A DNA stretch of 64,000 nt from the NCBI GenBank assembly GCA_030693535.1, contig JAUYAL010000009.1, forward strand, positions 1 through 64,000, in the 5' to 3' direction. The notes beneath the pieces were generated by a model. That model had not been told where the DNA came from. It searched no databases and saw only the letters and a list, made by a program, of their open reading frames with translations. Position 1 is the first letter of the stretch. Every line of letters begins with the position of its first letter. Below, piece after piece: positions 1-64,000 of this stretch. The stretch comes from Methylotenera sp. (GTDB lineage: Bacteria; Pseudomonadota; Gammaproteobacteria; Burkholderiales; Methylophilaceae). The translations under genes were made by a program, and so were the position numbers.

Positions 1-2
1 TG

Positions 3-230
3 ATTAAGCGGCGTGGTGTTCAGCAATTACTGTCTGGTAAGAGTATTCAGAAAGAAAAGAAACGGTGCAGGATTACTCGTATCAAAGTAGGGGCGGAAGG
101 CTCCGAACTGTTTGCGGCAACGCAATCTACGCTGAGTGAGACTAAGGTAATTCGTGGAAGTGGAAACACAACCCCGTTCTGGTCGTTGACCTTAGAAACC
201 CCCGCTACAACACCTGTATTTGGGGTTTAG
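3..230 (+). CDS. C-terminal part of an unrecognised protein, cut by the window edge
   Basis: An open frame of 75 codons runs from the left edge to a TAG at 228-230. The product is basic at the start (IKRRG, KEKKRCR) and ends in a Ser/Thr/Pro-rich stretch. The codon before it is incomplete (xTG), so the start may lie exactly at the edge or much further left. I do not recognise a family. It points towards hpt on the other strand, with about 120 bases between them that show no clear terminator, so it marks the far side of the minus-strand glycan locus. Confidence 0.4.
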   Translation: MKRRGVQQLLSGKSIQKEKKRCRITRIKVGAEGSELFAATQSTLSETKVIRGSGNTTPFWSLTLETPATTPVFGV

Positions 231-349
231 CGGTGGGAGACTTCATGATAACCTCCAGTGTCTTTTTATGTGTTGCATTCATATATTATATGGCACCACA
301 TTATGGAACCTAGTTAACAAAAATTAAAAAGATTCTTACCAGTGAAAGG

Positions 350-889
350 CTAAATAAGCGCATAAATAGCAGAAAGATTTCGCCACCACCCATAAGCATC
401 CATGCCATAACCAAACACATAAGCATTAGGCACTTCAAGTCCGACAAAATCGGCAGCAATAGGCTTAGTGTGATCGAGCTTTTTTTCAACCAATACTGCT
501 GACAGCACATTTTTAGCACCCAACTCTAGGCATTTTTCTTTGATAGCTAATAAGGTAATGCCTTCATCTAAAATATCGTCGACTAGCAATACAGTTCGAT
601 TAATTAAACTTGATTTTGGTAACGCCGTCCAAGTCAATTTTTTACCAACAGTATTATTTCCATAACGACTGGCATGGACGTAATCCACTTCTAATGGAAA
701 ATTTAATTGAGTCAGCAATTGGCCAGCAAAGACAATGCCACCGCCCATCACACAAATTACAATAGGCGATGCTTCTTCTAAAGCTTCAGTAATTTCATGA
801 CTTAATCGAAAAATTGCAGACTCCACAGCTTCACTTGAATGAATCTGATGCGCTTGCTCAAGTAACTGTTGCGGGTTTCGAAAGCTCAA
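350..889 (-). CDS. hpt: Hypoxanthine-guanine phosphoribosyltransferase
   Basis: This cytosolic purine-salvage enzyme transfers the phosphoribosyl group of PRPP to hypoxanthine or guanine. The 179 residues are normal for the type I PRTase family. The PRPP-binding signature VLLVDDILDEG lies at residues 100-110, the PPi-loop region (VMGGGIVFAG) at about 48-56, and a late aromatic base-binding region (YVFGYGMD) near residue 160. It lies 25 bases downstream of the large sugar dehydratase and is the last gene of the minus-strand run, so it may be read from the same transcript, but its function is housekeeping. The member of the family is clear; whether guanine or hypoxanthine is preferred cannot be read from the sequence. 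Confidence 0.88.
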   Translation of the reverse strand: MSFRNPQQLLEQAHQIHSSEAVESAIFRLSHEITEALEEASPIVICVMGGGIVFAGQLLTQLNFPLEVDYVHASRYGNNTVGKKLTWTALPKSSLINRTVLLVDDILDEGITLLAIKEKCLELGAKNVLSAVLVEKKLDHTKPIAADFVGLEVPNAYVFGYGMDAYGWWRNLSAIYALI

Positions 890-914
890 TTAAATTTTTC
901 TTTAAATTTAGATG

Positions 915-2816
915 CTAATGTAGAGTGATATGCTCAACATCAGAAACCGCATATGCTTCAGTAGTGGCTAAATGTTGAGGACTATATTCCTCAACCCAAA
1001 CAGCCAACTCTGTTTTAATCAATCTTTCATTAGTACTATGAGCGCCTTCAATCCATTTCAATAGCTTATTTACCCATACGGTATCAGCAGTTCTAGCCTG
1101 CGCAATACGTAGCTTTTCATGGGGTGTTGGCATGGTATGTTCATCATCGGCTAACAACTCTTCATAGAGCTTCTCACCTGGACGCAATCCGACATACTCA
1201 ATTTTAATTTCATCTATCTGCAAGCCCGACAAACGAATCATATCAGTCGCTAGGTCAGCAATTTTAACTGGTTCACCCATATCCAATACAAATATTTCAC
1301 CGCCTTTTCCCATTAGTCCAGCCTGCATCACTAACTGCGCGGCTTCAGGAATCGACATGAAATAGCGCGTAATTTCTGGGTGAGTAATGGTAATAGGGCC
1401 ACCCTTAGCAATTTGCTCGCGGAATTTAGGAATGACACTGCCACTACTACCAAGAACATTGCCAAAGCGCACGATCACAAAGCGCGTACCGCTGTTTTCA
1501 TTAAAATTGTCATCCTGCAATCCTTGACACACCATCTCCGCCAAGCGCTTGCTTGCTCCCATTACATTAGTTGGATTAACCGCTTTATCAGTTGAGATTA
1601 AAACAAACTTTGCCACGCCAGCTTCTTTGCAGGCTGATGCAAATGTGTGCGTACCAATCACATTGTTCGACAATGCCTCCCAAACATTGCCATTCTCCAT
1701 CATTGGCACATGCTTGTATGCTGCTGCATGAAATACAACCGAGGGTTTATAATTGACTAAGACATTGTGAATTCGAACTTTGTTTTTAACATCACAGGTT
1801 TTGTAAGCAAGCTTGGTATTTAGTTTAAGCGCACTCAACTCTTGCTCTAACTGATAAAGCGAAAATTCTGAAATATCTAAACAAATAAGAACACTGGGTT
1901 TATATTTAACAATCTGGCGACACAACTCAGAGCCTATTGAGCCACCGGCGCCACTGACCATCACCACATGCCCTTCAATTAAGTGCTGCAAGCCAGAATC
2001 ATCAAGCTGAACCGAATCGCGGCCCAAAAGGTCTTCCACATCCACTTTGCGTATTTGAGAAATACTGACTTTACCACTCATTAAATCATCAATAGCTGGC
2101 ACCGTAAGCACTTCTAAACCAAGATGATTTGCAAGCTCAATCGCCTGTCGACGTTTTTGATGGTGCGCAGATGGCATGGCGACAACAACATGTCCTACGC
2201 TAAGACGTTTGCATATTTTTTCCAGCTGACTGATAGTACCCAACACTTTAACGCCAAAAATCTCTCGTCCAGTCATGGCAACGTCATCATCAAGCAAAGC
2301 TACAACACGCCACTGTACGCTACGTGCCAAATCCTTGACCAAGGCGATTGCAGCTTCCCCTGCTCCCAGTACAATAACTGGGTCGCCCTGTTTAAGTGTC
2401 ATACCATAAAGTTGATGCTCTTTCCATGCACGGTAGGCAAAGCGACTGCCTCCCATCATCAGAATCAGCAGCAACGGATCTAAAATTAATACTGACCTCG
2501 GGATGACGAGGTCAATTTTCACCATAAACAGCACCGCTGCAATTATTATTGCAGCTGAACCTATCGCCAGAAAAATGCGTTTAAGATCTGAAACACTGGC
2601 AAAACGCCATACCCCTCTATACAGGCCAAGCATAATGAAAATTGTAGTTTGCAAAGCAACCACCCAAATCACAGATTGCAGCATAGCCTCTACATTTTCA
2701 GTTGGAATAGTAAAATTAAAACGAAGCAAATAAGCCCCTACCCATGCGATGAACGCCACAGCAATATCGTGCAACAGCGCAAAAAAAGTACGAGAATTAA
2801 TAAGCATTAGTTTCAT
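915..2816 (-). CDS. Membrane-anchored UDP-sugar 4,6-dehydratase (PglF/WbpM/CapD family)
   Basis: Predicted to remove water from UDP-GlcNAc to give the 4-keto-6-deoxy sugar, first step to bacillosamine or related diamino sugars. The 633 residues fit the long members of the family: about four transmembrane helices in residues 10-125, a CoA-binding-like Rossmann domain with GAGEAA at 151-156, and a catalytic SDR domain with GAGGSIGSE at 289-297. As in PglF and WbpM, the usual catalytic tyrosine is replaced by methionine (M419xxxK423 after STDKAV at 408-413). It follows the PglE-, PglD- and PglC-like genes, although a scrambled 360-base segment with a broken vapC and a second pglF start separates it from them. 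Confidence 0.88.
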   Translation of the reverse strand: MKLMLINSRTFFALLHDIAVAFIAWVGAYLLRFNFTIPTENVEAMLQSVIWVVALQTTIFIMLGLYRGVWRFASVSDLKRIFLAIGSAAIIIAAVLFMVKIDLVIPRSVLILDPLLLILMMGGSRFAYRAWKEHQLYGMTLKQGDPVIVLGAGEAAIALVKDLARSVQWRVVALLDDDVAMTGREIFGVKVLGTISQLEKICKRLSVGHVVVAMPSAHHQKRRQAIELANHLGLEVLTVPAIDDLMSGKVSISQIRKVDVEDLLGRDSVQLDDSGLQHLIEGHVVMVSGAGGSIGSELCRQIVKYKPSVLICLDISEFSLYQLEQELSALKLNTKLAYKTCDVKNKVRIHNVLVNYKPSVVFHAAAYKHVPMMENGNVWEALSNNVIGTHTFASACKEAGVAKFVLISTDKAVNPTNVMGASKRLAEMVCQGLQDDNFNENSGTRFVIVRFGNVLGSSGSVIPKFREQIAKGGPITITHPEITRYFMSIPEAAQLVMQAGLMGKGGEIFVLDMGEPVKIADLATDMIRLSGLQIDEIKIEYVGLRPGEKLYEELLADDEHTMPTPHEKLRIAQARTADTVWVNKLLKWIEGAHSTNERLIKTELAVWVEEYSPQHLATTEAYAVSDVEHITLH

Positions 2817-2853
2817 TTTTATGACTTACTTTAATAGGTTTATTTATGTTTTG

Positions 2854-3056
2854 TTAAATTTGATATGGCACACGTATGCCTGGCTCATCATAAGAAAAAT
2901 CTTTCGTGTTACGAGTATGCGTTTATAAACCTGAACTGCTGCCCATACAATTGCTTCTGGTAATTTGATTTTATGTTTCTTGCGAAGCACCACAGCAACG
3001 TTACTCACCTGCTCTTCAACTGGTAGATTGACGAACCCACTTAAAAATGCATGCAT
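2854..3056 (-). pseudogene. Remnant of a VapC-type PIN-domain toxin, frameshifted and missing its N-terminal half
   Basis: The first 45 or so codons read like the C-terminal half of a VapC PIN domain: FVNLPVEEQVSNVAVVLR, then KIKLPEAIVWAAVQ with the conserved LPDA/I-type acidic residue, then RILVTR. Normal VapC proteins continue with N-T-K-D-F; here the frame is lost just after VTR, and the next frame supplies KDFSYDEPGIRVPYQI and a stop at 2854. The N-terminal part with the first catalytic aspartate is absent and no antitoxin gene is next to it. It lies between the complete pglF-like gene and a fragment of another pglF-like gene, so it marks a past insertion or recombination event. Confidence 0.7.
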
Positions 3057-3116
3057 AATTGCATTTTACAGTCAATCTCTCACGTTCATCTGGTTTTCTA
3101 ATGAACCCATTTACGC

Positions 3117-3179
3117 TCACGCAATATCATGCATAAGTGCGAATACAGTTCTTGAATTTATTTGTTGAAATTTTCGCAT
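3117..3179 (-). pseudogene. 5-prime fragment of a second pglF/capD-like dehydratase gene
   Basis: Twenty codons from an ATG at 3179 encode MRKFQQINSRTVFALMHDIA and then hit a TGA at 3117-3119. The residues match the first 19 of the intact dehydratase downstream (INSRTFFALLHDIA) closely, so this is the beginning of a second copy. Its ATG overlaps the stop of the PglE-like aminotransferase (TAATG), the arrangement expected of a coupled operon, which suggests this was the original dehydratase position before loss of the rest and acquisition of the vapC piece. Confidence 0.75.
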
Positions 3180-4390
3180 TATTTAAACTTAATTGATTTA
3201 TCAACACCCGCCAACACATGCTTAATTAAAGTTGTGATATGTTGAATTTCTGAAGTAGTTATTGTGTGATGAACTAAAAAACAAAAAGCATGGTTAGAAA
3301 AATAGTGTGCATTTTTAAGCGCTAATTTCGGTTGATAGCCTGCATCTACAAATAGCTTTTCACGATACACCTCAGCACAAGCTCCAAAAAAACAAGGTAC
3401 CCCAGCGCTGACTAATTGATTAACAATAAAGTCTCTTAATGTTTCATTCTCTAAAATAACTGACCTATATTCTTCTCTTACAATCGCATACAATCTGTAG
3501 TATGCATTTAAATTCCCTGGCTTGTTAATAAAAGTGGGTGCATTCAAAAAATCAAATGGTTTCAATACTTCTATAATGGCCTCTGCATGTTCGTTTCTTT
3601 TCTCAATCCACTTTGGCAGTTTGGCTAATTGCACTAAACCTATTGCAGCTTGAAACTCTGTCATTCTAAAATTAGAACCCGCAGTTTCTGTAAGCCATCT
3701 AAAGCCTGCGGGATGTTGCCGATGAAAAACCGCATCATAACTTCGGCCAATATCTTTATAAGCCCATGCTTTTTTAAAGTATGTTTCTTCATCAAGAAGC
3801 AACATACCGCCCTCACCACCAGTTGAAATTATCTTATCCTGACAAAAACTAAAAATTGAGGCATGTCCCCACGCACCTACCGCTTTTCCTTCTATAGAAG
3901 CACCATGGGCTTGAGCGCAATCTTCAATCACCATTAGATTATGTTGTTCAGCCAGCGCCATAATTCCTATCATGTCACATGGCCAACCACCAATATGCAC
4001 AGGGATTATCGCTTTAGTTTTACTTGTAATAAGAGGTGCGATTGTCTCTACAGATATATTACCACTCACTAAATCGACATCTGCAAAAACTGGTATAGCT
4101 CCTAAAAGTACAACACAACTGGCAGAAGCAACATAACTACGGCTTGTAACTATAACCTCATCACCTTCTTCAATTCCTAGTACTCTTAGAGCGAGTTCAA
4201 GAGCGACAGTGCCATTGGAAAGGGCTATACCATAATTTTTACCTACAGATTTTGCATACTGGCTCTCAAACTTTTTACCAATATCACCTGTCCAATAGTT
4301 AACCTGACCAGACATTAAAGTATTTCTGGCTGCTTCTATTTCGTCAGCTTCGTAATATGGCCATGGAGATATATTTGGATGATTTAACAC
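3179..4390 (-). CDS. DegT/DnrJ/EryC1 family aminotransferase (PglE-like)
   Basis: Predicted PLP enzyme that aminates the 4-keto sugar made by the PglF-like dehydratase, giving a UDP-4-amino-4,6-dideoxy sugar. The 403 residues carry the sugar-aminotransferase pattern: SNGTVALELAL at about 58-68, the cofactor aspartate in VIEDCAQAHGA (D157) and the PLP-binding lysine K186 in FCQDKIISTGGEGG. The QDK-IISTGGEGG form is typical of the PglE subgroup, distinct from the PseC gene further upstream. The gene starts 11 bases after the acetyltransferase and its stop overlaps the ATG of a destroyed dehydratase copy. Glutamate is the usual amino donor in the family. Confidence 0.87.
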   Translation of the reverse strand: MLNHPNISPWPYYEADEIEAARNTLMSGQVNYWTGDIGKKFESQYAKSVGKNYGIALSNGTVALELALRVLGIEEGDEVIVTSRSYVASASCVVLLGAIPVFADVDLVSGNISVETIAPLITSKTKAIIPVHIGGWPCDMIGIMALAEQHNLMVIEDCAQAHGASIEGKAVGAWGHASIFSFCQDKIISTGGEGGMLLLDEETYFKKAWAYKDIGRSYDAVFHRQHPAGFRWLTETAGSNFRMTEFQAAIGLVQLAKLPKWIEKRNEHAEAIIEVLKPFDFLNAPTFINKPGNLNAYYRLYAIVREEYRSVILENETLRDFIVNQLVSAGVPCFFGACAEVYREKLFVDAGYQPKLALKNAHYFSNHAFCFLVHHTITTSEIQHITTLIKHVLAGVDKSIKFK

Positions 4391-4401
4391 TAATTTACAC
4401 T

Positions 4402-5007
4402 CTAATCATTAACAATAATAGCTCGCGCGGGATTCCCAACAACGGTCACGCCTGCTGAAACATTTTTAGTAACAACAGCACCAGCTCCAATGACAGCATA
4501 GTCAGAAACAGACAGCCCTGGTAACACAACAGACCCCGCACCAATTAAAACGCCTTTTCCAATATGAACACCGCCACCTAAACTTACCTGCGGTGCAACA
4601 TGAGAAAAATCTCCAACAACACAATCATGATCTATAACTGCAGCATGATTAATAATGCAATGTTTACCAACTGTTGCATATGGAGCGACAATTGACTGCG
4701 CGGCTACAAAAGATCCAGAACCAATTTGTGAAGTTTTTGCGATTATTGCTGCTGGATGAACAACACTAAAATATTTAGCATGATTTAACTTGGCAACAAA
4801 AGCCTCTCTAATTGCACAACTTCCTATCGCAAGATGTAAACGTACTTCATCGCTTAAATCAAGCGCTGAAAACTGATAGACGTCTAAGCCCGCCCATCTA
4901 GAAATCTCTTTATCGTCAACAAAGCCTGAACAATCCATTTGTGAAGATTGCATAGCATCCAACACAACTTTGCCATGTCCACCAGCACCATAAATATAAT
5001 TTCGCAT
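4402..5007 (-). CDS. Sugar N/O-acetyltransferase with left-handed beta-helix (PglD/NeuD family)
   Basis: Predicted acetyl-CoA-dependent transferase that acetylates the 4-amino sugar from the PglE-like enzyme. The 201-residue protein has the family layout: a small N-terminal Rossmann-like region (YIYGAGGHGKVVLDA at 4-18) that binds the UDP-sugar, then hexapeptide repeats forming a beta-helix (from about IGSGSFVAA to VGNPARAI). The catalytic histidine is likely in INHAAVIDHDC. It is placed between the PglC- and PglE-like genes with spacings of 7 and 11 bases, the canonical bacillosamine order. Confidence 0.87.
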   Translation of the reverse strand: MRNYIYGAGGHGKVVLDAMQSSQMDCSGFVDDKEISRWAGLDVYQFSALDLSDEVRLHLAIGSCAIREAFVAKLNHAKYFSVVHPAAIIAKTSQIGSGSFVAAQSIVAPYATVGKHCIINHAAVIDHDCVVGDFSHVAPQVSLGGGVHIGKGVLIGAGSVVLPGLSVSDYAVIGAGAVVTKNVSAGVTVVGNPARAIIVND

Positions 5008-5014
5008 ACTGTAT

Positions 5015-5608
5015 CTAACTACCCGTAAATCTTGTCATTGTTGCTTCACCTTTGGCACTAATACCATCTCTGTAAAGTACTTTTTTGATAGTCAGGATTA
5101 TAATTTTAACATCTAACCAAAATGATTGATTGTCAATGTACCAAACATCAAATTTAAACTTATCTTCCCAGCTTATCGCATTTCGCCCATTCACCTGCGC
5201 CCAACCTGTTATACCTGGTTTAACTTCATGCCTGCGTGCTTGCTCGGTATTATATAACGATAAGTATTCCATTAATAATGGCCGCGGGCCAACCAAGCTC
5301 ATATCACCTTTCAATACGTTCAATAAACTCGGCAATTCATCCAAGCTACTTGAGCGCAGAAGCCTGCCAAATCTTGTTAATCTCTCAGCATCAGATAACA
5401 ATTCACCACGACTATTTTTTTCAGCACTCATAGTGCGGAATTTATAAATATAAAAAGGTTTACTCATTAAGCCTGGACGTAGCTGCTTAAAAATAACAGG
5501 TCTTCCAAACGCAAAAAAAACCAATAAAACTAATATCAAAATAACGGGTATAAGCACCAAGCCAGCAACACATACTAATGTTAAATCGAATAATCTTTTG
5601 CTCATCAT
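5015..5608 (-). CDS. Initiating phosphoglycosyltransferase (PglC-type sugar transferase)
   Basis: Monotopic membrane enzyme that should move a sugar 1-phosphate (here probably a diacetamido sugar) from UDP onto undecaprenyl phosphate, starting the glycan. The 197 residues have one hydrophobic N-terminal segment (about residues 9-33) and the bacterial sugar transferase domain: FKQLRPG, YKFRTM, the catalytic-type pair in [19 protein letters not shown], and [17 protein letters not shown]. The short length is that of PglC rather than the longer WbaP/WcaJ enzymes. Its start shares one base region with the stop of the GT4 gene (5608), indicating translational coupling. Confidence 0.9.
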
Positions 5609-6738
5609 TAATCTAGATTCTCTTTATAAAATTTAACCCACTCACTGGTTACTAAACTGCTATCAAAATCCTTAATAGCGCGTGCTCTAGCATTTTCACC
5701 TAGCTTCATCCTTAAAGTTTGATCCGCCAACATAATTTTCATACAAGTATAAATAAGGCTAACATCATGCGGCTCATGGAGTAAACCTGTATCCTCATGA
5801 ACTACAGCATCAGTTAGACCATATATGCGGGACGCTATTGCAGGAATTCCAACCGCAGCAGCTTCAATTACAACAGACCCAAAACCTTCGCGGTAACTAG
5901 GCAAACATAATACGTCAGCTGCGGCCATATAAGATTCCGGCATGTTAGTTTGCCCGACAAAAAATACATTAGCACTACAGCTCTTAGTTAAGCACCTAAT
6001 TTCGTTCTGCATATTCTGTTCATCTGGCCCAACTAAAAGCAAATAGGCATGCTCAACATTCAATGCATTGAAAGCCTGCGCCAAATCCAATACGCCCTTA
6101 TCCTTTGTTAACCGTCCAATAAATAAAAAAACTATGGCTTCGTTGGTTATATTTAGCTGCCGCCTTATATCAACCCTAACCTTAGGGTTCGGTTTGAATC
6201 TAGCAATATTAACGCCAGAGATAGAACCTTTAGCAAACACTATCGCTTTAGCTAAAGGTAAAACTTTCTCATCTAACAAGAACTGACGCTGAGATGGGCT
6301 ATCAATGATGTTATGCGTTGAAAGCAAAGCAACAAGCCGATCAATTTGTTTTAATAAACCTCGCTTAGCTCCTTTTTTAGTTACCCAAACTTGTCCAGTA
6401 AAAGTATGTATTCGTAATGGAACACGAGCAAACCAAGCCGCTAACATAGCAAGTAAGCCAGCTTTAGGGGTTACAGAATGTACAGCAGAAAATTTCTCTC
6501 GATGAAATATAGTAATTAAGTTAATCAGTGAGATAGAGTCTGAGAACACACTAATATTTCTTGCTATTGGCAACGCTATTACATTGGCATGAATGCCCTG
6601 TTCTGCTAAAAAATTTAAGTTATTGGTGTTTACAATAACTGTGACTTCATAAACATCACTTAATGATTGTAAATGATTTAATAGAAAAGCTTTCACAGCG
6701 AGTTCCGCAGTCAGCACAAAACAGATTTTTTTTCTCAA
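5608..6738 (-). CDS. Family GT4 glycosyltransferase (PglA-like)
   Basis: A retaining GT-B fold glycosyltransferase expected to add a sugar to the lipid-linked first residue on the cytoplasmic face. In 376 residues the acceptor half includes [15 protein letters not shown] (about 88-102) and HTFTGQVW, as in PglA and other enzymes that work on diacetamido sugars. The donor half has [17 protein letters not shown], and the EX7E motif sits in [18 protein letters not shown]. The gene overlaps the flippase-fusion frame before it by four bases (ATGA) and the PglC-like gene after it, so it belongs to the priming group. Confidence 0.85.
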
Positions 6739-7902
6739 CTTAAGAACCTAGAACCCTGAGTTTGATTAAATTTTAATGAGCTAAAATATGAAGCCAAGAG
6801 AATTGTGTATGCAAACATTGCTATATAAATACCAGGTGCATTTTCAAAGTGCAAGCACAGCAAAAGCGTGATGAATAATAGCCAATTTAAAAACATCACT
6901 AGTGCATCAAATTTACTTATCTGCCAATACCTAACCAACACTAGTGCAAGCAAAACGGTGGAAAATATTACAGACACAGAACCACCTAATGCAATTCCAG
7001 CCACACCCATATGCTTGATTAACAGAACACTAACACCAACATTAGCTAGCAATCCTATTAACGAAACAATACAAATTGCAAAAACATGCTTGGTAGCCAT
7101 AGCAAACTTAAGTAACAAGGCATTACATACAAAAAAAGGGATTTGTATGACTGCATATTGCATCACTCTAGCAACTAACTTAGTGTTATCACCATTGAAT
7201 GTTCCGTCTTCAAACAATAATCGGACAATTGTTTCCGACCAATTAAATAGACCTAGGCATATAGGTATAGAAACGAAAGTTGAAAGCAGGACAAAAAATG
7301 ACAGCTCACGCCTTGCTGAAACAAGATGTTTTTTTTCTACTAATGCTGAGAAATAAGGCAGCATTACAGTCGAAATGGCTGTACCGACCAACCCAGTGAT
7401 AAACAACACAACTTTGCTACCTAGATTCAATGCAGACACACTACCTTCTGGTAAAGAAAGAGCTAACAGAGTTGCTACTGGAGCGACTGATGCCACAAAA
7501 AAAGCTGACACCACTAGCGGTAAATACTGTATTACTAATAAAGTTAATTCAGAGTGATTAGATAAATTTAATTTTGGTAGCAGCGATATATCAGAATGAC
7601 CTAGGTAATATTGTACGATTAACAAGTTAAGTAACTGACCGATTACCATTCCATACATTACAGCCTTAACTCCGTAAGCATTACCAAAAAGCAACAAAGA
7701 AAGAATGGCTGCAACTGGCACAACTAACTGCGAAGTGGCAGTAAGGACTGCTCTCCCATTAGCATTCAGTACAGAATTACCTAAGATCACTACTCCACTG
7801 AAAAGTAGTATAGGCAAGGCAATATCCAACAACGAAACAAGCTGATTCATATCCGCAGCCGCTACATTTATATTTAGCAGCAACAAAAGAGTTGGCCCAC
7901 TA
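6735..7902 (-). CDS. C-terminal four-fifths of a MurJ/Wzx-type flippase, in the -1 frame of the preceding gene
   Basis: About 388 residues with roughly ten transmembrane helices continue the MurJ/MviN family domain whose first 110 residues are encoded in the other frame up to 7901. No good start exists here: the only start nearby is a TTG at 7919 with no ribosome site, inside the upstream frame. Read with a -1 shift on the heptamer at 7901-7907, the two parts give one uninterrupted flippase of about 500 residues, the usual MurJ length. The family flips lipid-linked oligosaccharides. It is either a frameshift mutation, a sequencing indel in a run of seven T, or programmed frameshifting. Confidence 0.7.
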
Positions 7903-9691
7903 AAAAAAGCACCATGCAAACTGCTACTAGACTAATCATTGCCCAGAAAGACACATTAGAAACTAATGCCTTGGAGTCTTTTGGTTTTAAACGTTCTTTT
8001 GCGCTAAGATAGATTGGCACGAATGCCAAGCCTAACGGTATACATAACACCGTGACTATAAACATAGGAATCAACAGTGCAATAAAAAAACTGTCGGATG
8101 CTGTGCTTAGTCCAAATTTCTGTACCATCAAAATATCACGTATAAAAAAACCAATGAAGCTAAGTAGCGTCAAACCCATAACAATAAAACCTTTACTTAT
8201 TGTCTCTTTTCGCTTGGGTTGTTGAACCATTTCATGAAATTTGTTAGATAAATCTACCTGAATAGGAGGTTGCAGGAAATCTAGAAATTTCCTCAATCGT
8301 CCAGTTTTTTCTAGCCATGAAAACCAACCGACCAAACTCAGTGAAAGAATAACAAACAAGTATGCGTAACGTATACGATATAAAGACCCCATATTAGAAA
8401 TTGTAAAGCCATAAATCACCAAGAAAAAACATGCGAAATATAACGCTACTAAAACAGCAGGTTTACGGTTATTTAATAACAACAAAAATAATCCTGGTAA
8501 GGATAAGTAGTAAATTAACATCTCCCCAGTAGCAACTAGTCGAGTTAAGCTTACATTTGTAAACCAAGATGATGGGAACGGACCAAGTGCGGCAACTTGA
8601 AGCGCTCTTGGCAGGTACATTAAAACTTCTACAATATTTTCTGGTGTTACGTCTGGATCAATCATTGATTTGGCTTTTAGGCTCACACCATGATCAATCA
8701 TTCCCGCTCTAGTTTTGGCAGCAGTCTCTAGATAACCTTCAATATTATCACTTAACCAAGGTGTGTTTTGCCACTTCCACTGACCATTGCCTTGCCAGTT
8801 TGAATAACCATCACCCATTTGAAGTGGTACACCAGATGAGTTAGGTGCAACATTTACAATAACTTTTAAACCTCCGGCCAAAATTACTGCCGCAAGAAAA
8901 AAGAAAAAAACAACTTTGATCTTGCGTACAAATTGGTGGCGAATCAATGCAAAAACAATAGTTAATACCAATGCCCCTAACGTAGCTATGAACAACAGTT
9001 TAAGACCGTAAGGTCTCACACTTGCTACCAATACGACACCTAGTAAATTGCTGAGTAAAAGCGTGCTCCAACCACGAAAATCATACTTCCCTTGAACAGC
9101 TTTTATCCAAGTTAACAAAATCAATAAGGTACCAGCGATCGCGTAGCCATCCTTATGAATCTGACCATACCAATTTAACGCTGAAGGAAAAACAATAAAA
9201 AGAGTTGCAGCAAGTATTCCAGCGACTATACCAAAAGCTTTTTTATCAGAAAGTTCACGTGTAATCATAAAAATTAACACGCCACCCAATGCATGACATG
9301 CAGCATTTATTGGAATTATTAAAGTAGGGTCATGTCCAAAAATGGCATATAGCGCACCCAATATTGCTACATTACCCGTTGCCCCACCTGAAGGATAAAG
9401 ATGCCAACTACTCCATCCAAACAAACGTATTTGCTCAGCAAGTAAAGTTGCCACCGAATCAAAGTAGACCGAATCATTTGATAAAAGACCCCCACCAGCG
9501 TGTAGGGATGGAACTAAAGGTAGAAGCAATTTTTGAAAAATTAAGGCAGCACAAACTGAATAACAAAAAAATATAACCCATAAAATAAAGGCAAGACTTT
9601 TATCTTCACTTATTAAATAATTTGACAGAGTTTGCTTATGAAGCATTAAGTCGTTTCCAGTTTTGCGTATTTTTTTATTTAAAATTACCAT
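7874..9691 (-). CDS. Polytopic membrane glycosyltransferase (GT-C-like) fused to the N-terminus of a MurJ/Wzx flippase
   Basis: From the ATG at 9691, which has a good AGAGG ribosome site 7 bases upstream (9699-9703), the frame encodes 605 residues. Residues 1 to about 480 form a multi-spanning protein with an early periplasmic-type loop holding acidic residues (SNDSVYFDSV) as in GT-C/GT39 transferases; there is no close family I can name. From about residue 488 the protein becomes a MurJ-like flippase (GFFIRDILMVQKFGL, ASDSFFIALLIPMF) and is cut by a TAA at 7874. An earlier in-frame ATG at 9718 lies inside the upstream gene and lacks a good ribosome site. Fusion of these two activities is unusual. 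Confidence 0.65.
   Translation of the reverse strand: MVILNKKIRKTGNDLMLHKQTLSNYLISEDKSLAFILWVIFFCYSVCAALIFQKLLLPLVPSLHAGGGLLSNDSVYFDSVATLLAEQIRLFGWSSWHLYPSGGATGNVAILGALYAIFGHDPTLIIPINAACHALGGVLIFMITRELSDKKAFGIVAGILAATLFIVFPSALNWYGQIHKDGYAIAGTLLILLTWIKAVQGKYDFRGWSTLLLSNLLGVVLVASVRPYGLKLLFIATLGALVLTIVFALIRHQFVRKIKVVFFFFLAAVILAGGLKVIVNVAPNSSGVPLQMGDGYSNWQGNGQWKWQNTPWLSDNIEGYLETAAKTRAGMIDHGVSLKAKSMIDPDVTPENIVEVLMYLPRALQVAALGPFPSSWFTNVSLTRLVATGEMLIYYLSLPGLFLLLLNNRKPAVLVALYFACFFLVIYGFTISNMGSLYRIRYAYLFVILSLSLVGWFSWLEKTGRLRKFLDFLQPPIQVDLSNKFHEMVQQPKRKETISKGFIVMGLTLLSFIGFFIRDILMVQKFGLSTASDSFFIALLIPMFIVTVLCIPLGLAFVPIYLSAKERLKPKDSKALVSNVSFWAMISLVAVCMVLFLVGQLFCCC
7901..7907 (-). other. Slippery heptamer T_TTT_TTA at the junction of the two flippase frames
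   Basis: In the upstream reading frame the codons are CTT TTT TTA, giving the X_XXY_YYZ heptamer T_TTT_TTA. A -1 shift here continues with AGT GGG CCA and the rest of the flippase. The upstream frame ends 27 bases further on at 7874. I did not see a convincing stimulatory stem-loop by eye. Confidence 0.5.
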
Positions 9692-10673
9692 GTTGCAGCC
9701 TCTTTTTATATACGCCAATCAATTTCCTTAGTCCATCTTCCATTGAGATAATATGTTTGTATCCTAATTCCTTCTGAATTCGCGATATCGGATATATGGA
9801 GCGGTTAATCAGAGCCTTCACTCTAGATTTTGTAAGAGGAAAATATGGCACCTTGCCCAGTAACGTTGCTAAAAAGAAAGCAACTTTCTCAGGAATCCTA
9901 ACCCACGGAGACTTACGACCGAGTTCATCAGCAATTATTTTAATAAAATGCTCTAAAGTGCAGTAATCAGAAATATTAAACACTCTACCCTTTGCTGATG
10001 GCATAGTCCCACAAGAGATCAGCCCTTCTACGACATTATCTACATGAATATAATTTGCTGAAGCACCTGGCTTACCAATATAAAAAAACAGTCCGCGATC
10101 TACAAAGTTAATCATTTTAAATAACGACTCATTCGACATTCCGTTGCCAAAAACATTTGATGGTCTTAAGATAGAGTAAGTCATTAATCCACTCTCACTT
10201 GCTTGCTTTACAAGCTCGTCGGCTCTGGTCTTAGTAACTTCGTACTCACCAACTGGACTAGTAATAGTTTCTTCGGTCACAATGAGACGCGCATTAAGAT
10301 GATCGTGTGGATTTCCATAGGCACCAACACTACTTAGCTGTACCCAGTGTATCTTTCGCCCAGAATGGGTCGATTTCTCCAATGCCGCCTGAAGTAGGTG
10401 CTGTGTCCCATTAACATGAAGCAAATGCATCGCCTCAACATTACTAATTTCTCCAGCACAGTGAAATAAAATATCACAACCTTCCAAAAACTGATCGAGC
10501 GGACAGTCAGACAAAGTCAAATCGCCTATCACCACCTCAACGCCATTGGGAAATATAGATTCTGCATTACGCGATAACACTCTAATGGAATAGCCTTGTC
10601 GAGAAAGTGCGTCAATAAGATGTCGTCCAATGAATCCACTTGCCCCTGTAACACAAACTTGCGAACCTTTCAT
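9675..10673 (-). CDS. NAD-dependent sugar epimerase/dehydratase (extended SDR)
   Basis: Likely a nucleotide-sugar 4-epimerase or reductase. With the ATG at 10673, one base after the stop of the GT2 gene, the product has 332 residues and begins with the Rossmann signature GASGFIGRHL at 10-19. The active-site serine region is QLSSVGAYG and the YxxxK motif is YEVTK. Further-upstream ATG codons in the same frame lie inside the GT2 gene and would add a meaningless extension, so I reject them. Several homologues in glycan loci act on UDP-GalNAc or UDP-GlcNAc; the precise substrate cannot be read here. Confidence 0.78.
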   Translation of the reverse strand: MKGSQVCVTGASGFIGRHLIDALSRQGYSIRVLSRNAESIFPNGVEVVIGDLTLSDCPLDQFLEGCDILFHCAGEISNVEAMHLLHVNGTQHLLQAALEKSTHSGRKIHWVQLSSVGAYGNPHDHLNARLIVTEETITSPVGEYEVTKTRADELVKQASESGLMTYSILRPSNVFGNGMSNESLFKMINFVDRGLFFYIGKPGASANYIHVDNVVEGLISCGTMPSAKGRVFNISDYCTLEHFIKIIADELGRKSPWVRIPEKVAFFLATLLGKVPYFPLTKSRVKALINRSIYPISRIQKELGYKHIISMEDGLRKLIGVYKKRLQHGNFK

Positions 10674-10674
10674 G

Positions 10675-11583
10675 TTAAGAGGGAATAACTTGCTTTGCAA
10701 AACCATCACACAAGCCAGAAAAATATCCCTGAACTGGCTCAAAAGACCGCGCAGAATAGGATTGGAACAAAACCTCAAGAAACATCCCTAGCAATAGCCA
10801 AATCAAAGCAAGTGTCGCTCCTGGCCAACTGCGACGTTTTTTATAATATACAATGCATTCAGTTAGCTTACGCTTCTGCCTCTGACCTAAAATTTCACGA
10901 TTAACTGGTGAACAATAATGTGCAAGTCGCGCATTTGGATTGATGTACAACCTTGACCCAAAAATTCTAGAAACACGGGTAGAAAAATCGACATCTTCGA
11001 ACATATGGAAACCATTTGACACATCAAATGAAACAACTTTAAAAACATCACGATGCCAAGCTGATAAACCACCAGAAAGCTTATCACTTGAAATTAAACT
11101 GTTTTCACGCCCGCTAAATTTCCCATAAAGACCAACTCGGATATCCTTAAATATTCCACGATGGAAAAGTTTAAACAATACTTCATATATAACCGTCTGT
11201 TGAGGCGGATTAGTAATGATGCCACAGCAACCCAACATATCAGATTTCTCAACAAATCCTTTTTCAATCTGCTCTATGAAGTCAGTCTCCAGAATAACGT
11301 CATCCTCAAGAAAGCAGATAATATTTCCAACTGCATTTTCAACAGCCACTCTCTTTGCATCTACCAACCCGGAAATAAGCGGATCGTGAATATAGATTAA
11401 CTGGACGTTACTATATTTCATCATAAGTGCATCAACAAGAACAAGAGATTTATCATCAGAGCTCTGATCGACGATTATTAATTCGTCTGGCAACCTAGTT
11501 TGGCTAATAACAGAACTAACAGCCTTGATCAGATCATGTGGGCGATTCTTAGTTGGTATTACAGAAGTTATTTTATTGGTCAT
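10675..11583 (-). CDS. Family GT2 glycosyltransferase
   Basis: An inverting GT-A glycosyltransferase. Starting at the ATG at 11583, the 302-residue protein opens with TNKITSVIPTKNRPHDLIKA, and carries the nucleotide-binding DQSSDD and the metal-binding acidic cluster CFLEDDVILE. A probable membrane-associated helix lies near the C-terminus (ATLALIWLLLGMFLEVLF). The long upstream extension to 11679 is hydrophobic and overlaps the neighbouring gene, so it is unlikely to be translated. It works on the same lipid-linked glycan as the neighbouring SDR and surface-carbohydrate gene; donor and linkage are unknown. Confidence 0.8.
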   Translation of the reverse strand: MTNKITSVIPTKNRPHDLIKAVSSVISQTRLPDELIIVDQSSDDKSLVLVDALMMKYSNVQLIYIHDPLISGLVDAKRVAVENAVGNIICFLEDDVILETDFIEQIEKGFVEKSDMLGCCGIITNPPQQTVIYEVLFKLFHRGIFKDIRVGLYGKFSGRENSLISSDKLSGGLSAWHRDVFKVVSFDVSNGFHMFEDVDFSTRVSRIFGSRLYINPNARLAHYCSPVNREILGQRQKRKLTECIVYYKKRRSWPGATLALIWLLLGMFLEVLFQSYSARSFEPVQGYFSGLCDGFAKQVIPS

Positions 11584-11679
11584 ATCTAATAGCAATTTTA
11601 TTGAAATTTTGTCTTGGCACCTTATTTTGTCGCACAACAAAATCTCTAAACATGCCAACAGCCAAACGAAAAAACTCAT

Positions 11680-13593
11680 TCATTTCGGTATCCTACCATT
11701 ATTATGACTTAGCAACTTTTTCCAGCGAGGAAGGGATTCATCCAAATAAAAATAGGGTTCTGCCATCGCGCACTTATAGTGCTTTGCATTACCTAAAGCT
11801 AATACTAATTCCATAGAATTTCTGACATAGGTAACATTACCGAGCCCCCTTAACGGGCTTGTATTAAATTCATTACCATCTAACATTTGAATTACTTGTA
11901 CGCCTAAGCAATAAGCATCAACGGCCGCTGAAGTTATATTGCTGGTAAATGCAATGTCACATTTCATGAGTAAATCTGTCAACGAATCATCACTTATTTT
12001 TAATTCAATTTTTAAATAATCAGTCGATTTTAGCGGATAAGCTGGATGAGGCTTGAACAAATATAGTGTATCGTTAGGTAACGCCTTAGCAGCTAGTTGT
12101 AGCCAATCAAGTATTTTTAAATTGGTTTCAGCGAGAAAATCTCCACAGACTAAGATTGTTAGTGGTTTTTTCAAATCATGCGGATTTTGATTAATATATG
12201 GTTTAGCCAAATGAAGAAATCGCAAAGCCTCAACTTCAACAATGCGCGAAGACGGGTATCCGCTTGATAAGATGGATTTGTATGCAACGGGACCGTTGAC
12301 GCCTAGAATATCAGGTAATGGTAAATCATTAACATCTCGACGAACGTAGCTACGTGAGTCATAAAAATAGCGCAAGTCCCAATAGCGTACTGTTGTATGG
12401 GGAATGCCAATCAGTTTCCCATGCCCAGAAACTTTCCAAGCATATATTAGAGCCATTTCCCAAGGTTGATTTTCTGTAATGTAAACACCAATACGTTGTC
12501 GGGGTAAATCACCCAACACTTCAAGAAAAAGTGACAATTTTAAACAGACATCCATTGTCGCGGTACCACAGAGAGAATTTTTCCACTCATCAGCATGCAA
12601 TGCCCATAAATCAAGATTAGATCCTGTTGCGCGAACCTCTCGAATACTTTCCAACCTACTTAAAGAACGTCGAACCTTTAAAAAATCAACGATTACCTTC
12701 ACTAAGGTTTTAAATTTTAATGGGCGCTCTAGCAATGCATGGAACTGTTCGTCATTCGCCGATAAATTAAAAGTATTAATTAGATGATTTGCTTGTTCTA
12801 ATGATGGCACCACAGGATGAGAAAAAAATAGATGGACCCAATTCGACTTAATATCCCATCGTTGAAGTTTATCTATTAGTACTGTCCAATAATTGGATCT
12901 AAATTTTCCGGCTAAAACTGACTTCTTATCAAGATGAACTAAAACATCAAAAAACATTACTTCACCAATAACATTTGGTGTTTTAATATTTCTCACAAAG
13001 TAAAGCGGAAACGTTTTTACTAGGTATCTCAAAAGAAAAATTAGTGCTCTTATTGATCCTGGCAGTGAATCAAAAAATAACTTCGCAAGACTTCTGTTGC
13101 ATATCACCTTAGTCTTTTTAAATTGAAAATTTATAGAATTTTTCTTACATAAATGTTCTATACAAGAGGCTAACAAAGTATTACTAGTTGTTAAACAAAT
13201 ATCATTAAATTTGTGTTTTACTACAAATTCTTCTAATGCTAGCGCTTTAATTGCATTGTTAATCTGGGATGTCCCAGAGCAGTTAAATTTTTGGGCAATA
13301 GAGCTTGTCCACCAATAGCTAAACCCTGTCCGTATAGACAAGTGATCAATTACTCTTTTACCCTCAATTTTAGATTCACCTAAATCATAAATCCACGCTA
13401 AATATTTAGACCTTAAATCATCTTCATTTTGCTCTACAAGCTTAACAATTGATATCTCACTTGAGTTATTGTTATTTTGGAATTGTTGCCAGAGCAACGT
13501 AGTCCAGTTGCCATTTGGTGCAAGTCCCGGATCATCCCAGATACACAAAACGCTTTGTCTAGGCAAGCCATTATTGTCAGAGTATTCAAGCAT
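11680..13593 (-). CDS. Large uncharacterised surface-carbohydrate biosynthesis protein
   Basis: A 637-residue soluble-looking protein that I recognise only as one of the large, uncharacterised proteins found in O-antigen-like loci of Leptospira, Bacteroides and Proteobacteria (the group I recall as TIGR04326). The N-terminal region includes GFSYWWTSSIAQKF and the C-terminal half resembles GT-B/capsule-synthesis donor domains (LYLFKPHPAYPL, IAFTSNITSAAVDAYCLGV), so a glycosyltransferase or glycan-phosphate transferase role is plausible but not shown. It overlaps the KdsB-like gene by 8 bases, so the two are probably co-translated, and it may use the CMP-sugar that enzyme makes. Confidence 0.6.
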   Translation of the reverse strand: MLEYSDNNGLPRQSVLCIWDDPGLAPNGNWTTLLWQQFQNNNNSSEISIVKLVEQNEDDLRSKYLAWIYDLGESKIEGKRVIDHLSIRTGFSYWWTSSIAQKFNCSGTSQINNAIKALALEEFVVKHKFNDICLTTSNTLLASCIEHLCKKNSINFQFKKTKVICNRSLAKLFFDSLPGSIRALIFLLRYLVKTFPLYFVRNIKTPNVIGEVMFFDVLVHLDKKSVLAGKFRSNYWTVLIDKLQRWDIKSNWVHLFFSHPVVPSLEQANHLINTFNLSANDEQFHALLERPLKFKTLVKVIVDFLKVRRSLSRLESIREVRATGSNLDLWALHADEWKNSLCGTATMDVCLKLSLFLEVLGDLPRQRIGVYITENQPWEMALIYAWKVSGHGKLIGIPHTTVRYWDLRYFYDSRSYVRRDVNDLPLPDILGVNGPVAYKSILSSGYPSSRIVEVEALRFLHLAKPYINQNPHDLKKPLTILVCGDFLAETNLKILDWLQLAAKALPNDTLYLFKPHPAYPLKSTDYLKIELKISDDSLTDLLMKCDIAFTSNITSAAVDAYCLGVQVIQMLDGNEFNTSPLRGLGNVTYVRNSMELVLALGNAKHYKCAMAEPYFYLDESLPRWKKLLSHNNGRIPK

Positions 13594-14335
13594 TTATTTC
13601 CCGCATCAACCCTGCCACTTTTTGTAAGTCTGCCGGCGTATCAACTGCCTGGGTATCATGCAAAGTTGGGACCATACGTACTTTCATCCCGTGCTCTAGA
13701 ATGCGCATCATATCTACCGATTCCACAATCTCTAAAGGAGTGGGTAAAAGCTTTGTATATTCGATTAAATAGTCTCGACGAAACGGAATAATGCATACCT
13801 GCTTACCCATTGGAATATTCTCAACTTTGCAACGGGTGGGGATGGCTTCACGAGAGAAATACATTGCGTTGCCATTAAGATCACATACCACCTTGATGCA
13901 ATTTCGATCCTCAAATTCAGCAATATCTTTGATTTTCCCCAATAAATTAGTCACTTGAATAGCAGGATCATCAAGCATTGGTTGCACGGCTTCAGCAATC
14001 ATGTCAGGGTGAGTCATGGGCTCATCCCCTTGCACCATCACAACAATGTCATAGCGGGTGTTATTAGCTTTCTCAAGTTTCAATAGGGCTTCAGCACAGC
14101 GATCAGAAGCACGCTCATAGGTATCAGCTGTCATTACAGCAACACCACCAATGGACTCAATGTAATCATAAATTTCTTGGTCACAAGTTGCTACTGCCGT
14201 CATTGATAGCATTGATGATTTAGCAACGCGGTCATAGACATGTCCAATCATAGGCTTACCTAAAATTGGCGCCATAGGCTTGCCGGGGAAACGGCTACTA
14301 CCCATACGAGCTGGGATAAGAGCAAGGATTTTCAT
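13586..14335 (-). CDS. KdsB-like CMP-sugar synthetase (3-deoxy-ulosonate cytidylyltransferase family)
   Basis: Predicted to join CMP from CTP to the anomeric hydroxyl of a 3-deoxy-2-ulosonic acid. The 249 residues have the N-terminal nucleotide-binding motif ALIPARMGSSRFPGKPM and the metal site in QGDEPM, as in KdsB. It is not in an LPS-core context but next to an aldolase, SDR, methyltransferase and 2-hydroxyacid dehydrogenase, and the housekeeping KdsB is usually near lpxK/kdsA-type genes. So I think the substrate is a dedicated, possibly unusual ulosonic acid. Overlap of 8 bases with the surface-carbohydrate gene and 16-base spacing to the SDR show operon membership. Confidence 0.72.
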   Translation of the reverse strand: MKILALIPARMGSSRFPGKPMAPILGKPMIGHVYDRVAKSSMLSMTAVATCDQEIYDYIESIGGVAVMTADTYERASDRCAEALLKLEKANNTRYDIVVMVQGDEPMTHPDMIAEAVQPMLDDPAIQVTNLLGKIKDIAEFEDRNCIKVVCDLNGNAMYFSREAIPTRCKVENIPMGKQVCIIPFRRDYLIEYTKLLPTPLEIVESVDMMRILEHGMKVRMVPTLHDTQAVDTPADLQKVAGLMREINA

Positions 14336-14351
14336 AATATTCTCAAGTTGG

Positions 14352-15287
14352 TTAATTATTATTTAAATAGAATTTTGATTTACGAGCCCAGTCAACAAAT
14401 TTTCGCAAACCGACATCTACAGGGACAAACGAATTCATACCAAGGCAACTTTTTAGTGCAGTGACATCGGCAAATATCCCGCTTTGATCACCAGGTGTTG
14501 CACCTTGTACAAAAAAACTACTATCTGGCACAAGCTCACACACACGCTCAAGTAGGACGCCTACTGTAGTTTTTACACCTGTGCCTAGGTTTAATGTTTG
14601 TCCAAGAGCCGATGAATAGGTGCTGGCACGAAACCAAGCCTCCGCCACGTCATCGATAAAAATTAAATCTCGAAAGCGGTCCGTACTGCCTTTAACCTCA
14701 ATCCGACCGCTGGCCAAAGCCTGTGCCAAATAAATACTCACCATACCTTGCCGAAGATTGCTCAAATCCTGACCTGGACCATAGACATTAAACATACGTA
14801 AGGCAACTGACGGGAGCATTTCTTGATAAACGCGCAAGTATCCTTCTGACATGTGCTTACTAACACCGTAACATGACAATGGTCTACATTCATGACTCTC
14901 ACTAATAGCTTCATCAGGTACCGCACCATAAGTTGACATCGAACTCGCATACACTAAACGCTCAATTTTATTTTCAATACCGTAACGAATTAAATTGAGC
15001 GTAGAAACTGTGTTTTTTTCTAAATCAGCCACAGGGTCATCAAAACTAATTTCCCCTGATGATTGACCGGCTAGATGTAGAATCTTTCGGCAATCACAAG
15101 GCAACATGGCAATAGTAGACGACAGAGCAAGGTCGCCTTTAATAAACTCAATCCCTTCTGGGATGTTATCTAAATGTCCGCCTGACAGATCGTCAACACC
15201 AACAACCGAATACCCTTCACGCAAAAAACGAGATGCCACATTTGATCCAATAAAACCAGCCACCCCTGTAATTAATATTTTTTTCAT
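14352..15287 (-). CDS. NAD-dependent epimerase/dehydratase (extended SDR)
   Basis: A 311-residue nucleotide-sugar or sugar-acid-modifying SDR. The Rossmann motif GVAGFIGSN is at residues 8-16, the acidic residue that selects NAD in GVDDLSGG, the catalytic serine region in VYASSMSTYGA and the YxxxK motif in YGVSK. It resembles UDP-glucose 4-epimerase-type proteins. It is placed between the KdsB-like gene and a methyltransferase, so it may make the aldehyde precursor for the aldolase, or an NDP-sugar for the neighbouring transferases. Substrate not readable from sequence. Confidence 0.78.
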   Translation of the reverse strand: MKKILITGVAGFIGSNVASRFLREGYSVVGVDDLSGGHLDNIPEGIEFIKGDLALSSTIAMLPCDCRKILHLAGQSSGEISFDDPVADLEKNTVSTLNLIRYGIENKIERLVYASSMSTYGAVPDEAISESHECRPLSCYGVSKHMSEGYLRVYQEMLPSVALRMFNVYGPGQDLSNLRQGMVSIYLAQALASGRIEVKGSTDRFRDLIFIDDVAEAWFRASTYSSALGQTLNLGTGVKTTVGVLLERVCELVPDSSFFVQGATPGDQSGIFADVTALKSCLGMNSFVPVDVGLRKFVDWARKSKFYLNNN

Positions 15288-15297
15288 AATTTATACT

Positions 15298-16218
15298 TCA
15301 ATCTTTACTGATAATACCAACTAATGTATCGCACTTGCCAATACTAATTAATGCTTGTTTATAGCCATCTTCAAGTTCCGAACCTAAAGTTTCCGTAAAA
15401 CGTCCCATCCCCCCAGGCTTTCCATCTCTAGCCCAAACCATGTGATTCGATAAATCATAGCGTTGATCACGAAGTATTTCATACGGCCGACCTATCTGCT
15501 TAAGCAGATAATGTAGAGAGTCCTCACTGAAATACCAAGGATGCGCTACAGACCAATAAAAACGCTCGAAAGCAGGAACGTCATAAACCGAATATAAGGG
15601 GTCAGCGGCATTCGGAATCTCAAAAATAATTTTGCCACCAGGCTTAAGTAAATTGAGTTGTGTCTTAAGAAAAGCAATAGGGTCCGCAATATGCTCAAGC
15701 ACAAAAAAATGTAAGATAACATCAAAAAGCGTGTTCGGTTCCGACTCTTGCAACTGCGCTAATGAGTCATAAACCGTCAAGCCACGATTCTTAACGAATT
15801 CGCTAAAAATTCCAGATGGCTCAATACCTTTACATTGATGTCCAGACTGAGTAAGAGGGAAGAGCATAAACCCGGAAGAACATCCTACTTCAAGTATACT
15901 AGACCCTCTAACAAGATGAGAATCCAAATATTTCATACGACGCTGCCGAGTCGGCTCATTTGCAATGATGTGCTCCTCTGCCTTATGCCATCCACCAACA
16001 CTGCCTGACCGACTTGCCATGAATCCTTCAAATTCAGCGGCATAAAAACGCGCTTCTTCTTCTGGTGTCAACCCAGGATATTGGTAGCGTATATCACATA
16101 CGTCACAATAAAAAAAAGCACGCGTTCTATTCACTCCAGCGCCATAAACGTGAGGGGTCACCACAGATTGTTTTTCAACGCTCGCACTACATAGAGGACA
16201 TTCTTTAGGTAATGCCAT
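15298..16218 (-). CDS. Class I SAM-dependent methyltransferase with N-terminal zinc-binding motif
   Basis: Predicted sugar or small-molecule methyltransferase of 306 residues. Two CxxC pairs at the start (CPLCSA at 7-12 and CDVCD near 39-43) probably bind zinc, as in the sugar C-methyltransferase relatives. The SAM-binding motif I is ILEVGCSSGFML (about 109-120) and the post-motif is HFFVLEHIADP. It begins 2 bases after the aldolase gene stop, so both are surely co-translated. O- or C-methylation of the sugar acid made by the aldolase is a reasonable inference; it has not been shown. Confidence 0.75.
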   Translation of the reverse strand: MALPKECPLCSASVEKQSVVTPHVYGAGVNRTRAFFYCDVCDIRYQYPGLTPEEEARFYAAEFEGFMASRSGSVGGWHKAEEHIIANEPTRQRRMKYLDSHLVRGSSILEVGCSSGFMLFPLTQSGHQCKGIEPSGIFSEFVKNRGLTVYDSLAQLQESEPNTLFDVILHFFVLEHIADPIAFLKTQLNLLKPGGKIIFEIPNAADPLYSVYDVPAFERFYWSVAHPWYFSEDSLHYLLKQIGRPYEILRDQRYDLSNHMVWARDGKPGGMGRFTETLGSELEDGYKQALISIGKCDTLVGIISKD

Positions 16219-16220
16219 TT

Positions 16221-16997
16221 TTAATCCTTAAAACTTTTGTTCAGATTGAAGTTTATAGCATTAGTTAAAAAAACCGTATCAATTGAATATGCAATAAATC
16301 TATATCCATCATTAATTTTTTGCTTCAAAGCCTCAGTATCGGGCAACACTACGTGCACGCCACAAGGAATATTTGCCTTATAGCACTCCTCACGGATGCG
16401 CTCCATAGTGGCAATAAAAGTCAGCTCATCAAACTGTGCCGTAAGCCCCATAGAGGCAGAAAGATCATACGGACCAATCAAAATGGCATCCAAGCCATCA
16501 ACTGCAAGAATTTCCTCCAAACATTCAACGGCACGACTATGTTCTATCATAGCTACCAACAAAGGCGCTTGCGCTTCTTCGCGATAATTTTCGAAATGCT
16601 TACCAAATAAATTCGCACGAGAAAATCCTACTCCGCGAGTACCAGCTGGTGGCCAGCGACAAGCATCCCTAACCGCCATTAACTGCGTAGCCGTTTCTAC
16701 CATGGGTACAATCACGCCACCCGCCCCTGCATCTAAGGCTTGCTTGCAATCTTTAGGATGGCCATGCGCTAATCGCACTAAGGGCAAAGTTCCACCCAAC
16801 TCCAACGCACGAAACAAATCTGGTAATTGGTGAACAGAAATTGCACCATGTTCCATATCAACTGCCACCCAATCATAGCCAGCCTGTCCCATAATTTCAG
16901 CCACAGAAGCATGAGGAATTTGCATCCAACTACCTACCGATGCTTTATTAGTAGCCAGCGCTTGGCGTATGGAATTAATTTTTTGCAAACGATTCAT
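16221..16997 (-). CDS. HpcH/HpaI-type class II pyruvate aldolase
   Basis: This family joins or splits pyruvate and an aldehyde, with a divalent metal. The 258-residue protein has the expected barrel motifs: VAVDMEHGAI at about 40-49, PLVRLAHG (substrate arginine), VIVPMVETA, LVAMIEH (metal-ligand glutamate), and AILIGPYDLSASMG (metal-ligand aspartate), ending in the VHVVLPD region. In catabolic loci such enzymes degrade hydroxy-keto acids. Here, in a glycan locus close to a KdsB-like CMP transferase, I infer that it builds a 2-keto-3-deoxy sugar acid from pyruvate and an aldose or aldehyde. Its ATG overlaps the stop of an upstream gene fragment. Confidence 0.75.
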   Translation of the reverse strand: MNRLQKINSIRQALATNKASVGSWMQIPHASVAEIMGQAGYDWVAVDMEHGAISVHQLPDLFRALELGGTLPLVRLAHGHPKDCKQALDAGAGGVIVPMVETATQLMAVRDACRWPPAGTRGVGFSRANLFGKHFENYREEAQAPLLVAMIEHSRAVECLEEILAVDGLDAILIGPYDLSASMGLTAQFDELTFIATMERIREECYKANIPCGVHVVLPDTEALKQKINDGYRFIAYSIDTVFLTNAINFNLNKSFKD

Positions 16998-17161
16998 AAT
17001 ATTGTGAAATCCTCAATGTTAGTGCCAGTGTAAGTGCTAAAACCTTTAGTCTCATGATGATGCCGCACTCTTTCGGCTACGTCTAATCCAAAAGGCTCGA
17101 ATAAATCGAAATAAGCATGCGTTTTGACATCGACGGAATCTTTAATGTCAATATCAAAATC
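16994..17161 (-). pseudogene. C-terminal fragment of an unrecognised protein
   Basis: Reading back from a TGA that overlaps the aldolase ATG, 55 codons give a protein-like sequence (VDVKTHAYFDLFEPFGLDVA, then RVRHHHETKGFSTYTGTNIE) preceded by an in-frame TAG at 17162-17164. There is no ATG, GTG or TTG that would give a sensible start except a GTG deep inside. I read it as the tail of a gene once coupled to the aldolase, cut when the FkbM gene came to lie upstream. I do not recognise the family. Confidence 0.45.
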
Positions 17162-17207
17162 CTAGAAATATAGTTTAGAGCTGATTAGAAATATCTGCTC
17201 TCAAACA

Positions 17208-18056
17208 CTAATCACGAGACCAAATCTGGTTATATGAGTTTTGAAATCCCTGAGTATTTTTTGCTATATAATCAGAATGACGCTTTTCTTTTAATATCAA
17301 CCCAGCTTTACTCAATAAAGAATGGCATTGTTCCGCCTGCTCATGAAAATCATCGTTCACTTCAATTAACACTTGTTTGACTTGAGATAAAACAGAAAAG
17401 CCACCTTTTAAAATGAAATGCTCAAGCCCATCCACATCCATTTTAATATAATCTGGCTGTGGAATTTTCAATAGTTGCGTTGCATCTTCCATGCTTAATC
17501 CAATTGTCTGAAATTCAAAAACTTGACGAATGGCTTTACCATCCCATCCAAAGTCTTGCCCAAAGGTTGACAGAGCCCCTCCCCATTCCGTTGTCGTCAT
17601 TCGCATCTGACTTGATCCCAACTGGTCACTTAGTGCAGCAGGAACTATGCAAATTTGTTTCGAGAGTGCATTTACTGAAATATTTCTTGCAAGTAACTCC
17701 AAATTAAATACAGACGGCTCAAAAGCCCAAACTCTGCAATTTTTGCGCTTTGCAGCATAGATTGAATACAATCCAATATTGGCACCAACGTCCCATAAGA
17801 TTGAACTGTTTTGCATTGAGTCAATCCATTCAAGCGTTTCTGGCTCTTTGGTTGAAAATGTTTTTGCACGCCATTCACACAATGGGTTTGGCGTCACAAT
17901 TTTTAAACTTATTCCATCATGAGATACTTCAAAAACTCTGCCCATTGCTGATTCAAGTATCTGATTAAATGCATAAACACCAACACGAGTCTTGCTAGTT
18001 GAACTTATTACTTGATTAATAATTTTCTTAACTGACTGCTTAATTTTTGCTTTCAC
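17208..18056 (-). CDS. FkbM family SAM-dependent methyltransferase
   Basis: Predicted O-methyltransferase acting on a sugar or other hydroxyl. The 282 residues contain motif I in LWDVGANIGLYSIYAAK (about 92-108), the acidic motif II in WAFEPSVFNLELLARN and the FkbM hallmark YIKMDVDGLEHFILKGG near residue 205. No signal peptide or membrane segment is visible. It is the gene before the aldolase but separated by a 150-base fragment of another gene, and a 23-base gap separates it from the 2-hydroxyacid dehydrogenase. The terminal glycan residues are common targets of such enzymes. Confidence 0.83.
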   Translation of the reverse strand: MKAKIKQSVKKIINQVISSTSKTRVGVYAFNQILESAMGRVFEVSHDGISLKIVTPNPLCEWRAKTFSTKEPETLEWIDSMQNSSILWDVGANIGLYSIYAAKRKNCRVWAFEPSVFNLELLARNISVNALSKQICIVPAALSDQLGSSQMRMTTTEWGGALSTFGQDFGWDGKAIRQVFEFQTIGLSMEDATQLLKIPQPDYIKMDVDGLEHFILKGGFSVLSQVKQVLIEVNDDFHEQAEQCHSLLSKAGLILKEKRHSDYIAKNTQGFQNSYNQIWSRD

Positions 18057-18079
18057 CTATAAACTCCCAATTAATATTT

Positions 18080-19063
18080 TTATAATCCCTGTCTTTGTAC
18101 TTCGTATTCTTCTAGCGGGACAAGCCCTTGTAAAGATTGACCTGTTAGAAACCTTACCGCCTCCTCTGTAGCTTCAATCTCCATACGGGTTCTGCAATCA
18201 ATCGACATTGAGCCCATATGTGCTGTCAACAAACAACGATCAATCTGCGCCAACGCACCTGCATAAGGTTCTTGATCAAATACATCAACAGCAGCACCAC
18301 TTAAATGTCCTGTACTGAGAACGTCAGCTAGATCATGCTCATTAATAATGCCGCCACGTGAAGTGTTAATAATCATTGCATCTGACTTCATCATCAGCAG
18401 TTGCTCACGTCGAATCATATTTTTAGTCTGCTTGGTTAATGGCACATGCAGACTAATTAGATCGGCCTGACGATAAATTTCATCCTTACCAACCCATTCA
18501 AGCTTAAGCTGAGGCGCTACATTTTTTTCCGGACGAATATCATTCACTAGAATACGTGGTGTACCAAACCCTTCAAGACGACGTAGTACACGCCCTCCTA
18601 TGCGACCAGTGCCTATAATTCCAATGGTAACTTCAGGGATGCGTCTGCCAAAGTGACGCTGCCATTCACCTCTATGCATTTGAGCGTTAGAAACATGCAT
18701 TGATCGCAATAACACCAACATTAAGCCGATAGTCAATTCAGCCACTGCCGGTGCTGGAGCATCTGGGGTATAGCTCACTTTAATACCACGCCGTTCAGCT
18801 GCCAGCAAATCAACATTATCTAAGCCTATACCTACACGGGAAATCAGTTTTAAGTGACTGGCTTTAGCCATCACAGCATCAGTAATATCTTCAGTTCCAG
18901 CAATCAGCACATCAAAATCGGCAACCATCTCAGCTAACTCATCTTCCTTAAGTTTTCGCCCTAATGGATTGATTAAATACTCAATACCTGCCGCCTCAAG
19001 TTGCTCTATGGGTAGTCGGTTTTTATCTCCAAAAGGTACGGTGGTAATTAGAACTTTAGGCAC
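18080..19063 (-). CDS. D-isomer-specific 2-hydroxyacid dehydrogenase (SerA-like)
   Basis: NAD-dependent dehydrogenase that interconverts a D-2-hydroxy acid and its 2-keto acid. The 327 residues include the Rossmann fingerprint GIIGTGRIGGRVL (about 148-160) and the catalytic R-E-H set: Arg in NTSRGGIINEHDL, Glu in DVFDQEP, His in LTAHMGS. It lacks the C-terminal ACT domain of classical SerA, so feedback by serine is not expected. It is between an FAD/Fe-S 2-hydroxyacid oxidase and the FkbM/aldolase genes and may make or reduce the keto acid that feeds the aldolase; housekeeping serine synthesis is the alternative. Confidence 0.8.
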   Translation of the reverse strand: MPKVLITTVPFGDKNRLPIEQLEAAGIEYLINPLGRKLKEDELAEMVADFDVLIAGTEDITDAVMAKASHLKLISRVGIGLDNVDLLAAERRGIKVSYTPDAPAPAVAELTIGLMLVLLRSMHVSNAQMHRGEWQRHFGRRIPEVTIGIIGTGRIGGRVLRRLEGFGTPRILVNDIRPEKNVAPQLKLEWVGKDEIYRQADLISLHVPLTKQTKNMIRREQLLMMKSDAMIINTSRGGIINEHDLADVLSTGHLSGAAVDVFDQEPYAGALAQIDRCLLTAHMGSMSIDCRTRMEIEATEEAVRFLTGQSLQGLVPLEEYEVQRQGL

Positions 19064-19101
19064 AAATAGATCTCCAGCAATACAATTTAACTAACATATT
19101 C

Positions 19102-19131
19102 ATTATACAGTTGCTTAGCACTCGCATGGAA
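19102..19131 (-). promoter_or_regulatory. Candidate promoter for the 2-hydroxyacid dehydrogenase
   Basis: On the minus strand there is a perfect -10 TATAAT (19102-19107) preceded after 18 bases by a weak -35 TTCCAT (19126-19131). It would start transcription about 30 bases before the dehydrogenase ATG at 19063. The neighbouring hairpin overlaps the -35 region. This is an internal promoter inside the long glycan run. Confidence 0.4.
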
Positions 19132-19145
19132 GCTAAGCGAGTGCT
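19117..19145. promoter_or_regulatory. Perfect 9-bp stem-loop between the oxidase and dehydrogenase genes
   Basis: AGCACTCGC at 19117-19125 pairs with GCGAGTGCT at 19137-19145 around an 11-base loop. There is no U-run on either strand, so it is not a standard intrinsic terminator; it overlaps the -35 of the candidate promoter and could be an operator or an mRNA-processing stem. Confidence 0.4.
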
Positions 19146-19160
19146 TAACTTGATGTTGCG

Positions 19161-22058
19161 TCACAAAAAACTTCGTAGCACTTCAATAACATGCCACGAC
19201 TTACGGCCGCTTAAATCAGCAATCTGATGACGACAGGAAAAACCATTTGAAACTATCTGCGTTGAAACTTCGGTCTTAGATAAACAAGGCAAAAGACGTT
19301 GCTCCGCTATGGCTTTAGAAAGTGAAGCATGTTCAACTTCATAACCAAACGAGCCGGCCATGCCACAGCAACCTGCCTCGGTATCATGTACTATAGCCCC
19401 AGGTATACGCGCCAACAAGCGGTGTGTCCAACGACCACCGTCCAAAGTTTTTTGGTGGCAATGGCCATGTACTAGAAATTCTGGCACTACGCCCGATTCA
19501 AAATCTAGCTTTTTCCAAGGTAGCGTACACCGACCTGCGGACAACTCCTGTTCTAAAAAATGATCAATCATCTGCACTCGACTAGAAATCCGTTGCGCAA
19601 GTTCAGCATCATCTAACAGGTCAGGTAAATCATCCGCCAAAGCCGAAGCGCAACTTGGTTCGCAGACTAAAATCGGTGCTTTTCCAGCAAACTGAGTATC
19701 AAGCTGCTGAAAAAGCCATGTGCCGTTGCGTTTGGCTTGATCGAGCATGCCTTGCGAAATAGCACTACGTTGGCTGTCACCTAAACTTGCCAGCTCAACC
19801 TGATAGCCAGCGGCTTCTAGCACTTCAATAGCAGCACGACCCACTTGAGGTAAGTAGTGTTCGGTATAAGTATCGTTAAAGAGCACAACATGGCCTTTAC
19901 CTGCCTTCGCTGTATATGTAATACTGCGCTTTTCAAACCAGCTACTCAAGCGCTGTTGGGCAAAACGCGGCAATGGCCTTGTGCAATCTAAGCCTAACGC
20001 CTTTTGCAATAACCAACGGAGCGGTGCCAGCGCCATCAACCCATTAATCAATAACGCCTGCGGGCCAGATACCAATGATGCTAAGCTGGATTGATAAGCA
20101 AAAAAACGTGAGCGAAGTGTAACGCCATGTCGCTTTTGATGTTGATACAGCACTTCAGCTTTAAGTTGAACCATGTCTACACTATTAGGGCATTCGCCTT
20201 TACAGCCTTTGCAACTTAGGCAAAGATCCATCGTTGATTTAAGTTCTTTGCTTGCTAACCCGTTTGTGCCAAGCTGACCAGTCAACACTAGTCGCAAGGC
20301 ATTGGCTCGACCTCGGGTACTGTGAACTTCATCGCGCGTTGCCATATAGGATGGACACATAACACCCGCCAGAGTTTTGCGACAAGCACCTACGCCGGTG
20401 CATTGTTCAGCCGCGGCCAACATGCCGCCTTGCGCACGAAAATGAAAACGAGTTTCTATATTCAAAGCCTGATAGGCTGAACCAAAACGCAAGTGGCTAT
20501 CAACCGGTGGTGTTTCAATCACCTTGCCTGGATTCATGCGCCCTTCTGGATCGAACAGTTGCTTGATTTCCCGAAATGTGTTGTAGAGCTGATCGCCAAA
20601 AAATCTCTTGTTAAAACCGCCGCGCACAATGCCATCGCCATGTTCGCCACTCCAAGAACCACCGTACTTTTGCACCAGCGGAAATACATCTTCCTGAATC
20701 TGCTTCATGCGGCTAATTTCTGCAGGTTGGTGAAGGTCGTGTAAGGGACGAATATGCATCAGGCCAACACTGGCATGGCCAAACAACGATACCGGTTGAT
20801 CATACTTGCTGCAAACAGCCAACACCTCACCCACATAATCTGCCAAATGCTCAGGTGGCACAGCAGCATCTTCAATATAAGGCACCGGCTTTCTGTTACC
20901 CTGCACGGTCGTCATCAGCCCAAGAGCGCTAGAGCGAAGTTGCCAAACTGCCTGAATGGCCTTTGCTTCGGTCATCAACGGTGTAGCATAAGCACAGCCT
21001 AGCAGACTATCGACAATACGCTGGATGTGTGCAACCGTGTCATCAAAATCATCACCCTGCACCTCGATAATCAATACGGCGGCCGGCTCACCTTCAAGTA
21101 GAGTACAAATATTGCGCGTCAGTGGGTGCGCCCGTGCCTGATGCAAAATCACGCCGTCAATCAATTCCACTGCTGACGGGTTTTGCGCCACGATGGGTGC
21201 AGACGCCCGCAAGCTCGCCTCCAAAGTATCAAAATGTGCCAAACACACAGCACTGTAACGGGGTAACGGGGTGAGCTGCAGCTTGGCTTCCAAAATCACA
21301 CCCAGCGTGCCTTCGCTACCGCAAATTAACTTGGCGAGATTACAAGAATTGGCATCAACCAGCGCATCTAATGGGTAGCCGCCAGAACGTCGTATTACCT
21401 TAGGGTAGCGTTGCCGAATTTCCTCTGCATTTTTCGTTACTAAGTCACGAACATCACGATATATTGCACCTTCGCTGTCCGACCGCGCAGCCTTTGCAGC
21501 CCATTGCGCTGCATCCAATGTAGACAAATGCAACACCTCTCCGCTGGCCAGAGCCAAGTCAAGCTCCAACACATGGTCAATCGTCATACCATAACGCACC
21601 GAGCGCATACCCGCCGCATTATTAGCAATCATGCCACCTATATTGGCACGATTTTCGGTCGCAGGGTCAGGGGCAAAGTGCACGCCATGTGGCTTAAGAA
21701 ATGCATTGAGATTGCTACACACCAACCCTGGCTCCACCCGCACCCAACCCTCTTCTAGGTTCAGTTCCAGCACGCGAGTCATGTGTTTAGAGACATCCAG
21801 AATCACCGCCTTACCGATTGATTGCCCCGTCAAGCTAGTACCGCCACCGCGTGCAAGCAACGGTAATTTTTTATCAGCGCAGTATCGAATGGCTTTAAGC
21901 ATGTCTGCCCGATCTACAGGAGTCTTCACAGCCAACGGTTGCATTTGGTACATACTGGCATCGGTGGCGTACAGGGCCAAAGTCAATGAATCACTAGCGC
22001 CTTCATTTTGCTCACTAGTTAAAGCATGCGCTATTTTATGAAAAGTGTGTTTTGTCAA
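19161..22058 (-). CDS. FAD- and Fe-S-containing D-2-hydroxyacid dehydrogenase (YdiJ-like)
   Basis: A 965-residue membrane-associated-type oxidase predicted to oxidise a D-2-hydroxy acid (D-lactate, D-2-hydroxyglutarate or related). The FAD-binding domain has PLLARGGGTSLTGQS (about 85-99), PDPATENRANIGGMIANNAAG and the oxidase C-domain ending in SGEHGDGIVRGGF. After it come Fe-S cysteine groups (CTGVGACRK, CLSCKGCKGECPNS) and a CCG-like domain (CEPSCAS, HGHCHQK, AGCCGMAGSFGYE). The start is a TTG at 22058 with an AGG ribosome site. It overlaps the preceding truncated gene by 23 bases and is followed by the NAD-dependent dehydrogenase. Confidence 0.83.
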   Translation of the reverse strand: MTKHTFHKIAHALTSEQNEGASDSLTLALYATDASMYQMQPLAVKTPVDRADMLKAIRYCADKKLPLLARGGGTSLTGQSIGKAVILDVSKHMTRVLELNLEEGWVRVEPGLVCSNLNAFLKPHGVHFAPDPATENRANIGGMIANNAAGMRSVRYGMTIDHVLELDLALASGEVLHLSTLDAAQWAAKAARSDSEGAIYRDVRDLVTKNAEEIRQRYPKVIRRSGGYPLDALVDANSCNLAKLICGSEGTLGVILEAKLQLTPLPRYSAVCLAHFDTLEASLRASAPIVAQNPSAVELIDGVILHQARAHPLTRNICTLLEGEPAAVLIIEVQGDDFDDTVAHIQRIVDSLLGCAYATPLMTEAKAIQAVWQLRSSALGLMTTVQGNRKPVPYIEDAAVPPEHLADYVGEVLAVCSKYDQPVSLFGHASVGLMHIRPLHDLHQPAEISRMKQIQEDVFPLVQKYGGSWSGEHGDGIVRGGFNKRFFGDQLYNTFREIKQLFDPEGRMNPGKVIETPPVDSHLRFGSAYQALNIETRFHFRAQGGMLAAAEQCTGVGACRKTLAGVMCPSYMATRDEVHSTRGRANALRLVLTGQLGTNGLASKELKSTMDLCLSCKGCKGECPNSVDMVQLKAEVLYQHQKRHGVTLRSRFFAYQSSLASLVSGPQALLINGLMALAPLRWLLQKALGLDCTRPLPRFAQQRLSSWFEKRSITYTAKAGKGHVVLFNDTYTEHYLPQVGRAAIEVLEAAGYQVELASLGDSQRSAISQGMLDQAKRNGTWLFQQLDTQFAGKAPILVCEPSCASALADDLPDLLDDAELAQRISSRVQMIDHFLEQELSAGRCTLPWKKLDFESGVVPEFLVHGHCHQKTLDGGRWTHRLLARIPGAIVHDTEAGCCGMAGSFGYEVEHASLSKAIAEQRLLPCLSKTEVSTQIVSNGFSCRHQIADLSGRKSWHVIEVLRSFL

Positions 22059-22446
22059 AACTATGCCTAGTAAATCGCGACTTGATCAGCAAGGCACGCG
22101 TCAACTCATCACTTGTCGAAAGAATAGGAATGCCATGTGCGGCCCTATCATCTTTCTGCAACAAACCACTTGAATCATAATAAACCGAAGGTTTTCCCAT
22201 TTCTCTGGCAATTATTGCTGTTGAGGTAAAAGGCATAGATATAACTGCAACACATGATTCTATTACACGAATAGCTGATATTTCTGGATCTACCAGCACC
22301 ACATGCCTATTGTTAGCCAATTGATCCGCCAAGTGGCGATAAAATGTATGAGCAATACTCCCAATGTTTCTTTTCCTTTTCCACAAAATCAAAACATAGT
22401 GTCGCTGAGTATCTTTGCTTACTGCGCTTCTAAATTCGTCTATCAT
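22036..22446 (-). CDS. Truncated PFTS-motif polysaccharide biosynthesis protein
   Basis: A 136-residue protein matching only the C-terminal part of the 532-residue PFTS protein immediately upstream: a basic LILWKRKRN strand corresponds to LILLKHKRKPK, and VISMPFTSTAIIAREMGKPS corresponds to ISVPYTSTAYIAAKLEKHA. The remaining ~400 residues of the family are absent. The two frames overlap by 17 bases, so the fragment can still be translated. It is probably what is left of a partial tandem duplication or of a second gene of the family; a real stand-alone half-domain protein is the alternative. Confidence 0.6.
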   Translation of the reverse strand: MIDEFRSAVSKDTQRHYVLILWKRKRNIGSIAHTFYRHLADQLANNRHVVLVDPEISAIRVIESCVAVISMPFTSTAIIAREMGKPSVYYDSSGLLQKDDRAAHGIPILSTSDELTRALLIKSRFTRHSFDKTHFS

Positions 22447-24028
22447 TTTTTAGATGTTTATCAAGCAACATTGCCAACTCTGACTGCCCTGATGCAAAGT
22501 GAACAAATTTATTTATTTCGTACATAGGAATCAACTCGCTAAATGGATCGTAATATATCGCATGTTTTTCCAATTTTGCAGCAATATAAGCCGTTGATGT
22601 ATAAGGCACTGAAATGGAAATCTCACATTTTTCTAGCAATCCAAACAAATTAACTTGATTATCAATTAATTTGAAATTTGGATTATTGTTTTCAATACTC
22701 TCTATAAATTTCAAATATTGAGATGAGTGATGCCCTACTTTTGGTTTTCGTTTATGTTTTAGCAGAATCAATATTTGCTTCCCTGAAATCTCCTCAATAT
22801 GTTTACATGCATCAACTATATCGGTTATAAACTTTTGAATTGTAGCCACAGAGTAATAGTTTTTTATGGCTCCGAATGGCTGAGCTTCATCTGGCAACGG
22901 AGTAATATCAAAAACAGCAATTTTTAAACACTCACTAGAAGCTTCTATGGTCTTATCGGGTAAATACCAAAGAATTGGACCAACAACATTAACCTGAGAC
23001 TTTTGACCTAAAGAGCCAAGATATGTTTTAAATCCCTCTGTCCACACCCAGTGAACATCGACCCTCATATGTCTTGCAGAAGGCAAACTCGAACGTATTT
23101 GCTCCCCAACGTATACTTTTGGCATAAAATTTTGCGAGTACCACACCATATGAAGCTTAAAACGCTGGCCATATAGCCCCTTCATCCATAGAGGCTGAGA
23201 CATAAACGCCGAAGTAGTCACTACAATTGACTCTATCAAACTCTTTTTATCAAGCCAGCTCACCATCGGCACATAGGCAATATCACGTGCAAGCAGGATG
23301 CTGATTGGGCACACCCATAAAGCGCGGAGAAATATTATGGGGGCAAGTAGGTGTTGTGCTATAAGCAGGACTCTATGATATCTCTGCAGCCGCGTGTTAA
23401 CAAGATGGGGAATCGGATGTTTAACATAACAAAAGGACGGGTCTGTCAATTTGTTTGGTACATTCACCGTACGTACAATTACCATGTGCGCGGATGAAAG
23501 GGGTGCGATCGGCCCTAATCTACAGAACCGAACAAAACGCTCATCACATTCCTCATATCCACCACCTGCTTCCATGAGTATAGTTGTTGGGACGGATTCC
23601 TCTTGGCCTCGTTTGAAGATGGCTATTACCAGATGTAGCAGCATATGCAACCAGGTAACCATAAACAAACCAATATGTAGAAACCATTGTTTTAGTGAAA
23701 CAGAAACAATGCCTGTTTCGCTATTTACTTCCAATCCGCCAGCCACAAAAAATGGTGGGGCAAGAGAAGATTGGCTCGCCAATTTATCCGCATTTGCAGC
23801 CGTTTTTTTCGCATATTCGGCATTGGTAATCTCTACAATACGCTGGATGATGCGGGCCTTTACATGACTGCCATCGCAGCTTGAAACCCTCGGGTTTTGT
23901 TTTTCGATCCAATCTTCAACATAATTTATAATTCTGTCAAAATCCCTATAGACTTTGCCAGCAGTTAACCTCTCTGGAATAATTTTTTCCAACTTCTCAT
24001 TCTGGCATGTCGGCATCACCGGCTTCAT
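22430..24028 (-). CDS. PFTS-motif polysaccharide biosynthesis protein
   Basis: A 532-residue protein of the poorly characterised group that NCBI names after its PFTS motif, here in ISVPYTSTAYIAAKLEKHA near residue 480. A hydrophobic pair of helices (FLHIGLFMVTWLHMLLHLVI) lies near 118-137, and the C-terminal half has a GT-B-like donor pattern (LILLKHKRKPK). The group occurs only in glycan loci and is thought to contain glycosyltransferase-like enzymes; no activity is established to my knowledge. It overlaps the aminopeptidase-like gene by 4 bases (ATGA) and the truncated copy after it by 17. Confidence 0.65.
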   Translation of the reverse strand: MKPVMPTCQNEKLEKIIPERLTAGKVYRDFDRIINYVEDWIEKQNPRVSSCDGSHVKARIIQRIVEITNAEYAKKTAANADKLASQSSLAPPFFVAGGLEVNSETGIVSVSLKQWFLHIGLFMVTWLHMLLHLVIAIFKRGQEESVPTTILMEAGGGYEECDERFVRFCRLGPIAPLSSAHMVIVRTVNVPNKLTDPSFCYVKHPIPHLVNTRLQRYHRVLLIAQHLLAPIIFLRALWVCPISILLARDIAYVPMVSWLDKKSLIESIVVTTSAFMSQPLWMKGLYGQRFKLHMVWYSQNFMPKVYVGEQIRSSLPSARHMRVDVHWVWTEGFKTYLGSLGQKSQVNVVGPILWYLPDKTIEASSECLKIAVFDITPLPDEAQPFGAIKNYYSVATIQKFITDIVDACKHIEEISGKQILILLKHKRKPKVGHHSSQYLKFIESIENNNPNFKLIDNQVNLFGLLEKCEISISVPYTSTAYIAAKLEKHAIYYDPFSELIPMYEINKFVHFASGQSELAMLLDKHLKNDRRI

Positions 24029-25323
24029 TTATCTTCTTCAATTCCAAGCACGCCCAGCCCTGCCAACTTATCCACCGTTTGCCGCAAATCCCAAGCGGGG
24101 ACATTAATAACTTCTGCGATTTCCAGTAGAGACCTTGTCCCATCCGCATAGACAATAAGATTCATCATATCAAGGCTACTATGCGCGGAACCAACCTTAC
24201 CAGTGGTCGGGCGCAATCCGCGATCACTCATTTTGGGTTCACATAGGACCAAGCTTCTTGGCGTACAGTCTGCTTCGATCACCTCAATGATTTTTTGGTG
24301 AGCAACAAAAGCTTGCTCAAGACCAGTCATAGTTACCAGATCCATATTGTCAAATGAAGTGTGATACTCGGGGTAGGTCGCATACTTTGATCGCATCACC
24401 GACGATATCGGCAGATCAACCCCCGGACTACAATACTGGCGCTCATCTGAGCCTCGTTCCAAAAACGAGTACTCTTTGTAAGCCGGCGCAAAATGTTTGA
24501 GCACATGACGTGCTACTCGATCGCTCAATGTATTACCCTGTCGTGATGGCATGAACGACCAAGCTCGTTCGTCACCTACACATGTCATTACATATCCGGC
24601 AATAGTACTTGCCTTTAAATGCTGCAAATTACGGCTGATATAACAGATCGCACCAATTGTCTCAGGAACAAATACGATGCGATAAGAAAATCGTCTATTT
24701 AGCCCCTTTATCCATTGAGCCAACTGTGCAGTTACGCACGGGCCTGAAAGTTCATTGTTGGCCATCGAAGGATGGCAGATGTAGGTAGATAGTAGCACTT
24801 CTTTTCCTGATTCTCCTGGGAAAAAAATCTCACCATAAGTCAGACTGCCATCCCTAAGATCGCTATCAATACGAATTTTATAGCGTCCAGGGACCAATTT
24901 TTGGCGTACACTGTGCGCTAGACAGAATCCCCAATTTTCTTTGTAGTATGAAGTTACATAAGGAATCGCCTCAGGCAATTCTGGCAACGAGTGTAGGTGC
25001 ATCTGCAATTCATCAAGATCAATTTCCATATCGACTGGCATTGAGTAACTGACTACATGCAAATTGCTATCAACAAAATCTAGCACTCTATTTCCTTCTG
25101 GATCGATGATATACGCAGCCCGGATAGACCACTCCTTCGGTATCACCCAGTCGTAGCAACGTGTCCCTGTCGGAACTTCATGGATCACCATTTCTGGCAA
25201 TTTCTCACTAAGAATAGCCAAAGTTTGTCGAACACCGTCACCAGTAATGCTCCTGCAGATAGGCCATAGACGCCCCATCATATTGAACATTTCTTGACCA
25301 TGCCGTTTCGGGATTTCGTTCAC
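24025..25323 (-). CDS. M28-like aminopeptidase-family protein with winged helix (DUF4910), altered metal site
   Basis: A 432-residue member of the DUF4910 group: an M28 zinc-aminopeptidase fold with an inserted beta domain and a C-terminal winged helix (from about residue 370). Family landmarks are visible: STYICHPSMANNELSGP, FVPETIGA, ERGSDERQY and YHTSFDNMD. In the first, the usual metal-bridging Asp (CHPS-AND-N) is Asn, and the next residue is Glu, so catalysis may be altered or lost. The group is frequent in glycan loci and its substrate is unknown; hydrolysis of an amide on the sugar is one idea. A second paralogue with an intact site is at 28205-29536. Confidence 0.75.
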   Translation of the reverse strand: MNEIPKRHGQEMFNMMGRLWPICRSITGDGVRQTLAILSEKLPEMVIHEVPTGTRCYDWVIPKEWSIRAAYIIDPEGNRVLDFVDSNLHVVSYSMPVDMEIDLDELQMHLHSLPELPEAIPYVTSYYKENWGFCLAHSVRQKLVPGRYKIRIDSDLRDGSLTYGEIFFPGESGKEVLLSTYICHPSMANNELSGPCVTAQLAQWIKGLNRRFSYRIVFVPETIGAICYISRNLQHLKASTIAGYVMTCVGDERAWSFMPSRQGNTLSDRVARHVLKHFAPAYKEYSFLERGSDERQYCSPGVDLPISSVMRSKYATYPEYHTSFDNMDLVTMTGLEQAFVAHQKIIEVIEADCTPRSLVLCEPKMSDRGLRPTTGKVGSAHSSLDMMNLIVYADGTRSLLEIAEVINVPAWDLRQTVDKLAGLGVLGIEEDK

Positions 25324-25369
25324 TTATAGTTCCTGTGTTCTATGTTCACGTATGAGTAACCAGCCTACT

Positions 25370-26086
25370 CTAATTTGGTTTACGAGCGTAGATTTCCATC
25401 ACGCTTCTCCAGAAAGGAAATTTTCGCTTGATACCCACATAGCTGAGCAGATATAGCAAATGGTCTCGCAACGGGCGTGCATAGGGGCCACCAATATACG
25501 GATAGCGAATATCGACTACCTCAAGTCCAAAATTCTGCAATGCATCCTTCATCATGATGTCTGAAGGTATCAAAAAATTAGCATGCGGCGTTAGGAATGG
25601 TAGCGTCTTATAGCGGCGGTAATATGGGCTATTTGAATTTGGTGTAGATAGAAAAATCAAATACCCTCCGGGTGCCAAAAGACGAATACATGTCTCAATT
25701 GCTAGAAATGGTGTTGGAATTAACTGCAACGATCCACGAAACACAATTACATCAAAGAATCGATCTGGATAGTTGTACGCATCCCCAAAGTCATTAACCT
25801 TAATACCCTTTAAACGCGCTTCCTGGATAGCTAAATCCGCAACATCGATGCCATAACGAGACCATTTCTGAGTGTCAAACTCAGCCAGAAAACCTCCTAA
25901 ACCGCAACCCACATCAAGTATCCGACCAAATGGATTCAACTTTTCGATCCTGTCACGTTCTGCTCGATACATCTCCACCCGCTTTGGGTCTTCCCGATAT
26001 ACCGAAAAATAAGACTCGTTGTATCGGCGCTTTTGACCCTCTCCAACCAGCGTCAACTCGTTTGCTTGCTTATTCGATTCGTTCAC
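25370..26086 (-). CDS. Class I SAM-dependent methyltransferase
   Basis: Predicted methyltransferase of 238 residues. Motif I is GRILDVGCGLGGFLAEFD (about 55-72), followed by YGIDVADLAIQEA, and post-I features DVIVFRGSLQLIPTP and LLAPGGYLIFLSTPN. It is a compact domain with no membrane segment. Its start overlaps the stop of the next methyltransferase upstream by 4 bases, so the two are coupled. Given a neighbouring sulfotransferase, these probably decorate glycan hydroxyls or carboxyls, but substrates are unknown. Confidence 0.75.
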   Translation of the reverse strand: MNESNKQANELTLVGEGQKRRYNESYFSVYREDPKRVEMYRAERDRIEKLNPFGRILDVGCGLGGFLAEFDTQKWSRYGIDVADLAIQEARLKGIKVNDFGDAYNYPDRFFDVIVFRGSLQLIPTPFLAIETCIRLLAPGGYLIFLSTPNSNSPYYRRYKTLPFLTPHANFLIPSDIMMKDALQNFGLEVVDIRYPYIGGPYARPLRDHLLYLLSYVGIKRKFPFWRSVMEIYARKPN

Positions 26087-26991
26087 GCTTTCACGACCTC
26101 AACCATAAATATGGCAGCCATGAAAGTTGCTCGCCAATCATCGGACATCGTCATTTCCATCTGGTGGTTTATATTACGGTAATCTTTAATTTTGTCGGCA
26201 AGAATTGGTGGCACGCAATGAAAATGGAAAAAACGAGTGCGCTCAACTTTCAGTCCGAACTGTTCTAAGTACGATGGCATAGTCATTGGATTAGATTTCA
26301 TACGATCCAGCTTGCCGAACGACTTGTCCAAAGCTGCACTGAAATAAGGGCCAGGCACATCTGGATTTGTGATCAATCCTTTCAACATATCAAGTGTATT
26401 GTTATTGCGCAAAGATGTTAATACTTCGTTATCCCACAATGAACTATCGTAAAACTCCATAGTAATTCCATTGAATGTAAATAGATCGAACAATTCGTTG
26501 CGATAAGCAGCAATCAATCGTCCACCCGGCTTTAGCGTACGCGCAATATCCTTGTGCACATCATCCCAATTGTTTCTTGGCACGTGCGGCAATACACTCA
26601 ACAGGGCAATACAGTCTTCTGATGCTGCAGGCAAATCAGAAATACTAGACAAGTCGTCTTGAGTAATTCGAGCAGAATCATGCCCGTGCTGCTGCAACAA
26701 CTTACAACCGAACTCTTTAAGTTCAGCAACCGGCTCCACACCTCGCGCATCCACACCTCGCTCGATTGCGTCAAGCACAGTCCATCCGCCACCACAACCG
26801 ATATCCAATACAGACTTAGGTCGAGTGCGTTCAAGAAATTGCTGATAGAGGCGTCGGCGATACCAAGCTGGATCACTCGGCAGTCCCGCCTCATCCATGG
26901 TGTAGCAGTTTGCGATTTTGTCCCAGTTGCGAGAGTAATAATTTAGCACCTCTTCACTAGTACCGGTTTTAGGCTTAGATATTGAACTCAT
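26083..26991 (-). CDS. Class I SAM-dependent methyltransferase
   Basis: A 302-residue methyltransferase. Motif I is SVLDIGCGGGWTVLDAIERG at about 59-78, then GVEPVAELKEFG, and the later motif ARTLKPGGRLIAAYRNELF. A ~90-residue C-terminal extension after the Rossmann fold (MPSYLEQFGLKVERTRFFHFH) suggests a substrate-binding cap. It is translated ahead of the other methyltransferase with a 4-base overlap and follows the sulfotransferase gene by 34 bases. The pair could act successively on one residue. Confidence 0.75.
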   Translation of the reverse strand: MSSISKPKTGTSEEVLNYYSRNWDKIANCYTMDEAGLPSDPAWYRRRLYQQFLERTRPKSVLDIGCGGGWTVLDAIERGVDARGVEPVAELKEFGCKLLQQHGHDSARITQDDLSSISDLPAASEDCIALLSVLPHVPRNNWDDVHKDIARTLKPGGRLIAAYRNELFDLFTFNGITMEFYDSSLWDNEVLTSLRNNNTLDMLKGLITNPDVPGPYFSAALDKSFGKLDRMKSNPMTMPSYLEQFGLKVERTRFFHFHCVPPILADKIKDYRNINHQMEMTMSDDWRATFMAAIFMVEVVKA

Positions 26992-27025
26992 GAATTCCCC
27001 TTGTATATTGACTTTTCTGACATTG

Positions 27026-28201
27026 CTAATTGTTTTTTTGATGTGCTACACCATCCAGCTGTTGAACTTGTCGATACACCTCCGGAAACAGGAAGCATCG
27101 CTCAATCTCCTCTTTTGAGTACTCGCTTTCTGTTTTCAGCATCTGTTTGCGATAGAGCTCACTACCTATCGTCTGTTCAATCTCAGCGAAATCTGTACGC
27201 CATCCCAAGCATTCTCGTGAATTGCGTAACGCAAACTCAAAAGCTTTGCGTGACAAACCAACTGACGGATCGTAAATTTCCGGTTGATAGCCGTGTAGCC
27301 TCATGTCTGGGTCACACACAAATTCAGTCAACTCTGCCATATCCCTCGGCATATCTTTACGCCAAATATTATCTGACGTTTTATAAATTTCCCAATCCGA
27401 TGGCCAAGCTTTACCGTCAGCCTTGCGGAAGCGGCCTATATCGATCATTTGCGGGTTATACTCTATGCCAAGAAAATTGGTCATACGACGCACTTCGACT
27501 TCTGGATTTTGAATAAACGATTCGTAGCGAGTCACCATCAGTCGTTTTTGCAGATGTGGGTTGCCCGGTAAAACACTCGCAAAAGCAGCATACTTACGCA
27601 AATGTCGTGCAAATGAGATTACTGTTGGCCGCTTGGCTGGATCGGGTTCCGCAAATTCGGAAGAAAACACCACCGCACGTGGGTCACGCAGATGCAGCAT
27701 AAATTTTGCCTCTGGAATCAACTGAGCTATCAAGGGGAAAAATTCCATTGCCCAATTGTCATTAAAACCAGTCCAGACCAACTCAGCGCTCTTATCGGTG
27801 CCTGAAGCGACAACCTTCATTGTGTTGTAAAAGGTTTCTCGAAAAGTTGGTGCAGGCAGTTTATCGAGGTGAGGAATCAGGTTCATCGAGGCCAAATTCA
27901 TACGGCTGGCTATAGCGATCTTTAGCTGCTCCCACTGCGACATATCGAAAGGAATATCAGGATTGGCATTTTGTAGCGTCTTCATGATTTTCAGTTTCGT
28001 GTTGCTAAAATAATAGTCATCCAGCACACCGGATGGCGCACTCAATCCTGAACTATTTTCCCTGAGCAGGCTATCACGATAAAAACGAAACAATGGAATA
28101 AACGGATCGAGAGACATCTGGATCTGCGGGTGACTGTTGAGCATAAGGGTACGAAAATTTGTACCACCTCGTGCTGTGCCTGAGGTAAAAAGAAGACGCA
28201 T
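27026..28201 (-). CDS. PAPS-dependent sulfotransferase
   Basis: Predicted to transfer sulfate from PAPS to a hydroxyl, probably on the glycan. The 391 residues begin with the 5-prime-phosphosulfate-binding loop FTSGTARGGTNF (4-15). The 3-prime-phosphate site is in MLHLRDPRAVVFSSEF (about 169-184), where the Arg and Ser are the usual contacts, and a later RYESFIQNPE matches the family. There is no signal peptide or membrane helix, so it acts in the cytoplasm before export. It lies 3 bases downstream of the second M28-like gene, indicating that the two are co-translated. Confidence 0.82.
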   Translation of the reverse strand: MRLLFTSGTARGGTNFRTLMLNSHPQIQMSLDPFIPLFRFYRDSLLRENSSGLSAPSGVLDDYYFSNTKLKIMKTLQNANPDIPFDMSQWEQLKIAIASRMNLASMNLIPHLDKLPAPTFRETFYNTMKVVASGTDKSAELVWTGFNDNWAMEFFPLIAQLIPEAKFMLHLRDPRAVVFSSEFAEPDPAKRPTVISFARHLRKYAAFASVLPGNPHLQKRLMVTRYESFIQNPEVEVRRMTNFLGIEYNPQMIDIGRFRKADGKAWPSDWEIYKTSDNIWRKDMPRDMAELTEFVCDPDMRLHGYQPEIYDPSVGLSRKAFEFALRNSRECLGWRTDFAEIEQTIGSELYRKQMLKTESEYSKEEIERCFLFPEVYRQVQQLDGVAHQKNN

Positions 28202-28204
28202 AAA

Positions 28205-29536
28205 CTACTCCAATGGAAAAGTGGGTAAAAACCGAACCGTACGGCTGTACTCTGGTGTTACGGTAACAGTGTCAATTAGATTGTTCTCGGCAAATTTCTT
28301 AAAGTATCCCTGTACCATGTCGACATCCAAGTTATGTTTAAGCGCAATGTCAAGTACAGACAGTCCGCTCCACATATTATCTAACAGCAACATATTAACA
28401 TCGTACTGCTCACGCTGACTGGTCCAGTCTGAATACAGGTCATATCGGGTTAAATATACAGGCACTCTATTCCGAAGACGCGGAATGTAATCTTGCTCTA
28501 GAACATCAGCAACACCCATCAGCACGGCGACCACCTCTTCAAGTTTATCCAGTTTGACTAGATCCATATTGTCATGATGTGTGTGATATGCCTCGAACGG
28601 GTGCCGATCCATAGAAACGACTGGCACACCCAAGCCAGGCGCATCAAAGACAAGCTCATCATTCCCCCACCCCTTGCGAAACGGTACCAAACGGCAGGGT
28701 AATTTTCCTTGCTTGCGAAGAACCTGTAGAAAAATACGGTCAATATAAGTATCGCCTCGACGTGAAAACACCAATTGCAATGGTGACTCCGCACCACCCA
28801 TTTCACTAAACACAGCACCAATAGTTGCGTCAAGCTCAGCTTCGTGAGTAGCTGCGTACACGCTGCTACCAATAGTCTCTGGCATTAGTAGAGCCTTATA
28901 GCCAAAACGAGACTTAGGATATTTACGCCGTATGCGTTCCACCACTTCCAGCATAACAGCTACCCCAGCCAATCCGTCATTAGCTTGTGCAACGTGGCAA
29001 TAATGAGCCAGGAAGGTAAACCAATAACCACTTCCCCCTTGATGTGCTGATTCAGCAACAATCATGTTTCCTGGTTTTACCTCAACATCAATTTCTACTT
29101 CATACTCACCGTCCGGTAGTGACTGTAGCCGATCATTAGGTAACGCGATACGCCATTCCTTTAGTCGACGTTGATAGTTATAAGCAAGACGAAACTCATA
29201 GCAAAAAGCGTTTGGCCTAGCAGGATTAGTAAAAGTGTGTTTGATTAGCTCTTCCTTAGTTACTTTTCCCTTAAATGGAAGTGAATAGCGTGCAACGAAA
29301 AGAGGAGACTCATCATGAGTAGCGATAATATTCTTTCCGTCAGACAAAGTACCTTTTTTCACATTCCACTCAGGTGGAATGACCCATGTCTGGTACTCGC
29401 TACCAGTTGGATACTCATGCAACTTGATAGGGTACTGCGCACTAATGATGTCCATGCAAACTCTTACATCGCTTGTTACGATAGTCCGGTTTTTCATCAA
29501 CAACTTTTCTATAATGTTCAACACTCTTTGCATCAC
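28205..29536 (-). CDS. M28-like aminopeptidase-family protein with winged helix (DUF4910), metal ligands intact
   Basis: A 443-residue paralogue of the protein at 24025-25323, only distantly similar. It retains the metal site in HYCHVAQANDGLAG (His and Asp), LMPETIGS and YHTHHDNMD, with the region RKGWGNDELVF in place of the other copy's GSDERQY. The C-terminal ~90 residues form a winged-helix-like unit (DNMWSGLSVLDIALKHNLD). This copy looks catalytically able; the other may not be. Since M28 enzymes remove N-terminal residues or cleave amides, it may process an aminoacylated sugar. It begins the decorating sub-operon, with a 129-base gap upstream that shows no clear promoter. Confidence 0.75.
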   Translation of the reverse strand: MMQRVLNIIEKLLMKNRTIVTSDVRVCMDIISAQYPIKLHEYPTGSEYQTWVIPPEWNVKKGTLSDGKNIIATHDESPLFVARYSLPFKGKVTKEELIKHTFTNPARPNAFCYEFRLAYNYQRRLKEWRIALPNDRLQSLPDGEYEVEIDVEVKPGNMIVAESAHQGGSGYWFTFLAHYCHVAQANDGLAGVAVMLEVVERIRRKYPKSRFGYKALLMPETIGSSVYAATHEAELDATIGAVFSEMGGAESPLQLVFSRRGDTYIDRIFLQVLRKQGKLPCRLVPFRKGWGNDELVFDAPGLGVPVVSMDRHPFEAYHTHHDNMDLVKLDKLEEVVAVLMGVADVLEQDYIPRLRNRVPVYLTRYDLYSDWTSQREQYDVNMLLLDNMWSGLSVLDIALKHNLDVDMVQGYFKKFAENNLIDTVTVTPEYSRTVRFLPTFPLE

Positions 29537-29664
29537 TCCTTAATTAGACTGACAAGCCCTAATACAGATTCACATTTATGACGTTATCATGTTCATGCGA
29601 CTGGACTTGCTTATAAAATACACTATCGGCAACCCAAAAATATTCACGCTGGCCTCAACTCGAT

Positions 29665-30246
29665 TTACTTATGTTGTGATGTCTTTAAATACCAAACCAT
29701 CGTCATGTTTTCATCTGTGACAATTGGAATGAACTTAGTCGACTCCTCAACAAAACCAACCTTTTGGTATGCCCGAATAGCAGCAGTGTTGGCACGGCTA
29801 ACGCCCAACGCAATCTCTCTAATATTGCGATGCTTACGTAACCACTCCGCACTTGCCAAAATCGCTTCTTTAGCTACGCCCTGCCCCCTCCAGTCATTCT
29901 CGCCAATAAGGATACCCATGATTGCGTAACCTAATTTAGAGTTAACTGGTTCAAATTTGATATTTCCAATGTGCAGTCCAGTCTCCTTTTCGAAGATGCC
30001 TAGAAATAACACATCCTCCCGATTACTGTGCTCATGTACATATTGTCGAAGTTCAGCAAGATTAAGCTTAGTAGTGATATATTGACTTGTGGATTTATCA
30101 CTTAACCAGCCAGCATAACGGACGCTAACATCATCCACGCTAAGTGGTCTGAGTATAAAGCGATTTGTGAGAATCTCAGTCAGTGGAGCTAACATCTGCA
30201 GATTAAATTCTCTTAGACTATGTACTTTCACCCCAATAACTCCCAT
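29665..30246 (-). CDS. GNAT family N-acetyltransferase (RimJ/RimL-like, possibly PseH-type)
   Basis: Acetyl-CoA-dependent transferase of up to 193 residues. The family core is clear: LTNRFILRPLSVDD, the acetyl-CoA loop in DWRGQGVAKEAI (RxxGxG/A type) and the RANTAAIRAYQKVGF motif of RimJ/RimL relatives. In a pseudaminic cluster the expected role is 4-N-acetylation of the UDP-amino sugar (PseH step). The ATG at 30246 overlaps the PseI gene by 19 bases; an ATG at 30195, just after the PseI stop, would give 176 residues, nearer to PseH length. Confidence 0.72.
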   Translation of the reverse strand: MGVIGVKVHSLREFNLQMLAPLTEILTNRFILRPLSVDDVSVRYAGWLSDKSTSQYITTKLNLAELRQYVHEHSNREDVLFLGIFEKETGLHIGNIKFEPVNSKLGYAIMGILIGENDWRGQGVAKEAILASAEWLRKHRNIREIALGVSRANTAAIRAYQKVGFVEESTKFIPIVTDENMTMVWYLKTSQHK

Positions 30247-31286
30247 CCTAACGCTGTCCCGCGTTTAACATCTTGCTGCACGGTTTTACCCAGCACCATT
30301 TCCAAATATTTCGTCGGCAGTCCTAGTCCTGGCCGAATCGCGCGTACATTTTCGCGCGTTAGCATATCCCCAGCCTTAATGTCCCGCACTATGTATAGTG
30401 AACGGCGGAATTGGATAGACTTTTTCTCGGCATCGGTCGGTCCATAACCAACTTGCCCAAGCGCCTGCCAAGCCCGCTCGGTCTCAGTTACCAACTGCGC
30501 CATTTCGACTGGCTCCATCGAGAAGGCGCTATCCACACCGCCATCAGCACGGTTGAGTGTAAAGTGCTTTTCAATCACGGTTGCACCTAATGCTACACTG
30601 GCAACCGAAACACCAACGCCCATGGTGTGGTCAGACAAACCAACTTCGCAGCCAAACAGTTCGCGCATGTGTGGGATAGTTAGAATGTTGGTGTTGTTGG
30701 CGGTGGCTGGGTAGGTGCTGGTGCATTTGAGCAAAATCAGGTCTTTACAACCAGCTTCGCGGGCGGCTTTTACGGTGTCATCTAGTTCAGCGATACTTGC
30801 CATGCCGGTAGAAATAATTAACGGTTTTCCTGTAGCTGCCACACGGCGAATCAGTGGTAAATCAGTATTTTCAAAAGAGGCAATTTTGTAACAAGGCACG
30901 TCTAAATTTTCTAAAAAGTCGACAGCTGTATCGTCAAACGGAGTGCTGAAAGCGATGATGCCGAGCTCACGAGCCCGATCAAAAATTGGTTTATGCCATT
31001 CCCACGGCGTATACGCTTCACCATAAAGTTTATATAGCGAGCTACCAGCCCACAGACTTTTTGGGTCACTAATGTGAAACTCTCGCTCATCTAAATCAAG
31101 CGTCATGGTGTCTGGAGTGTAAGTCTGAATTTTTAGTGCATGTGCGCCAGTTTTGGCAGCTACTTCAACAATCTCTAATGCACGTTGTAAAGACTGATTA
31201 TGATTGCCTGACATCTCGGCGATGACGAATGGCGGATAATCAGCACCAATTTTCCTACCTGCAATAGCAACTTCTTGACTATTCAC
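30228..31286 (-). CDS. pseI: Pseudaminic acid synthase
   Basis: Condenses the 6-deoxy-AltdiNAc product of PseG with phosphoenolpyruvate to give pseudaminic acid (a nonulosonic acid). From a GTG at 31286 the protein has 352 residues, the normal length; the frame is open further upstream but only through the formyltransferase gene. Signatures are FVIAEMSGNHNQSLQRALEI, LKIQTYTPDTMTLD, AFSTPFDDTAVDFL, YKIASFENTDLPLI and the C-terminal antifreeze/SAF domain (RSLYIVRDIKAGDMLT). The long LW.GSSLYKLY.EAYTPWEWH stretch is diagnostic of PseI as against NeuB or LegI. The GTG overlaps the formyltransferase stop by 8 bases. Confidence 0.87.
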   Translation of the reverse strand: MNSQEVAIAGRKIGADYPPFVIAEMSGNHNQSLQRALEIVEVAAKTGAHALKIQTYTPDTMTLDLDEREFHISDPKSLWAGSSLYKLYGEAYTPWEWHKPIFDRARELGIIAFSTPFDDTAVDFLENLDVPCYKIASFENTDLPLIRRVAATGKPLIISTGMASIAELDDTVKAAREAGCKDLILLKCTSTYPATANNTNILTIPHMRELFGCEVGLSDHTMGVGVSVASVALGATVIEKHFTLNRADGGVDSAFSMEPVEMAQLVTETERAWQALGQVGYGPTDAEKKSIQFRRSLYIVRDIKAGDMLTRENVRAIRPGLGLPTKYLEMVLGKTVQQDVKRGTALGWELLG

Positions 31287-31926
31287 TTTTAACTTTCTCA
31301 ATTTTAATAAGATACTTATACCCTTGATGAATAAAAAAAGCAGGGTATCTCTCTGAATCAACCACTCGCAATAAATTAAATTGTTCCGCAATAGATTTAT
31401 GGGCATCAAGAATACTATCAGCTGGTGTTCTCTTTTTCATATATTCACCAGATTCACCAATTTGCATAGTCGGACGGATATCAGAAAAATGCTCAATGGC
31501 TTCGGTCATTAAATAAAGCTCCGCCTCAAATAGTTTCGAGTTTATTTCATCAAGCAATTCATGTCCCTCGAGTGTAAAGGTTGTTTTTAACCATATAGGC
31601 CCACTATCTACTGGCTCTGACGCTTCAAGTAAGCTTACCGTTATTTGTTTAGCACCGTCCAAAATTGACCAAACATATGGTGACCAACCTCGACCTTTAG
31701 GCAAATCACTTGCGTGCAATACTAATGTTGCTGTGTATTTATCTCGTTCAACATCTGTAACCATTTGACTGCATGAAACAAGAAAAAGAACATCTCCACC
31801 AATTAGTTGGGATTTGTCAAATACAAGGGAGACACTGTGTCCAATAATAGACATTTTGCTAGACCACTCTCGTAAATAATTAACAACAGGGTGATTGGTG
31901 TCGGTACATAAGATGGAAATGTTCAT
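31279..31926 (-). CDS. Formyltransferase-family protein of the nonulosonic acid pathway
   Basis: A 215-residue, methionyl-tRNA-formyltransferase-like protein that probably adds a formyl group from N10-formyl-tetrahydrofolate to an amino group of the sugar precursor. The recognisable core is LVLHASDLPKGRGWSP (about 88-103) with the catalytic histidine, and EPVDSGPIW with the catalytic aspartate. The Asn two residues before His in classical enzymes is not at that place. It is short compared with sugar N-formyltransferases, lacking the C-terminal domain. Location between pseG and pseI suggests a formylated pseudaminic acid variant, competing with or replacing acetylation by the GNAT protein. Confidence 0.72.
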   Translation of the reverse strand: MNISILCTDTNHPVVNYLREWSSKMSIIGHSVSLVFDKSQLIGGDVLFLVSCSQMVTDVERDKYTATLVLHASDLPKGRGWSPYVWSILDGAKQITVSLLEASEPVDSGPIWLKTTFTLEGHELLDEINSKLFEAELYLMTEAIEHFSDIRPTMQIGESGEYMKKRTPADSILDAHKSIAEQFNLLRVVDSERYPAFFIHQGYKYLIKIEKVKSE

Positions 31927-31927
31927 T

Positions 31928-33007
31928 TTAGGAACCTAACTCTTTACACACTCTAATTGAACCCTCTCCATCAGCAAGCGAGAAAGCCTGCTGTGAAAGA
32001 ATCCGAATCTGATTGGGCGTATCTAACAATTTCCTTATGGATATCTGAATAGTTATTAAACTCACAGTAATCTTATCTCCAACATAAAAACAGGCATTAA
32101 TTGAATTTAATGCTTTTGCTATTTTAATTTGATTATCAGCCATTGCTAATAGTAAGGCAGGCAATCCTAAGCAACATCGCTCCCAACTAGCAGAACCTCC
32201 TGCTCCGATTGCCAAATCCGCCGCCGCCATCAACTCCGCCATTAGTGGCGTTTGAACATAACAACTGTAGCCATGCGCTATGCAAGATTGCTGAATTTGT
32301 TCACAATCGGGATGTTGTGCTCCAATAACTACATCCACTTGTTGCGTAATCTTTAATTCTGCCAATGCTTGTATCGCTAAACTGGTGTAGTTGTCTGGAT
32401 CCACACCCCCAAAAAACACTAATATTCTTTTTACTTCACCTGTGTGACGTTTAACCTGCTTACGCAGTCTTCTAAATTCTTCACGCAATAATGCATAGCG
32501 TGGGCCTAACAATAAATGGCAATGCGCAGGAACTTTGCCAATGTAGCGCATTTGCATATCTGTATAATAATTCTGATCTAGTAACACATCACAATCGTGC
32601 TGCCGATCTGCAAGGTCATCAATGACCATTAGCTTTTTGCAACTCGCACGGACTGCTTTTTCCCAGCGTTCATCCAGTGCGTAATGATCTACAACAATCC
32701 AATCCCAAGATTGATTAGCCAATGCTTGAATTGTTGCTTGAGCGTCTTGGAATTGACTGGTACCTAGCCAATTAGCGTGAGCCAACTCATCGATTGGTTC
32801 TTGTGTAGCATCTGTAGTCAAGGAAATGTATTCAATCCCCTTTGCTTTGAGCATTTCACTCAAATGTTTTGGCAAATTTCGACTAATGAAGTTTATCTGC
32901 GCACTTTGCTTTTTGAGCTGAATCGCCAAGGTTAGGCAGCGCATGAAGTGGCCTGTACCTATTTCGGCAGATGCGTCAGTACGAAAAGCAATTTTCAATA
33001 AAACCAT
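31928..33007 (-). CDS. pseG: UDP-2,4-diacetamido-2,4,6-trideoxy-altrose hydrolase
   Basis: Removes UDP from the diacylamino sugar nucleotide, giving the free sugar used by PseI. The 359-residue GT-B fold protein begins with IAFRTDASAEIGTGHFMRCLTLA, whose histidine is the putative catalytic base (H near residue 20). Further signatures are VVDHYALDERWE, IDDLADRQHDCDVLLDQN, and the nucleotide-binding AIGAGGSASWERCCLGLPAL. The gene starts a single base after the nitrilase gene stop and ends one base before the formyltransferase ATG, so the pathway genes are tightly packed. Confidence 0.87.
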   Translation of the reverse strand: MVLLKIAFRTDASAEIGTGHFMRCLTLAIQLKKQSAQINFISRNLPKHLSEMLKAKGIEYISLTTDATQEPIDELAHANWLGTSQFQDAQATIQALANQSWDWIVVDHYALDERWEKAVRASCKKLMVIDDLADRQHDCDVLLDQNYYTDMQMRYIGKVPAHCHLLLGPRYALLREEFRRLRKQVKRHTGEVKRILVFFGGVDPDNYTSLAIQALAELKITQQVDVVIGAQHPDCEQIQQSCIAHGYSCYVQTPLMAELMAAADLAIGAGGSASWERCCLGLPALLLAMADNQIKIAKALNSINACFYVGDKITVSLITIQISIRKLLDTPNQIRILSQQAFSLADGEGSIRVCKELGS

Positions 33008-33793
33008 TTATATAATTACTCGATACAAATCCGGCAATCTATCCTGAAGAGTAGAAAACTCCTGCCTAAAATTAAGCAATTCTTCATGGCTTACTTCGTA
33101 AATATCCATTTCACCTTCTGTGAGAAAGGGGTCGATGAACTCTCCATTAGCATTCACAATTACAGAGCTACGCTCGTATTCCAAACCATTGCCATCAACA
33201 TCAATACGGTTTACGCCGATAACAAAGGCCTGATTCTCAATGGCGCGAGCTTGAAGCAAACTTCTCCAATGAGACACCCTGCGTTTTGGCCAGTTGGCGA
33301 TATTAACAAGCAGATCACAATCTTTAGCCAGCGCACTATATAGTTCTGGAAAACGCAAATCATAGCAAATGGAAAACCCTAACGTAAATTCAGGCATCTT
33401 CATTTTTGCCAACTTATTGCCCGGCTGAAAAAATTGATCTTCACCTGCAAAGGAAAAGGGGTGAATCTTGACATATCTTGCTTGCTCAACACCATCGTCC
33501 GAGTAAGCTATTAGCGTATTTTCCGCTTTATCGGCACTACTCATTACCATGCCAGCAACGAGCGCAATTCTATTTTGCTTAGCTAAAGCACTAAACCCCA
33601 ATAATGAAGGGGAATGTTCTGGATTTTCTGCTGATAGTTCGGTATTTAATGTAAATCCCGTCAACGTCATTTCAGGGTATATCACTAAATCAGCTCCACA
33701 CTCGGCAGCACGCGCAGTCAACTCTGTGCAGCGCTGCATATTGTAAGCTTTATCTTCCCACTTTTGGTCCAGTGAAATTAATGCAACCTTCAA
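33008..33793 (-). CDS. Nitrilase-superfamily carbon-nitrogen hydrolase
   Basis: A 261-residue amidase-type enzyme with the complete Glu-Lys-Cys triad: Glu in LVIYPEMTLTGF (about 37-48), Lys in RYVKIHPFSF, Cys in SICYDLRFPELY. It resembles omega-amidases and N-carbamoyl hydrolases. The presence inside a nonulosonic-acid operon suggests that it hydrolyses an amide or deformylates or deacylates a side product, or provides ammonia; none can be shown. It is 1 base from pseG and 21 bases from the class III aminotransferase gene. Confidence 0.8.
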   Translation of the reverse strand: MKVALISLDQKWEDKAYNMQRCTELTARAAECGADLVIYPEMTLTGFTLNTELSAENPEHSPSLLGFSALAKQNRIALVAGMVMSSADKAENTLIAYSDDGVEQARYVKIHPFSFAGEDQFFQPGNKLAKMKMPEFTLGFSICYDLRFPELYSALAKDCDLLVNIANWPKRRVSHWRSLLQARAIENQAFVIGVNRIDVDGNGLEYERSSVIVNANGEFIDPFLTEGEMDIYEVSHEELLNFRQEFSTLQDRLPDLYRVII

Positions 33794-33814
33794 GGCTAAT
33801 CCTTAATCTTGATA

Positions 33815-35143
33815 CTAAATTTTCTTACGAAATACAGCTTTGGCTGGGCGTCCAATCAGCAATGTATTGGTATTACCTGCATCAATGGCCTTTTTGTATA
33901 TGGCGCATGACTCATCAAATGCCATTACAAAGTGATCTAGTTCAGCTTGCTGATGAGACCATGTTGTGTAAAATAAACCTTGAAACAACACTCCTCTTGC
34001 AATCATTTCCTGCATCATCAGGGTACGAAATGCATCATCGGGGTTACCTTCAGCATTACGGCAAACAAGCGCTAATAAACAAGGATACCCTATAAATTGC
34101 AAGGCACTTTGTAAACCATGTTTTTGAATTACTTGCTCTACCCGCTGTTTTATATCTGCACCACGTTGCCAGTTACTAGCAATCATATCGTGCTTTTTAA
34201 ATGCATTTATTGTTGCATTCATTGCTGCAAGACCAGTTGTTTCTGCACCGTGTGTAGTTGAAATTAAAAACAGTTTGTCTTCACCCTCTTGACGTATACC
34301 GCCTAGCTCCATAATGTCTGCACGGCCTGTTAAAGCGCAAGCGGAGAAGCCATTGGCTATCCCCTTACCCCAAGTGGACATGTCAGGTTTAACACCGTAG
34401 TAGTTATGTGCACCTTTAAGACTCCATTTAAATCCAGAAATCATTTCATCAAGAATCAACAAAACACCCCTGTCTTTGCAAAGTTCTGCCACTTTATGCA
34501 AAAAATTATCTTTTGGCGGGTCAAATTTAACTGGCTCTAAAATCAAACATGCTATGTCGTGATCATTGTTAGAAAGTAATTGTTCCACTGACTCGAAGTT
34601 GTTGTAGCTAAACAAAGCTGTCATGCTTCGTGTTTTTTCAGGAATTCCTCGATCACACGGGGTCGTGATAATAAACCAATCATCGAAACTGAAAAAATTA
34701 TGTTCGCGGCAAATTGCTACACGATTGCGCCCAGTAAATGCTCTAGCAAGCTTCACTGCAGCAGTTGTCACGGTTGAACCGTTTTTCGCAAACTTCACCA
34801 TATCGCCAGACTCAACAGTCTCAAGAAATAGTTTTGCTGCCTCCATTTCAATAAGCGCTGGTCTTTGAAAGTTGGTCCCTTGGAAAGCTGCGTCCGCAAC
34901 AGCTTGAGCCACTGGCTCATAACCATGACCAATACACACGGAAGTTAGACCCATACTACAATCAATAAACTCATTTCCATCTAAATCCCATACCCTAGCG
35001 CCTTTACCATGCGTAATCGCAGCTGGTGCATTTAATGGGAATTGATCATCACCTTTAGAATAGGTGTGAGCACCACCTGGAATGAGGTCGTGTATTTGAG
35101 TTGAAAATTCACGTGATTTAGAAAAATTGGTTATTTTTTCCAT
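33815..35143 (-). CDS. Class III PLP aminotransferase (glutamate-1-semialdehyde aminomutase-like)
   Basis: A 442-residue PLP protein with the class III fold: AKNGSTVTTAAVKLARAFTGR (cofactor phosphate site), LLILDEMISGFKW (cofactor aspartate) and the Schiff-base lysine in DMSTWGKGIANGFSACALTG. It is not the heme-pathway HemL, which is more conserved and normally stands alone. GSA-aminomutase-like genes are frequent in nonulosonic acid loci; here it stands between the cytidylyltransferase and the nitrilase genes. It could aminate or isomerise a keto-sugar, giving a variant amino nonulosonate. Substrate unknown. Confidence 0.77.
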   Translation of the reverse strand: MEKITNFSKSREFSTQIHDLIPGGAHTYSKGDDQFPLNAPAAITHGKGARVWDLDGNEFIDCSMGLTSVCIGHGYEPVAQAVADAAFQGTNFQRPALIEMEAAKLFLETVESGDMVKFAKNGSTVTTAAVKLARAFTGRNRVAICREHNFFSFDDWFIITTPCDRGIPEKTRSMTALFSYNNFESVEQLLSNNDHDIACLILEPVKFDPPKDNFLHKVAELCKDRGVLLILDEMISGFKWSLKGAHNYYGVKPDMSTWGKGIANGFSACALTGRADIMELGGIRQEGEDKLFLISTTHGAETTGLAAMNATINAFKKHDMIASNWQRGADIKQRVEQVIQKHGLQSALQFIGYPCLLALVCRNAEGNPDDAFRTLMMQEMIARGVLFQGLFYTTWSHQQAELDHFVMAFDESCAIYKKAIDAGNTNTLLIGRPAKAVFRKKI

Positions 35144-35180
35144 CTTTATATCCTTAAAACATTATTAGTGACTGCAGCAT

Positions 35181-35939
35181 CTAGCCCCAGCGGTACATAG
35201 TTGAATAGCCAATTTCAGTGAAAGGCGCAATTAGTTTTATTAGATTTGGATTTGCATCTAGAAACTCAACAATTTCAGGTACTGGAATTCTTGGCGCCTG
35301 ATCTTTAAAAGCACCAAATACTATTCGACACACTGCCAAGTCTTCAGGATTATCGACTGTTAGCCTTAAATCTTTGCGAATCAATTCCATTGGTGGCTCT
35401 GCTTTGATGATCTTAAATTCTTGATGATGTTCTCTAATATATAAAGTACAAAGTTCAGACCGATGTTTTTTGTCACCTTTATCATGAGACTCTTTTAAAG
35501 CTTTCAATGAAACAATTTCAAATCCACATCCATCAATCACATCGTCCACAAAGGTTGCATCTGCATGTTCTAATTGATGACGTTTCCATAAATCTTCAAC
35601 TGGATCAAAATAAAGAAAAGGTGACTCACTTGTCACACGGAAAATGTCTGTTGCATTTGCTAACTCTCCACATTTTACAAGTCGCGATAAGACATCAACC
35701 TGATCGCCGACTACATAACGCAGGCCTTTTTCTTCGGCTATGCTTTTGAATACTTCATTTTCGACACCTTCAGAAATGCCAAGCACTATTTCATCAATAC
35801 AGTGAAGTGTTCTCAAACAGTCGATAATGTTGTCAATAATTCTAATGCTATTTTCAACATCCAAATTTTGAATGGGCTTGCCATAAAGTCGTGAACCTTG
35901 GTTACGACAAGCAATAGCTGCTACTAAACGTCTTTTCAT
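35181..35939 (-). CDS. SpsF-like cytidylyltransferase
   Basis: Predicted CTP:nonulosonic acid cytidylyltransferase that gives the CMP-sugar. The 252 residues open with RLVAAIACRNQGSRLYGKPI, a variant of the nucleotide-binding motif, and have VTSESPFLYFDP where the metal-binding aspartate is expected. It resembles SpsF of Bacillus rather than PseF; there is no separate PseF-type gene in the window. So it may fill the PseF role for the PseI product, or serve the divergent NeuB-like protein encoded 14 bases upstream. Confidence 0.75.
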   Translation of the reverse strand: MKRRLVAAIACRNQGSRLYGKPIQNLDVENSIRIIDNIIDCLRTLHCIDEIVLGISEGVENEVFKSIAEEKGLRYVVGDQVDVLSRLVKCGELANATDIFRVTSESPFLYFDPVEDLWKRHQLEHADATFVDDVIDGCGFEIVSLKALKESHDKGDKKHRSELCTLYIREHHQEFKIIKAEPPMELIRKDLRLTVDNPEDLAVCRIVFGAFKDQAPRIPVPEIVEFLDANPNLIKLIAPFTEIGYSTMYRWG

Positions 35940-35953
35940 TATGAAATCACTTT

Positions 35954-36955
35954 TTAAATAATGTCATCAGGCAGAATTGGGGTGTTTTTAAGTACATCAC
36001 GTGTCAGCATTTTTTGATAAACCGACGATAAATCACTAACAAAAGATTCTGAAGAGGTTCGCTTCAGCACAAGATCAGAAGGAGATATTCGCGAACCATT
36101 ACTAATATCTTGATTGGCTACCACATGTCGACGAATCATTTTTCTGTAGCCTTGTTCCGCTTCACTCATATTGAAATCTTCAGCGTTAGAGCCAGCACCT
36201 AATGCTTGAGCACAGTCCCTAATTGTCTGAGTAAAAACCAGAAACTCATCAGGATTCAGAGCCGATTCGTGATCTTCCATCTTCATCACCTGACCAAGGG
36301 TTAGATGTTTTTCTAACACTTTTGCCCCAGCGCCGACTGCCACGGCAGCCAATGCATAACGTAAGGGGCTTTCTGGTGGGGCATGATCAGCAAAACCAAT
36401 AGACACATTAGGATGTGTCTTGCCCAATCGCTCAGCCAGCAGGCGAATACGATCTATTTGATTCGTTTCATTAGGCGTTGGATACCCTTGAAAACCAAGA
36501 AGAACAACCACCTGTTTGTCTGACAAAATATCGATGGCTTGGAGTAATTCAGCTGAATATGCACCACCAGCACCTAGTAGCACTTTTTTTACAGTACTCT
36601 TTGCAACTGCATTTAATAAACCAATGTTTGCAATATCAGTTCCATGAAGCTTAACTGCACTTACACCAATTTTGTCTGCCAGTTGCAAACTTCGAATTCC
36701 GAAAATGTCAGTTTGCAATCCAATACCTAACTCCTGCGCATAGATTGCCAAGTCCTGCCAAACATCATTTGCCATTTCTAATGAGCGAAACAATTCATAA
36801 TACTTGTAATCTGGTGTCGCTAGCTCATCTGCATATACAAGTTGATACTTTGCTGCATCTGCACCAGCAGCAGCAGCAGCTTTCATTAGCAGCCTAGCTT
36901 GTACTGGGCTTCCTTCAAATCCTTGTGCAAGTTCAGCAATAATTTCTACAGGCAT
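35954..36955 (-). CDS. Divergent NeuB-family sialic acid synthase-like protein
   Basis: Second synthase-like protein of the cluster (333 residues). The barrel motif AELAQGFEGSPVQARLLMKA and the KYQLVYADELA strand match the family, and the C-terminal SAF/antifreeze-like part is present (RRHVVANQDISNGSRISPSD). The usual STPFD and KI-S motifs are replaced by QTDIFGIRSLQL and AVKLHGTDIANIG, so its substrate likely differs from that of PseI. It is grouped with the SpsF-like and GSA-like genes. I infer a second, perhaps undescribed ulosonic acid; a degenerate copy is the alternative. Confidence 0.72.
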   Translation of the reverse strand: MPVEIIAELAQGFEGSPVQARLLMKAAAAAGADAAKYQLVYADELATPDYKYYELFRSLEMANDVWQDLAIYAQELGIGLQTDIFGIRSLQLADKIGVSAVKLHGTDIANIGLLNAVAKSTVKKVLLGAGGAYSAELLQAIDILSDKQVVVLLGFQGYPTPNETNQIDRIRLLAERLGKTHPNVSIGFADHAPPESPLRYALAAVAVGAGAKVLEKHLTLGQVMKMEDHESALNPDEFLVFTQTIRDCAQALGAGSNAEDFNMSEAEQGYRKMIRRHVVANQDISNGSRISPSDLVLKRTSSESFVSDLSSVYQKMLTRDVLKNTPILPDDII

Positions 36956-37030
36956 ATGTTTATCCTAAGTTTTACTAAAAATCTCATTAATATGGGCAAG
37001 CTTAATTACTCACCCAACTTTATACACGGT

Positions 37031-38061
37031 CTATTTAATCACAGACTCAATCGGTGAGTGATTTTTCTCTCGCTTTAATCTCAGTGCAGGTGACTCGATG
37101 AACCGGTAAGATAAATAAGCGACACCTACTGAAATTACAATCAACACAAGCGGCTTGTTGGATACTTCCGGTAAGTATTTCATTAAATAGCCATGCCAAG
37201 CATAAATGCCGTAAGATAACGTCCCTAGAAGTGCAAAAGGAATATAAAACTTGTTCGATTTAAATCGATCTTGACTTAGACTAGCATGCGCTAGAATAAA
37301 CATAAAAATCATCAAATCAACTTTTATCATCCCACTAGTTGACCAATACTTTCCTGGACTCTCACTATAAAGCCAATTTGTGTAAGCAAGTAGTGTAAGT
37401 GCACTCAAAATGTAAACATTAAATCTTATTTTACTAGGCTTAAATTTTGACGTTATCAAGCATGCGGCCATACCAACGAAAAAATGTGGTAAATTTGCAA
37501 GCAGGTTTCTTCCATCATACGACCATCCCAAAAAGTGAGCTACATAATAAACATAGCTCACCATTAAAAAATACATAAAAAATATCACTATCAACCTAAT
37601 TCTCAGAGATCTTTCTAACACTATTAGCATCGGCATAGCCAACAAAGGCGCAACTAAATAAAATTGAATTTCTATTCCCAGCGTCCAAAATACGCCACTT
37701 AATACATAGTCATGATTGAACTGAAATGCCAACAACTGTGCTGGTAAATCCACTAACGCTATGGGGGGTAGCCATTTACTATCAAGTACGTTAGATACGA
37801 AATTATACTGAGTAGCAAAAATAGAGGATATATACGCAAAAATCTATTTATATAAAAGTCTTTTAAATCAGCAGTTGTTAATTTATAACGCTTATGAACA
37901 AACCCGTAAGCGATAACGTACCCTGAAAGTCCAAAAAATAGCCATACAGCAGTTCTTCCTGGTGTATTTAGCAAAGATGGAAGTTCATTTTGATAGCCCA
38001 CAGTATGCCAAACAACAACTGATAAAGCAGCCAAACCTCGAAGTATGAGCAATAAGTCCAT
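37031..38061 (-). pseudogene. Acyltransferase family 3 membrane protein, split by a frameshift in a run of six G (C on the coding strand)
   Basis: Two frames together form one OafA-like O-acyltransferase of about 343 residues with roughly ten transmembrane helices. The first (38061-37759, 100 residues) has the hallmark VVWHTVGYQNELP and RFLRIYPLFLLL; it stops with TAG just after six C. The second (37753-37031, 240 residues) continues with GVFWTLGIEIQFYLVAPLL, typical of the third family motif. One extra C in the run at 37763-37768 restores a single frame. Such enzymes transfer acetyl groups from the membrane to sugars. A short homopolymer suggests mutation, a sequencing indel or phase variation. 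Confidence 0.75.
37763..37768. repeat. Run of six G at the break of the acyltransferase gene
   Basis: Seven instead of six C on the coding strand would join the two halves of the acyltransferase exactly (TAC CCC CCC ATA). It is the second homopolymer-linked frameshift in this glycan locus, after the seven-T run at 7902-7908. Confidence 0.6.
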
Positions 38062-38069
38062 TTTCGTAT

Positions 38070-38936
38070 TTAAAGCTCAGTCCATCGTGCTGGGCTAATC
38101 AAATCTGCATCATTACATTGCAAATTAGGCAGCTGAATGTTCGTGGTGCACTTGGTGGCACTTATTATTTGCGATAACTGGCTTACGCTATCGGCACCTA
38201 CAATTACACGGTCAATCTCTGGAAAAGATAACGGAAAGGCCAAGCAGGCTTGAACTGCCGAAACATCGCCCTCTGCAAGCCACCGGTGCCATGTCTGCCA
38301 CAATCTATCCCACGGTGAAAACTTAGTTGGAATGTCGGCTTGATTCATCAATAATAAACCTTGCAAAAAAGCCGAGCGAGTATGAATTTCCACATCAGCA
38401 TCTTTCAAACGTTGCATCCATCCAGTAGTACACAGCCGCTGATCAACCAAGTTGAATGGTGCTTGCACCAAATCAAAACGGTAATGTTGTGTCAACGCAT
38501 CTAACTCGGATGGCGAATAGATTGAAATACCCACCTTTTTCACTTTGCTATTGTCTTTTAAATCTTGTAACGCTTGATACAAAGCAACTCCATTTGTGCC
38601 AAGCAACTGCTCAGAACGGTGAAGTAACAATCCATAAACTTCCGTTACACCTAAGCGCGAAAGCGATGCATTAACCTGTTGCTCAACCCAACCACTAACA
38701 TCTGTGCAACCGTCCGGTAATGCAGGTAATTTGGTGACCATCTTGAAACCTTGCGTACCTACTTCACCCAAACACTTTTCACTATCACCGTAGGCTATGG
38801 CAGTATCAAGGGTATCCATACCACTAGCTGAGGCCAACTGCAACATGGCTTTAGCTTCTGAACGCGAGACTTGTCCAGCCTGATTGGCTATACCGTATGG
38901 TAGGCCAAATTGCACTGTGCCAAGAGCAAGCCTCAC
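38070..38936 (-). CDS. Aldo/keto reductase family protein
   Basis: A 288-residue NAD(P)H-dependent reductase of the AKR barrel family. The start has LGTVQFGLPYGIAN, the catalytic Asp-Tyr part is DTLDTAIAYGDSEKCLGE (about 41-57), and the later strand YGLLLHRSEQLL carries the catalytic His. A Ser/Asn-rich cofactor part is near VIVGADSVSQL. It overlaps pseC by 4 bases, so it is co-translated with the pseudaminic genes. Related AKR genes sit in other nonulosonic acid loci, where their reaction is not fixed; one may reduce a 4-keto or an aldehyde group. Confidence 0.78.
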   Translation of the reverse strand: MRLALGTVQFGLPYGIANQAGQVSRSEAKAMLQLASASGMDTLDTAIAYGDSEKCLGEVGTQGFKMVTKLPALPDGCTDVSGWVEQQVNASLSRLGVTEVYGLLLHRSEQLLGTNGVALYQALQDLKDNSKVKKVGISIYSPSELDALTQHYRFDLVQAPFNLVDQRLCTTGWMQRLKDADVEIHTRSAFLQGLLLMNQADIPTKFSPWDRLWQTWHRWLAEGDVSAVQACLAFPLSFPEIDRVIVGADSVSQLSQIISATKCTTNIQLPNLQCNDADLISPARWTEL

Positions 38937-40105
38937 CCCACGAGCGCCTTAATAGCAATGATTACTTGTTCTTGCTGTTCATTTGTTAGGTCATAAAACA
39001 ATGGAATGCTCAGTGCCTCTTGATAATAGTTCTGAGCATTGGGGTAATCTGTCGCCCTAAAGCCAAGCCGGTGATAATGAGGTTGTGCTGGCACTGGGAT
39101 ATAATGTACCTGACTACCAATTCCTTTTGACCTAAGCTCCTGCATCAATTCTCCTCGACTTATACCTATAGAATTAAAATCTATTCGAAGTACATACAAA
39201 TGATGTCCACTTTGGTCGCGACCACAGATTTGTGCGGGACGACAATTAGACATACCTGCAAATGCTTCATCGTATCTCTTAGCCAAGTCTATTCGGCGAG
39301 CTATAAACTTATCTAGCTTTTTAAACTGAGATAGTGCTAAGCCACACTGCATATCAGTAATTCGATAATGAAAACCCAGCTCTTGCATTTCGTAATACCA
39401 TGGATCACGCACACCGTTAGTCTCGGACTCCTCTGGTAACTGGAATGGATCATCTAGTTTATTGATCCCATGGCTACGTAGACGCAACAATTTTCTATAA
39501 ACAGATTCATCATTTGTTGTAATCATCCCACCCTCGCCTGCAGCAATCGCCTTAACGGGGTGGAAGGAGAAAATAGTCATCAACGAGTAAGCACAAGAAC
39601 CAACGCGCTGACCATCTGGGTAGCTTGCGCCTAATGCATGCGCCGCATCTTCAATTACTGATACGCCAGCCTGGTCAGCAAGCATTTTAATTGCAGGCAT
39701 ATCACATGGTAAGCCTGCAAAGTGCACAGGAATAACGGCCCGGACATCAAGATTATTTGCTAAAGCATCTTTAAGAGATTTTGGAGACATATTGATCGTA
39801 GCTGGATCAATATCGGCAAAAACAACTCGTGCGCCAGCATACAGCGCAGCATTTGCACTAGCAACAAATGTGATTGGGCTAGTAATCAACGATGTTCCCG
39901 GACCTACGCCAGATGCCAAAGCCGCCAAATGTAGCGCAGCCGTACCACTAGAAACTGCAAGTGCATATTTAACACCAACATACTCGGCAACAGCCTGCTC
40001 AAAAGCCTCAATAGCTGGGCCTTGGGTCAAAATACCGCTTCTTAACACATCCACAACTGCCTGAATGTCATCCTCATCAATATGATGTTTTCCGTAAGGG
40101 ATCAT
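38933..40105 (-). CDS. pseC: UDP-4-amino-4,6-dideoxy-N-acetyl-beta-L-altrosamine transaminase
   Basis: Second enzyme of the pseudaminic pathway: PLP-dependent transamination of the 4-keto sugar made by PseB. The 390 residues start with IPYGKHHIDEDDIQAVVDVL and contain AVSSGTAALHLAA, the cofactor aspartate in VIEDAAHALGASY and the Schiff-base lysine in FSFHPVKAIAAGEGG, the form specific to PseC. The gene overlaps those on both sides by 4 bases. It differs in sequence from the PglE-like enzyme at 3179-4390, as expected for the opposite C5 stereochemistry of the two pathways. Confidence 0.87.
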   Translation of the reverse strand: MIPYGKHHIDEDDIQAVVDVLRSGILTQGPAIEAFEQAVAEYVGVKYALAVSSGTAALHLAALASGVGPGTSLITSPITFVASANAALYAGARVVFADIDPATINMSPKSLKDALANNLDVRAVIPVHFAGLPCDMPAIKMLADQAGVSVIEDAAHALGASYPDGQRVGSCAYSLMTIFSFHPVKAIAAGEGGMITTNDESVYRKLLRLRSHGINKLDDPFQLPEESETNGVRDPWYYEMQELGFHYRITDMQCGLALSQFKKLDKFIARRIDLAKRYDEAFAGMSNCRPAQICGRDQSGHHLYVLRIDFNSIGISRGELMQELRSKGIGSQVHYIPVPAQPHYHRLGFRATDYPNAQNYYQEALSIPLFYDLTNEQQEQVIIAIKALVG

Positions 40106-41016
40106 AATTTTTTCAACTCCTGGGCAAGCCCGTTTTTTTCTTGCTGATGTAGTCTTGCGAGGTGTAAGCTAACACCATCGAGTTTTCTGCCAAGCAACTT
40201 GCATGCTTTTTGATTGGATAGGCTCATATCATTTGGACGCTGAATAAGTGATGTTCGATCAGTGATGTAGCCTGATTTAATTAGATTGCTATTAAGGTTA
40301 AACTCTTGTGCAAGCTTAAGACCAAACTCATGTTTGGATAGGCGGTCGTCACCAACTATATGAAATATACCTGCTGCTTTATGGTCAATTAAATCATGAA
40401 CACTTTTTGCAACAGCCTCGGCAAGTATTGGTGTGTAAGTTACATCGTTAAAAAGCGTCAACTCTTTACCGGCTCTTAGCTCTTGAATGACTGTGTCACT
40501 AAATGAACGGCGATAGCTTGTACCCCAACCATAGAAATTTGTTCTTATCACCAATGCCTCTGGATAGGCTTCAAGCACATGGCATTCAGCCTCAGCCTTT
40601 GTTTTTCCGTAAACATTAACTGGCGATAAAGGGTAGGATTCATCAACTAATGAAGTTGCACCCGAAAACAAATGGTCTGTAGAGATATGAACTAGGGACA
40701 CATGTAATTTTGCACAGGCTTCAGCAACATTGGCTGCAAGTTTCACATTAATATGTTTTGCCAACTCTGGCTTAGCTTCGCATTGCTCTACGTTGGTTAA
40801 ACCAGCTGTATGAATAACTATTTTTGGTTGCAGCACTTCAAACACTCGAATGATATTATCAACCGATTCAATATCTACTTTTTTAGTACTGATGCCGGCT
40901 GGAGCTATTTCTCGGTCGTGAATACCTAATGTCACTTCACTTTGCTCTTTAATTGCCATTGCCCAATTAAGAGCGAGCAGGCCAGAACCTCCAGTGATAA
41001 AAACTCTTGATTTCAT
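40102..41016 (-). CDS. RmlD-like NAD(P)-dependent sugar reductase/epimerase
   Basis: A 304-residue SDR of the dTDP-4-dehydrorhamnose reductase type: Rossmann start FITGGSGLLALNWA, active-site serine region VHISTDHLFSGA and YGKTKAE as the YxxxK. The glycine spacing GGSGLLA deviates from the normal GxxGxxG. It is wedged between pseB and pseC with overlap and 7-base spacing, which is not part of the standard pathway. It might reduce or epimerise the PseB product, so that the final sugar differs from plain pseudaminic acid. No other rhamnose genes are visible, so rhamnose synthesis is unlikely. Confidence 0.73.
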   Translation of the reverse strand: MKSRVFITGGSGLLALNWAMAIKEQSEVTLGIHDREIAPAGISTKKVDIESVDNIIRVFEVLQPKIVIHTAGLTNVEQCEAKPELAKHINVKLAANVAEACAKLHVSLVHISTDHLFSGATSLVDESYPLSPVNVYGKTKAEAECHVLEAYPEALVIRTNFYGWGTSYRRSFSDTVIQELRAGKELTLFNDVTYTPILAEAVAKSVHDLIDHKAAGIFHIVGDDRLSKHEFGLKLAQEFNLNSNLIKSGYITDRTSLIQRPNDMSLSNQKACKLLGRKLDGVSLHLARLHQQEKNGLAQELKKL

Positions 41017-41022
41017 CTTGCT

Positions 41023-42021
41023 TTAAATCACACCAATTTTTGAGTTATTTTTCTGAATCCAAGTAGATAACTCTTCAACACTCATCCACTCTGAGTTGTT
41101 ATCAGAAGAATAAACAAAATCATCCGCCACCCTAACCCCATCTTTGATTCGCAGTGGATCAGTATGCCACTTATGTATCATCGGTAAAATCTTGTAATGA
41201 TGTTCGTAGGCATAAGTATAGGGTGCATCTTCTAAACCAATCATCTGTTCATGAAGCTTTTCACCAGGACGAATACCTATAAACTTAAGCTCCGCTGTTG
41301 GATCCACTGCCTTAGCAACGTCTAAAATATTCATGGAAGGAATTTTCTTAACGTAAATTTCTCCGCCTTGCATGTCATCGAAGGCATGCCATACTAACTC
41401 AACCCCTTCTTCAAGCGTAATCATAAATCTTGTCATTCGCTCATCTGTTATTGGCAACACCCCTGTATGAACCAATGACTTAAAGAATGGGATAACCGAA
41501 CCGCGTGAGCCCATAACATTGCCGTAGCGCACAACAGAAAATCGTGTTTCATGTGTGCCCGCATAACCATTTCCAGCCACAAATAATTTATCTGAAGCAA
41601 GCTTGGTTGCACCATAGAGATTAATAGGATTACTCGCCTTGTCAGTTGAAAGTGCAACCACCCGTTTTATACCGCGATCAATGCAGGCATCAATTAAGTT
41701 CATCGCACCGTCAATATTTGTTTTTACGCATTCAAAAGGGTTGTATTCTGCCGTTGGGACAATTTTTGTGGCGGCCGCGTGAACTACATAATCAATACCG
41801 TCAAGCGCTCTTGAAAGACGATCTTTATCACGCACATCCCCAATCACAAAAACTACACGTGGATCGTCTTGGAATTTCTGGGCCATTTCCCATTGCTTCA
41901 TTTCGTCCCTAGAGTAAATAACTAAGCGCTTTGGATTGTATTTCGCTAATGTCATAGGCACGAATGTATTTCCGAACGAGCCAGTACCACCAGTAATCAG
42001 TATCGATGTGTTATTTAACAT
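41023..42021 (-). CDS. pseB: UDP-N-acetylglucosamine 4,6-dehydratase (inverting)
   Basis: First step of pseudaminic acid biosynthesis: dehydration with C5 inversion of UDP-GlcNAc. The 332-residue soluble SDR has ITGGTGSFGNTF (8-19), YSRDEMKQWEM, HAAATKIVPTAEYNPFE and the catalytic STDKASNPINLYGATK with the family's Asp, Lys and Tyr. This short, soluble form differs from the long, membrane-bound PglF-like enzyme at 915-2816, so the locus holds both a retaining-type and an inverting-type dehydratase. It is 13 bases downstream of the ABC flippase gene. Confidence 0.9.
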   Translation of the reverse strand: MLNNTSILITGGTGSFGNTFVPMTLAKYNPKRLVIYSRDEMKQWEMAQKFQDDPRVVFVIGDVRDKDRLSRALDGIDYVVHAAATKIVPTAEYNPFECVKTNIDGAMNLIDACIDRGIKRVVALSTDKASNPINLYGATKLASDKLFVAGNGYAGTHETRFSVVRYGNVMGSRGSVIPFFKSLVHTGVLPITDERMTRFMITLEEGVELVWHAFDDMQGGEIYVKKIPSMNILDVAKAVDPTAELKFIGIRPGEKLHEQMIGLEDAPYTYAYEHHYKILPMIHKWHTDPLRIKDGVRVADDFVYSSDNNSEWMSVEELSTWIQKNNSKIGVI

Positions 42022-42034
42022 ATTTTTATATCAG

Positions 42035-43837
42035 TCAATTTAAGTTTTGTGATGAAGAAATAATATCATGGTAACTACCATGACGAAGAATACAACCATC
42101 TCCCAACTCAACTATTTGATTACAATTTTTCAAAGTAGTAAGACGATGAGCAATAATGAGGATGGTAAGTTCGTCACTGAGATTCTCTATAGCCTGCATA
42201 ACAGCTTGCTCGGTTTCATTATCTAAGGCGCTAGTAGCTTCATCGAATATTATAACATCTGCTTGCTTGTATAGAGCACGTGCAATGCCAATACGCTGAC
42301 GCTGCCCACCAGACAGGCGAATTCCGCGCTCACCTACAAAAGTTTGATATTTCTCTGGCCACGACTCAATAATGTCGTTGATTTGAGCTTTGCAAGCAGC
42401 CTGATGTACACGCTCATGATCAATGCTATCTTTTGGCACTCCAAAAGCTATATTTTCCTCAATGCTAGTATCAGCTAGAAAAATAACCTGTGGCACATGT
42501 GCAATATGTGCCTGCCAAGCACGATTGTTAGTCACAGTAATAAATTGCTCATCGACGTTAAGCGACCCTTCAGTAGGTGGCAACAGCCCCATCATAATGT
42601 CCAATAGAGTACTCTTCCCACTACCTGTCGCACCAATAAAACCTACACGACTGCCTTTGACAATACGAATGTCTAAATTTTTAAGCACCCAAGGCATTTG
42701 AGGACTATAGCGAAATGAAACCTGCTTAAGGCTGATGTCATCCCGAAAATTTAATGCCTGAGAAACTGCTTGTTCAGCATAATTTGGTAATGGCTGATCA
42801 AGTAAATCAAGCGAATCTTGTAGTGATGCCTGGCTACCTTGAATTGACGACCATGCCGCATAGGCTTGCTGCATGACTGGCAACAATCGCTGAGCACCTA
42901 GTGCCAATGCACCTAAAACTGGAATGGCATTCGCTACACCGTCTGATTGCTGTGCAAGAAAATAAGCCAGCGCTGCAATTAGAAGCATACCCAACGCTTC
43001 CATACCGTAACGAGGGCCTTGACTGATAAATTGGTTGTCACCCTGAGATTGTCTTAACCGCAAATCAGCGCTACGATAAATTTGGCAGTAAACTTCTTGT
43101 GTGCCATCTATCAGGACGTCGCGTATACCACCTAACCCCTCCTGAAGAGATTTTATAACCTGCGTGGATTCTCTTGCAATATGCTGACTATTTCTGATTT
43201 TTCGGGTGCGAGTGATTACAATAATGAAACCGTATATTGCACCAAAACCAACAAAGGCAGATAGGGCAATGATTGGATCAATTGCCAATAATGCAATCAG
43301 GATAGCGGCTAACATAAACAAAGCACTTATGAGTGTTAATGTTGGCATGATAGTGCCGTAGATAATGCCATTAGCTTTTCCTGAAATGCCGTTGATTACT
43401 TCACTACTATTGCGCGCAATATGAACTGCGTAAGGTTGATAAAGCGTACGTCGATAAATACTATTACTAATATCTGCACCGGTTGCAAAAGATAGACGTG
43501 TGCTGGCCCATAAGAGAAGTAGACGCATCGCGCCTGCCATGAGTGCAGCAATGCCAAAAATAACTGTTAGTGGCAACAAAAGCTGATCGGCAGTGCTAAT
43601 TTCAAATGCTTTTATAAATGACTGAGCCGCCGGATGCACAAAAATTCGACTTGGCCCAGTCAAAACCGCAAGAAATGGCAATACTGCGCCAATACTTAAT
43701 ATTTCAGCGAACGAAGCCAAAATCATCAAAATAAGTAAAAGGCCAAATTGCCAACGTCGACGTGAATTAATATGCTGCCAAAGACGGCTTAATAACTGGG
43801 TAATAGGTTGAGTTGATTGCATAGGATTATTTGACAA
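42035..43837 (-). CDS. ABC transporter with fused membrane and ATPase domains (PglK/MsbA-type flippase)
   Basis: A half-transporter of 600 residues: six transmembrane helices in about residues 25-320, followed by the ATPase domain with Walker A GATGSGKSTLLDIMMG, Q-loop HVPQVIFL, signature LSGGQRQRIGIARAL and Walker B VIIFDEATSALD, and the switch histidine in IIIAHRLTT. As a homodimer it probably moves a lipid-linked oligosaccharide across the inner membrane, as PglK does. It is the first enzyme-like gene after the regulator, overlapping it by 11 bases. The MurJ-like fusion is a second flippase in the locus. Confidence 0.87.
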   Translation of the reverse strand: MSNNPMQSTQPITQLLSRLWQHINSRRRWQFGLLLILMILASFAEILSIGAVLPFLAVLTGPSRIFVHPAAQSFIKAFEISTADQLLLPLTVIFGIAALMAGAMRLLLLWASTRLSFATGADISNSIYRRTLYQPYAVHIARNSSEVINGISGKANGIIYGTIMPTLTLISALFMLAAILIALLAIDPIIALSAFVGFGAIYGFIIVITRTRKIRNSQHIARESTQVIKSLQEGLGGIRDVLIDGTQEVYCQIYRSADLRLRQSQGDNQFISQGPRYGMEALGMLLIAALAYFLAQQSDGVANAIPVLGALALGAQRLLPVMQQAYAAWSSIQGSQASLQDSLDLLDQPLPNYAEQAVSQALNFRDDISLKQVSFRYSPQMPWVLKNLDIRIVKGSRVGFIGATGSGKSTLLDIMMGLLPPTEGSLNVDEQFITVTNNRAWQAHIAHVPQVIFLADTSIEENIAFGVPKDSIDHERVHQAACKAQINDIIESWPEKYQTFVGERGIRLSGGQRQRIGIARALYKQADVIIFDEATSALDNETEQAVMQAIENLSDELTILIIAHRLTTLKNCNQIVELGDGCILRHGSYHDIISSSQNLN

Positions 43838-44195
43838 TCAGCGCATCGTTGAAACCGATATTTCTCAATTGTTCAGGTGAACCCACGTCTTGACTTATTT
43901 GTTCTATTTCTCGCTGCAACAACTCAAACTCTTGCATTTTTGATTTTAAAAAACGTAGCGTGATGCTTGATTTTTCTTCAATACCAGCTGGAGTCAATAG
44001 ATACATGTAAGCTAATTTATTTTGGTTATTACGAAAGTTAGCGGCCTTTAGCAAACCTTTTTCAATTAGTGCCTTAAGACAAAAGTTAGCTTTACCCAGA
44101 CTAATGCCTAAATCCTTGGCAAGCTCACGCTGACTAATGTCAGGTCTAGCTTCTACCAATTTAAGAATTTTATAGCGATACTCGTCTGTTAGCAT
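43827..44195 (-). CDS. MarR-family EPS-associated transcriptional regulator
   Basis: A 122-residue winged-helix DNA-binding protein of the group found at the head of exopolysaccharide loci in Proteobacteria. The DNA-binding unit is DEYRYKILKLVEARPDISQRELAK (split by position 3-26), then LGISLGKANFCLKALIEKGL; a coiled-coil C-terminus probably forms the dimer. I start it at the ATG at 44195, inside the transcript from the mapped promoter; an earlier ATG at 44249 would lie upstream of the -10 box and cannot be in that mRNA. It overlaps the ABC gene by 11 bases and likely controls the whole downstream run. Confidence 0.8.
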   Translation of the reverse strand: MLTDEYRYKILKLVEARPDISQRELAKDLGISLGKANFCLKALIEKGLLKAANFRNNQNKLAYMYLLTPAGIEEKSSITLRFLKSKMQEFELLQREIEQISQDVGSPEQLRNIGFNDALIVK

Positions 44196-44210
44196 TTTAA
44201 TAGAACCGTG

Positions 44211-44241
44211 ATTATTCCGTTCAACTTGTGAACGGAATAAT
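44211..44241. promoter_or_regulatory. Perfect 13-bp inverted repeat, candidate operator of the EPS regulator
   Basis: ATTATTCCGTTCA (44211-44223) is mirrored by TGAACGGAATAAT (44229-44241) with a 5-base spacer. The outer edge overlaps the -10 box at 44237-44242 and the start point, so a bound protein would block transcription. The obvious candidate is the MarR-type regulator itself. It could also form a stem in the mRNA leader. Confidence 0.65.
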
Positions 44242-44265
44242 ACCAACAAAAATCAACATCGTAAA
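44237..44265 (-). promoter_or_regulatory. Sigma-70-type promoter at the head of the glycan locus
   Basis: On the minus strand TTTACG (44260-44265) and TATTAT (44237-44242) are separated by exactly 17 bases. Transcription would begin near 44230, giving a leader of about 35 bases before the regulator ATG at 44195. No other equally good promoter was seen in the 73-base gap after hslR. Confidence 0.55.
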
Positions 44266-44321
44266 ACTATTTCTTTAGCGCATTACAATTGCGGATAATT
44301 AATCTTAAAACCTCAAAGTGA

Positions 44322-44732
44322 CTAGCCATAGGCCCCACCTGTAAATCGCTTTATATCTCGCAACTGTCTTTTAGTCGGTCGTCCTGCCCCACGCTCACGA
44401 AGAGCATGCTCACCTTCTCCAGTGGCTTTAGCATTTTCGCGCTTTGCAATACTTGTTGGTGTTTCTGTATACAAAAGTGCTGCATCTGGTGCCCCTTTAC
44501 GTATGTTAGAAAGTGCTAGTACGCTGACTTCAATTTCAAAGTCTCGGTTACGAATATGAATAATTTGCCCGAGGTGTACTTCTTTAGCTGGTTTTACTCT
44601 GTCACTATCTACATGTACCTTGCCAGTTTCAATAGCTACCGTAGCTAAACTGCGCGTTTTAAAAAACCGTGCAGCCCATAGCCATTTATCAAGTCTGCAT
44701 TTAGCGTCATCATGTTCAACTGATTTTTGCAT
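44322..44732 (-). CDS. hslR: Ribosome-associated heat shock protein Hsp15 (S4 domain)
   Basis: Small RNA-binding protein that in E. coli rescues stalled 50S subunits carrying nascent chains. The 136 residues contain the S4 domain: CRLDKWLWAARFFKTRSLAT (12-31) and the RNA-binding VHVDSDRVKPAKEVHLGQIIHI. The basic tail (RGAGRPTKRQLRDIKRFTGG) is typical of Hsp15. It is read in the same direction as the glycan locus and 19 bases after the Lon-like gene, so it may share that gene's transcript. Function is housekeeping, not glycan-related. Confidence 0.87.
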   Translation of the reverse strand: MQKSVEHDDAKCRLDKWLWAARFFKTRSLATVAIETGKVHVDSDRVKPAKEVHLGQIIHIRNRDFEIEVSVLALSNIRKGAPDAALLYTETPTSIAKRENAKATGEGEHALRERGAGRPTKRQLRDIKRFTGGAYG

Positions 44733-44751
44733 GTATAAATATTACGCACTT

Positions 44752-46863
44752 TTATTTAGTGTAAATTTTAGGTAAATTAGCTTCTAGCGTTTGTTTAAAT
44801 GCCATTAATCTTGCTTCAGCCAACATATTTAGCTCTTGCAAGGTATGTCCTGTGATATGCAGTATGCCTTCAGCCACATTATTCATAGTGGCTATATGAA
44901 ATTGACCATTGCCGACAGCATCAACAATCTCGCTGCTCAACATCAGATGTCGCATATTGCGATGCGGCATCAATACACCTTGCTTGCCATCTAAGCCAAT
45001 GTCTTTACATACTCTAAAGTAACCTTCAATTTTTTCGTTCAATCCGCCCACGGGAAGCACTTCACCATGTTGATTAAGTGCACCGGTCACCGCAATGCCT
45101 TGCTTAATTGGCAGTAGTGACAGCGAAGATAGTAAGGCGAACAGCTCTGCACATGAAGCAGAATCGCCATCTACACCATTGTATTCTTGTTCAAACACCA
45201 ATGAAGCAGTGAGGTTTAACGGGTTGAATTGTGCAAAATTACTATGTAGCCAACTTTGCAATATCATCACACCCTTGTCATGCGTAGGACCACTCATTGC
45301 CACTTCACGATCTATGGTAAGCACGTCCAGACGACCCGCATAACAGTTAGCTGAAATTCGCACCGGTGAACCGAAGCTGGCATCAGCAAGGTCAATATGC
45401 GTTAGGCCGTTGATCTGCCCTACCACCTCACCATGCACGTTAATCATCAGCTCGTTATCGACTATCGAATCACGTAAATGCGCTTCAATATAGCTGTGGC
45501 GTGCATATTTACGGTTGATTGCGGCTTTTACATCTTCAATATCGACCAGCTTTGCGCCACGCAAACCTGCAGCAACCGCACTTTCTAGCATCAGTTTTTC
45601 TAATACTGCAAACTTTGTGCTAATGCGCGTTTGGTCTTCTTCTAACCTATGCATAGCTTGTAGCAAGCCAACGACCGCATCCGCAGTAAAATGACTGCAA
45701 TTAAACTGCTGGCATTTTTGCGCAATAAAAGCTGCATACGCCGCATAATTTTCGGCACTGGCTTTTACTTTTTCAGCAAATTCAATTTTGATAGGAAAGT
45801 AGCTAAAAAAATCATACTTTTCATCAATGAGTAAGTAATAATCCTCACGCGTTGCGACCACGACCAACTTGACTGATACAGAGATTGCCGCTTGCGCGCT
45901 AACAAAACTTCCACCTTGACTGCTACTACTACTTAGATCCTCAATTTGCAATGTGCCATTGCGTAAAAAACGGTGTAGCTTCTCCAGCAACTGCGATCCA
46001 CTTGCCTCATCGGCCAAAATGTCGCGTAAATTCAGTAATAGTGCACCGCCATCAGCACGCAATAAATTACCTGCGCGTAATCGCATAAAGTCTGGCGTTG
46101 TACTAGAATCTCCAGCACTTTCAACACCGCCAAATAGTGATTGCAAACTGGGATCATTATCATAGATGACTGGCGCATGCTGAGTTGCATGATGCTCTAC
46201 AAGCACATTGACGCGATAACGTCCGAAGAAACTTTCACTCAGCAATGCATCTAGATTGTTATCTGAATCACCACTAGCACTTGGCTGCCAAGCTTCAAGA
46301 TATTCTAAAACGTCTTTCTGTAATAATTCAAAATATTGAATGATTGCTTTGTCGGTTTCAATATAGGGATTACTAACTTTTATAGACTCAATTTGCAAAG
46401 TTAAAAAAGCAAGTATTAATGCTGATGAATTATCTCTAACTTTAGCTTCAAGCAAATTTGCCAGTTCTTTCGCCAATTGACGAACAAACTGGTCTAACCC
46501 ATGTTTTAATTGCGTGCCAACACCAGCAGGTAGCTTTAGAAATAATGGCTTACTACTTGTATCAAACTGGTACAGCGCAATCAAGTCACATGGGGCGAGT
46601 TGCTTGCTGGCAGCTTCATGCATAGCACTTAGCATGAGTGTTGTGCGCCCTGTCCCTGGTTCACCAAGCGCAAGCAAATTGAATCCTGCTTGTTGAATGT
46701 TTAAGCCGAATTCAGCCGCTTTTTTAGCTTCTGACTGCGCCACCCAAGCCTGATGTTGAGCGCTTTTACTATCTGCGGCAATAAGCTCGGAGGTATCAGC
46801 AAAGCTAAACTGCTTGGCAGAAATGTTAAGTGTTAATTGTTGTGGTGTTAAAAATTGAGACAT
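44752..46863 (-). CDS. ycbZ: Lon-like ATP-dependent protease (YcbZ/LonH type)
   Basis: A 703-residue protein with an AAA-type N-terminal region, Walker A ALGEPGTGRTTLMLS (about 65-79), and a C-terminal Lon S16 protease domain. The Ser-Lys dyad is visible: Ser in NGVDGDSASCAELFALLSS and Lys in GGLNEKIEGYFRVC. The nucleotide domain is divergent and long, as in YcbZ, with GGALLLNLRDILAD as the second acidic region. No LAN domain of classical Lon is present. It precedes hslR. A role in quality control of ribosome-related proteins has been proposed for the family; the substrates here are unknown. Confidence 0.85.
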   Translation of the reverse strand: MSQFLTPQQLTLNISAKQFSFADTSELIAADSKSAQHQAWVAQSEAKKAAEFGLNIQQAGFNLLALGEPGTGRTTLMLSAMHEAASKQLAPCDLIALYQFDTSSKPLFLKLPAGVGTQLKHGLDQFVRQLAKELANLLEAKVRDNSSALILAFLTLQIESIKVSNPYIETDKAIIQYFELLQKDVLEYLEAWQPSASGDSDNNLDALLSESFFGRYRVNVLVEHHATQHAPVIYDNDPSLQSLFGGVESAGDSSTTPDFMRLRAGNLLRADGGALLLNLRDILADEASGSQLLEKLHRFLRNGTLQIEDLSSSSSQGGSFVSAQAAISVSVKLVVVATREDYYLLIDEKYDFFSYFPIKIEFAEKVKASAENYAAYAAFIAQKCQQFNCSHFTADAVVGLLQAMHRLEEDQTRISTKFAVLEKLMLESAVAAGLRGAKLVDIEDVKAAINRKYARHSYIEAHLRDSIVDNELMINVHGEVVGQINGLTHIDLADASFGSPVRISANCYAGRLDVLTIDREVAMSGPTHDKGVMILQSWLHSNFAQFNPLNLTASLVFEQEYNGVDGDSASCAELFALLSSLSLLPIKQGIAVTGALNQHGEVLPVGGLNEKIEGYFRVCKDIGLDGKQGVLMPHRNMRHLMLSSEIVDAVGNGQFHIATMNNVAEGILHITGHTLQELNMLAEARLMAFKQTLEANLPKIYTK

Positions 46864-46910
46864 ATTGCCTTGCTAATTAAATTAAGTGAATTTCTATGTA
46901 TCTTTATTGG

Positions 46911-47363
46911 TTATCGTACCCAGCGCTTGCGTGCATCTTCATCGGTCTGCTTTGCATCTACCCAATGCGCACCAGAACTTGTCACTTCTTTTTTCCAAAA
47001 TGGCGCTTCCGTTTTGAGGTAATCCATAATGAATTCACAAGCTTTAAAAGCTTCACCGCGATGCGCACTGCTAACTGCCACCATAACAATTTGGTCAGTC
47101 GGTTGCAGAGTGCCGACACGGTGAATAACAATGGCATCAAAGATGTCCCAGCGACTTTTAGCTTGCATCACAATTGATTCTAAGGCTTTTTCCGTCATGA
47201 CTGGGTAATATTCTAAAGTCAGTTGCGACACTGTATCGCCATCATTTAAGTCGCGTACTTGCCCAATAAAACTGACAACTGCACCGGTATCCTTTCGCGC
47301 AGAACGCAACTGGCTTATTTCTAAGCCAGCATCAAAGTCATGCGTTTGTACCCGAACTGTCAT
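46911..47363 (-). CDS. moaE: Molybdopterin synthase catalytic subunit
   Basis: With MoaD it inserts two sulfurs into precursor Z (cPMP) to make molybdopterin in the cytosol. The 150 residues contain VSFIGQVRD (about 28-36), LTLEYYPVMTEKAL, IVIHRVGTLQPTDQIV, SAHRGEAFKACEFIMDYLK and the catalytic lysine region APFWKKEV. It follows moaD by 16 bases. The family member is plain, and the arrangement moaD-moaE is common. Confidence 0.9.
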   Translation of the reverse strand: MTVRVQTHDFDAGLEISQLRSARKDTGAVVSFIGQVRDLNDGDTVSQLTLEYYPVMTEKALESIVMQAKSRWDIFDAIVIHRVGTLQPTDQIVMVAVSSAHRGEAFKACEFIMDYLKTEAPFWKKEVTSSGAHWVDAKQTDEDARKRWVR

Positions 47364-47379
47364 GGCTTAAGATTAAACC

Positions 47380-47649
47380 CTATCCACCAGTGACCGGCGG
47401 GAAAAAAGCCACTTCATCGCCATCGGCAATGGGCGCATTATCATCGACCAATTCGTGGTTAATCGCACCTCTTACTTTTAACTTACCCATCAACATTTGT
47501 TGCCAAGTGTCGTTACGTTTAGCTAGGTAGGCTTTAAGTTTTAATATAGTGAGTGTGCTGGAGAATACATCATCAGGCAGCTCTAAATCTTCACTAGAAA
47601 ATTTGAGAGTTTCTTTGAGTCTAGCAAAATAAAATATCTTAATTTTCAT
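47380..47649 (-). CDS. moaD: Molybdopterin synthase sulfur carrier subunit
   Basis: The 89-residue ubiquitin-like protein carries sulfur as a C-terminal thiocarboxylate on its final Gly-Gly (FFPPVTGG). The fold is indicated by MKIKIFYFARLKETLKF at the start and INHELVDDNAPIADGDEVAF near the end. It is the partner of moaE directly downstream. Its ATG at 47649 is only 4 bases from the outer end of a toxin-antitoxin cassette, and no good ribosome-binding site is left upstream, so the cassette may have changed the gene's expression. Confidence 0.88.
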   Translation of the reverse strand: MKIKIFYFARLKETLKFSSEDLELPDDVFSSTLTILKLKAYLAKRNDTWQQMLMGKLKVRGAINHELVDDNAPIADGDEVAFFPPVTGG

Positions 47650-47653
47650 CTAA

Positions 47654-47691
47654 TTTTAAATGGGTATCCAAAATACGTGGTTAATATCAAC
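47654..47691 (+). repeat. Left terminal repeat of cassette 1
   Basis: Begins TTTTAAATGGG and ends ACGTGGTTAATATCAAC, reading inward. It matches the left end of cassette 2 (57256-57297) at 23 of 30 positions over the GGGTAT...ATATCAAC core, by eye. Confidence 0.5.
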
Positions 47692-47713
47692 TTAATGGAG
47701 TCTAATTAATTGA

Positions 47714-48037
47714 CTACCGCTCCATGGGGGCTCTTAGCAAATCTGCCTTAAACATGTTTGCTCGCTCCAAGCACTCATCGAAGCTCAGATTAAATTCTAT
47801 TTTCTCAATTGCGTCAAATACTGGCAGCATGATTGATTTGCGTGACTCACATTGACTAACAAATACTTCAATATTTTTTACAAATACGTCATGATGAATC
47901 AATAACTCACTGTAGTGATGGTCTATCACCATTGCGAGGTCAAGCAGGTCTCTTGGAGTTGCGCTGTCGCCACGATGCCAGATCTTCTTCGCTACAATCT
48001 CTATCGGCGTTTCCAGAAAGATATTTCTGCCAAGCAC
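47714..48037 (-). pseudogene. C-terminal fragment of an AbiEii/AbiGii-type nucleotidyltransferase toxin
   Basis: About 107 codons encode FLETPIEIVAKKIWHRGDSA (6-25) and TPRDLLDLAMVIDHH, the conserved C-terminal block of AbiEii-family toxins paired with XRE-type antitoxins. The N-terminal two-thirds with the nucleotidyltransferase GS and DxD motifs are missing: an in-frame TAA stands directly before a GTG at 48037 and the other frames upstream show no family match. The gene is 62 bases downstream of the XRE gene, the normal position. So the toxin is dead and the antitoxin has been kept. Confidence 0.75.
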
Positions 48038-48099
48038 TTATGCTGAATGCCTTCTCAAGAAGGCTAATCCTTGGGCCATCTGGAAAGGTTAGCTCGGGC

Positions 48100-48585
48100 T
48101 TAGCCAAATGCATTCCAAAACTTGTTTGGCGACTTAATCTCCGTTGCAACATTCGCAAGGTTCTTCCAGACCAACTTAGCATTGATATTATATTTGGCGG
48201 AAAGTTGCTTGACGACGCCAACAACCAAAGAGGTTGGCGTTTCGTCAATCAGATGCATCACTTGCCCTTCAAGTCCTTCCTGAACTTTCCCACTCAACAT
48301 GAATTTTTCCAAATCAGATACTGACATAGATTTTTTGTAACTTGTATTGACGTTACTGAGTGTCAACTTGATAAAATCCATCTTTTTCCCATTCGAAAAC
48401 ATAGGCATACCGATAATTTCAGCTATCTCAGAAAGCTTGATAGCACCTATGTCACCAACTTTACCCCTTTCCAAATTTACAATTGTCACTCTAGAGATAT
48501 GCGATGCCTCGGCCAACGCCTTTTGACTCAGGCCGCACGCAGTCCTCTCTTTCTTAATGATTGCACCAATCGTTAAAATGTTCAT
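48100..48585 (-). CDS. XRE-family HTH regulator, antitoxin partner of the AbiEii remnant
   Basis: A 161-residue DNA-binding protein with a helix-turn-helix at residues 5-60 (GAIIKKERTACGLSQKALAE, SRVTIVNLERGKVG) and a C-terminal region of about 100 residues (VVGVVKQLSAKYNINAKLVW) typical of regulators paired with AbiEii toxins. It is complete and seems to have its own strong promoter, which would make a leaderless mRNA. With the toxin truncated it may be an orphan antitoxin that can still neutralise related toxins, or simply a relic. Confidence 0.78.
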   Translation of the reverse strand: MNILTIGAIIKKERTACGLSQKALAEASHISRVTIVNLERGKVGDIGAIKLSEIAEIIGMPMFSNGKKMDFIKLTLSNVNTSYKKSMSVSDLEKFMLSGKVQEGLEGQVMHLIDETPTSLVVGVVKQLSAKYNINAKLVWKNLANVATEIKSPNKFWNAFG

Positions 48586-48592
48586 GTTTTCT

Positions 48593-48621
48593 ACTATAGC
48601 GATATGCGAATTAAAAGTAAA
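48593..48621 (-). promoter_or_regulatory. Promoter of the XRE antitoxin gene, leaderless
   Basis: TTTACT (48616-48621) and TATAGT (48593-48598) are 17 bases apart. The start point falls within 1-2 bases of the ATG at 48585, so the mRNA would have no leader. An imperfect inverted repeat of AAAGTAAAG/CTTACTTT type at about 48614-48630 overlaps the -35 and may be the autoregulatory operator. Confidence 0.5.
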
Positions 48622-48673
48622 GCTTACTTTACTTTATTATGAATGATAGTAGTCCAATTGAATCAAATTGCGT

Positions 48674-48713
48674 GATTGGCATCAACCACCTTTTTCGATT
48701 GCTTATTTTAAAA
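48674..48713 (-). repeat. Right terminal repeat of cassette 1
   Basis: Read on the minus strand it starts TTTTAAAATAAGC and contains AAAAAGGTGGTTGATGCCAA, matching the left end in inverted orientation (AAAATACGTGGTTAATATCAA). The outer end is 5 bases from the rmuC stop. Confidence 0.45.
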
Positions 48714-48718
48714 TATCC

Positions 48719-50071
48719 CTAATCTTCTTTATCATTTGCAAGCTCGGCATCATCAACGATATCCAGCACATCTAGCGGTTTATTAGTCAATTCAACACGT
48801 TCAATCTGCGCAAATCTGCTTGAAATTTTCTGACTGCTGATATGAACCTCTTGCGCGTTTTCATGGGCTTGGCGAATATTATCTGCAAGTTTCTTCATGC
48901 GCTGGTCGAAGCGTCCGAAGTCTTTGCTAAGCTTGCCAAGCTCTTCTTTAATCACATGTACTTGTTTACGCGTTTCAACATCTTTCAGCACAGCACGGGC
49001 TGTGTTCAACACCGCCATGAGTGTGGTCGGTGAAACCACCCAAACGCGTTTATTCATGGCGTATTCAATCACATCATTATGATAGGCATGCAACTCTGCA
49101 AATACAGCTTCAGCGGGTATAAACATCACTGCGCCATCAGATGTCACGTTTGAGATGATGTATTTATTCGCAATGTCATCCACATGTTTTTTAACATCCA
49201 GTTTAAATTGCTTTTCAGCCAATAATTGCTCTGCATCACTCAATTTACTATCAAACATACGATGATAATTTTCTAATGGAAACTTGCTATCTACCGCCAC
49301 AGTGCCCGTTGGATCTGGTAAAAACAGGGCACAATCAGCGCGTGTTCCGTTTTCAAAAGTGTGTTGCATGGCGAATGAGTTCACTGGCAATACGTTACGT
49401 ACTAATGCTTCCAACTGCACCTCACCAAACGCGCCACGGCTACGCTTGTCGCCTAATAACTCCTGCAAACTCACGACATTGGTTGTTAAGCCATCGATTT
49501 TCTTTTGTGCTTCATCTATAGTTGCTAGGCGTGCCATCACATCAATAAATGTTTGATTAGTCTTTTTGAAACCTTCATCCAAACGCTCCGACACCTTGCC
49601 GCCGATTTGCTCTAGGCGTCCATCTACCGCTTTGGTCAAACTTTCAATACTCTGTGTCAGCGTGGTGGTTGCCTTCAACATCGTGTCATTAATAAGTGCC
49701 TGCTGAGATTTACCTTGCTCACTTAAGGTAGTATGCAACTTTTCTAATACCGTTTCGCGAGTTAAAGATAAGCTATTATTCTGCGCCAACTGCAATGCCT
49801 GCATTGCGTCACGCGTGGCTTGTAACTCAGTAGCAACGCTAGAACGTAATCGTTCACTTGTTTCACTTGAAGACGCACTCAAACGGTCACCTAATTTATT
49901 TAGGCCATCATTAAAGTCCAACAACATAGCACGATGCTTTTCTTCTAACTGTTGCAAAATTGCCTGTTGAATCACATCGGAATTTTTATCAAATTGATTT
50001 ACACGTACAATTTGCCAAATCATCAGTAGCAATATGGCGATGGCAACAACTAATATAATAATTTGTATCAT
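48719..50071 (-). CDS. rmuC: DNA recombination protein RmuC
   Basis: Putative nuclease-fold protein that limits DNA inversions at short repeats. I use the ATG at 50071 (450 residues): it opens with a single transmembrane helix (MIQIIILVVAIAILLLMIW), then a long coiled coil to about residue 200, and the RmuC domain with KRSRGAFGEVQLEALVRNVL, DCALFLPDPTGTVAVDSKFP, MFIPAEAVFAELHAY and VSPTTLMAVLNTAR. The upstream 11 residues from 50104 are not typical. The stop lies 5 bases from the outer edge of the toxin-antitoxin cassette. Confidence 0.87.
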   Translation of the reverse strand: MIQIIILVVAIAILLLMIWQIVRVNQFDKNSDVIQQAILQQLEEKHRAMLLDFNDGLNKLGDRLSASSSETSERLRSSVATELQATRDAMQALQLAQNNSLSLTRETVLEKLHTTLSEQGKSQQALINDTMLKATTTLTQSIESLTKAVDGRLEQIGGKVSERLDEGFKKTNQTFIDVMARLATIDEAQKKIDGLTTNVVSLQELLGDKRSRGAFGEVQLEALVRNVLPVNSFAMQHTFENGTRADCALFLPDPTGTVAVDSKFPLENYHRMFDSKLSDAEQLLAEKQFKLDVKKHVDDIANKYIISNVTSDGAVMFIPAEAVFAELHAYHNDVIEYAMNKRVWVVSPTTLMAVLNTARAVLKDVETRKQVHVIKEELGKLSKDFGRFDQRMKKLADNIRQAHENAQEVHISSQKISSRFAQIERVELTNKPLDVLDIVDDAELANDKED

Positions 50072-50114
50072 AAGTATGTGATTATACCTGATGAGGTTTA
50101 CCAAGGTTTTAGTA

Positions 50115-50201
50115 TTAGTTTCTGACCAAATCTGTCAACTGCTCCCCCAACCTGTTTTCCAAGTTAGCGATGGATTTGATTTCAGTGTCAGAAACTTTGA
50201 C
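50115..50201 (-). pseudogene. C-terminal tail of a gene cut by the IS element
   Basis: Directly after the right end of the IS element an open frame gives VSDTEIKSIANLENRLGEQL and then TDLVRN with a TAA at 50115-50117. It reads like the amphipathic end of a real protein, but the upstream part is replaced by the element and no matching start part was found on the other side. Family unknown. Confidence 0.35.
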
Positions 50202-50330
50202 ATCCTCCTCGCCCTAAAGAGCGAGGATTCCTACTGCTAGCGATTGATGTCCCAATCGGAGAATGTTCTTTCCAGCATTGATATCTCTATCATGCATAGT
50301 GCCACACAGCGCACAAGACCATTCTCTTAT
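50190..50330 (-). ncRNA. Expected guide (omega/reRNA) region at the tnpB 3-prime end
   Basis: In characterised TnpB systems the guide RNA is made from the 3-prime part of tnpB plus the right end, and the 16-20 bases just outside the right end act as the guide. Here this region holds the CCTCGC/GCGAGG stem. The guide would start in the GTTTCTGACACTGAAATC stretch just below 50197. Predicted only from position. Confidence 0.3.
50207..50226. repeat. Right-end stem-loop of the IS605-family element
   Basis: CCTCGC at 50207-50212 pairs with GCGAGG at 50221-50226, with the loop overlapping the tnpB stop codon (50214-50216). Such a palindrome is used by TnpA for strand recognition and by TnpB for its guide RNA. 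Confidence 0.6.
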
Positions 50331-51305
50331 TCGCAAACCTGCTCTACCTTTCGGACTGTTGCCAGAGATTTCTCCGCAACACGAACAAGTCTGGGAAGTG
50401 TACTTCTCATTTACTTCTGCAAACACCACTGACCGCGCCATCGCTTTATATTCCAGTTGTGTTTTAAGCATGTGCCAGCCAGCGTCTAATACCGATTTAG
50501 CCATGCGGGTTCTCGTCAGCGCTTTTGAACTGACATTTCCTACAAAGATTGCTCCGTGTTGTTTCACCAACGCAGTGCTGAATTGATGGTTATCATCCTT
50601 GCGTTGATTCTTTATCTTAGCGTGGATGGTTTTAATCAAACTCTTTTTGTTGGCTCTTTGCGCTAAGCCCAGTTTAGATTCCAAGTCTCTGTAGCGTTGC
50701 TTGCGTTCCAACTGAACGCCATCACTACAAGTGGCTGTGTCTTTTAAACCAAGGTCTATGCCAATTGAACTCGTGCCTGTAGAGGGTTGCACCTCTACCT
50801 TAACGGTGACATTAATATACCACCTGCCTCTGGCGTCTTGCGAGAACGAGCCTGTGCTTAACTCATACTTCGATAGGTCGTAGCTATCCCATAGACTAAA
50901 GAACTCACCGCAGAAGCGAATTTGACCATTGATGTATTTGATACCAGCCGCTTTAAATGGAATCCATCCCAACGCCTTTTTAGAGCCACTCGAACTGCGC
51001 CATTGCAACTTGTTCTTGCGAAATTGCTTGCGTGATTTGGCGTGTTGCGCTATGACACTTTGTACCGTGGCTGCACCGATGGTTAAGCTACGTTCAGTAC
51101 GGATGCTACGCAGTTCTTTATTTAAATCGTACTCTGAGGTGCCACCGTTAATATAACCTATGCCTGGTATTGGAATCCACGAGTATTCTGCGCTTAACGC
51201 ATTCGCGGCATTCCATACCTGATTAACCTCAAAAGCCCATTGGTTAAGCAGCTTTGCGTGCTTGTCTTTGACTCTTAGTTTCAGGGTTTTTAATTGTGTA
51301 GCCAT
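50214..51305 (-). CDS. tnpB: TnpB-family RNA-guided nuclease (IS1341-type)
   Basis: A 363-residue TnpB: N-terminal helical and WED-like parts, then a RuvC nuclease domain. The first catalytic aspartate is in GIDLGLKD (about 181-188), the zinc ribbon in CSCCGE and CALCG, and the third acidic residue in MHDRDINAGKNI. At the middle catalytic place, where well-studied TnpB proteins have V-E-x-L, this protein has FVGNVSSKAL, so the glutamate is absent. This is a feature of some TnpB branches, in which the residue may be moved or lost. It is a complete reading frame inside an element without tnpA. Confidence 0.85.
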   Translation of the reverse strand: MATQLKTLKLRVKDKHAKLLNQWAFEVNQVWNAANALSAEYSWIPIPGIGYINGGTSEYDLNKELRSIRTERSLTIGAATVQSVIAQHAKSRKQFRKNKLQWRSSSGSKKALGWIPFKAAGIKYINGQIRFCGEFFSLWDSYDLSKYELSTGSFSQDARGRWYINVTVKVEVQPSTGTSSIGIDLGLKDTATCSDGVQLERKQRYRDLESKLGLAQRANKKSLIKTIHAKIKNQRKDDNHQFSTALVKQHGAIFVGNVSSKALTRTRMAKSVLDAGWHMLKTQLEYKAMARSVVFAEVNEKYTSQTCSCCGEISGNSPKGRAGLRIREWSCALCGTMHDRDINAGKNILRLGHQSLAVGILAL

Positions 51306-51348
51306 CTGTTTATTAACGTTTTAATCCTATTTTGGTTGACTGCTTATT

Positions 51349-51395
51349 GAACGCCTTTGGCGTTCGTGCTTACATCCTCGCCATGAATGACGAGG
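51349..51395. repeat. Two stem-loops at the left side of the IS element
   Basis: The first is GAACGCC-TTT-GGCGTTC (51349-51365), a perfect 7-bp stem. The second is CCTCG-CCATGAATGA-CGAGG (51376-51395). The second closely resembles right-end stems of this element family, including the GAGGATGT that follows, so it could be a leftover right end of another copy. Confidence 0.5.
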
Positions 51396-51498
51396 TTTTA
51401 CGCGCTAATTGATAAAATATTATTGCCAACTAACACTTATTTACTTTTTAGCCTAAGTTTTCAGTATAACAAATCCCCATTCAGTCAAAAAAAGAATT

Positions 51499-51543
51499 AT
51501 GATTTTAGCAATGACTTTCACAGACAAAAATACTAATGATTAA
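51499..51543 (+). CDS. 14-codon leader reading frame overlapping the CHASE2 gene start
   Basis: ATG at 51499 to TAA at 51541-51543 encodes MILAMTFTDKNTND and overlaps the CHASE2 start (51536) by 8 bases. The CHASE2 gene itself has no clear ribosome-binding site, so translation could be coupled to this short frame. It may also be chance. Confidence 0.3.
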   Translation: MILAMTFTDKNTND

Positions 51544-53239
51544 ACTCAAATTAATCTTAAGCCAGTGGCTGGTCAATGTAACGCGTAAGCTAAGTAATAA
51601 CTTTTACCTGTACCTATGCGCCTTGCTTACAGTGCTGATTTTGCTTGATGCCAGCCTATTTCACATCGGTGAAAATATGCGCAATCGATCTTTTGACTTA
51701 ATGGTAAAAAATCGGATTGTGGTGCCAAAGGCTGACCCTAACATTGTCATCGTCGATATTAATGAGGCTTCATTAAATGCGATGGCTAAAGAATATGGTC
51801 GTTGGCCGTGGCCTCGGCAAGTATTTGGTGAATTTGTAGAGAATATCGAAGCACAAAATCCCAAGGCTATCGTGTTTGATATTTTATTTAGTGATGCTGA
51901 TGTATATAACCCAGATAGCGACACCTACTTCAATGATGTGATTGCAGGTACTAATAACACGTTTTTCCCGATGTTGCGTTTATCTGAAGCAAGCGATCAT
52001 CTAAGCAAAATTACGCCAGATATGATTCCCGGTTTAAAGCAATCTATTAAAAATGATGAACCAGTTTCAATAGTTAAAAAACCCATCGCTATTGTTTTGC
52101 CACATTTTGAAGCGTTAGTAAACTCAAAGCGCTTAGGTACACATAACATTTATGCGGATGCCGATGGTATCGCTAGAGAGTACAGACTTTGGCATGATGA
52201 AAATGGCTGGTTGCTACCTTCACTTCCTCTGACGGTAGGTAATTTTGTGCAAATGAACACATTGCCAACACCGCAAAATATGTTAATTAACTGGCGTGGT
52301 AAACCTTTTACATACGCATTTGTAAGCTTTAGTGATGTATATGCAGATATGGCAAGTAAAGTTAAAAAACGTGCTCCCAATGAATTTACCAACAAAATTG
52401 TCATTATTGGCTCAACTGCACCCTCATTGTTTGACATTAAAGCCACCGCGATGGCAAAAGAATTTCCTGGGGTAGAGATTTTAGCCACTGCCATTGATAA
52501 CGTACAACATACCGACTACTTGCAAGTATGGCGAGGTAAAACGCCCTATATATTGATGAGTCTTTTATTAATATGGCTTACTGCTCTCGCGTTTTACCGC
52601 AATATTGACCGAGATAAAGTCACCACGGTTTTTAGTAGTAGTCAAATCATCCTCTTAGTGCTTTCGTACCTAGTACTTAACTTTACTAATACTTATTTAG
52701 ATATTACTGGCCCCATTACTTGGGCAATTATGTACTTTAGTGTGGCCAAAATTTATGCGCTAGCGAATGACCGTGCCATGCAACGCCTCCTAGCTAATGA
52801 TATTGAATCTGGCAAAAAAGGTGCCGCCATATTGCTGATGCCAATTATTATTGAAATTGAGGCGTCACTAAGCGATGGTATGTTAAAAAAACTACAGCAT
52901 GAAATTGAACAACGCTGCCAAGTATCAGCCACCGTTGAGTTTTTAAAAGGCGCTCAGAGCGGTGTTTGGGGGTTATTTGGCGACATGTTTATTGTGAGCT
53001 GGGCATATCCACATGATGACGAAAGTGTTGCAAAAGAAGTTGAACAAGACGCTAATCAATTAGGTTTGCAATTAAAAGCATTACTAGAAAACATAGGTAT
53101 GCCAAAGGACACTGCTGTGCGTTATGTGCAACACACAGGCATTCTGAATTCAGAAAAGCCGATGGATAGCCAATGGCGTGGTTTGTTTGCGCAAGCAATC
53201 ATTAAGCTGGATCTTTTACAGAAAGATGGAAACTCATGA
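51536..53239 (+). CDS. CHASE2-domain membrane sensor with a degenerate cyclase-like C-terminus
   Basis: A 567-residue inner-membrane protein. One transmembrane helix (about 21-41) is followed by a periplasmic CHASE2 domain (NRSFDLMVKNRIVVPKADPN, GRWPWPRQVFGEFVE, IVFDILFSDAD, IVIIGSTAPSLFDIKATA), then three helices in about 332-410 and a cytosolic region of ~155 residues. The last has a pattern reminiscent of class III nucleotide cyclases (VWGLFGDMFIVSWAYP), but the first metal site (usually DIRGFT) reads IIIEIEASLS, so it is probably inactive. It overlaps the SH3 gene by 4 bases. Signal and output are unknown. Confidence 0.77.
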   Translation: MIKLKLILSQWLVNVTRKLSNNFYLYLCALLTVLILLDASLFHIGENMRNRSFDLMVKNRIVVPKADPNIVIVDINEASLNAMAKEYGRWPWPRQVFGEFVENIEAQNPKAIVFDILFSDADVYNPDSDTYFNDVIAGTNNTFFPMLRLSEASDHLSKITPDMIPGLKQSIKNDEPVSIVKKPIAIVLPHFEALVNSKRLGTHNIYADADGIAREYRLWHDENGWLLPSLPLTVGNFVQMNTLPTPQNMLINWRGKPFTYAFVSFSDVYADMASKVKKRAPNEFTNKIVIIGSTAPSLFDIKATAMAKEFPGVEILATAIDNVQHTDYLQVWRGKTPYILMSLLLIWLTALAFYRNIDRDKVTTVFSSSQIILLVLSYLVLNFTNTYLDITGPITWAIMYFSVAKIYALANDRAMQRLLANDIESGKKGAAILLMPIIIEIEASLSDGMLKKLQHEIEQRCQVSATVEFLKGAQSGVWGLFGDMFIVSWAYPHDDESVAKEVEQDANQLGLQLKALLENIGMPKDTAVRYVQHTGILNSEKPMDSQWRGLFAQAIIKLDLLQKDGNS

Positions 53240-53763
53240 AAATTAAATTGATTAGACTACGAACTAACATATTCGCATTAGGTTTGTCAGCCCTGCTAGT
53301 AGCCAACATTAGCTTGGCTGCTGAAAGTGGTAGCGCTCTTAAGAATGACAGTTTGCGCTTTGAACCCTATGCTGATGCCAAAGTGACTGGCGCTTTAACC
53401 CGTGGCGACAACCTTGAGATACTGACCAAAAAAGGCGCATGGCTAAAAGTAAAAAATAAAAAAAGTACTGGTTGGGTTAGATTGCTTTCCGTTAAGCGCG
53501 GAAGCACAAGTGCTAACAACCAAACAGCAGGGGCCCTTGCTGTAGCAAGTGGTCGCGCAGGTACTGGCCAAGTAGTTTCAACGACAGGCATCAGAGGCTT
53601 GAGCGCGCAAGATCTTAAAGCGGCAAAGTTTAATGAAGCTGAAGTAAAAGCCATGGAAAGCTATACACAGAGCGCAGAACAAGGCCAACAGTTTGCAAGT
53701 GCTGGCGGGTTAAAAACTGTAACATTTTCGAATTTAAAAGTAGCTAAAGGAGACTCAAAATGA
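53236..53763 (+). CDS. Exported bacterial SH3-domain protein
   Basis: A 175-residue protein with a Sec signal peptide (basic start, hydrophobic core NIFALGLSALLVANISLAA, likely cut after about residue 28). A bacterial SH3 domain follows at 40-90 (LRFEPYADAKVTGALTRGDN, ILTKKGAWLKVKNKKSTGWV), a module that typically binds peptidoglycan or peptides. The rest is low-complexity Ala/Gly. Overlapping ATGA junctions on both sides place it firmly between the CHASE2 sensor and the M48 protease, so it probably acts with them at the periplasmic side. Confidence 0.8.
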   Translation: MKIKLIRLRTNIFALGLSALLVANISLAAESGSALKNDSLRFEPYADAKVTGALTRGDNLEILTKKGAWLKVKNKKSTGWVRLLSVKRGSTSANNQTAGALAVASGRAGTGQVVSTTGIRGLSAQDLKAAKFNEAEVKAMESYTQSAEQGQQFASAGGLKTVTFSNLKVAKGDSK

Positions 53764-54782
53764 GTCAACTTAATAAACATTCTTTGAAAAAAAATCTCTT
53801 AATTTCAACAGTATTAGTTGGCCTACTCGCCAGTTTGAGCATGACAAGCTCAGCTTTTGATTTAAAAGATGCTCTTAAGGAATCTGTTAAAAAGAAAATT
53901 GAAGAACAATCAGGCCAATCATCAGAGCAGTCATCAGCCCCCGCAACAGCAACGGCTACAGAAAATAAAAATGCATTACCTGCCCCAGTTACGCCTGTGA
54001 CTGACACTCCTAACACTGCAAGTACAGTGACAACGCAGACAGCTGAAGCACCTCAATCTCCTCCAGCGACTATTAACTGGAAAAAACCTAGTAAAGAAGA
54101 AGAAATTGCCCTAGGTAGAGAAATTACTGGCAACTTACTTGGTGCTGCACCGCTAGTTAAAGATGAAGCCTTACAAAAATACGTTAACTCCGTAGGTCGC
54201 TGGGTTGCTTCCCAATCTGAAAGACCTGACTTACCTTGGCATTTTGGCGTAATTGAAAGCGATGATTTAAATGCATTTGCGGCGCCAGGAGGTTACGTCA
54301 TGATTACCAAAGGTTTATACCGAAAAATGAGTAACGAAGCACAATTAGCAGGCGTACTAGGCCATGAAATTGGTCATGTTGTAGCTAAACATCAACTTAA
54401 AGTACTTCAAAAACAACAATTAATAAATTTGGGCGCTAATTTTTTAAGTAAGAAAATGGCCAAAGATAACAATTTGATCAACAAAGCGATTGGCAGTGGC
54501 GCTGAGATTAGCGCTAGAAGCTTGGATAAAAATGCCGAGTTTGAAGCGGATAGATTAGGTGTGAGCTACGCTACACGCGCAGGCTATGAGCCATTTGGAT
54601 TAACGAATGTTCTACAGTTATTAGGGCAAACTAGCAAAAATGATAATAGCGTCGCTTTATTGTTCAAAACGCATCCTCATCCTGATGAAAGATTGGCTTT
54701 TTTAGGTGATTCTATAGGAAGCAAACTTGATAATATTCTAAATGGTAAAACATTGGAGAGTCGATTTTACCAATTGAAATAA
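53760..54782 (+). CDS. Periplasmic M48-family metallopeptidase (BepA/YggG/LoiP-like)
   Basis: A 340-residue zinc protease with a signal peptide (cleavage near residue 32) and a Ser/Thr/Pro-rich linker to about 105. The catalytic motif HEIGH is at 202-206, and the third ligand lies in the NAEFEADRLGV segment. The domain continues to LFKTHPHPDERLAFL, a typical end motif. No C-terminal TPR repeats of BepA are present, so it is nearer the LoiP/YggG type. Co-translated with the CHASE2 and SH3 genes, it may respond to an envelope signal. Confidence 0.85.
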   Translation: MSQLNKHSLKKNLLISTVLVGLLASLSMTSSAFDLKDALKESVKKKIEEQSGQSSEQSSAPATATATENKNALPAPVTPVTDTPNTASTVTTQTAEAPQSPPATINWKKPSKEEEIALGREITGNLLGAAPLVKDEALQKYVNSVGRWVASQSERPDLPWHFGVIESDDLNAFAAPGGYVMITKGLYRKMSNEAQLAGVLGHEIGHVVAKHQLKVLQKQQLINLGANFLSKKMAKDNNLINKAIGSGAEISARSLDKNAEFEADRLGVSYATRAGYEPFGLTNVLQLLGQTSKNDNSVALLFKTHPHPDERLAFLGDSIGSKLDNILNGKTLESRFYQLK

Positions 54783-54839
54783 TTCCTAATAATAAAGAGA
54801 AACCTTACTGAAATCTATTTAAGTCAAAAAATATTCCAT

Positions 54840-54868
54840 TTGACAGATTCTTTATTGCAGATTATTAT
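54840..54868 (+). promoter_or_regulatory. Strong promoter of higBA, leaderless
   Basis: TTGACA (54840-54845) and TATTAT (54863-54868) are exactly 17 bases apart. Seven bases after the -10 is the A of the higB ATG (54875), so the transcript should begin at or within a base of the start codon. Confidence 0.65.
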
Positions 54869-54874
54869 TGCGTA

Positions 54875-55153
54875 ATGATTCATTCATTCAAATGTTCAGA
54901 TACAAAAGCGCTATTTCAGAGTCAAGATATTCAGCGATTTAAGAACATAGAGAGAGTTGCGCGTCGCAAACTGCTTCAATTACACGCTGCAACCGAATTG
55001 AATAGTTTGCGAATACCTCCAGGGAATCACTTAGAAGCATTAAAAGATAATCGCAAGGGACAGCACAGTATTCGCGTCAACGAAAAATGGAGATTATGCT
55101 TTGTATGGCGAGAAGACGGTGTACATAGCGTTGAAATTGTTGATTATCATTAA
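54875..55153 (+). CDS. higB: HigB-type mRNA endonuclease toxin
   Basis: A 92-residue RelE-superfamily toxin that cleaves mRNA in the ribosome. The family's marks are MIHSFKCSDTKALFQ at the start, LNSLRIPPGNHLEALKDNRK in the centre and SIRVNEKWRLCFVW with the catalytic Arg/Lys surface, ending in VEIVDYH. Length and start are usual. The toxin gene precedes the antitoxin, the reverse of most systems but normal for higBA. It has a strong, probably leaderless promoter. The gene is intact. Confidence 0.88.
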   Translation: MIHSFKCSDTKALFQSQDIQRFKNIERVARRKLLQLHAATELNSLRIPPGNHLEALKDNRKGQHSIRVNEKWRLCFVWREDGVHSVEIVDYH

Positions 55154-55177
55154 ATTATGTTTAGAGGAATATTGAAA

Positions 55178-55483
55178 ATGGCACAATTACTTGATGAAAT
55201 TCACCCAGGTGAAATTCTACTTGAAGATTTCATGAAGCCAATGGGAATAACGGCTAGACAGTTAGCTTCTGACATCGATGTTTCACCTAGTCGAATTAGC
55301 GAGATTGTTAATGGTACACGTCCAGTTACCGCAGATACCGCGTTGCGTCTGGGACTGTTTTTTGGAATGGAGCCACGTTTTTGGCTAAATCTCCAAAGTG
55401 AATATGATATGCGAATGGCAACACGTAATTTAATAACAAAAATTGCCCCCAGAATCAGGGTGTTTCATCAAGCAGTAGCTTGA
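55178..55483 (+). CDS. higA: HigA-type HTH antitoxin
   Basis: A 101-residue DNA-binding antitoxin that binds HigB and represses the operon. The start at 55178 is chosen for its GAGG ribosome-binding site (about 12 bases upstream); the ATG at 55157 lies outside the family consensus. Residues 2-20 show AQLLDEIHPGEILLEDFM; the HTH spans GITARQLASDIDVSPSRISE; and the end has FWLNLQSEYDMR. It follows higB by 24 bases. The pair is complete and likely active. Confidence 0.88.
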   Translation: MAQLLDEIHPGEILLEDFMKPMGITARQLASDIDVSPSRISEIVNGTRPVTADTALRLGLFFGMEPRFWLNLQSEYDMRMATRNLITKIAPRIRVFHQAVA

Positions 55484-55579
55484 AAGTAATGAGATTCTGG
55501 ATTTTTTCCCAATACCTCAAGTGCGCCTTTGTTTCTTGAGTTCTATTTATCAAAAATCTTACAAAGAGTCGAACTCAGC

Positions 55580-56614
55580 CTAAACTAAGTCTCTAGAACG
55601 TAATTCCGCTTTTATATAGGCATAATAAATGGGTGCCGCCACAATACCTGTTAAACCAAAAGCGGCTTCCATACATAGCATGGCAATCAGTAATTCCCAA
55701 GCATTTGCCCTGATTTGGCTGCCGACTATTCGCGCATTTAAAAAATATTCTAATTTGTGAATCACGATTAAATAGCTCAATGATGCTATAGCCACACCTA
55801 ATGACTGGCTCATACTCACAATCACAATCATCGTATTAGAAATCAAATTGCCAACCACTGGAATTAAGCCGACAACAAATGTAATAGCAAGCATGGTTTT
55901 AATCAGAGGCAAATGAATGCCCATTGACGGCAAGACTACCGCTAAATAAATCGCAGTAAAAATCGTATTGATGGCTGAAATACGTAGCTGAGCAAAGACC
56001 ACCCGCTTAAATGCATCACTAAATAGCTCTCCTCGCCCTGCCAGCGATCGTGCTAACGGTTTAAAATTATCTATTGCCACCGCATCACGTACTGCCAACA
56101 TACCGCCAATTACCATACCAATCAGCACATGCGCTGTTGCACGCCCAGCCTCTTTACCGACCACTTGTAATTCATCTGCATGTGCTCGAAGCCAGTCAGT
56201 TGCTTGCACTTTAAAAGCAATCGCATCTGCAGGCAAATATTCAAGTATCCAGCTTGGTAAAATTTTACGTGAATCTTCTATAATCTGCGCCATTTTTGCA
56301 AGCAGTACGGTTAGGCTGCCAGACTCTGATCTAAAAAATGCTAGTAAGCCGGCGCCCGCCAGTGATAACAAACTAACAATAATAATCACTAAAATAGCCG
56401 CTGCCCACAATTTAGAGGTGTTGTTAGACTTTTTACTTGGAAATATACGCACAATAAAGGGGGTAATAATCTGCACCAGCTCAAAGACCAGTAAGCCAGC
56501 AAGTAAGGCGGGTAATAGATTAAACTTAAGCACAAAAAACAGTGTGAAAGCCGCTATCACCCATGCGGAAATGTCATAGATTGTTGGTGGCAATGTTTTT
56601 GAAGTTTTAGTCAT
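55580..56614 (-). CDS. AI-2E family transporter (UPF0118/TqsA-like)
   Basis: A 344-residue inner-membrane protein with about eight transmembrane helices and the family's central amphipathic region. Landmarks are SKLWAAAILVIIIVSLLSLA, LAGRGELFSDAFKRVVFAQL and the C-terminal hallmark GLIPVVGNLISNTMIV. The family includes putative exporters for autoinducer-2 and Na+/Li+-H+ antiporters, so the substrate is uncertain. It converges with higA on the opposite strand; the 96-base gap has no clear intrinsic terminator. Confidence 0.82.
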   Translation of the reverse strand: MTKTSKTLPPTIYDISAWVIAAFTLFFVLKFNLLPALLAGLLVFELVQIITPFIVRIFPSKKSNNTSKLWAAAILVIIIVSLLSLAGAGLLAFFRSESGSLTVLLAKMAQIIEDSRKILPSWILEYLPADAIAFKVQATDWLRAHADELQVVGKEAGRATAHVLIGMVIGGMLAVRDAVAIDNFKPLARSLAGRGELFSDAFKRVVFAQLRISAINTIFTAIYLAVVLPSMGIHLPLIKTMLAITFVVGLIPVVGNLISNTMIVIVSMSQSLGVAIASLSYLIVIHKLEYFLNARIVGSQIRANAWELLIAMLCMEAAFGLTGIVAAPIYYAYIKAELRSRDLV

Positions 56615-56665
56615 AGATCAGAGTTAATCCTAAAAAATTATCTTACCAATAGCATAATAAAAACA

Positions 56666-57244
56666 TCACACATATGTACCATGCGGCTTAAATCGATTTA
56701 AAAAATTAGTAGATTCATCTATAGGGAGAGAAAGTACTAAATCAACTTGCTCGTTAAAAACTTTAGTGACAATACTACCATTACACTTAGCCAATGCATT
56801 CGTCAGCATATCCATTTGTTTGTAAGTGATGGATAATTTATAAGTGCTCATTTCAACAAACTCAGACGTTTTCGCTACATCCAGCGCCAGCTTGGCTGTG
56901 CCACCATATGCGCGTGCAAGTCCGCCAGTTCCAAGATTAATGCCACCATAATAACGAATCACCGCAACGCATACGTTGATTAAATCGCGACCTTCAATCA
57001 ACTTTAATATTGGCAAACCCGCTGTACCCGATGGTTCTCCCGCATCAGAAAAACGTGGAATGATACCCAGCTCAGTTTTAATACGAAAAGCATAAGCCAA
57101 ATGATGCGCTGTTTGGTGTTGTGATGCAAACGCACGCAATGCTGCGCCAACTTCACGCTCGTCTGCACAGGGCAAGGCTATAGCAATAAAGCGTGATTTT
57201 GTAATGGTTTGCTCTGCGAAACCTGCTTGAGATATAACGAAAAT
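56666..57244 (-). CDS. yigZ: YigZ/IMPACT family protein with an apparent non-AUG start
   Basis: A member of the UPF0029/IMPACT family (in E. coli 204 residues). The core AYRIKTELGIIPRFSDAGEPSG is split by position, but SDAGEPSGTAGLPIL and RYYGGINLGTGGLARAYG are plain. The first ordinary start, TTG at 57175, would lose the conserved KSRFIA motif, which lies upstream in the same frame (GFAEQTITKSRFIAIALP). Back to the TGA at 57248-57250 there is no ATG, GTG or TTG; only ATC (57247) and ATT (57244), and an AAAGG lies 6-9 bases ahead. So I propose ATT or ATC initiation or a start codon lost through insertion of the adjacent cassette. Confidence 0.7.
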   Translation of the reverse strand: MFVISQAGFAEQTITKSRFIAIALPCADEREVGAALRAFASQHQTAHHLAYAFRIKTELGIIPRFSDAGEPSGTAGLPILKLIEGRDLINVCVAVIRYYGGINLGTGGLARAYGGTAKLALDVAKTSEFVEMSTYKLSITYKQMDMLTNALAKCNGSIVTKVFNEQVDLVLSLPIDESTNFLNRFKPHGTYV

Positions 57245-57255
57245 GATTCAAGACC

Positions 57256-57297
57256 TTTTAATTAATAGGGTATTCGTAATACGCTGCTGATATCAAC
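57256..57297 (+). repeat. Left terminal repeat of cassette 2
   Basis: Starts TTTTAATTAATAGGG and contains GTAATACGCTGCTGATATCA. It also has a small GTATT-CGT-AATAC stem (57270-57282). Related to the ends at 47654 and 48713. Confidence 0.55.
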
Positions 57298-57335
57298 ATT
57301 AGCCGACAGCTATGAGAATTCAACAATCCTTAGAT

Positions 57336-57764
57336 TCATTTCGCACCGCGTTCCCATGGGTTTATCAGCCTCACTCCACAAGGTTCGAAGTCACTGACGT
57401 TTCGAGTGACAACTGTCATGCCGTGTACAAGCGCAGTTGCCGCAATGAGTCCATCCCTAACTGGGCGAGGGTCTGGTACATGTAACATTGCACTTCGAAT
57501 GGCGACGGCAGTGTCAACCGGCAGGATTCGCCCAGAGAATGCAGGCATTACGTGATTATCCAGCCAGGACCTGAGCAATATTCCTTTTGTCGGGTCGCGA
57601 TGCTCCGCAAGTAAAACTCCAATCTCAAGTTCTTGCAACGTGATTACTGATAGGTAGAGCTCTGCCGTATTTACACTATCCGCCCATTGCGAAACAAACT
57701 TGTCTGCTTTACCAATACGTATCTTGCGAATCTCGGACACTACATTCGTATCGAGAATGTACAT
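57336..57764 (-). CDS. vapC: VapC/FitB-type PIN-domain ribonuclease toxin
   Basis: A 142-residue PIN-domain toxin with all acidic residues in place: D5 in MYILDTNVVSE, the Glu in VITLQELEIGVLL (about 43), the Asp in RPVRDGLIAATALVHG and the last one in VTRNVSDFEPCG. The FitB-like group cleaves tRNA or rRNA. It shares one base with the antitoxin stop at 57764. Unlike the broken copy at 2854-3056, this one is intact; the two are not close relatives, since their C-terminal blocks differ. Confidence 0.87.
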   Translation of the reverse strand: MYILDTNVVSEIRKIRIGKADKFVSQWADSVNTAELYLSVITLQELEIGVLLAEHRDPTKGILLRSWLDNHVMPAFSGRILPVDTAVAIRSAMLHVPDPRPVRDGLIAATALVHGMTVVTRNVSDFEPCGVRLINPWERGAK

Positions 57765-58018
57765 CAGGAGAGATCCGCTGCCTGTGCAATATCACGCATG
57801 GCCGGGATTTTAAAATCAATATCCTCAATGCCTGGCATCGCCAGCAAGTCAGATATCTTATGTTGACCACCTGCCAAGCGCTGATAAACCTCGAAACTCA
57901 GAAGAACATGAGATGGGCGGCCGCGATCTGTAATAAATACAGGTCCGTGGCTGGCAGCTTTCTTAGCTTCGCTTGAATGCTGATTAAACTCTCTGCTTGA
58001 TACAGTGGTAATAGTCAT
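57764..58018 (-). CDS. Phd/YefM-type antitoxin
   Basis: An 84-residue antitoxin. The N-terminal DNA-binding Phd/YefM fold shows SSREFNQHSSEAKKAASHGP (7-26), and the following strand VFITDRGRPSHVLLSFEVYQ is the dimer-forming core; the C-terminal part (ISDLLAMPGIEDIDF) would wrap the toxin. It precedes and overlaps the VapC gene by one base. A nested palindrome upstream is probably its binding site. Confidence 0.87.
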   Translation of the reverse strand: MTITTVSSREFNQHSSEAKKAASHGPVFITDRGRPSHVLLSFEVYQRLAGGQHKISDLLAMPGIEDIDFKIPAMRDIAQAADLS

Positions 58019-58027
58019 TTTTAGCGC

Positions 58028-58067
58028 CTTACTTTTAAATGTAGAAATGTTACTACAATGAGTAAGG
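58028..58067. promoter_or_regulatory. Nested inverted repeats, likely operator of the Phd/VapC pair
   Basis: The inner repeat TGTAG-N8-CTACA lies at 58040-58057. An outer pair CCTTAC (58028-58033) and GTAAGG (58062-58067) flanks it. They are 10-50 bases upstream of the antitoxin start, where Phd-type proteins bind for autorepression. Confidence 0.5.
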
Positions 58068-58115
58068 AAAGTCCAAACAAGAGTTCATTCAATATGATGA
58101 GAAATTAAATTACAT

Positions 58116-58156
58116 GGTATAGATCAACCGCGTATTACTGATTCCATTAATTAAAA
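58116..58156 (-). repeat. Right terminal repeat of cassette 2
   Basis: Read on the minus strand it begins TTTTAATTAATGG and contains GTAATACGCGGTTGAT. It is the inverted partner of 57256-57297 and ends 6 bases from the fhs stop codon. Confidence 0.55.
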
Positions 58157-58162
58157 CCATGG

Positions 58163-59872
58163 CTAATTTAAGCCAGTAATATTTCCTGATTGATTCACGC
58201 CGATGCGTTCACTTGCAGGATGCAATGGCAAACCTGGCATGGTCATGATGTCGCCACAGATTGCAACGACAAACTCTGCACCGCGCGATAGTCTCAATTC
58301 ACGGACATGTAATATATGGCCTATTGGCGCACCGCGCAGCGCTGGATCTGATGAAAACGAATATTGAGTTTTAGCGATGCATACTGGATAGTGACTATAG
58401 TTCTTTTCTAAATCAGCTAACGTCGCTTGTGCAACTGTAGATAATTCAACACTGCTAGCACCATATATTTTTTGTGCAATTATTTCAATTTTTTCAAACA
58501 AAGAAATATTATCTGGATACAACAGTCGGAAATTTCTCTTAGAAAGTTCAGTCGTATTTTCAATGACATTCAGCATCTCGACAGCTAGCTCTTTTGCCCC
58601 TTTACCTCCAAGCGCCCAATGTTTACAAACAATCGCCTTGACACTAAATCTTTCTAATTCTGATTGTAACAAACCAATCTCAGCATCAGTGTCACTGGTA
58701 AAATGATTGATAGCGACAATAACTTGAAGCCCAAAATGCTCTTGCAGATTTTGAACATGCTTAAGTAAATTCAGCATGCCACTTTTCAAGGCCGACAAAT
58801 CCTCTTGGTTCAACGAACTAACATTTACACCCCCATGATACTTAAGCGCACGCACTGTGGCCACCAACACCACAACATCTGGCTGTAAACCTGTTTTTCT
58901 GCACTTGATATCAATAAATTTTTCAGCGCCTAAATCCGCACCAAAACCTGCTTCTGTCACCACAAAGTCCGCTAGTTTTAATGCAGCCTTTGTTGCAACC
59001 ACTGAATTACAGCCGTGCGCAATATTAGCAAATGGTCCGCCATGTACAATCGCAGCGGTGCCTTCTAATGTTTGCACTACGGTAGGCTGAAAGGCATTCT
59101 TCAACAAGGCTGTCATTGCGCCTTCAGCTTGCAAATCACTGGCTAGAACAGGTTGCCGACTAGTGCTTAGGCCAATTTGAATATTTCCTAGACGAGTTTG
59201 CAGATTTTCAAGTGATGTTGCCAAACAAAATATCGCCATCACCTCACTTGCTACGGTAATGTCAAAGCCTGTCATTCTTTCGTAAGATTTAGCATCTTTC
59301 AAATTATTATTCAGTGTAATGCTACGCAACGCACGGTCATTCATATCCATGCAACGGCGCCATGTCACGCTAGACAGGTCAATATTAAGTGCATTTCCCT
59401 GATAAATATGATTGTCTATCAAAGCCGCCAATAAATTATTGGCACTACCAATGGCATGAAAATCACCAGTGAAATGTAAATTAATATCCTCCATTGGCAC
59501 TACTTGCGAGTAACCACCACCTGTTGCACCACCTTTTAAACCAAAAACAGGTCCCAGCGATGGTTCACGCATACAGACCATTGCATTTTTATCACGGTCA
59601 GCTAAAATCAGGTTCAACGCATCTGCCAGCCCGATTGTCGTAGTTGTTTTTCCTTCACCTGCTGGCGTTGGGCTAATCGCCGTGACTAAAATCAGTTTTC
59701 CGTCAGGTTGATCTTGCAACTTTTGAATACAGTTGGCACTTAGTTTGGCGATAGAATGCCCATAAGGAATTAAGTCATCATTGCTAAGATTGTGTTTGGA
59801 TGCAATCGTTAAGATTGGTTTTAACGTTGCAGCTTGAGCGATTTCAATGTCACTAAGAGTTGTATGACTCAC
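58163..59872 (-). CDS. fhs: Formate-tetrahydrofolate ligase
   Basis: Makes N10-formyl-tetrahydrofolate from formate, THF and ATP, the entry of formate into the folate C1 pool; common in methylotrophs. The 569 residues include the P-loop [20 protein letters not shown] (about 66-85), [20 protein letters not shown] (signature), the [20 protein letters not shown] segment (split by position) and the C-terminal [13 protein letters not shown]. The start is a GTG at 59872 with a GAGG ribosome site. The product could also feed the formyltransferase of the glycan locus. The stop lies 6 bases from the end of the toxin-antitoxin cassette. Confidence 0.92.
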
Positions 59873-59937
59873 CTTTGGGCACCTCAGTTAGTGAGCAAGG
59901 CAGTATAGCGATGGAAATTGAATTAATAGAAGCACTC

Positions 59938-61413
59938 TCATTTACGTCCACCAAGAATACTGCCCAAAACACCACGAATAATCTGCCTTCCAAGTTGCGA
60001 ACCAATGGCTCGAGCGGCACTTTTAGCAGCAGCTTCAAATACACCTTCGCGACTACGAGAAGATGGCTTACTGCCACCAAACATGCCACCCCAATCAAAT
60101 CCTTCTTCTGCTTTTACCTCCGTTGCAGCTTGCTCTGCGCGACCTTTTAGCGTCTCATAAGCTGATTCACGATCCACCATTTTTTCATAATATCCAAATA
60201 CATTTGAAGACTTTACTGTCTCACTACGTTCAATATCCGTCGCAGGTCCTATACGACTACTAGGCGGGCAAACAAACGCGCGTTCTACTGGCGTTGGCAC
60301 ACCCTTTTCATCTAAGAATGATACTAAGGCCTCTCCCACGCCCAACTCGGAAATTACCGTCGCCACATCCACTTTTGGGTTGATTCTAAAAGTTTCTGCG
60401 GCAGATTTCACCGCTTTTTGGTCGCGTGGCGTAAAAGCCCGTAAGGCATGCTGCACGCGGTTACCCAGCTGACCAAGCACAATATCTGGGATATCCAATG
60501 GGTTTTGACTAACAAAATACACACCGACGCCTTTAGAACGAATGAGCCGCACCACTTGCTCGATCTTGGTCAATAGTGCTTGTGGCGCATCAGTAAACAG
60601 TAAATGTGCTTCATCAAAGAAAAATACCAGCTTGGGTTTTTCTAAATCACCAACTTCTGGTAGCTTTTCAAACAGCTCTGAAAGTAGCCACAGCAATAGT
60701 GTTGCATAGACGCGCGGCGAATTGAGTAATTGATCAGATGACAAAATATTGACGACACCGCGACCTTGACTGTCAGTCTGCATCATATCGTCTAAATTAA
60801 GGGCTGGCTCGCCGAATAATAAATCGCCACCTTCGGTTTCTAGTTGCAACAATGCCCTTTGCAATGCTCCGACACTAGCCGCGGAGATGTTGCCATATTC
60901 GGTTTGATACTCTGCTGAATGCTCTGCAGCGTGTTGTGACATGGCTCGCAAATCTTTTAAATCAAGCAACAACCAACCTTTGTCATCGGCGATTTTGAAA
61001 ATGCTATTCAATACGCCACCTTGCACGTCATTCAAATTGAGCATACGCGTCAATAATAGTGGCCCCATTTCAGCGACTGTCGTTCTAATAGGATGACCTT
61101 TTTTGCCAAAAACATCCCAAAACGTGACGGGTGAAGCTTTTAACTCAAAATCAGTTAAGCCAAGTAATTGAACCCGCGCATCAACTTTTGAGTTGGCACC
61201 GCCAGCTTGACTCATACCCGATAAGTCACCTTTTACATCAGCCATAAAAACTGGCACCCCTAGTGCAGAAAATCCTTCTGCAAGTGATTGCAATGTAACG
61301 GTTTTACCAGTGCCCGTCGCCCCAGCAATCAAACCGTGACGATTGGCCATTTTGGGGAGAATGTGAAGGAAACTTTCTGCTTTTGCGATGCGAATTGGAT
61401 TAGTCATGCCCAT
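59938..61413 (-). CDS. yjgR: HerA/VirB4-like ATPase (YjgR, DUF853)
   Basis: A 491-residue hexameric-type ATPase of unknown role. Walker A is [20 protein letters not shown] (split, residues 28-47), Walker B is [14 protein letters not shown], and the arginine-finger region [20 protein letters not shown] follows. The C-terminal tail is a Gly/Arg-rich end ([18 protein letters not shown]) typical of YjgR. No NurA partner gene is near, so it is not a HerA-NurA DNA end-resection pair. It starts 4 bases after the TPR membrane protein. Confidence 0.85.
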
Positions 61414-61417
61414 GCTT

Positions 61418-62764
61418 TCAATTTGAGTCGTTAATCTCTTGTAAGTTATAAAATGCTTTATGGTTGTTTCCGTCTAATTTTAACGCATTTTCAAAGGCAT
61501 TTTTCGCCTCATTTTTTTTATTGGCTTGTAAATAAGCATAACCCAAATTATTCCAGGCGCGTGAATTATTCGCTTGTTGTTGCAAGCTAGATTGCCATAA
61601 AGTCACTTCGGTTTCATAATCTAGATTCCTCAACCACGCTGCCGTAAGAGCTAATAGAATCAAGGCTGCTGGTAGCATGATTTTTATTTTTTGTATACTT
61701 TCAGCTAAATTAACCACATGCACTGAGGTAAATAAAATAGGTGCAAAGCTTGCCAAATAAATTTGGCGGTCGTTGATTAAATCAAGACGAGGAATAATTG
61801 AGTTACTGGGGACTAAACAAATAAACCACCAAAACATACAAAAACTAAACAAACTATGTGATTTTCTAAACCAGAACGCTAGGAAAATAAGCACAAGCAG
61901 CACTATAGAATACGTTACGCTGTAAATTATAGTGGGCGTATTCATAGAATAATCTACATTTAAATGTAAGCCAAATAAAGTGTGCGTTAAATAGTGAATG
62001 TGTGCAACGGGTTGCCACAAAAGTTGATTTTTTAACACACTCACATCAAACGCTTTTAGTACAAGTCGTTGATATTGTGATGTAAAAATTAAATAGGCAG
62101 CTATTGGTGCAGCGATCAAATATAGATATTTAATTTTATAAAATCGCATGTATTGCGGAAAACAAAACCAAGTGATTAGCATAGCTACTGCTGGCAATAT
62201 AATGGCGGGTTCTTTCACTAGCACGGCCGCCAGCCAAAACAGCATGCTGGCCATAAGGTAAAACTTGTTTTTAAAATTTTCTCCGTTAAATTTTACCCAA
62301 TATAAAAGTGAAGCCATACAAAACAACGTCATTAGCCCTGTGGAACGGCTAGAAATATAGCTAACGACTTCAGTGTGAGCTGGATGAAGCGCGAATAGAA
62401 CTGCCGTGAGAATTGATATTCTATTGCTATAAAGGATATTATTTAACAACATCGGTAGCAATGTTGCACTTAATCGCCATACTAAAATACTGGCGATAAA
62501 ATGGCACAGCAAATTGAATATACGAAAAAACCTCGGCGCTTGTTCTAATTGCCAGTTAAGCGCATAGCTTAACTTTAGCAATGGGCGCATACCTGGCATC
62601 GATTGCCACCAAGCACTTAGACTATGCACTTTAGGCTCATCTACAATCACGTTGTAGTCATCAAACTGAAACGGAAAGCTAAACGTATGACCGTAAGCCA
62701 ATAGCAGCAAAATCGCCAGCAACGTTGGTACGATAAAGGGCTTATTTAACTGCATAGTCATCAA
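61418..62764 (-). CDS. Polytopic membrane protein with C-terminal TPR (Tmtc/GT-C-like)
   Basis: A 448-residue protein with about ten transmembrane helices in residues 10-370, followed by a short TPR region ([40 protein letters not shown]). The early periplasmic loop [16 protein letters not shown] has the acidic pair found in GT-C O-mannosyltransferases and Tmtc proteins, and [15 protein letters not shown] is the family's HPxxxE-like motif. It could therefore glycosylate exported proteins with a polyprenyl-linked sugar. It overlaps the carboxypeptidase gene by about 20 bases. No substrate can be named. Confidence 0.75.
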
Positions 62765-63542
62765 AAGCGCGATTTAATAACTCGTCGGCATCCCACCAAC
62801 GGTCTGGCGCATTTAGCATCACCAAATATACTTCTTTTTTGTTACGTACGCCATGTGCAATCAAGCATTTACCTGCCTTTTGCGTAAAACCCGTTTTCAA
62901 TCCATCTACTCCCTCTACCCTGCCTAGCAATAAATTACTTGTGGCAAAGCTGTATGATTTACTAGATTTTGAATCAATCGTAAAGTTTTGCATATCAGTC
63001 CATACTTTAATTTTTGGCTGATCATTTGTAGCGCGCGCAATAGCCATTAAGTCATTTGCCGTGCTGTAATGGTTTTCGCCATCAAAGCCACAAGGGTTGC
63101 TAAAGTGCGTATTTTTAAGGTTTAGCGCCATCACCTTCGCATTCATTTTTGTCAGAAAAGCCGCCTCGCTACCTGCATCCCATTCTGCTAGCGCCATACA
63201 AGCATCATTAGCGGAGCGAATTAACATGGCGCCAAGCAAGTACGCTGCTTGAAACTTCTGTCTTGGTTTAAGGTGTAATTTTGTCCCACCTTGCAAAGCT
63301 GCTTTGTTACTAATGGTTACCCAATCATTTAACTTTGGATTTTCCACAAGCACTAGTGCCGCCACCAACTTGGTTAAACTGGCAGGTGGCAAGCGTTTAT
63401 CGGCGTTGCTTTGCCACACCGATTTGCCGTTAATAGACAATAAAAAAGCCGATGCAATATCGGCTTGCGGTTGCCATGTATCGTTAGCAATTGACGGCAA
63501 GCTTATAATTAAGCCTGCCGCTAACCAAAAAAAACGAAGCAT
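62742..63542 (-). CDS. D-alanyl-D-alanine carboxypeptidase (S11 penicillin-binding protein)
   Basis: Trims the terminal D-Ala of peptidoglycan stem peptides in the periplasm. I choose the ATG at 63542 (266 residues), which gives a proper signal peptide (MLRFFWLAAGLIISLPSIAN) and lies 16 bases after the stop of the previous gene; the frame is open upstream but inside that gene. The active-site motifs are all present: PPASLTKLVAALVL (SxxK), RSANDACMAL (SxN) and LKTGFTQKAGKC (KTG). It lacks the C-terminal membrane-anchoring domain of DacA/DacC, so it is a short, soluble type. Confidence 0.85.
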   Translation of the reverse strand: MLRFFWLAAGLIISLPSIANDTWQPQADIASAFLLSINGKSVWQSNADKRLPPASLTKLVAALVLVENPKLNDWVTISNKAALQGGTKLHLKPRQKFQAAYLLGAMLIRSANDACMALAEWDAGSEAAFLTKMNAKVMALNLKNTHFSNPCGFDGENHYSTANDLMAIARATNDQPKIKVWTDMQNFTIDSKSSKSYSFATSNLLLGRVEGVDGLKTGFTQKAGKCLIAHGVRNKKEVYLVMLNAPDRWWDADELLNRAFDDYAVK

Positions 63543-63558
63543 GCTTAAATCAAAAGTC

Positions 63559-64000
63559 TTATAAACCAAATAAGCCTTTAAGTTTTTTAACTCCTTCAAT
63601 TGGGTTAGGCTCAGAAGTTCCGGCATTACTCCCTTTTTGACTGCTGGTATAATTTCTGCCAGTATAATTCCTACCAGTAAAATTTCCGCCTCCAGATTCG
63701 GCCCCCATTAACATAGTGCTAACAACAGATTTAGTACGTAAGCGCATATCCCATTCAATTTTCTTCTTATCTTTTGTATCAGGGTAAGAGATATTTAGTT
63801 CAGGGCCATAGGCAACCATAGAGATATTAACCATATCACTGTCTTTAAAAATACCGGCTGGAATACTGCAAGTCTGGATGCTAGTTGGTAGCACTACTTT
63901 TTGTTTTAAATACTGATCAAGCAATTTAGGCTCTAGGTAATTTATTAAACCATGCCCTTGATCTTGCTGTTCACTAGATACCCAAATTGTCATTTCTGTA
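63559..64000 (-). CDS. Protein of unknown function, cut or starting at the window edge
   Basis: The frame encodes at least 144 residues from an ATG at 63993, and remains open to the edge, so the true start may be outside. Visible features are TCSIPAGIFKDSDMVNISMV, a predicted soluble beta-rich segment, and a Gly/Asn/Tyr repeat of the type NFTGRNYTGRNY, then a Pro/Ser-rich tail. I do not recognise a family. It is directly upstream of the carboxypeptidase and may be co-transcribed with it. Confidence 0.5.
   Translation of the reverse strand, partial: TEMTIWVSSEQQDQGHGLINYLEPKLLDQYLKQKVVLPTSIQTCSIPAGIFKDSDMVNISMVAYGPELNISYPDTKDKKKIEWDMRLRTKSVVSTMLMGAESGGGNFTGRNYTGRNYTSSQKGSNAGTSEPNPIEGVKKLKGLFGL

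Follow-up and report, generated by a model that had tools for sequence, protein, structure and literature searches.

Toxin-antitoxin cassettes in a Methylotenera contig as probable non-autonomous ISL3-family elements

Chromosomal toxin-antitoxin loci have a patchy distribution, and their means of movement is often unclear. Two such loci in Methylotenera sp. are the subject of this analysis. In the 64,000-nucleotide stretch analysed here (the window), an XRE/AbiEii unit lies between rmuC and moaD and a Phd/VapC unit lies between fhs and yigZ. A first-pass annotation made from the letters alone proposed that both are bracketed by the same kind of inverted repeat. We asked what these repeats are. 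On the sequence comparisons below, each unit is very probably a non-autonomous ISL3-family element, or mobile insertion cassette, in which two ISL3-type repeats enclose a toxin-antitoxin pair but no transposase gene, and which is moved in trans.

Ends and cargo of the window cassettes

Both strands of the window were scanned with a position-weight matrix, and the four ends took ranks 1-4 among all positions, each in the correct orientation. Scores were 36.0 at 47662-47691 (+) and 35.1 at 57268-57297 (+) for the left ends, 20.0 at 58117-58146 (-) and 10.8 at 48675-48704 (-) for the right ends, and 3.9 for the next-best position. The matrix was trained on 21 ends, all from other genomes, and contains no window letters; because those ends had been found via a matrix from an alignment (A1) in which 4 of 11 rows were window ends, the ranking is not fully independent of the window. 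Across 200 first-order Markov simulations of 64 kb, the top score averaged 4.6 (highest 20.3) and the fourth-best score never exceeded 5.2. The four inverted ends described in the first-pass annotation are thus present as the top four scores, and the right end of cassette 1, which it had judged weakest, indeed scores lowest.

The annotation had also begun each repeat at TTTTAA. This motif does stand at the outer edges, but it is not part of the repeat: the repeat proper, GGGTATCCGTAATACGTGGTTGAT plus an inner extension, begins at GGGTATCC, and TTTTAA falls within duplicated AT-rich target DNA. This places the element tips at 47662-48704 and 57268-58146, so that cassette 1 is 1043 bp and cassette 2 is 879 bp long. 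The ends are of two types, a 31-bp, ATCAAC-extended E2 (GGGTATCCGTATTTCGTGGTTGATATCAACA) and a palindromic E1 of ~44 bp. Both left ends are E2: 47662-47692 (+), an ISL3-type terminal inverted repeat with the ATCAAC extension (GGGTATCCAAAATACGTGGTTAATATCAAC followed by T), and 57268-57298 (+) (GGGTATTCGTAATACGCTGCTGATATCAAC followed by A). Both right ends are E1. At 48661-48704 (-) an ISL3-type inverted repeat is followed by a decayed palindromic arm with 8/15 pairs kept, and the arm at 58103-58146 (-) is decayed to the same count (8/15). The third toxin-antitoxin pair of the window, HigB-HigA (54875-55483), had no such ends in the matrix scan of both strands, and an Rfam search of the window at the gathering threshold returned no match. 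A pattern of the inner core only was noisy, with matches in 29/32 genomes and many control matches.

Cassette 1 carries an XRE-type antitoxin/regulator gene (48100-48585, -; open for 161 codons), in which Pfam finds HTH_3, and a broken AbiEii-like toxin gene. The C-terminal piece of the latter (47714-48037, -; below the PF08843 cut-off) matches residues 136-242 of an intact 242-residue relative in genome G023, and the N-terminal piece (48039-48158, -; tblastn) matches residues 1-40; residues ~41-135 are absent, and the two pieces lie in different frames. Cassette 2 encodes a VapC (PIN-domain) toxin (57336-57764, -; open for 142 codons) and a Phd/YefM antitoxin (57764-58018, -; open for 84 codons), with the type II toxin-antitoxin domains PF02604 and PF01850. 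Neither unit has a transposase gene between its ends, as judged from open reading frames and Pfam. Judging by sequence decay, both copies are old: drift is visible in their ends and duplications, and copy 1 no longer has an intact AbiEii toxin.

Insertion sites and target duplications

The first-pass annotation proposed looking in relatives for sites without the cassettes. The rmuC-moaD site was empty in 19/19 listed loci (of 27 with both genes) and the yigZ-fhs site in 8/8 (of 12 with both genes); the 12 remaining loci, both sites together, had tblastn gaps of 2-207 nt. When cassette 1 was excised in silico together with one 8-9 bp duplication, a moaD-rmuC spacer of 17-18 nt was left, and the spacer in one relative (locus L005) is 17 nt, counted by eye. 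Our values for the distances to the rmuC and fhs stops and to the moaD start agree with those in the annotation.

Cassette 1 is flanked by ATTTTAAA at 47653-47660 and 48705-48712 (8/8), with a single base, T47661, before the left tip; cassette 2 is flanked by TTAATTAA at 57258-57265 and 58147-58154, with two bases, TA, before the tip. Both window duplications are thus displaced from the left tips, by 1 and 2 bases respectively (a flush comparison gives only 5/8 and 1/8), and the chance of an 8/8 match within shifts of 2 in such AT-rich flanks is 0.007. Flush 8-bp duplications of at least 7/8 occurred in 15/22 end pairs outside the window, against a mean of 0.98 and a maximum of 6 in 2000 permutations, and no flush 7/8 duplication was present in the other 7/22. 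In this count an element with more than one possible left end contributes more than one pair, and the sample extends to one named plasmid and to two genomes from other families; some of the ends had also served to train the matrix that located them, which has no bearing on the duplication test. The cassette of G003, whose right end is too diverged for it to be among the 22 pairs, had no visible duplication. In 16 hand-picked duplications A+T was 88%, and insertion between tightly spaced genes, as the annotation suggested, fits a preference for AT-rich 8-mers. Related ISL3-type elements also carry other cargo.

Integron gene cassettes and Xer/pdif modules both carry toxin-antitoxin genes between short sites, and the palindromic E1 is the kind of feature expected if the units were site-specific recombination cassettes of this sort. 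With attC and pdif motifs compared by eye only, we consider this reading extremely improbable and rejected it: there is no fixed site, the AT-rich targets vary between copies, and the 8-bp duplication seen in 15/22 pairs would be expected from a DDE transposase, not from Xer or integron recombination. The ends are, moreover, carried by ISL3 transposase genes.

Cassettes and ISL3 elements in Methylophilaceae

A profile scan for further inverted pairs with different cargo, another check that the annotation had proposed, found them in other Methylophilaceae. At least 8 of the 187 genomes searched hold two-ended cassettes of about 0.7-1.8 kb without a transposase: Phd-VapC in G018 and G143, VapBC in G159 and G161, XRE-AbiEii in G023, MazEF in G003, HipBA in G154 and a gene pair of no assigned type in G002. 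The cargo is a recognised toxin-antitoxin pair in 7/8 of these, and five recognised types (two with PIN-domain toxins) occur between the same ends, so that shared ends with unshared cargo, as first described for the window, extend to relatives. Model R1, with which the census was made, derives from the first-found ends, 4/11 of them from the window, and so favours E1/E2-type ends; counts from the genome scan are lower bounds, at most 39 candidates per genome having been scored under stricter filters, and the regions examined from it were a selection of 20, plus G175 and G158:C358. None of the 12 E2 ends examined enclosed cargo other than toxin-antitoxin genes, a class that the census could have missed.

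From tip to tip, exactly 734 bp, the copies in G159 and G161 share 98.5% identity, and their flanks differ (~230 bp on each side cannot be aligned in place). The copies in G018 and G143 are 91% identical over 892 bp, and cassette 1 resembles G023:C380 (82% and 78%). In G159/G161 and again in G018/G143, one transposase-less cassette thus occupies different sites, each copy having duplications of its own, which suggests that it moves in this form.

Could the repeats instead be the operator and terminator of toxin-antitoxin operons, inherited by descent? In most cassettes E1 is found upstream of the antitoxin, in the four relatives tested it folds into a strong hairpin, and cassettes with the same toxin-antitoxin type are similar over long stretches, as this would predict. 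We nevertheless rejected it as very improbable: the same ends flank five recognised types, the cargo is reversed relative to E1/E2 in G154 and G002, the ends are bordered by 8-bp duplications, and ISL3 transposase genes have the same ends. When the Phd-VapC cassette was compared with plasmids, the 25 records listed of 191 matched the genes and not the ends. A search for VapC homologues (8000 candidates scored, all relatives) gave no discrimination.

An end oligo gave 6 weak matches in plasmid records, and the three examined had no second end nearby at threshold 7. No end match in phage records covered 80% of the query. In viral contigs, the E2-type pattern had 0 exact matches and a shorter ISL3-end pattern had 2, and VapC relatives in 4 such contigs lacked these ends at the threshold used.

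The ends also link the cassettes to transposase genes. The cassette consensus has 0/24 mismatches to the ends of one intact ISL3 transposase element (G158:C311) and 1/24 to those of another (G011:C52), the G011 element being complete with an exact 8-bp duplication; the ends of G146:C17, whose transposase gene is in two pieces, also show 0/24. Many other Methylophilaceae ISL3 elements have 3-8/24 mismatches, or no end found at 8. By this comparison the cassette ends are those of ISL3-family insertion sequences, and a transposase with the same ends, the kind of candidate source that the annotation had suggested looking for, exists in the family. Together with the empty sites, the 8-bp duplications and the varied cargo, this supports its proposal of small non-autonomous mobile toxin-antitoxin cassettes. 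Matches to the G011 transposase at E <= 0.001 occur in only 15/187 genomes, some of them distant; among the 8 cassette genomes, G023 alone has one, as a remnant.

We infer trans mobilisation, retention by addiction and the mode of cargo capture. An ISPst2/ISPpu12-like ISL3 transposase, encoded elsewhere in the same cell, would bind both cassette ends and move the cassette into an AT-rich 8-bp target, often intergenic, duplicating the 8 bp; after landing, the toxin-antitoxin pair would presumably promote its own maintenance.

Some ISL3 elements do carry toxin-antitoxin-type passengers next to the transposase, so each window cassette might be an ordinary transposon whose transposase was deleted on the spot. 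G071:C39 carries a DUF433-DUF5615 passenger and has an exact duplication, G071:C40 carries a nucleotidyltransferase and a HEPN-like ORF and has no 7/8 duplication, P. putida pKF715A has an AbiEii passenger, and G023:C332 is a deletion derivative that retains transposase stubs. We regard local loss as improbable, because transposase-less cassettes recur at different sites with their own duplications (G159/G161, G018/G143) and because, past position 24, the ends of cassettes and of elements with a transposase are not the same.

The E1/E2 pair of the toxin-antitoxin cassettes was absent from 25 other ISL3-type ends compared, both lists being hand-chosen and leaving out the diverged G003 right end (although it reads ATATCAAC), the solo palindromes of G175, G147, G014 and G019, and single ends such as G158:C54/C204/C358, G016:C34 and G187. 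On this basis the cassettes appear to share a single chassis in which the cargo has been exchanged. Solo palindromes of 48 bp were found by pattern in 2/187 genomes; the one in G175 is flanked by an exact 8-bp duplication, and a similar 48-bp palindrome in G147 is not (3/8). We tentatively suggest, as a possibility we hold at rather less than even, a dedicated Methylophilaceae toxin-antitoxin shuttle, in which one conserved, transposase-free, ISL3-derived E1/E2 pair would exchange unrelated modules in either orientation, possibly via 48-bp palindromic mini-elements (two abutted ISL3 ends) that insert on either side of a toxin-antitoxin locus, which they would then carry along as a composite.

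Relation to known mobile elements

Transposase-less cassettes of this kind suggest a route by which toxin-antitoxin genes spread from chromosome to chromosome. They offer a concrete vehicle with defined ends and exact element boundaries; the model predicts which toxin-antitoxin loci are mobile, and trans mobilisation could be tested using a single transposase and a pair of short ends.

The same kind of repeat occurs in ISPpu12. The repeats of ISPst2 (GGGTATCCGGAATTTCTGGTTGAT / GGGTATACGGATTTAATGGTTGAT; 8-bp repeats, PMC6305408) match the cassette consensus at 20/24 (IRL) and 18/24 (IRR) positions by our own count from Table 3 of that paper. The ISPst2/ISPpu12 group of the ISL3 family is further alike in its 8-bp AT-rich duplications and its passenger-gene habit (ISPpu12a, PMC4133298), but the members described there have their own transposase and carry passengers such as a permease with ArsR, or a lipoprotein signal peptidase with a metal antiporter; the cassettes of the window lack a transposase, and their toxin-antitoxin pairs lie between E1 and E2, an end pair distinct from those.

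Mobile insertion cassettes are IS-related, lack their own transposase and can be activated by a cognate one (PMC3129680, PMC4133298). Our units likewise have passenger genes but no transposase between their ends, and such cassettes recur as a unit at different sites. The published examples considered here carry qnrS2 (PMC4444841) or virulence genes (PMC7157771), and an ISL3-ended toxin-antitoxin example was not found in the portion of the literature searched. At 1043 and 879 bp with genes, the cassettes are not MITEs, which are short elements of about 30-300 bp without coding capacity (PMC4133298); 48-bp palindromic solo elements do exist in relatives.

Tn3-family transposons also have type II pairs of several types as passengers, but the pair usually lies within their transposition module (PMC7157771), whereas here it is the sole cargo of a transposase-less element. 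TIMEs, the Tn3-derived miniature elements, are similarly non-autonomous, are bounded by IS or transposon ends and also form larger mosaics; they have 38-bp Tn3 ends and 5-6 bp duplications (PMC4133298), in contrast to the ISL3 ends and 8-bp duplications of the window cassettes.

Ends, target duplications and insertion sites of the window cassettes

When the window was scanned with a matrix built from 21 ends outside it, the top four positions were exactly the four inverted ends reported by the first-pass annotation, although the profile is not wholly blind, as these 21 training ends had themselves been found by a matrix that included the window ends. The element tips, which read GGG at 47662 and 57268 and have inverted counterparts at 48704 and 58146, delimit cassette 1 (an XRE gene and an AbiEii-like remnant, between rmuC and moaD) and cassette 2 (Phd and VapC, between fhs and yigZ). 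The outer TTTTAA had been taken as part of the repeat. It lies instead within flanking duplications, ATTTTAAA on both flanks of cassette 1 (offset from the left tip by 1 base) and TTAATTAA on both flanks of cassette 2 (offset by 2 bases), and is, judged from these duplications, target DNA; assuming AT-rich flanks, the probability of matching 8/8 within shifts of this size is 0.007. A third toxin-antitoxin pair in the window, HigB-HigA (54875-55483), is without ISL3-type ends and provides an internal control for the profile.

Apart from the two inserts, rmuC/moaD and fhs/yigZ are adjacent in the window, and the empty sites that the annotation proposed to look for were found in relatives: the insert was absent from rmuC-moaD in 19/19 loci inspected (of 27 having both genes) and from yigZ-fhs in 8/8 (of 12 with the genes side by side). 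The remaining 8 and 4 loci, of Methylophilus, Methylovorus and Methylobacillus types, have tblastn gaps of 2-207 nt and 10-25 nt, respectively; in several relatives fhs was not found beside yigZ. With the insert removed, the moaD-rmuC gap is 17-18 nt, and it is 17 in relative L005. The CHASE2 protein of the window has its closest relatives in Methylotenera MAGs, at up to 84% identity, and the gene order is conserved there. A stand-alone TnpB/OrfB gene of IS605 type with a Cas12f1-like TNB domain occupies 50214-51305, with rmuC on one side and the CHASE2 gene on the other. Both window copies are most likely old, fixed insertions, because their ends are degraded, their duplications are no longer flush and AbiEii is broken; unlike AbiEii, the Phd-VapC reading frames of cassette 2 are still open.

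Cassettes with other cargo and signs of movement

A sequence model from 11 ends was run over 187 Methylophilaceae genomes, and other inverted pairs with different cargo, as the cassette idea anticipated, were present. They enclose Phd-VapC (G018, G143), VapB-VapC (G159, G161), XRE-AbiEii with AbiEii intact at 242 residues (G023:C380), MazE-MazF (G003, right end diverged), HipB-HipA (G154) and, in G002, two genes not named toxin-antitoxin by Pfam, NCBIfam or PADLOC; some cassette antitoxins, such as VapB of G159, score under the Pfam cut-off. Solitary ends adjoin toxin-antitoxin genes in G013, G151 (at a contig edge, 85% to cassette 1), G157:C132 and G016:C17 (by eye, a MazF-like remnant). The G018:C36 Phd-VapC cassette adjoins apparent CRISPR repeats of two kinds (L091 ~500-650, by eye).

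The G143 Phd-VapC cassette matched 191 plasmid records, and all of the 25 matches listed fall within positions 113-836 of 901, short of the ends. In G154 and G002, the cargo sits the other way round with respect to the two end types. On this sequence comparison, the ends do not belong to the toxin-antitoxin genes.

Flush duplications of 7/8 or 8/8 flank 15 of the 22 non-window pairs with both ends scoring at least 14 (8/8 in 12) and were not found in the other 7; in 2000 permutations of the right flanks, duplicated pairs averaged 0.98 and never exceeded 6. The G159 and G161 cassettes align tip to tip over exactly 734 bp at 98.5%, their flanks (~230 bp compared per side) cannot be aligned in place, and their target duplications (7/8 and 8/8) differ from each other. 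The G018 and G143 cassettes share 91% over 892 bp, and cassette 1 aligns with G023:C380 nearly to the tips in two pieces (82% and 78%), the gap between them being the AbiEii deletion. The target duplications and the same unit in different flanks indicate that the cassettes have moved.

ISL3 elements as probable source and the structure of the ends

The search for a source transposase led to ISL3, an insertion-sequence family. PF01610 detected ISL3 transposases in 8/32 Methylophilaceae genomes (3 strong), and similarity to the G011 transposase (ISL3 DDE, zinc-ribbon and HTH domains) gave matches, some distant, in 15/187. Three such elements have matching ends: GGGTATCCGTAATACGTGGTTGAT occurs with no mismatch beside an intact transposase gene in G158:C311 and beside one split in two, near the edge of a contig, in G146:C17, and with one mismatch in G011:C52, where the gene is intact; other Methylophilaceae ISL3 elements are 3-8 positions off or have no such end detected. 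G011:C52 is a complete element with exact TTTATATA duplications, carrying TetR-like and lipoprotein-like genes (both named by eye). For the published ISL3 element ISPst2, the repeats are given as GGGTATCCGGAATTTCTGGTTGAT and GGGTATACGGATTTAATGGTTGAT, and its 8-bp repeats as TTTTTAAA / CAAAAAAG (PMC6305408). G023, which holds the XRE-AbiEii cassette on C380, also has an ISL3 deletion derivative on C332 (L122 1294-2704), of which just the two extremities of the transposase and a lipoprotein-like gene remain.

ISL3-type ends also bound cargo that is not toxin-antitoxin in the 5.0-kb element G006:C11, which has an exact duplication, and in the 4.1-kb element G007:C3, where none is clear, and in G157:C139 (L175 240-4966, 4.7 kb, exact 8-bp duplication) they bound genes for triosephosphate isomerase, fructose-bisphosphate aldolase and fructose-bisphosphatase (tpi-fba-fbp) with a LysR regulator. 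Among 399 genomes sampled from the order, 19 matched at E 0.05 or better, including the Methylophilaceae G011 and G085; G530 and G191 have complete end pairs with exact duplications around a PAPS-reductase-like gene and an HTH gene plus small ORF. Transposase-bearing relatives likewise carry toxin-antitoxin-type genes. G071:C39 is a complete ISL3 element with an exact duplication and DUF433-DUF5615 (PIN-like); G071:C40, without a 7/8 duplication, has a nucleotidyltransferase gene followed by a HEPN-like ORF (HEPN by eye). G079 (transposase broken) and G158:C204 have a YhcG/DUF1016 nuclease gene upstream of the transposase, with no left ends identified. An AbiEii/AbiGii toxin gene lies beside the transposase in P. 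putida pKF715A (L233 2234-4928; ends more divergent, TGTTTTTC duplications), and a Fic-like gene, just below the Pfam cut-off, is among the cargo on Thauera plasmid pTX1 (ATTTTACC duplications).

Past position 24 the ISL3 elements with transposase diverge, whereas the toxin-antitoxin cassettes have common features. ATCAAC occupies positions 25-30 in 12/12 E2 ends (the 31-bp type, left in the window), and 9/11 E1 ends (~44 bp, right in the window) keep 10-15 of 15 palindromic pairs, both window E1 ends keeping 8. None of 25 other, hand-chosen ISL3-type ends has CAAC at that place, and their palindrome score is 2-6. Two-sided changes in E1 number 13 vs 7.0 when shuffled (0/500 reach 13), in a shuffle that ignores relatedness; pairs with such a change (6 vs 4.1, 25/500) and further pair types (10 vs 8.7, 102/500) are less clear, relatedness again uncontrolled. 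E1 folding is strong (z -4.3 to -6.9) in the four relatives examined, weak in cassette 1 (z -2.0) and within chance in cassette 2 (z -0.7). Two 48-bp palindromes consist of two abutted ISL3 ends: G175:C268 (L229 864-911), with only these ends and an exact duplication AAAATATT, and G014:C9 (L236 ~1501-1548), with no duplication by eye. Together with the E1 palindrome, these mini-elements suggest that E1 may have derived from one of their kind and that the cassettes may have arisen as composites.

Proposed mechanism and known elements

Most likely, both cassette ends would be recognised by an ISL3 transposase acting in trans, which would insert the cassette at an AT-rich site, duplicating 8 bp; retention may be aided by the cargo, to judge from the general behaviour of toxin-antitoxin pairs. 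No description of ISL3-ended toxin-antitoxin cassettes was found among the papers listed by searches of open-licence PubMed Central. Already described are mobile insertion cassettes, passenger-carrying ISL3 elements and toxin-antitoxin pairs within Tn3 transposons (PMC3129680, PMC4133298, PMC4444841, PMC6305408, PMC7157771).
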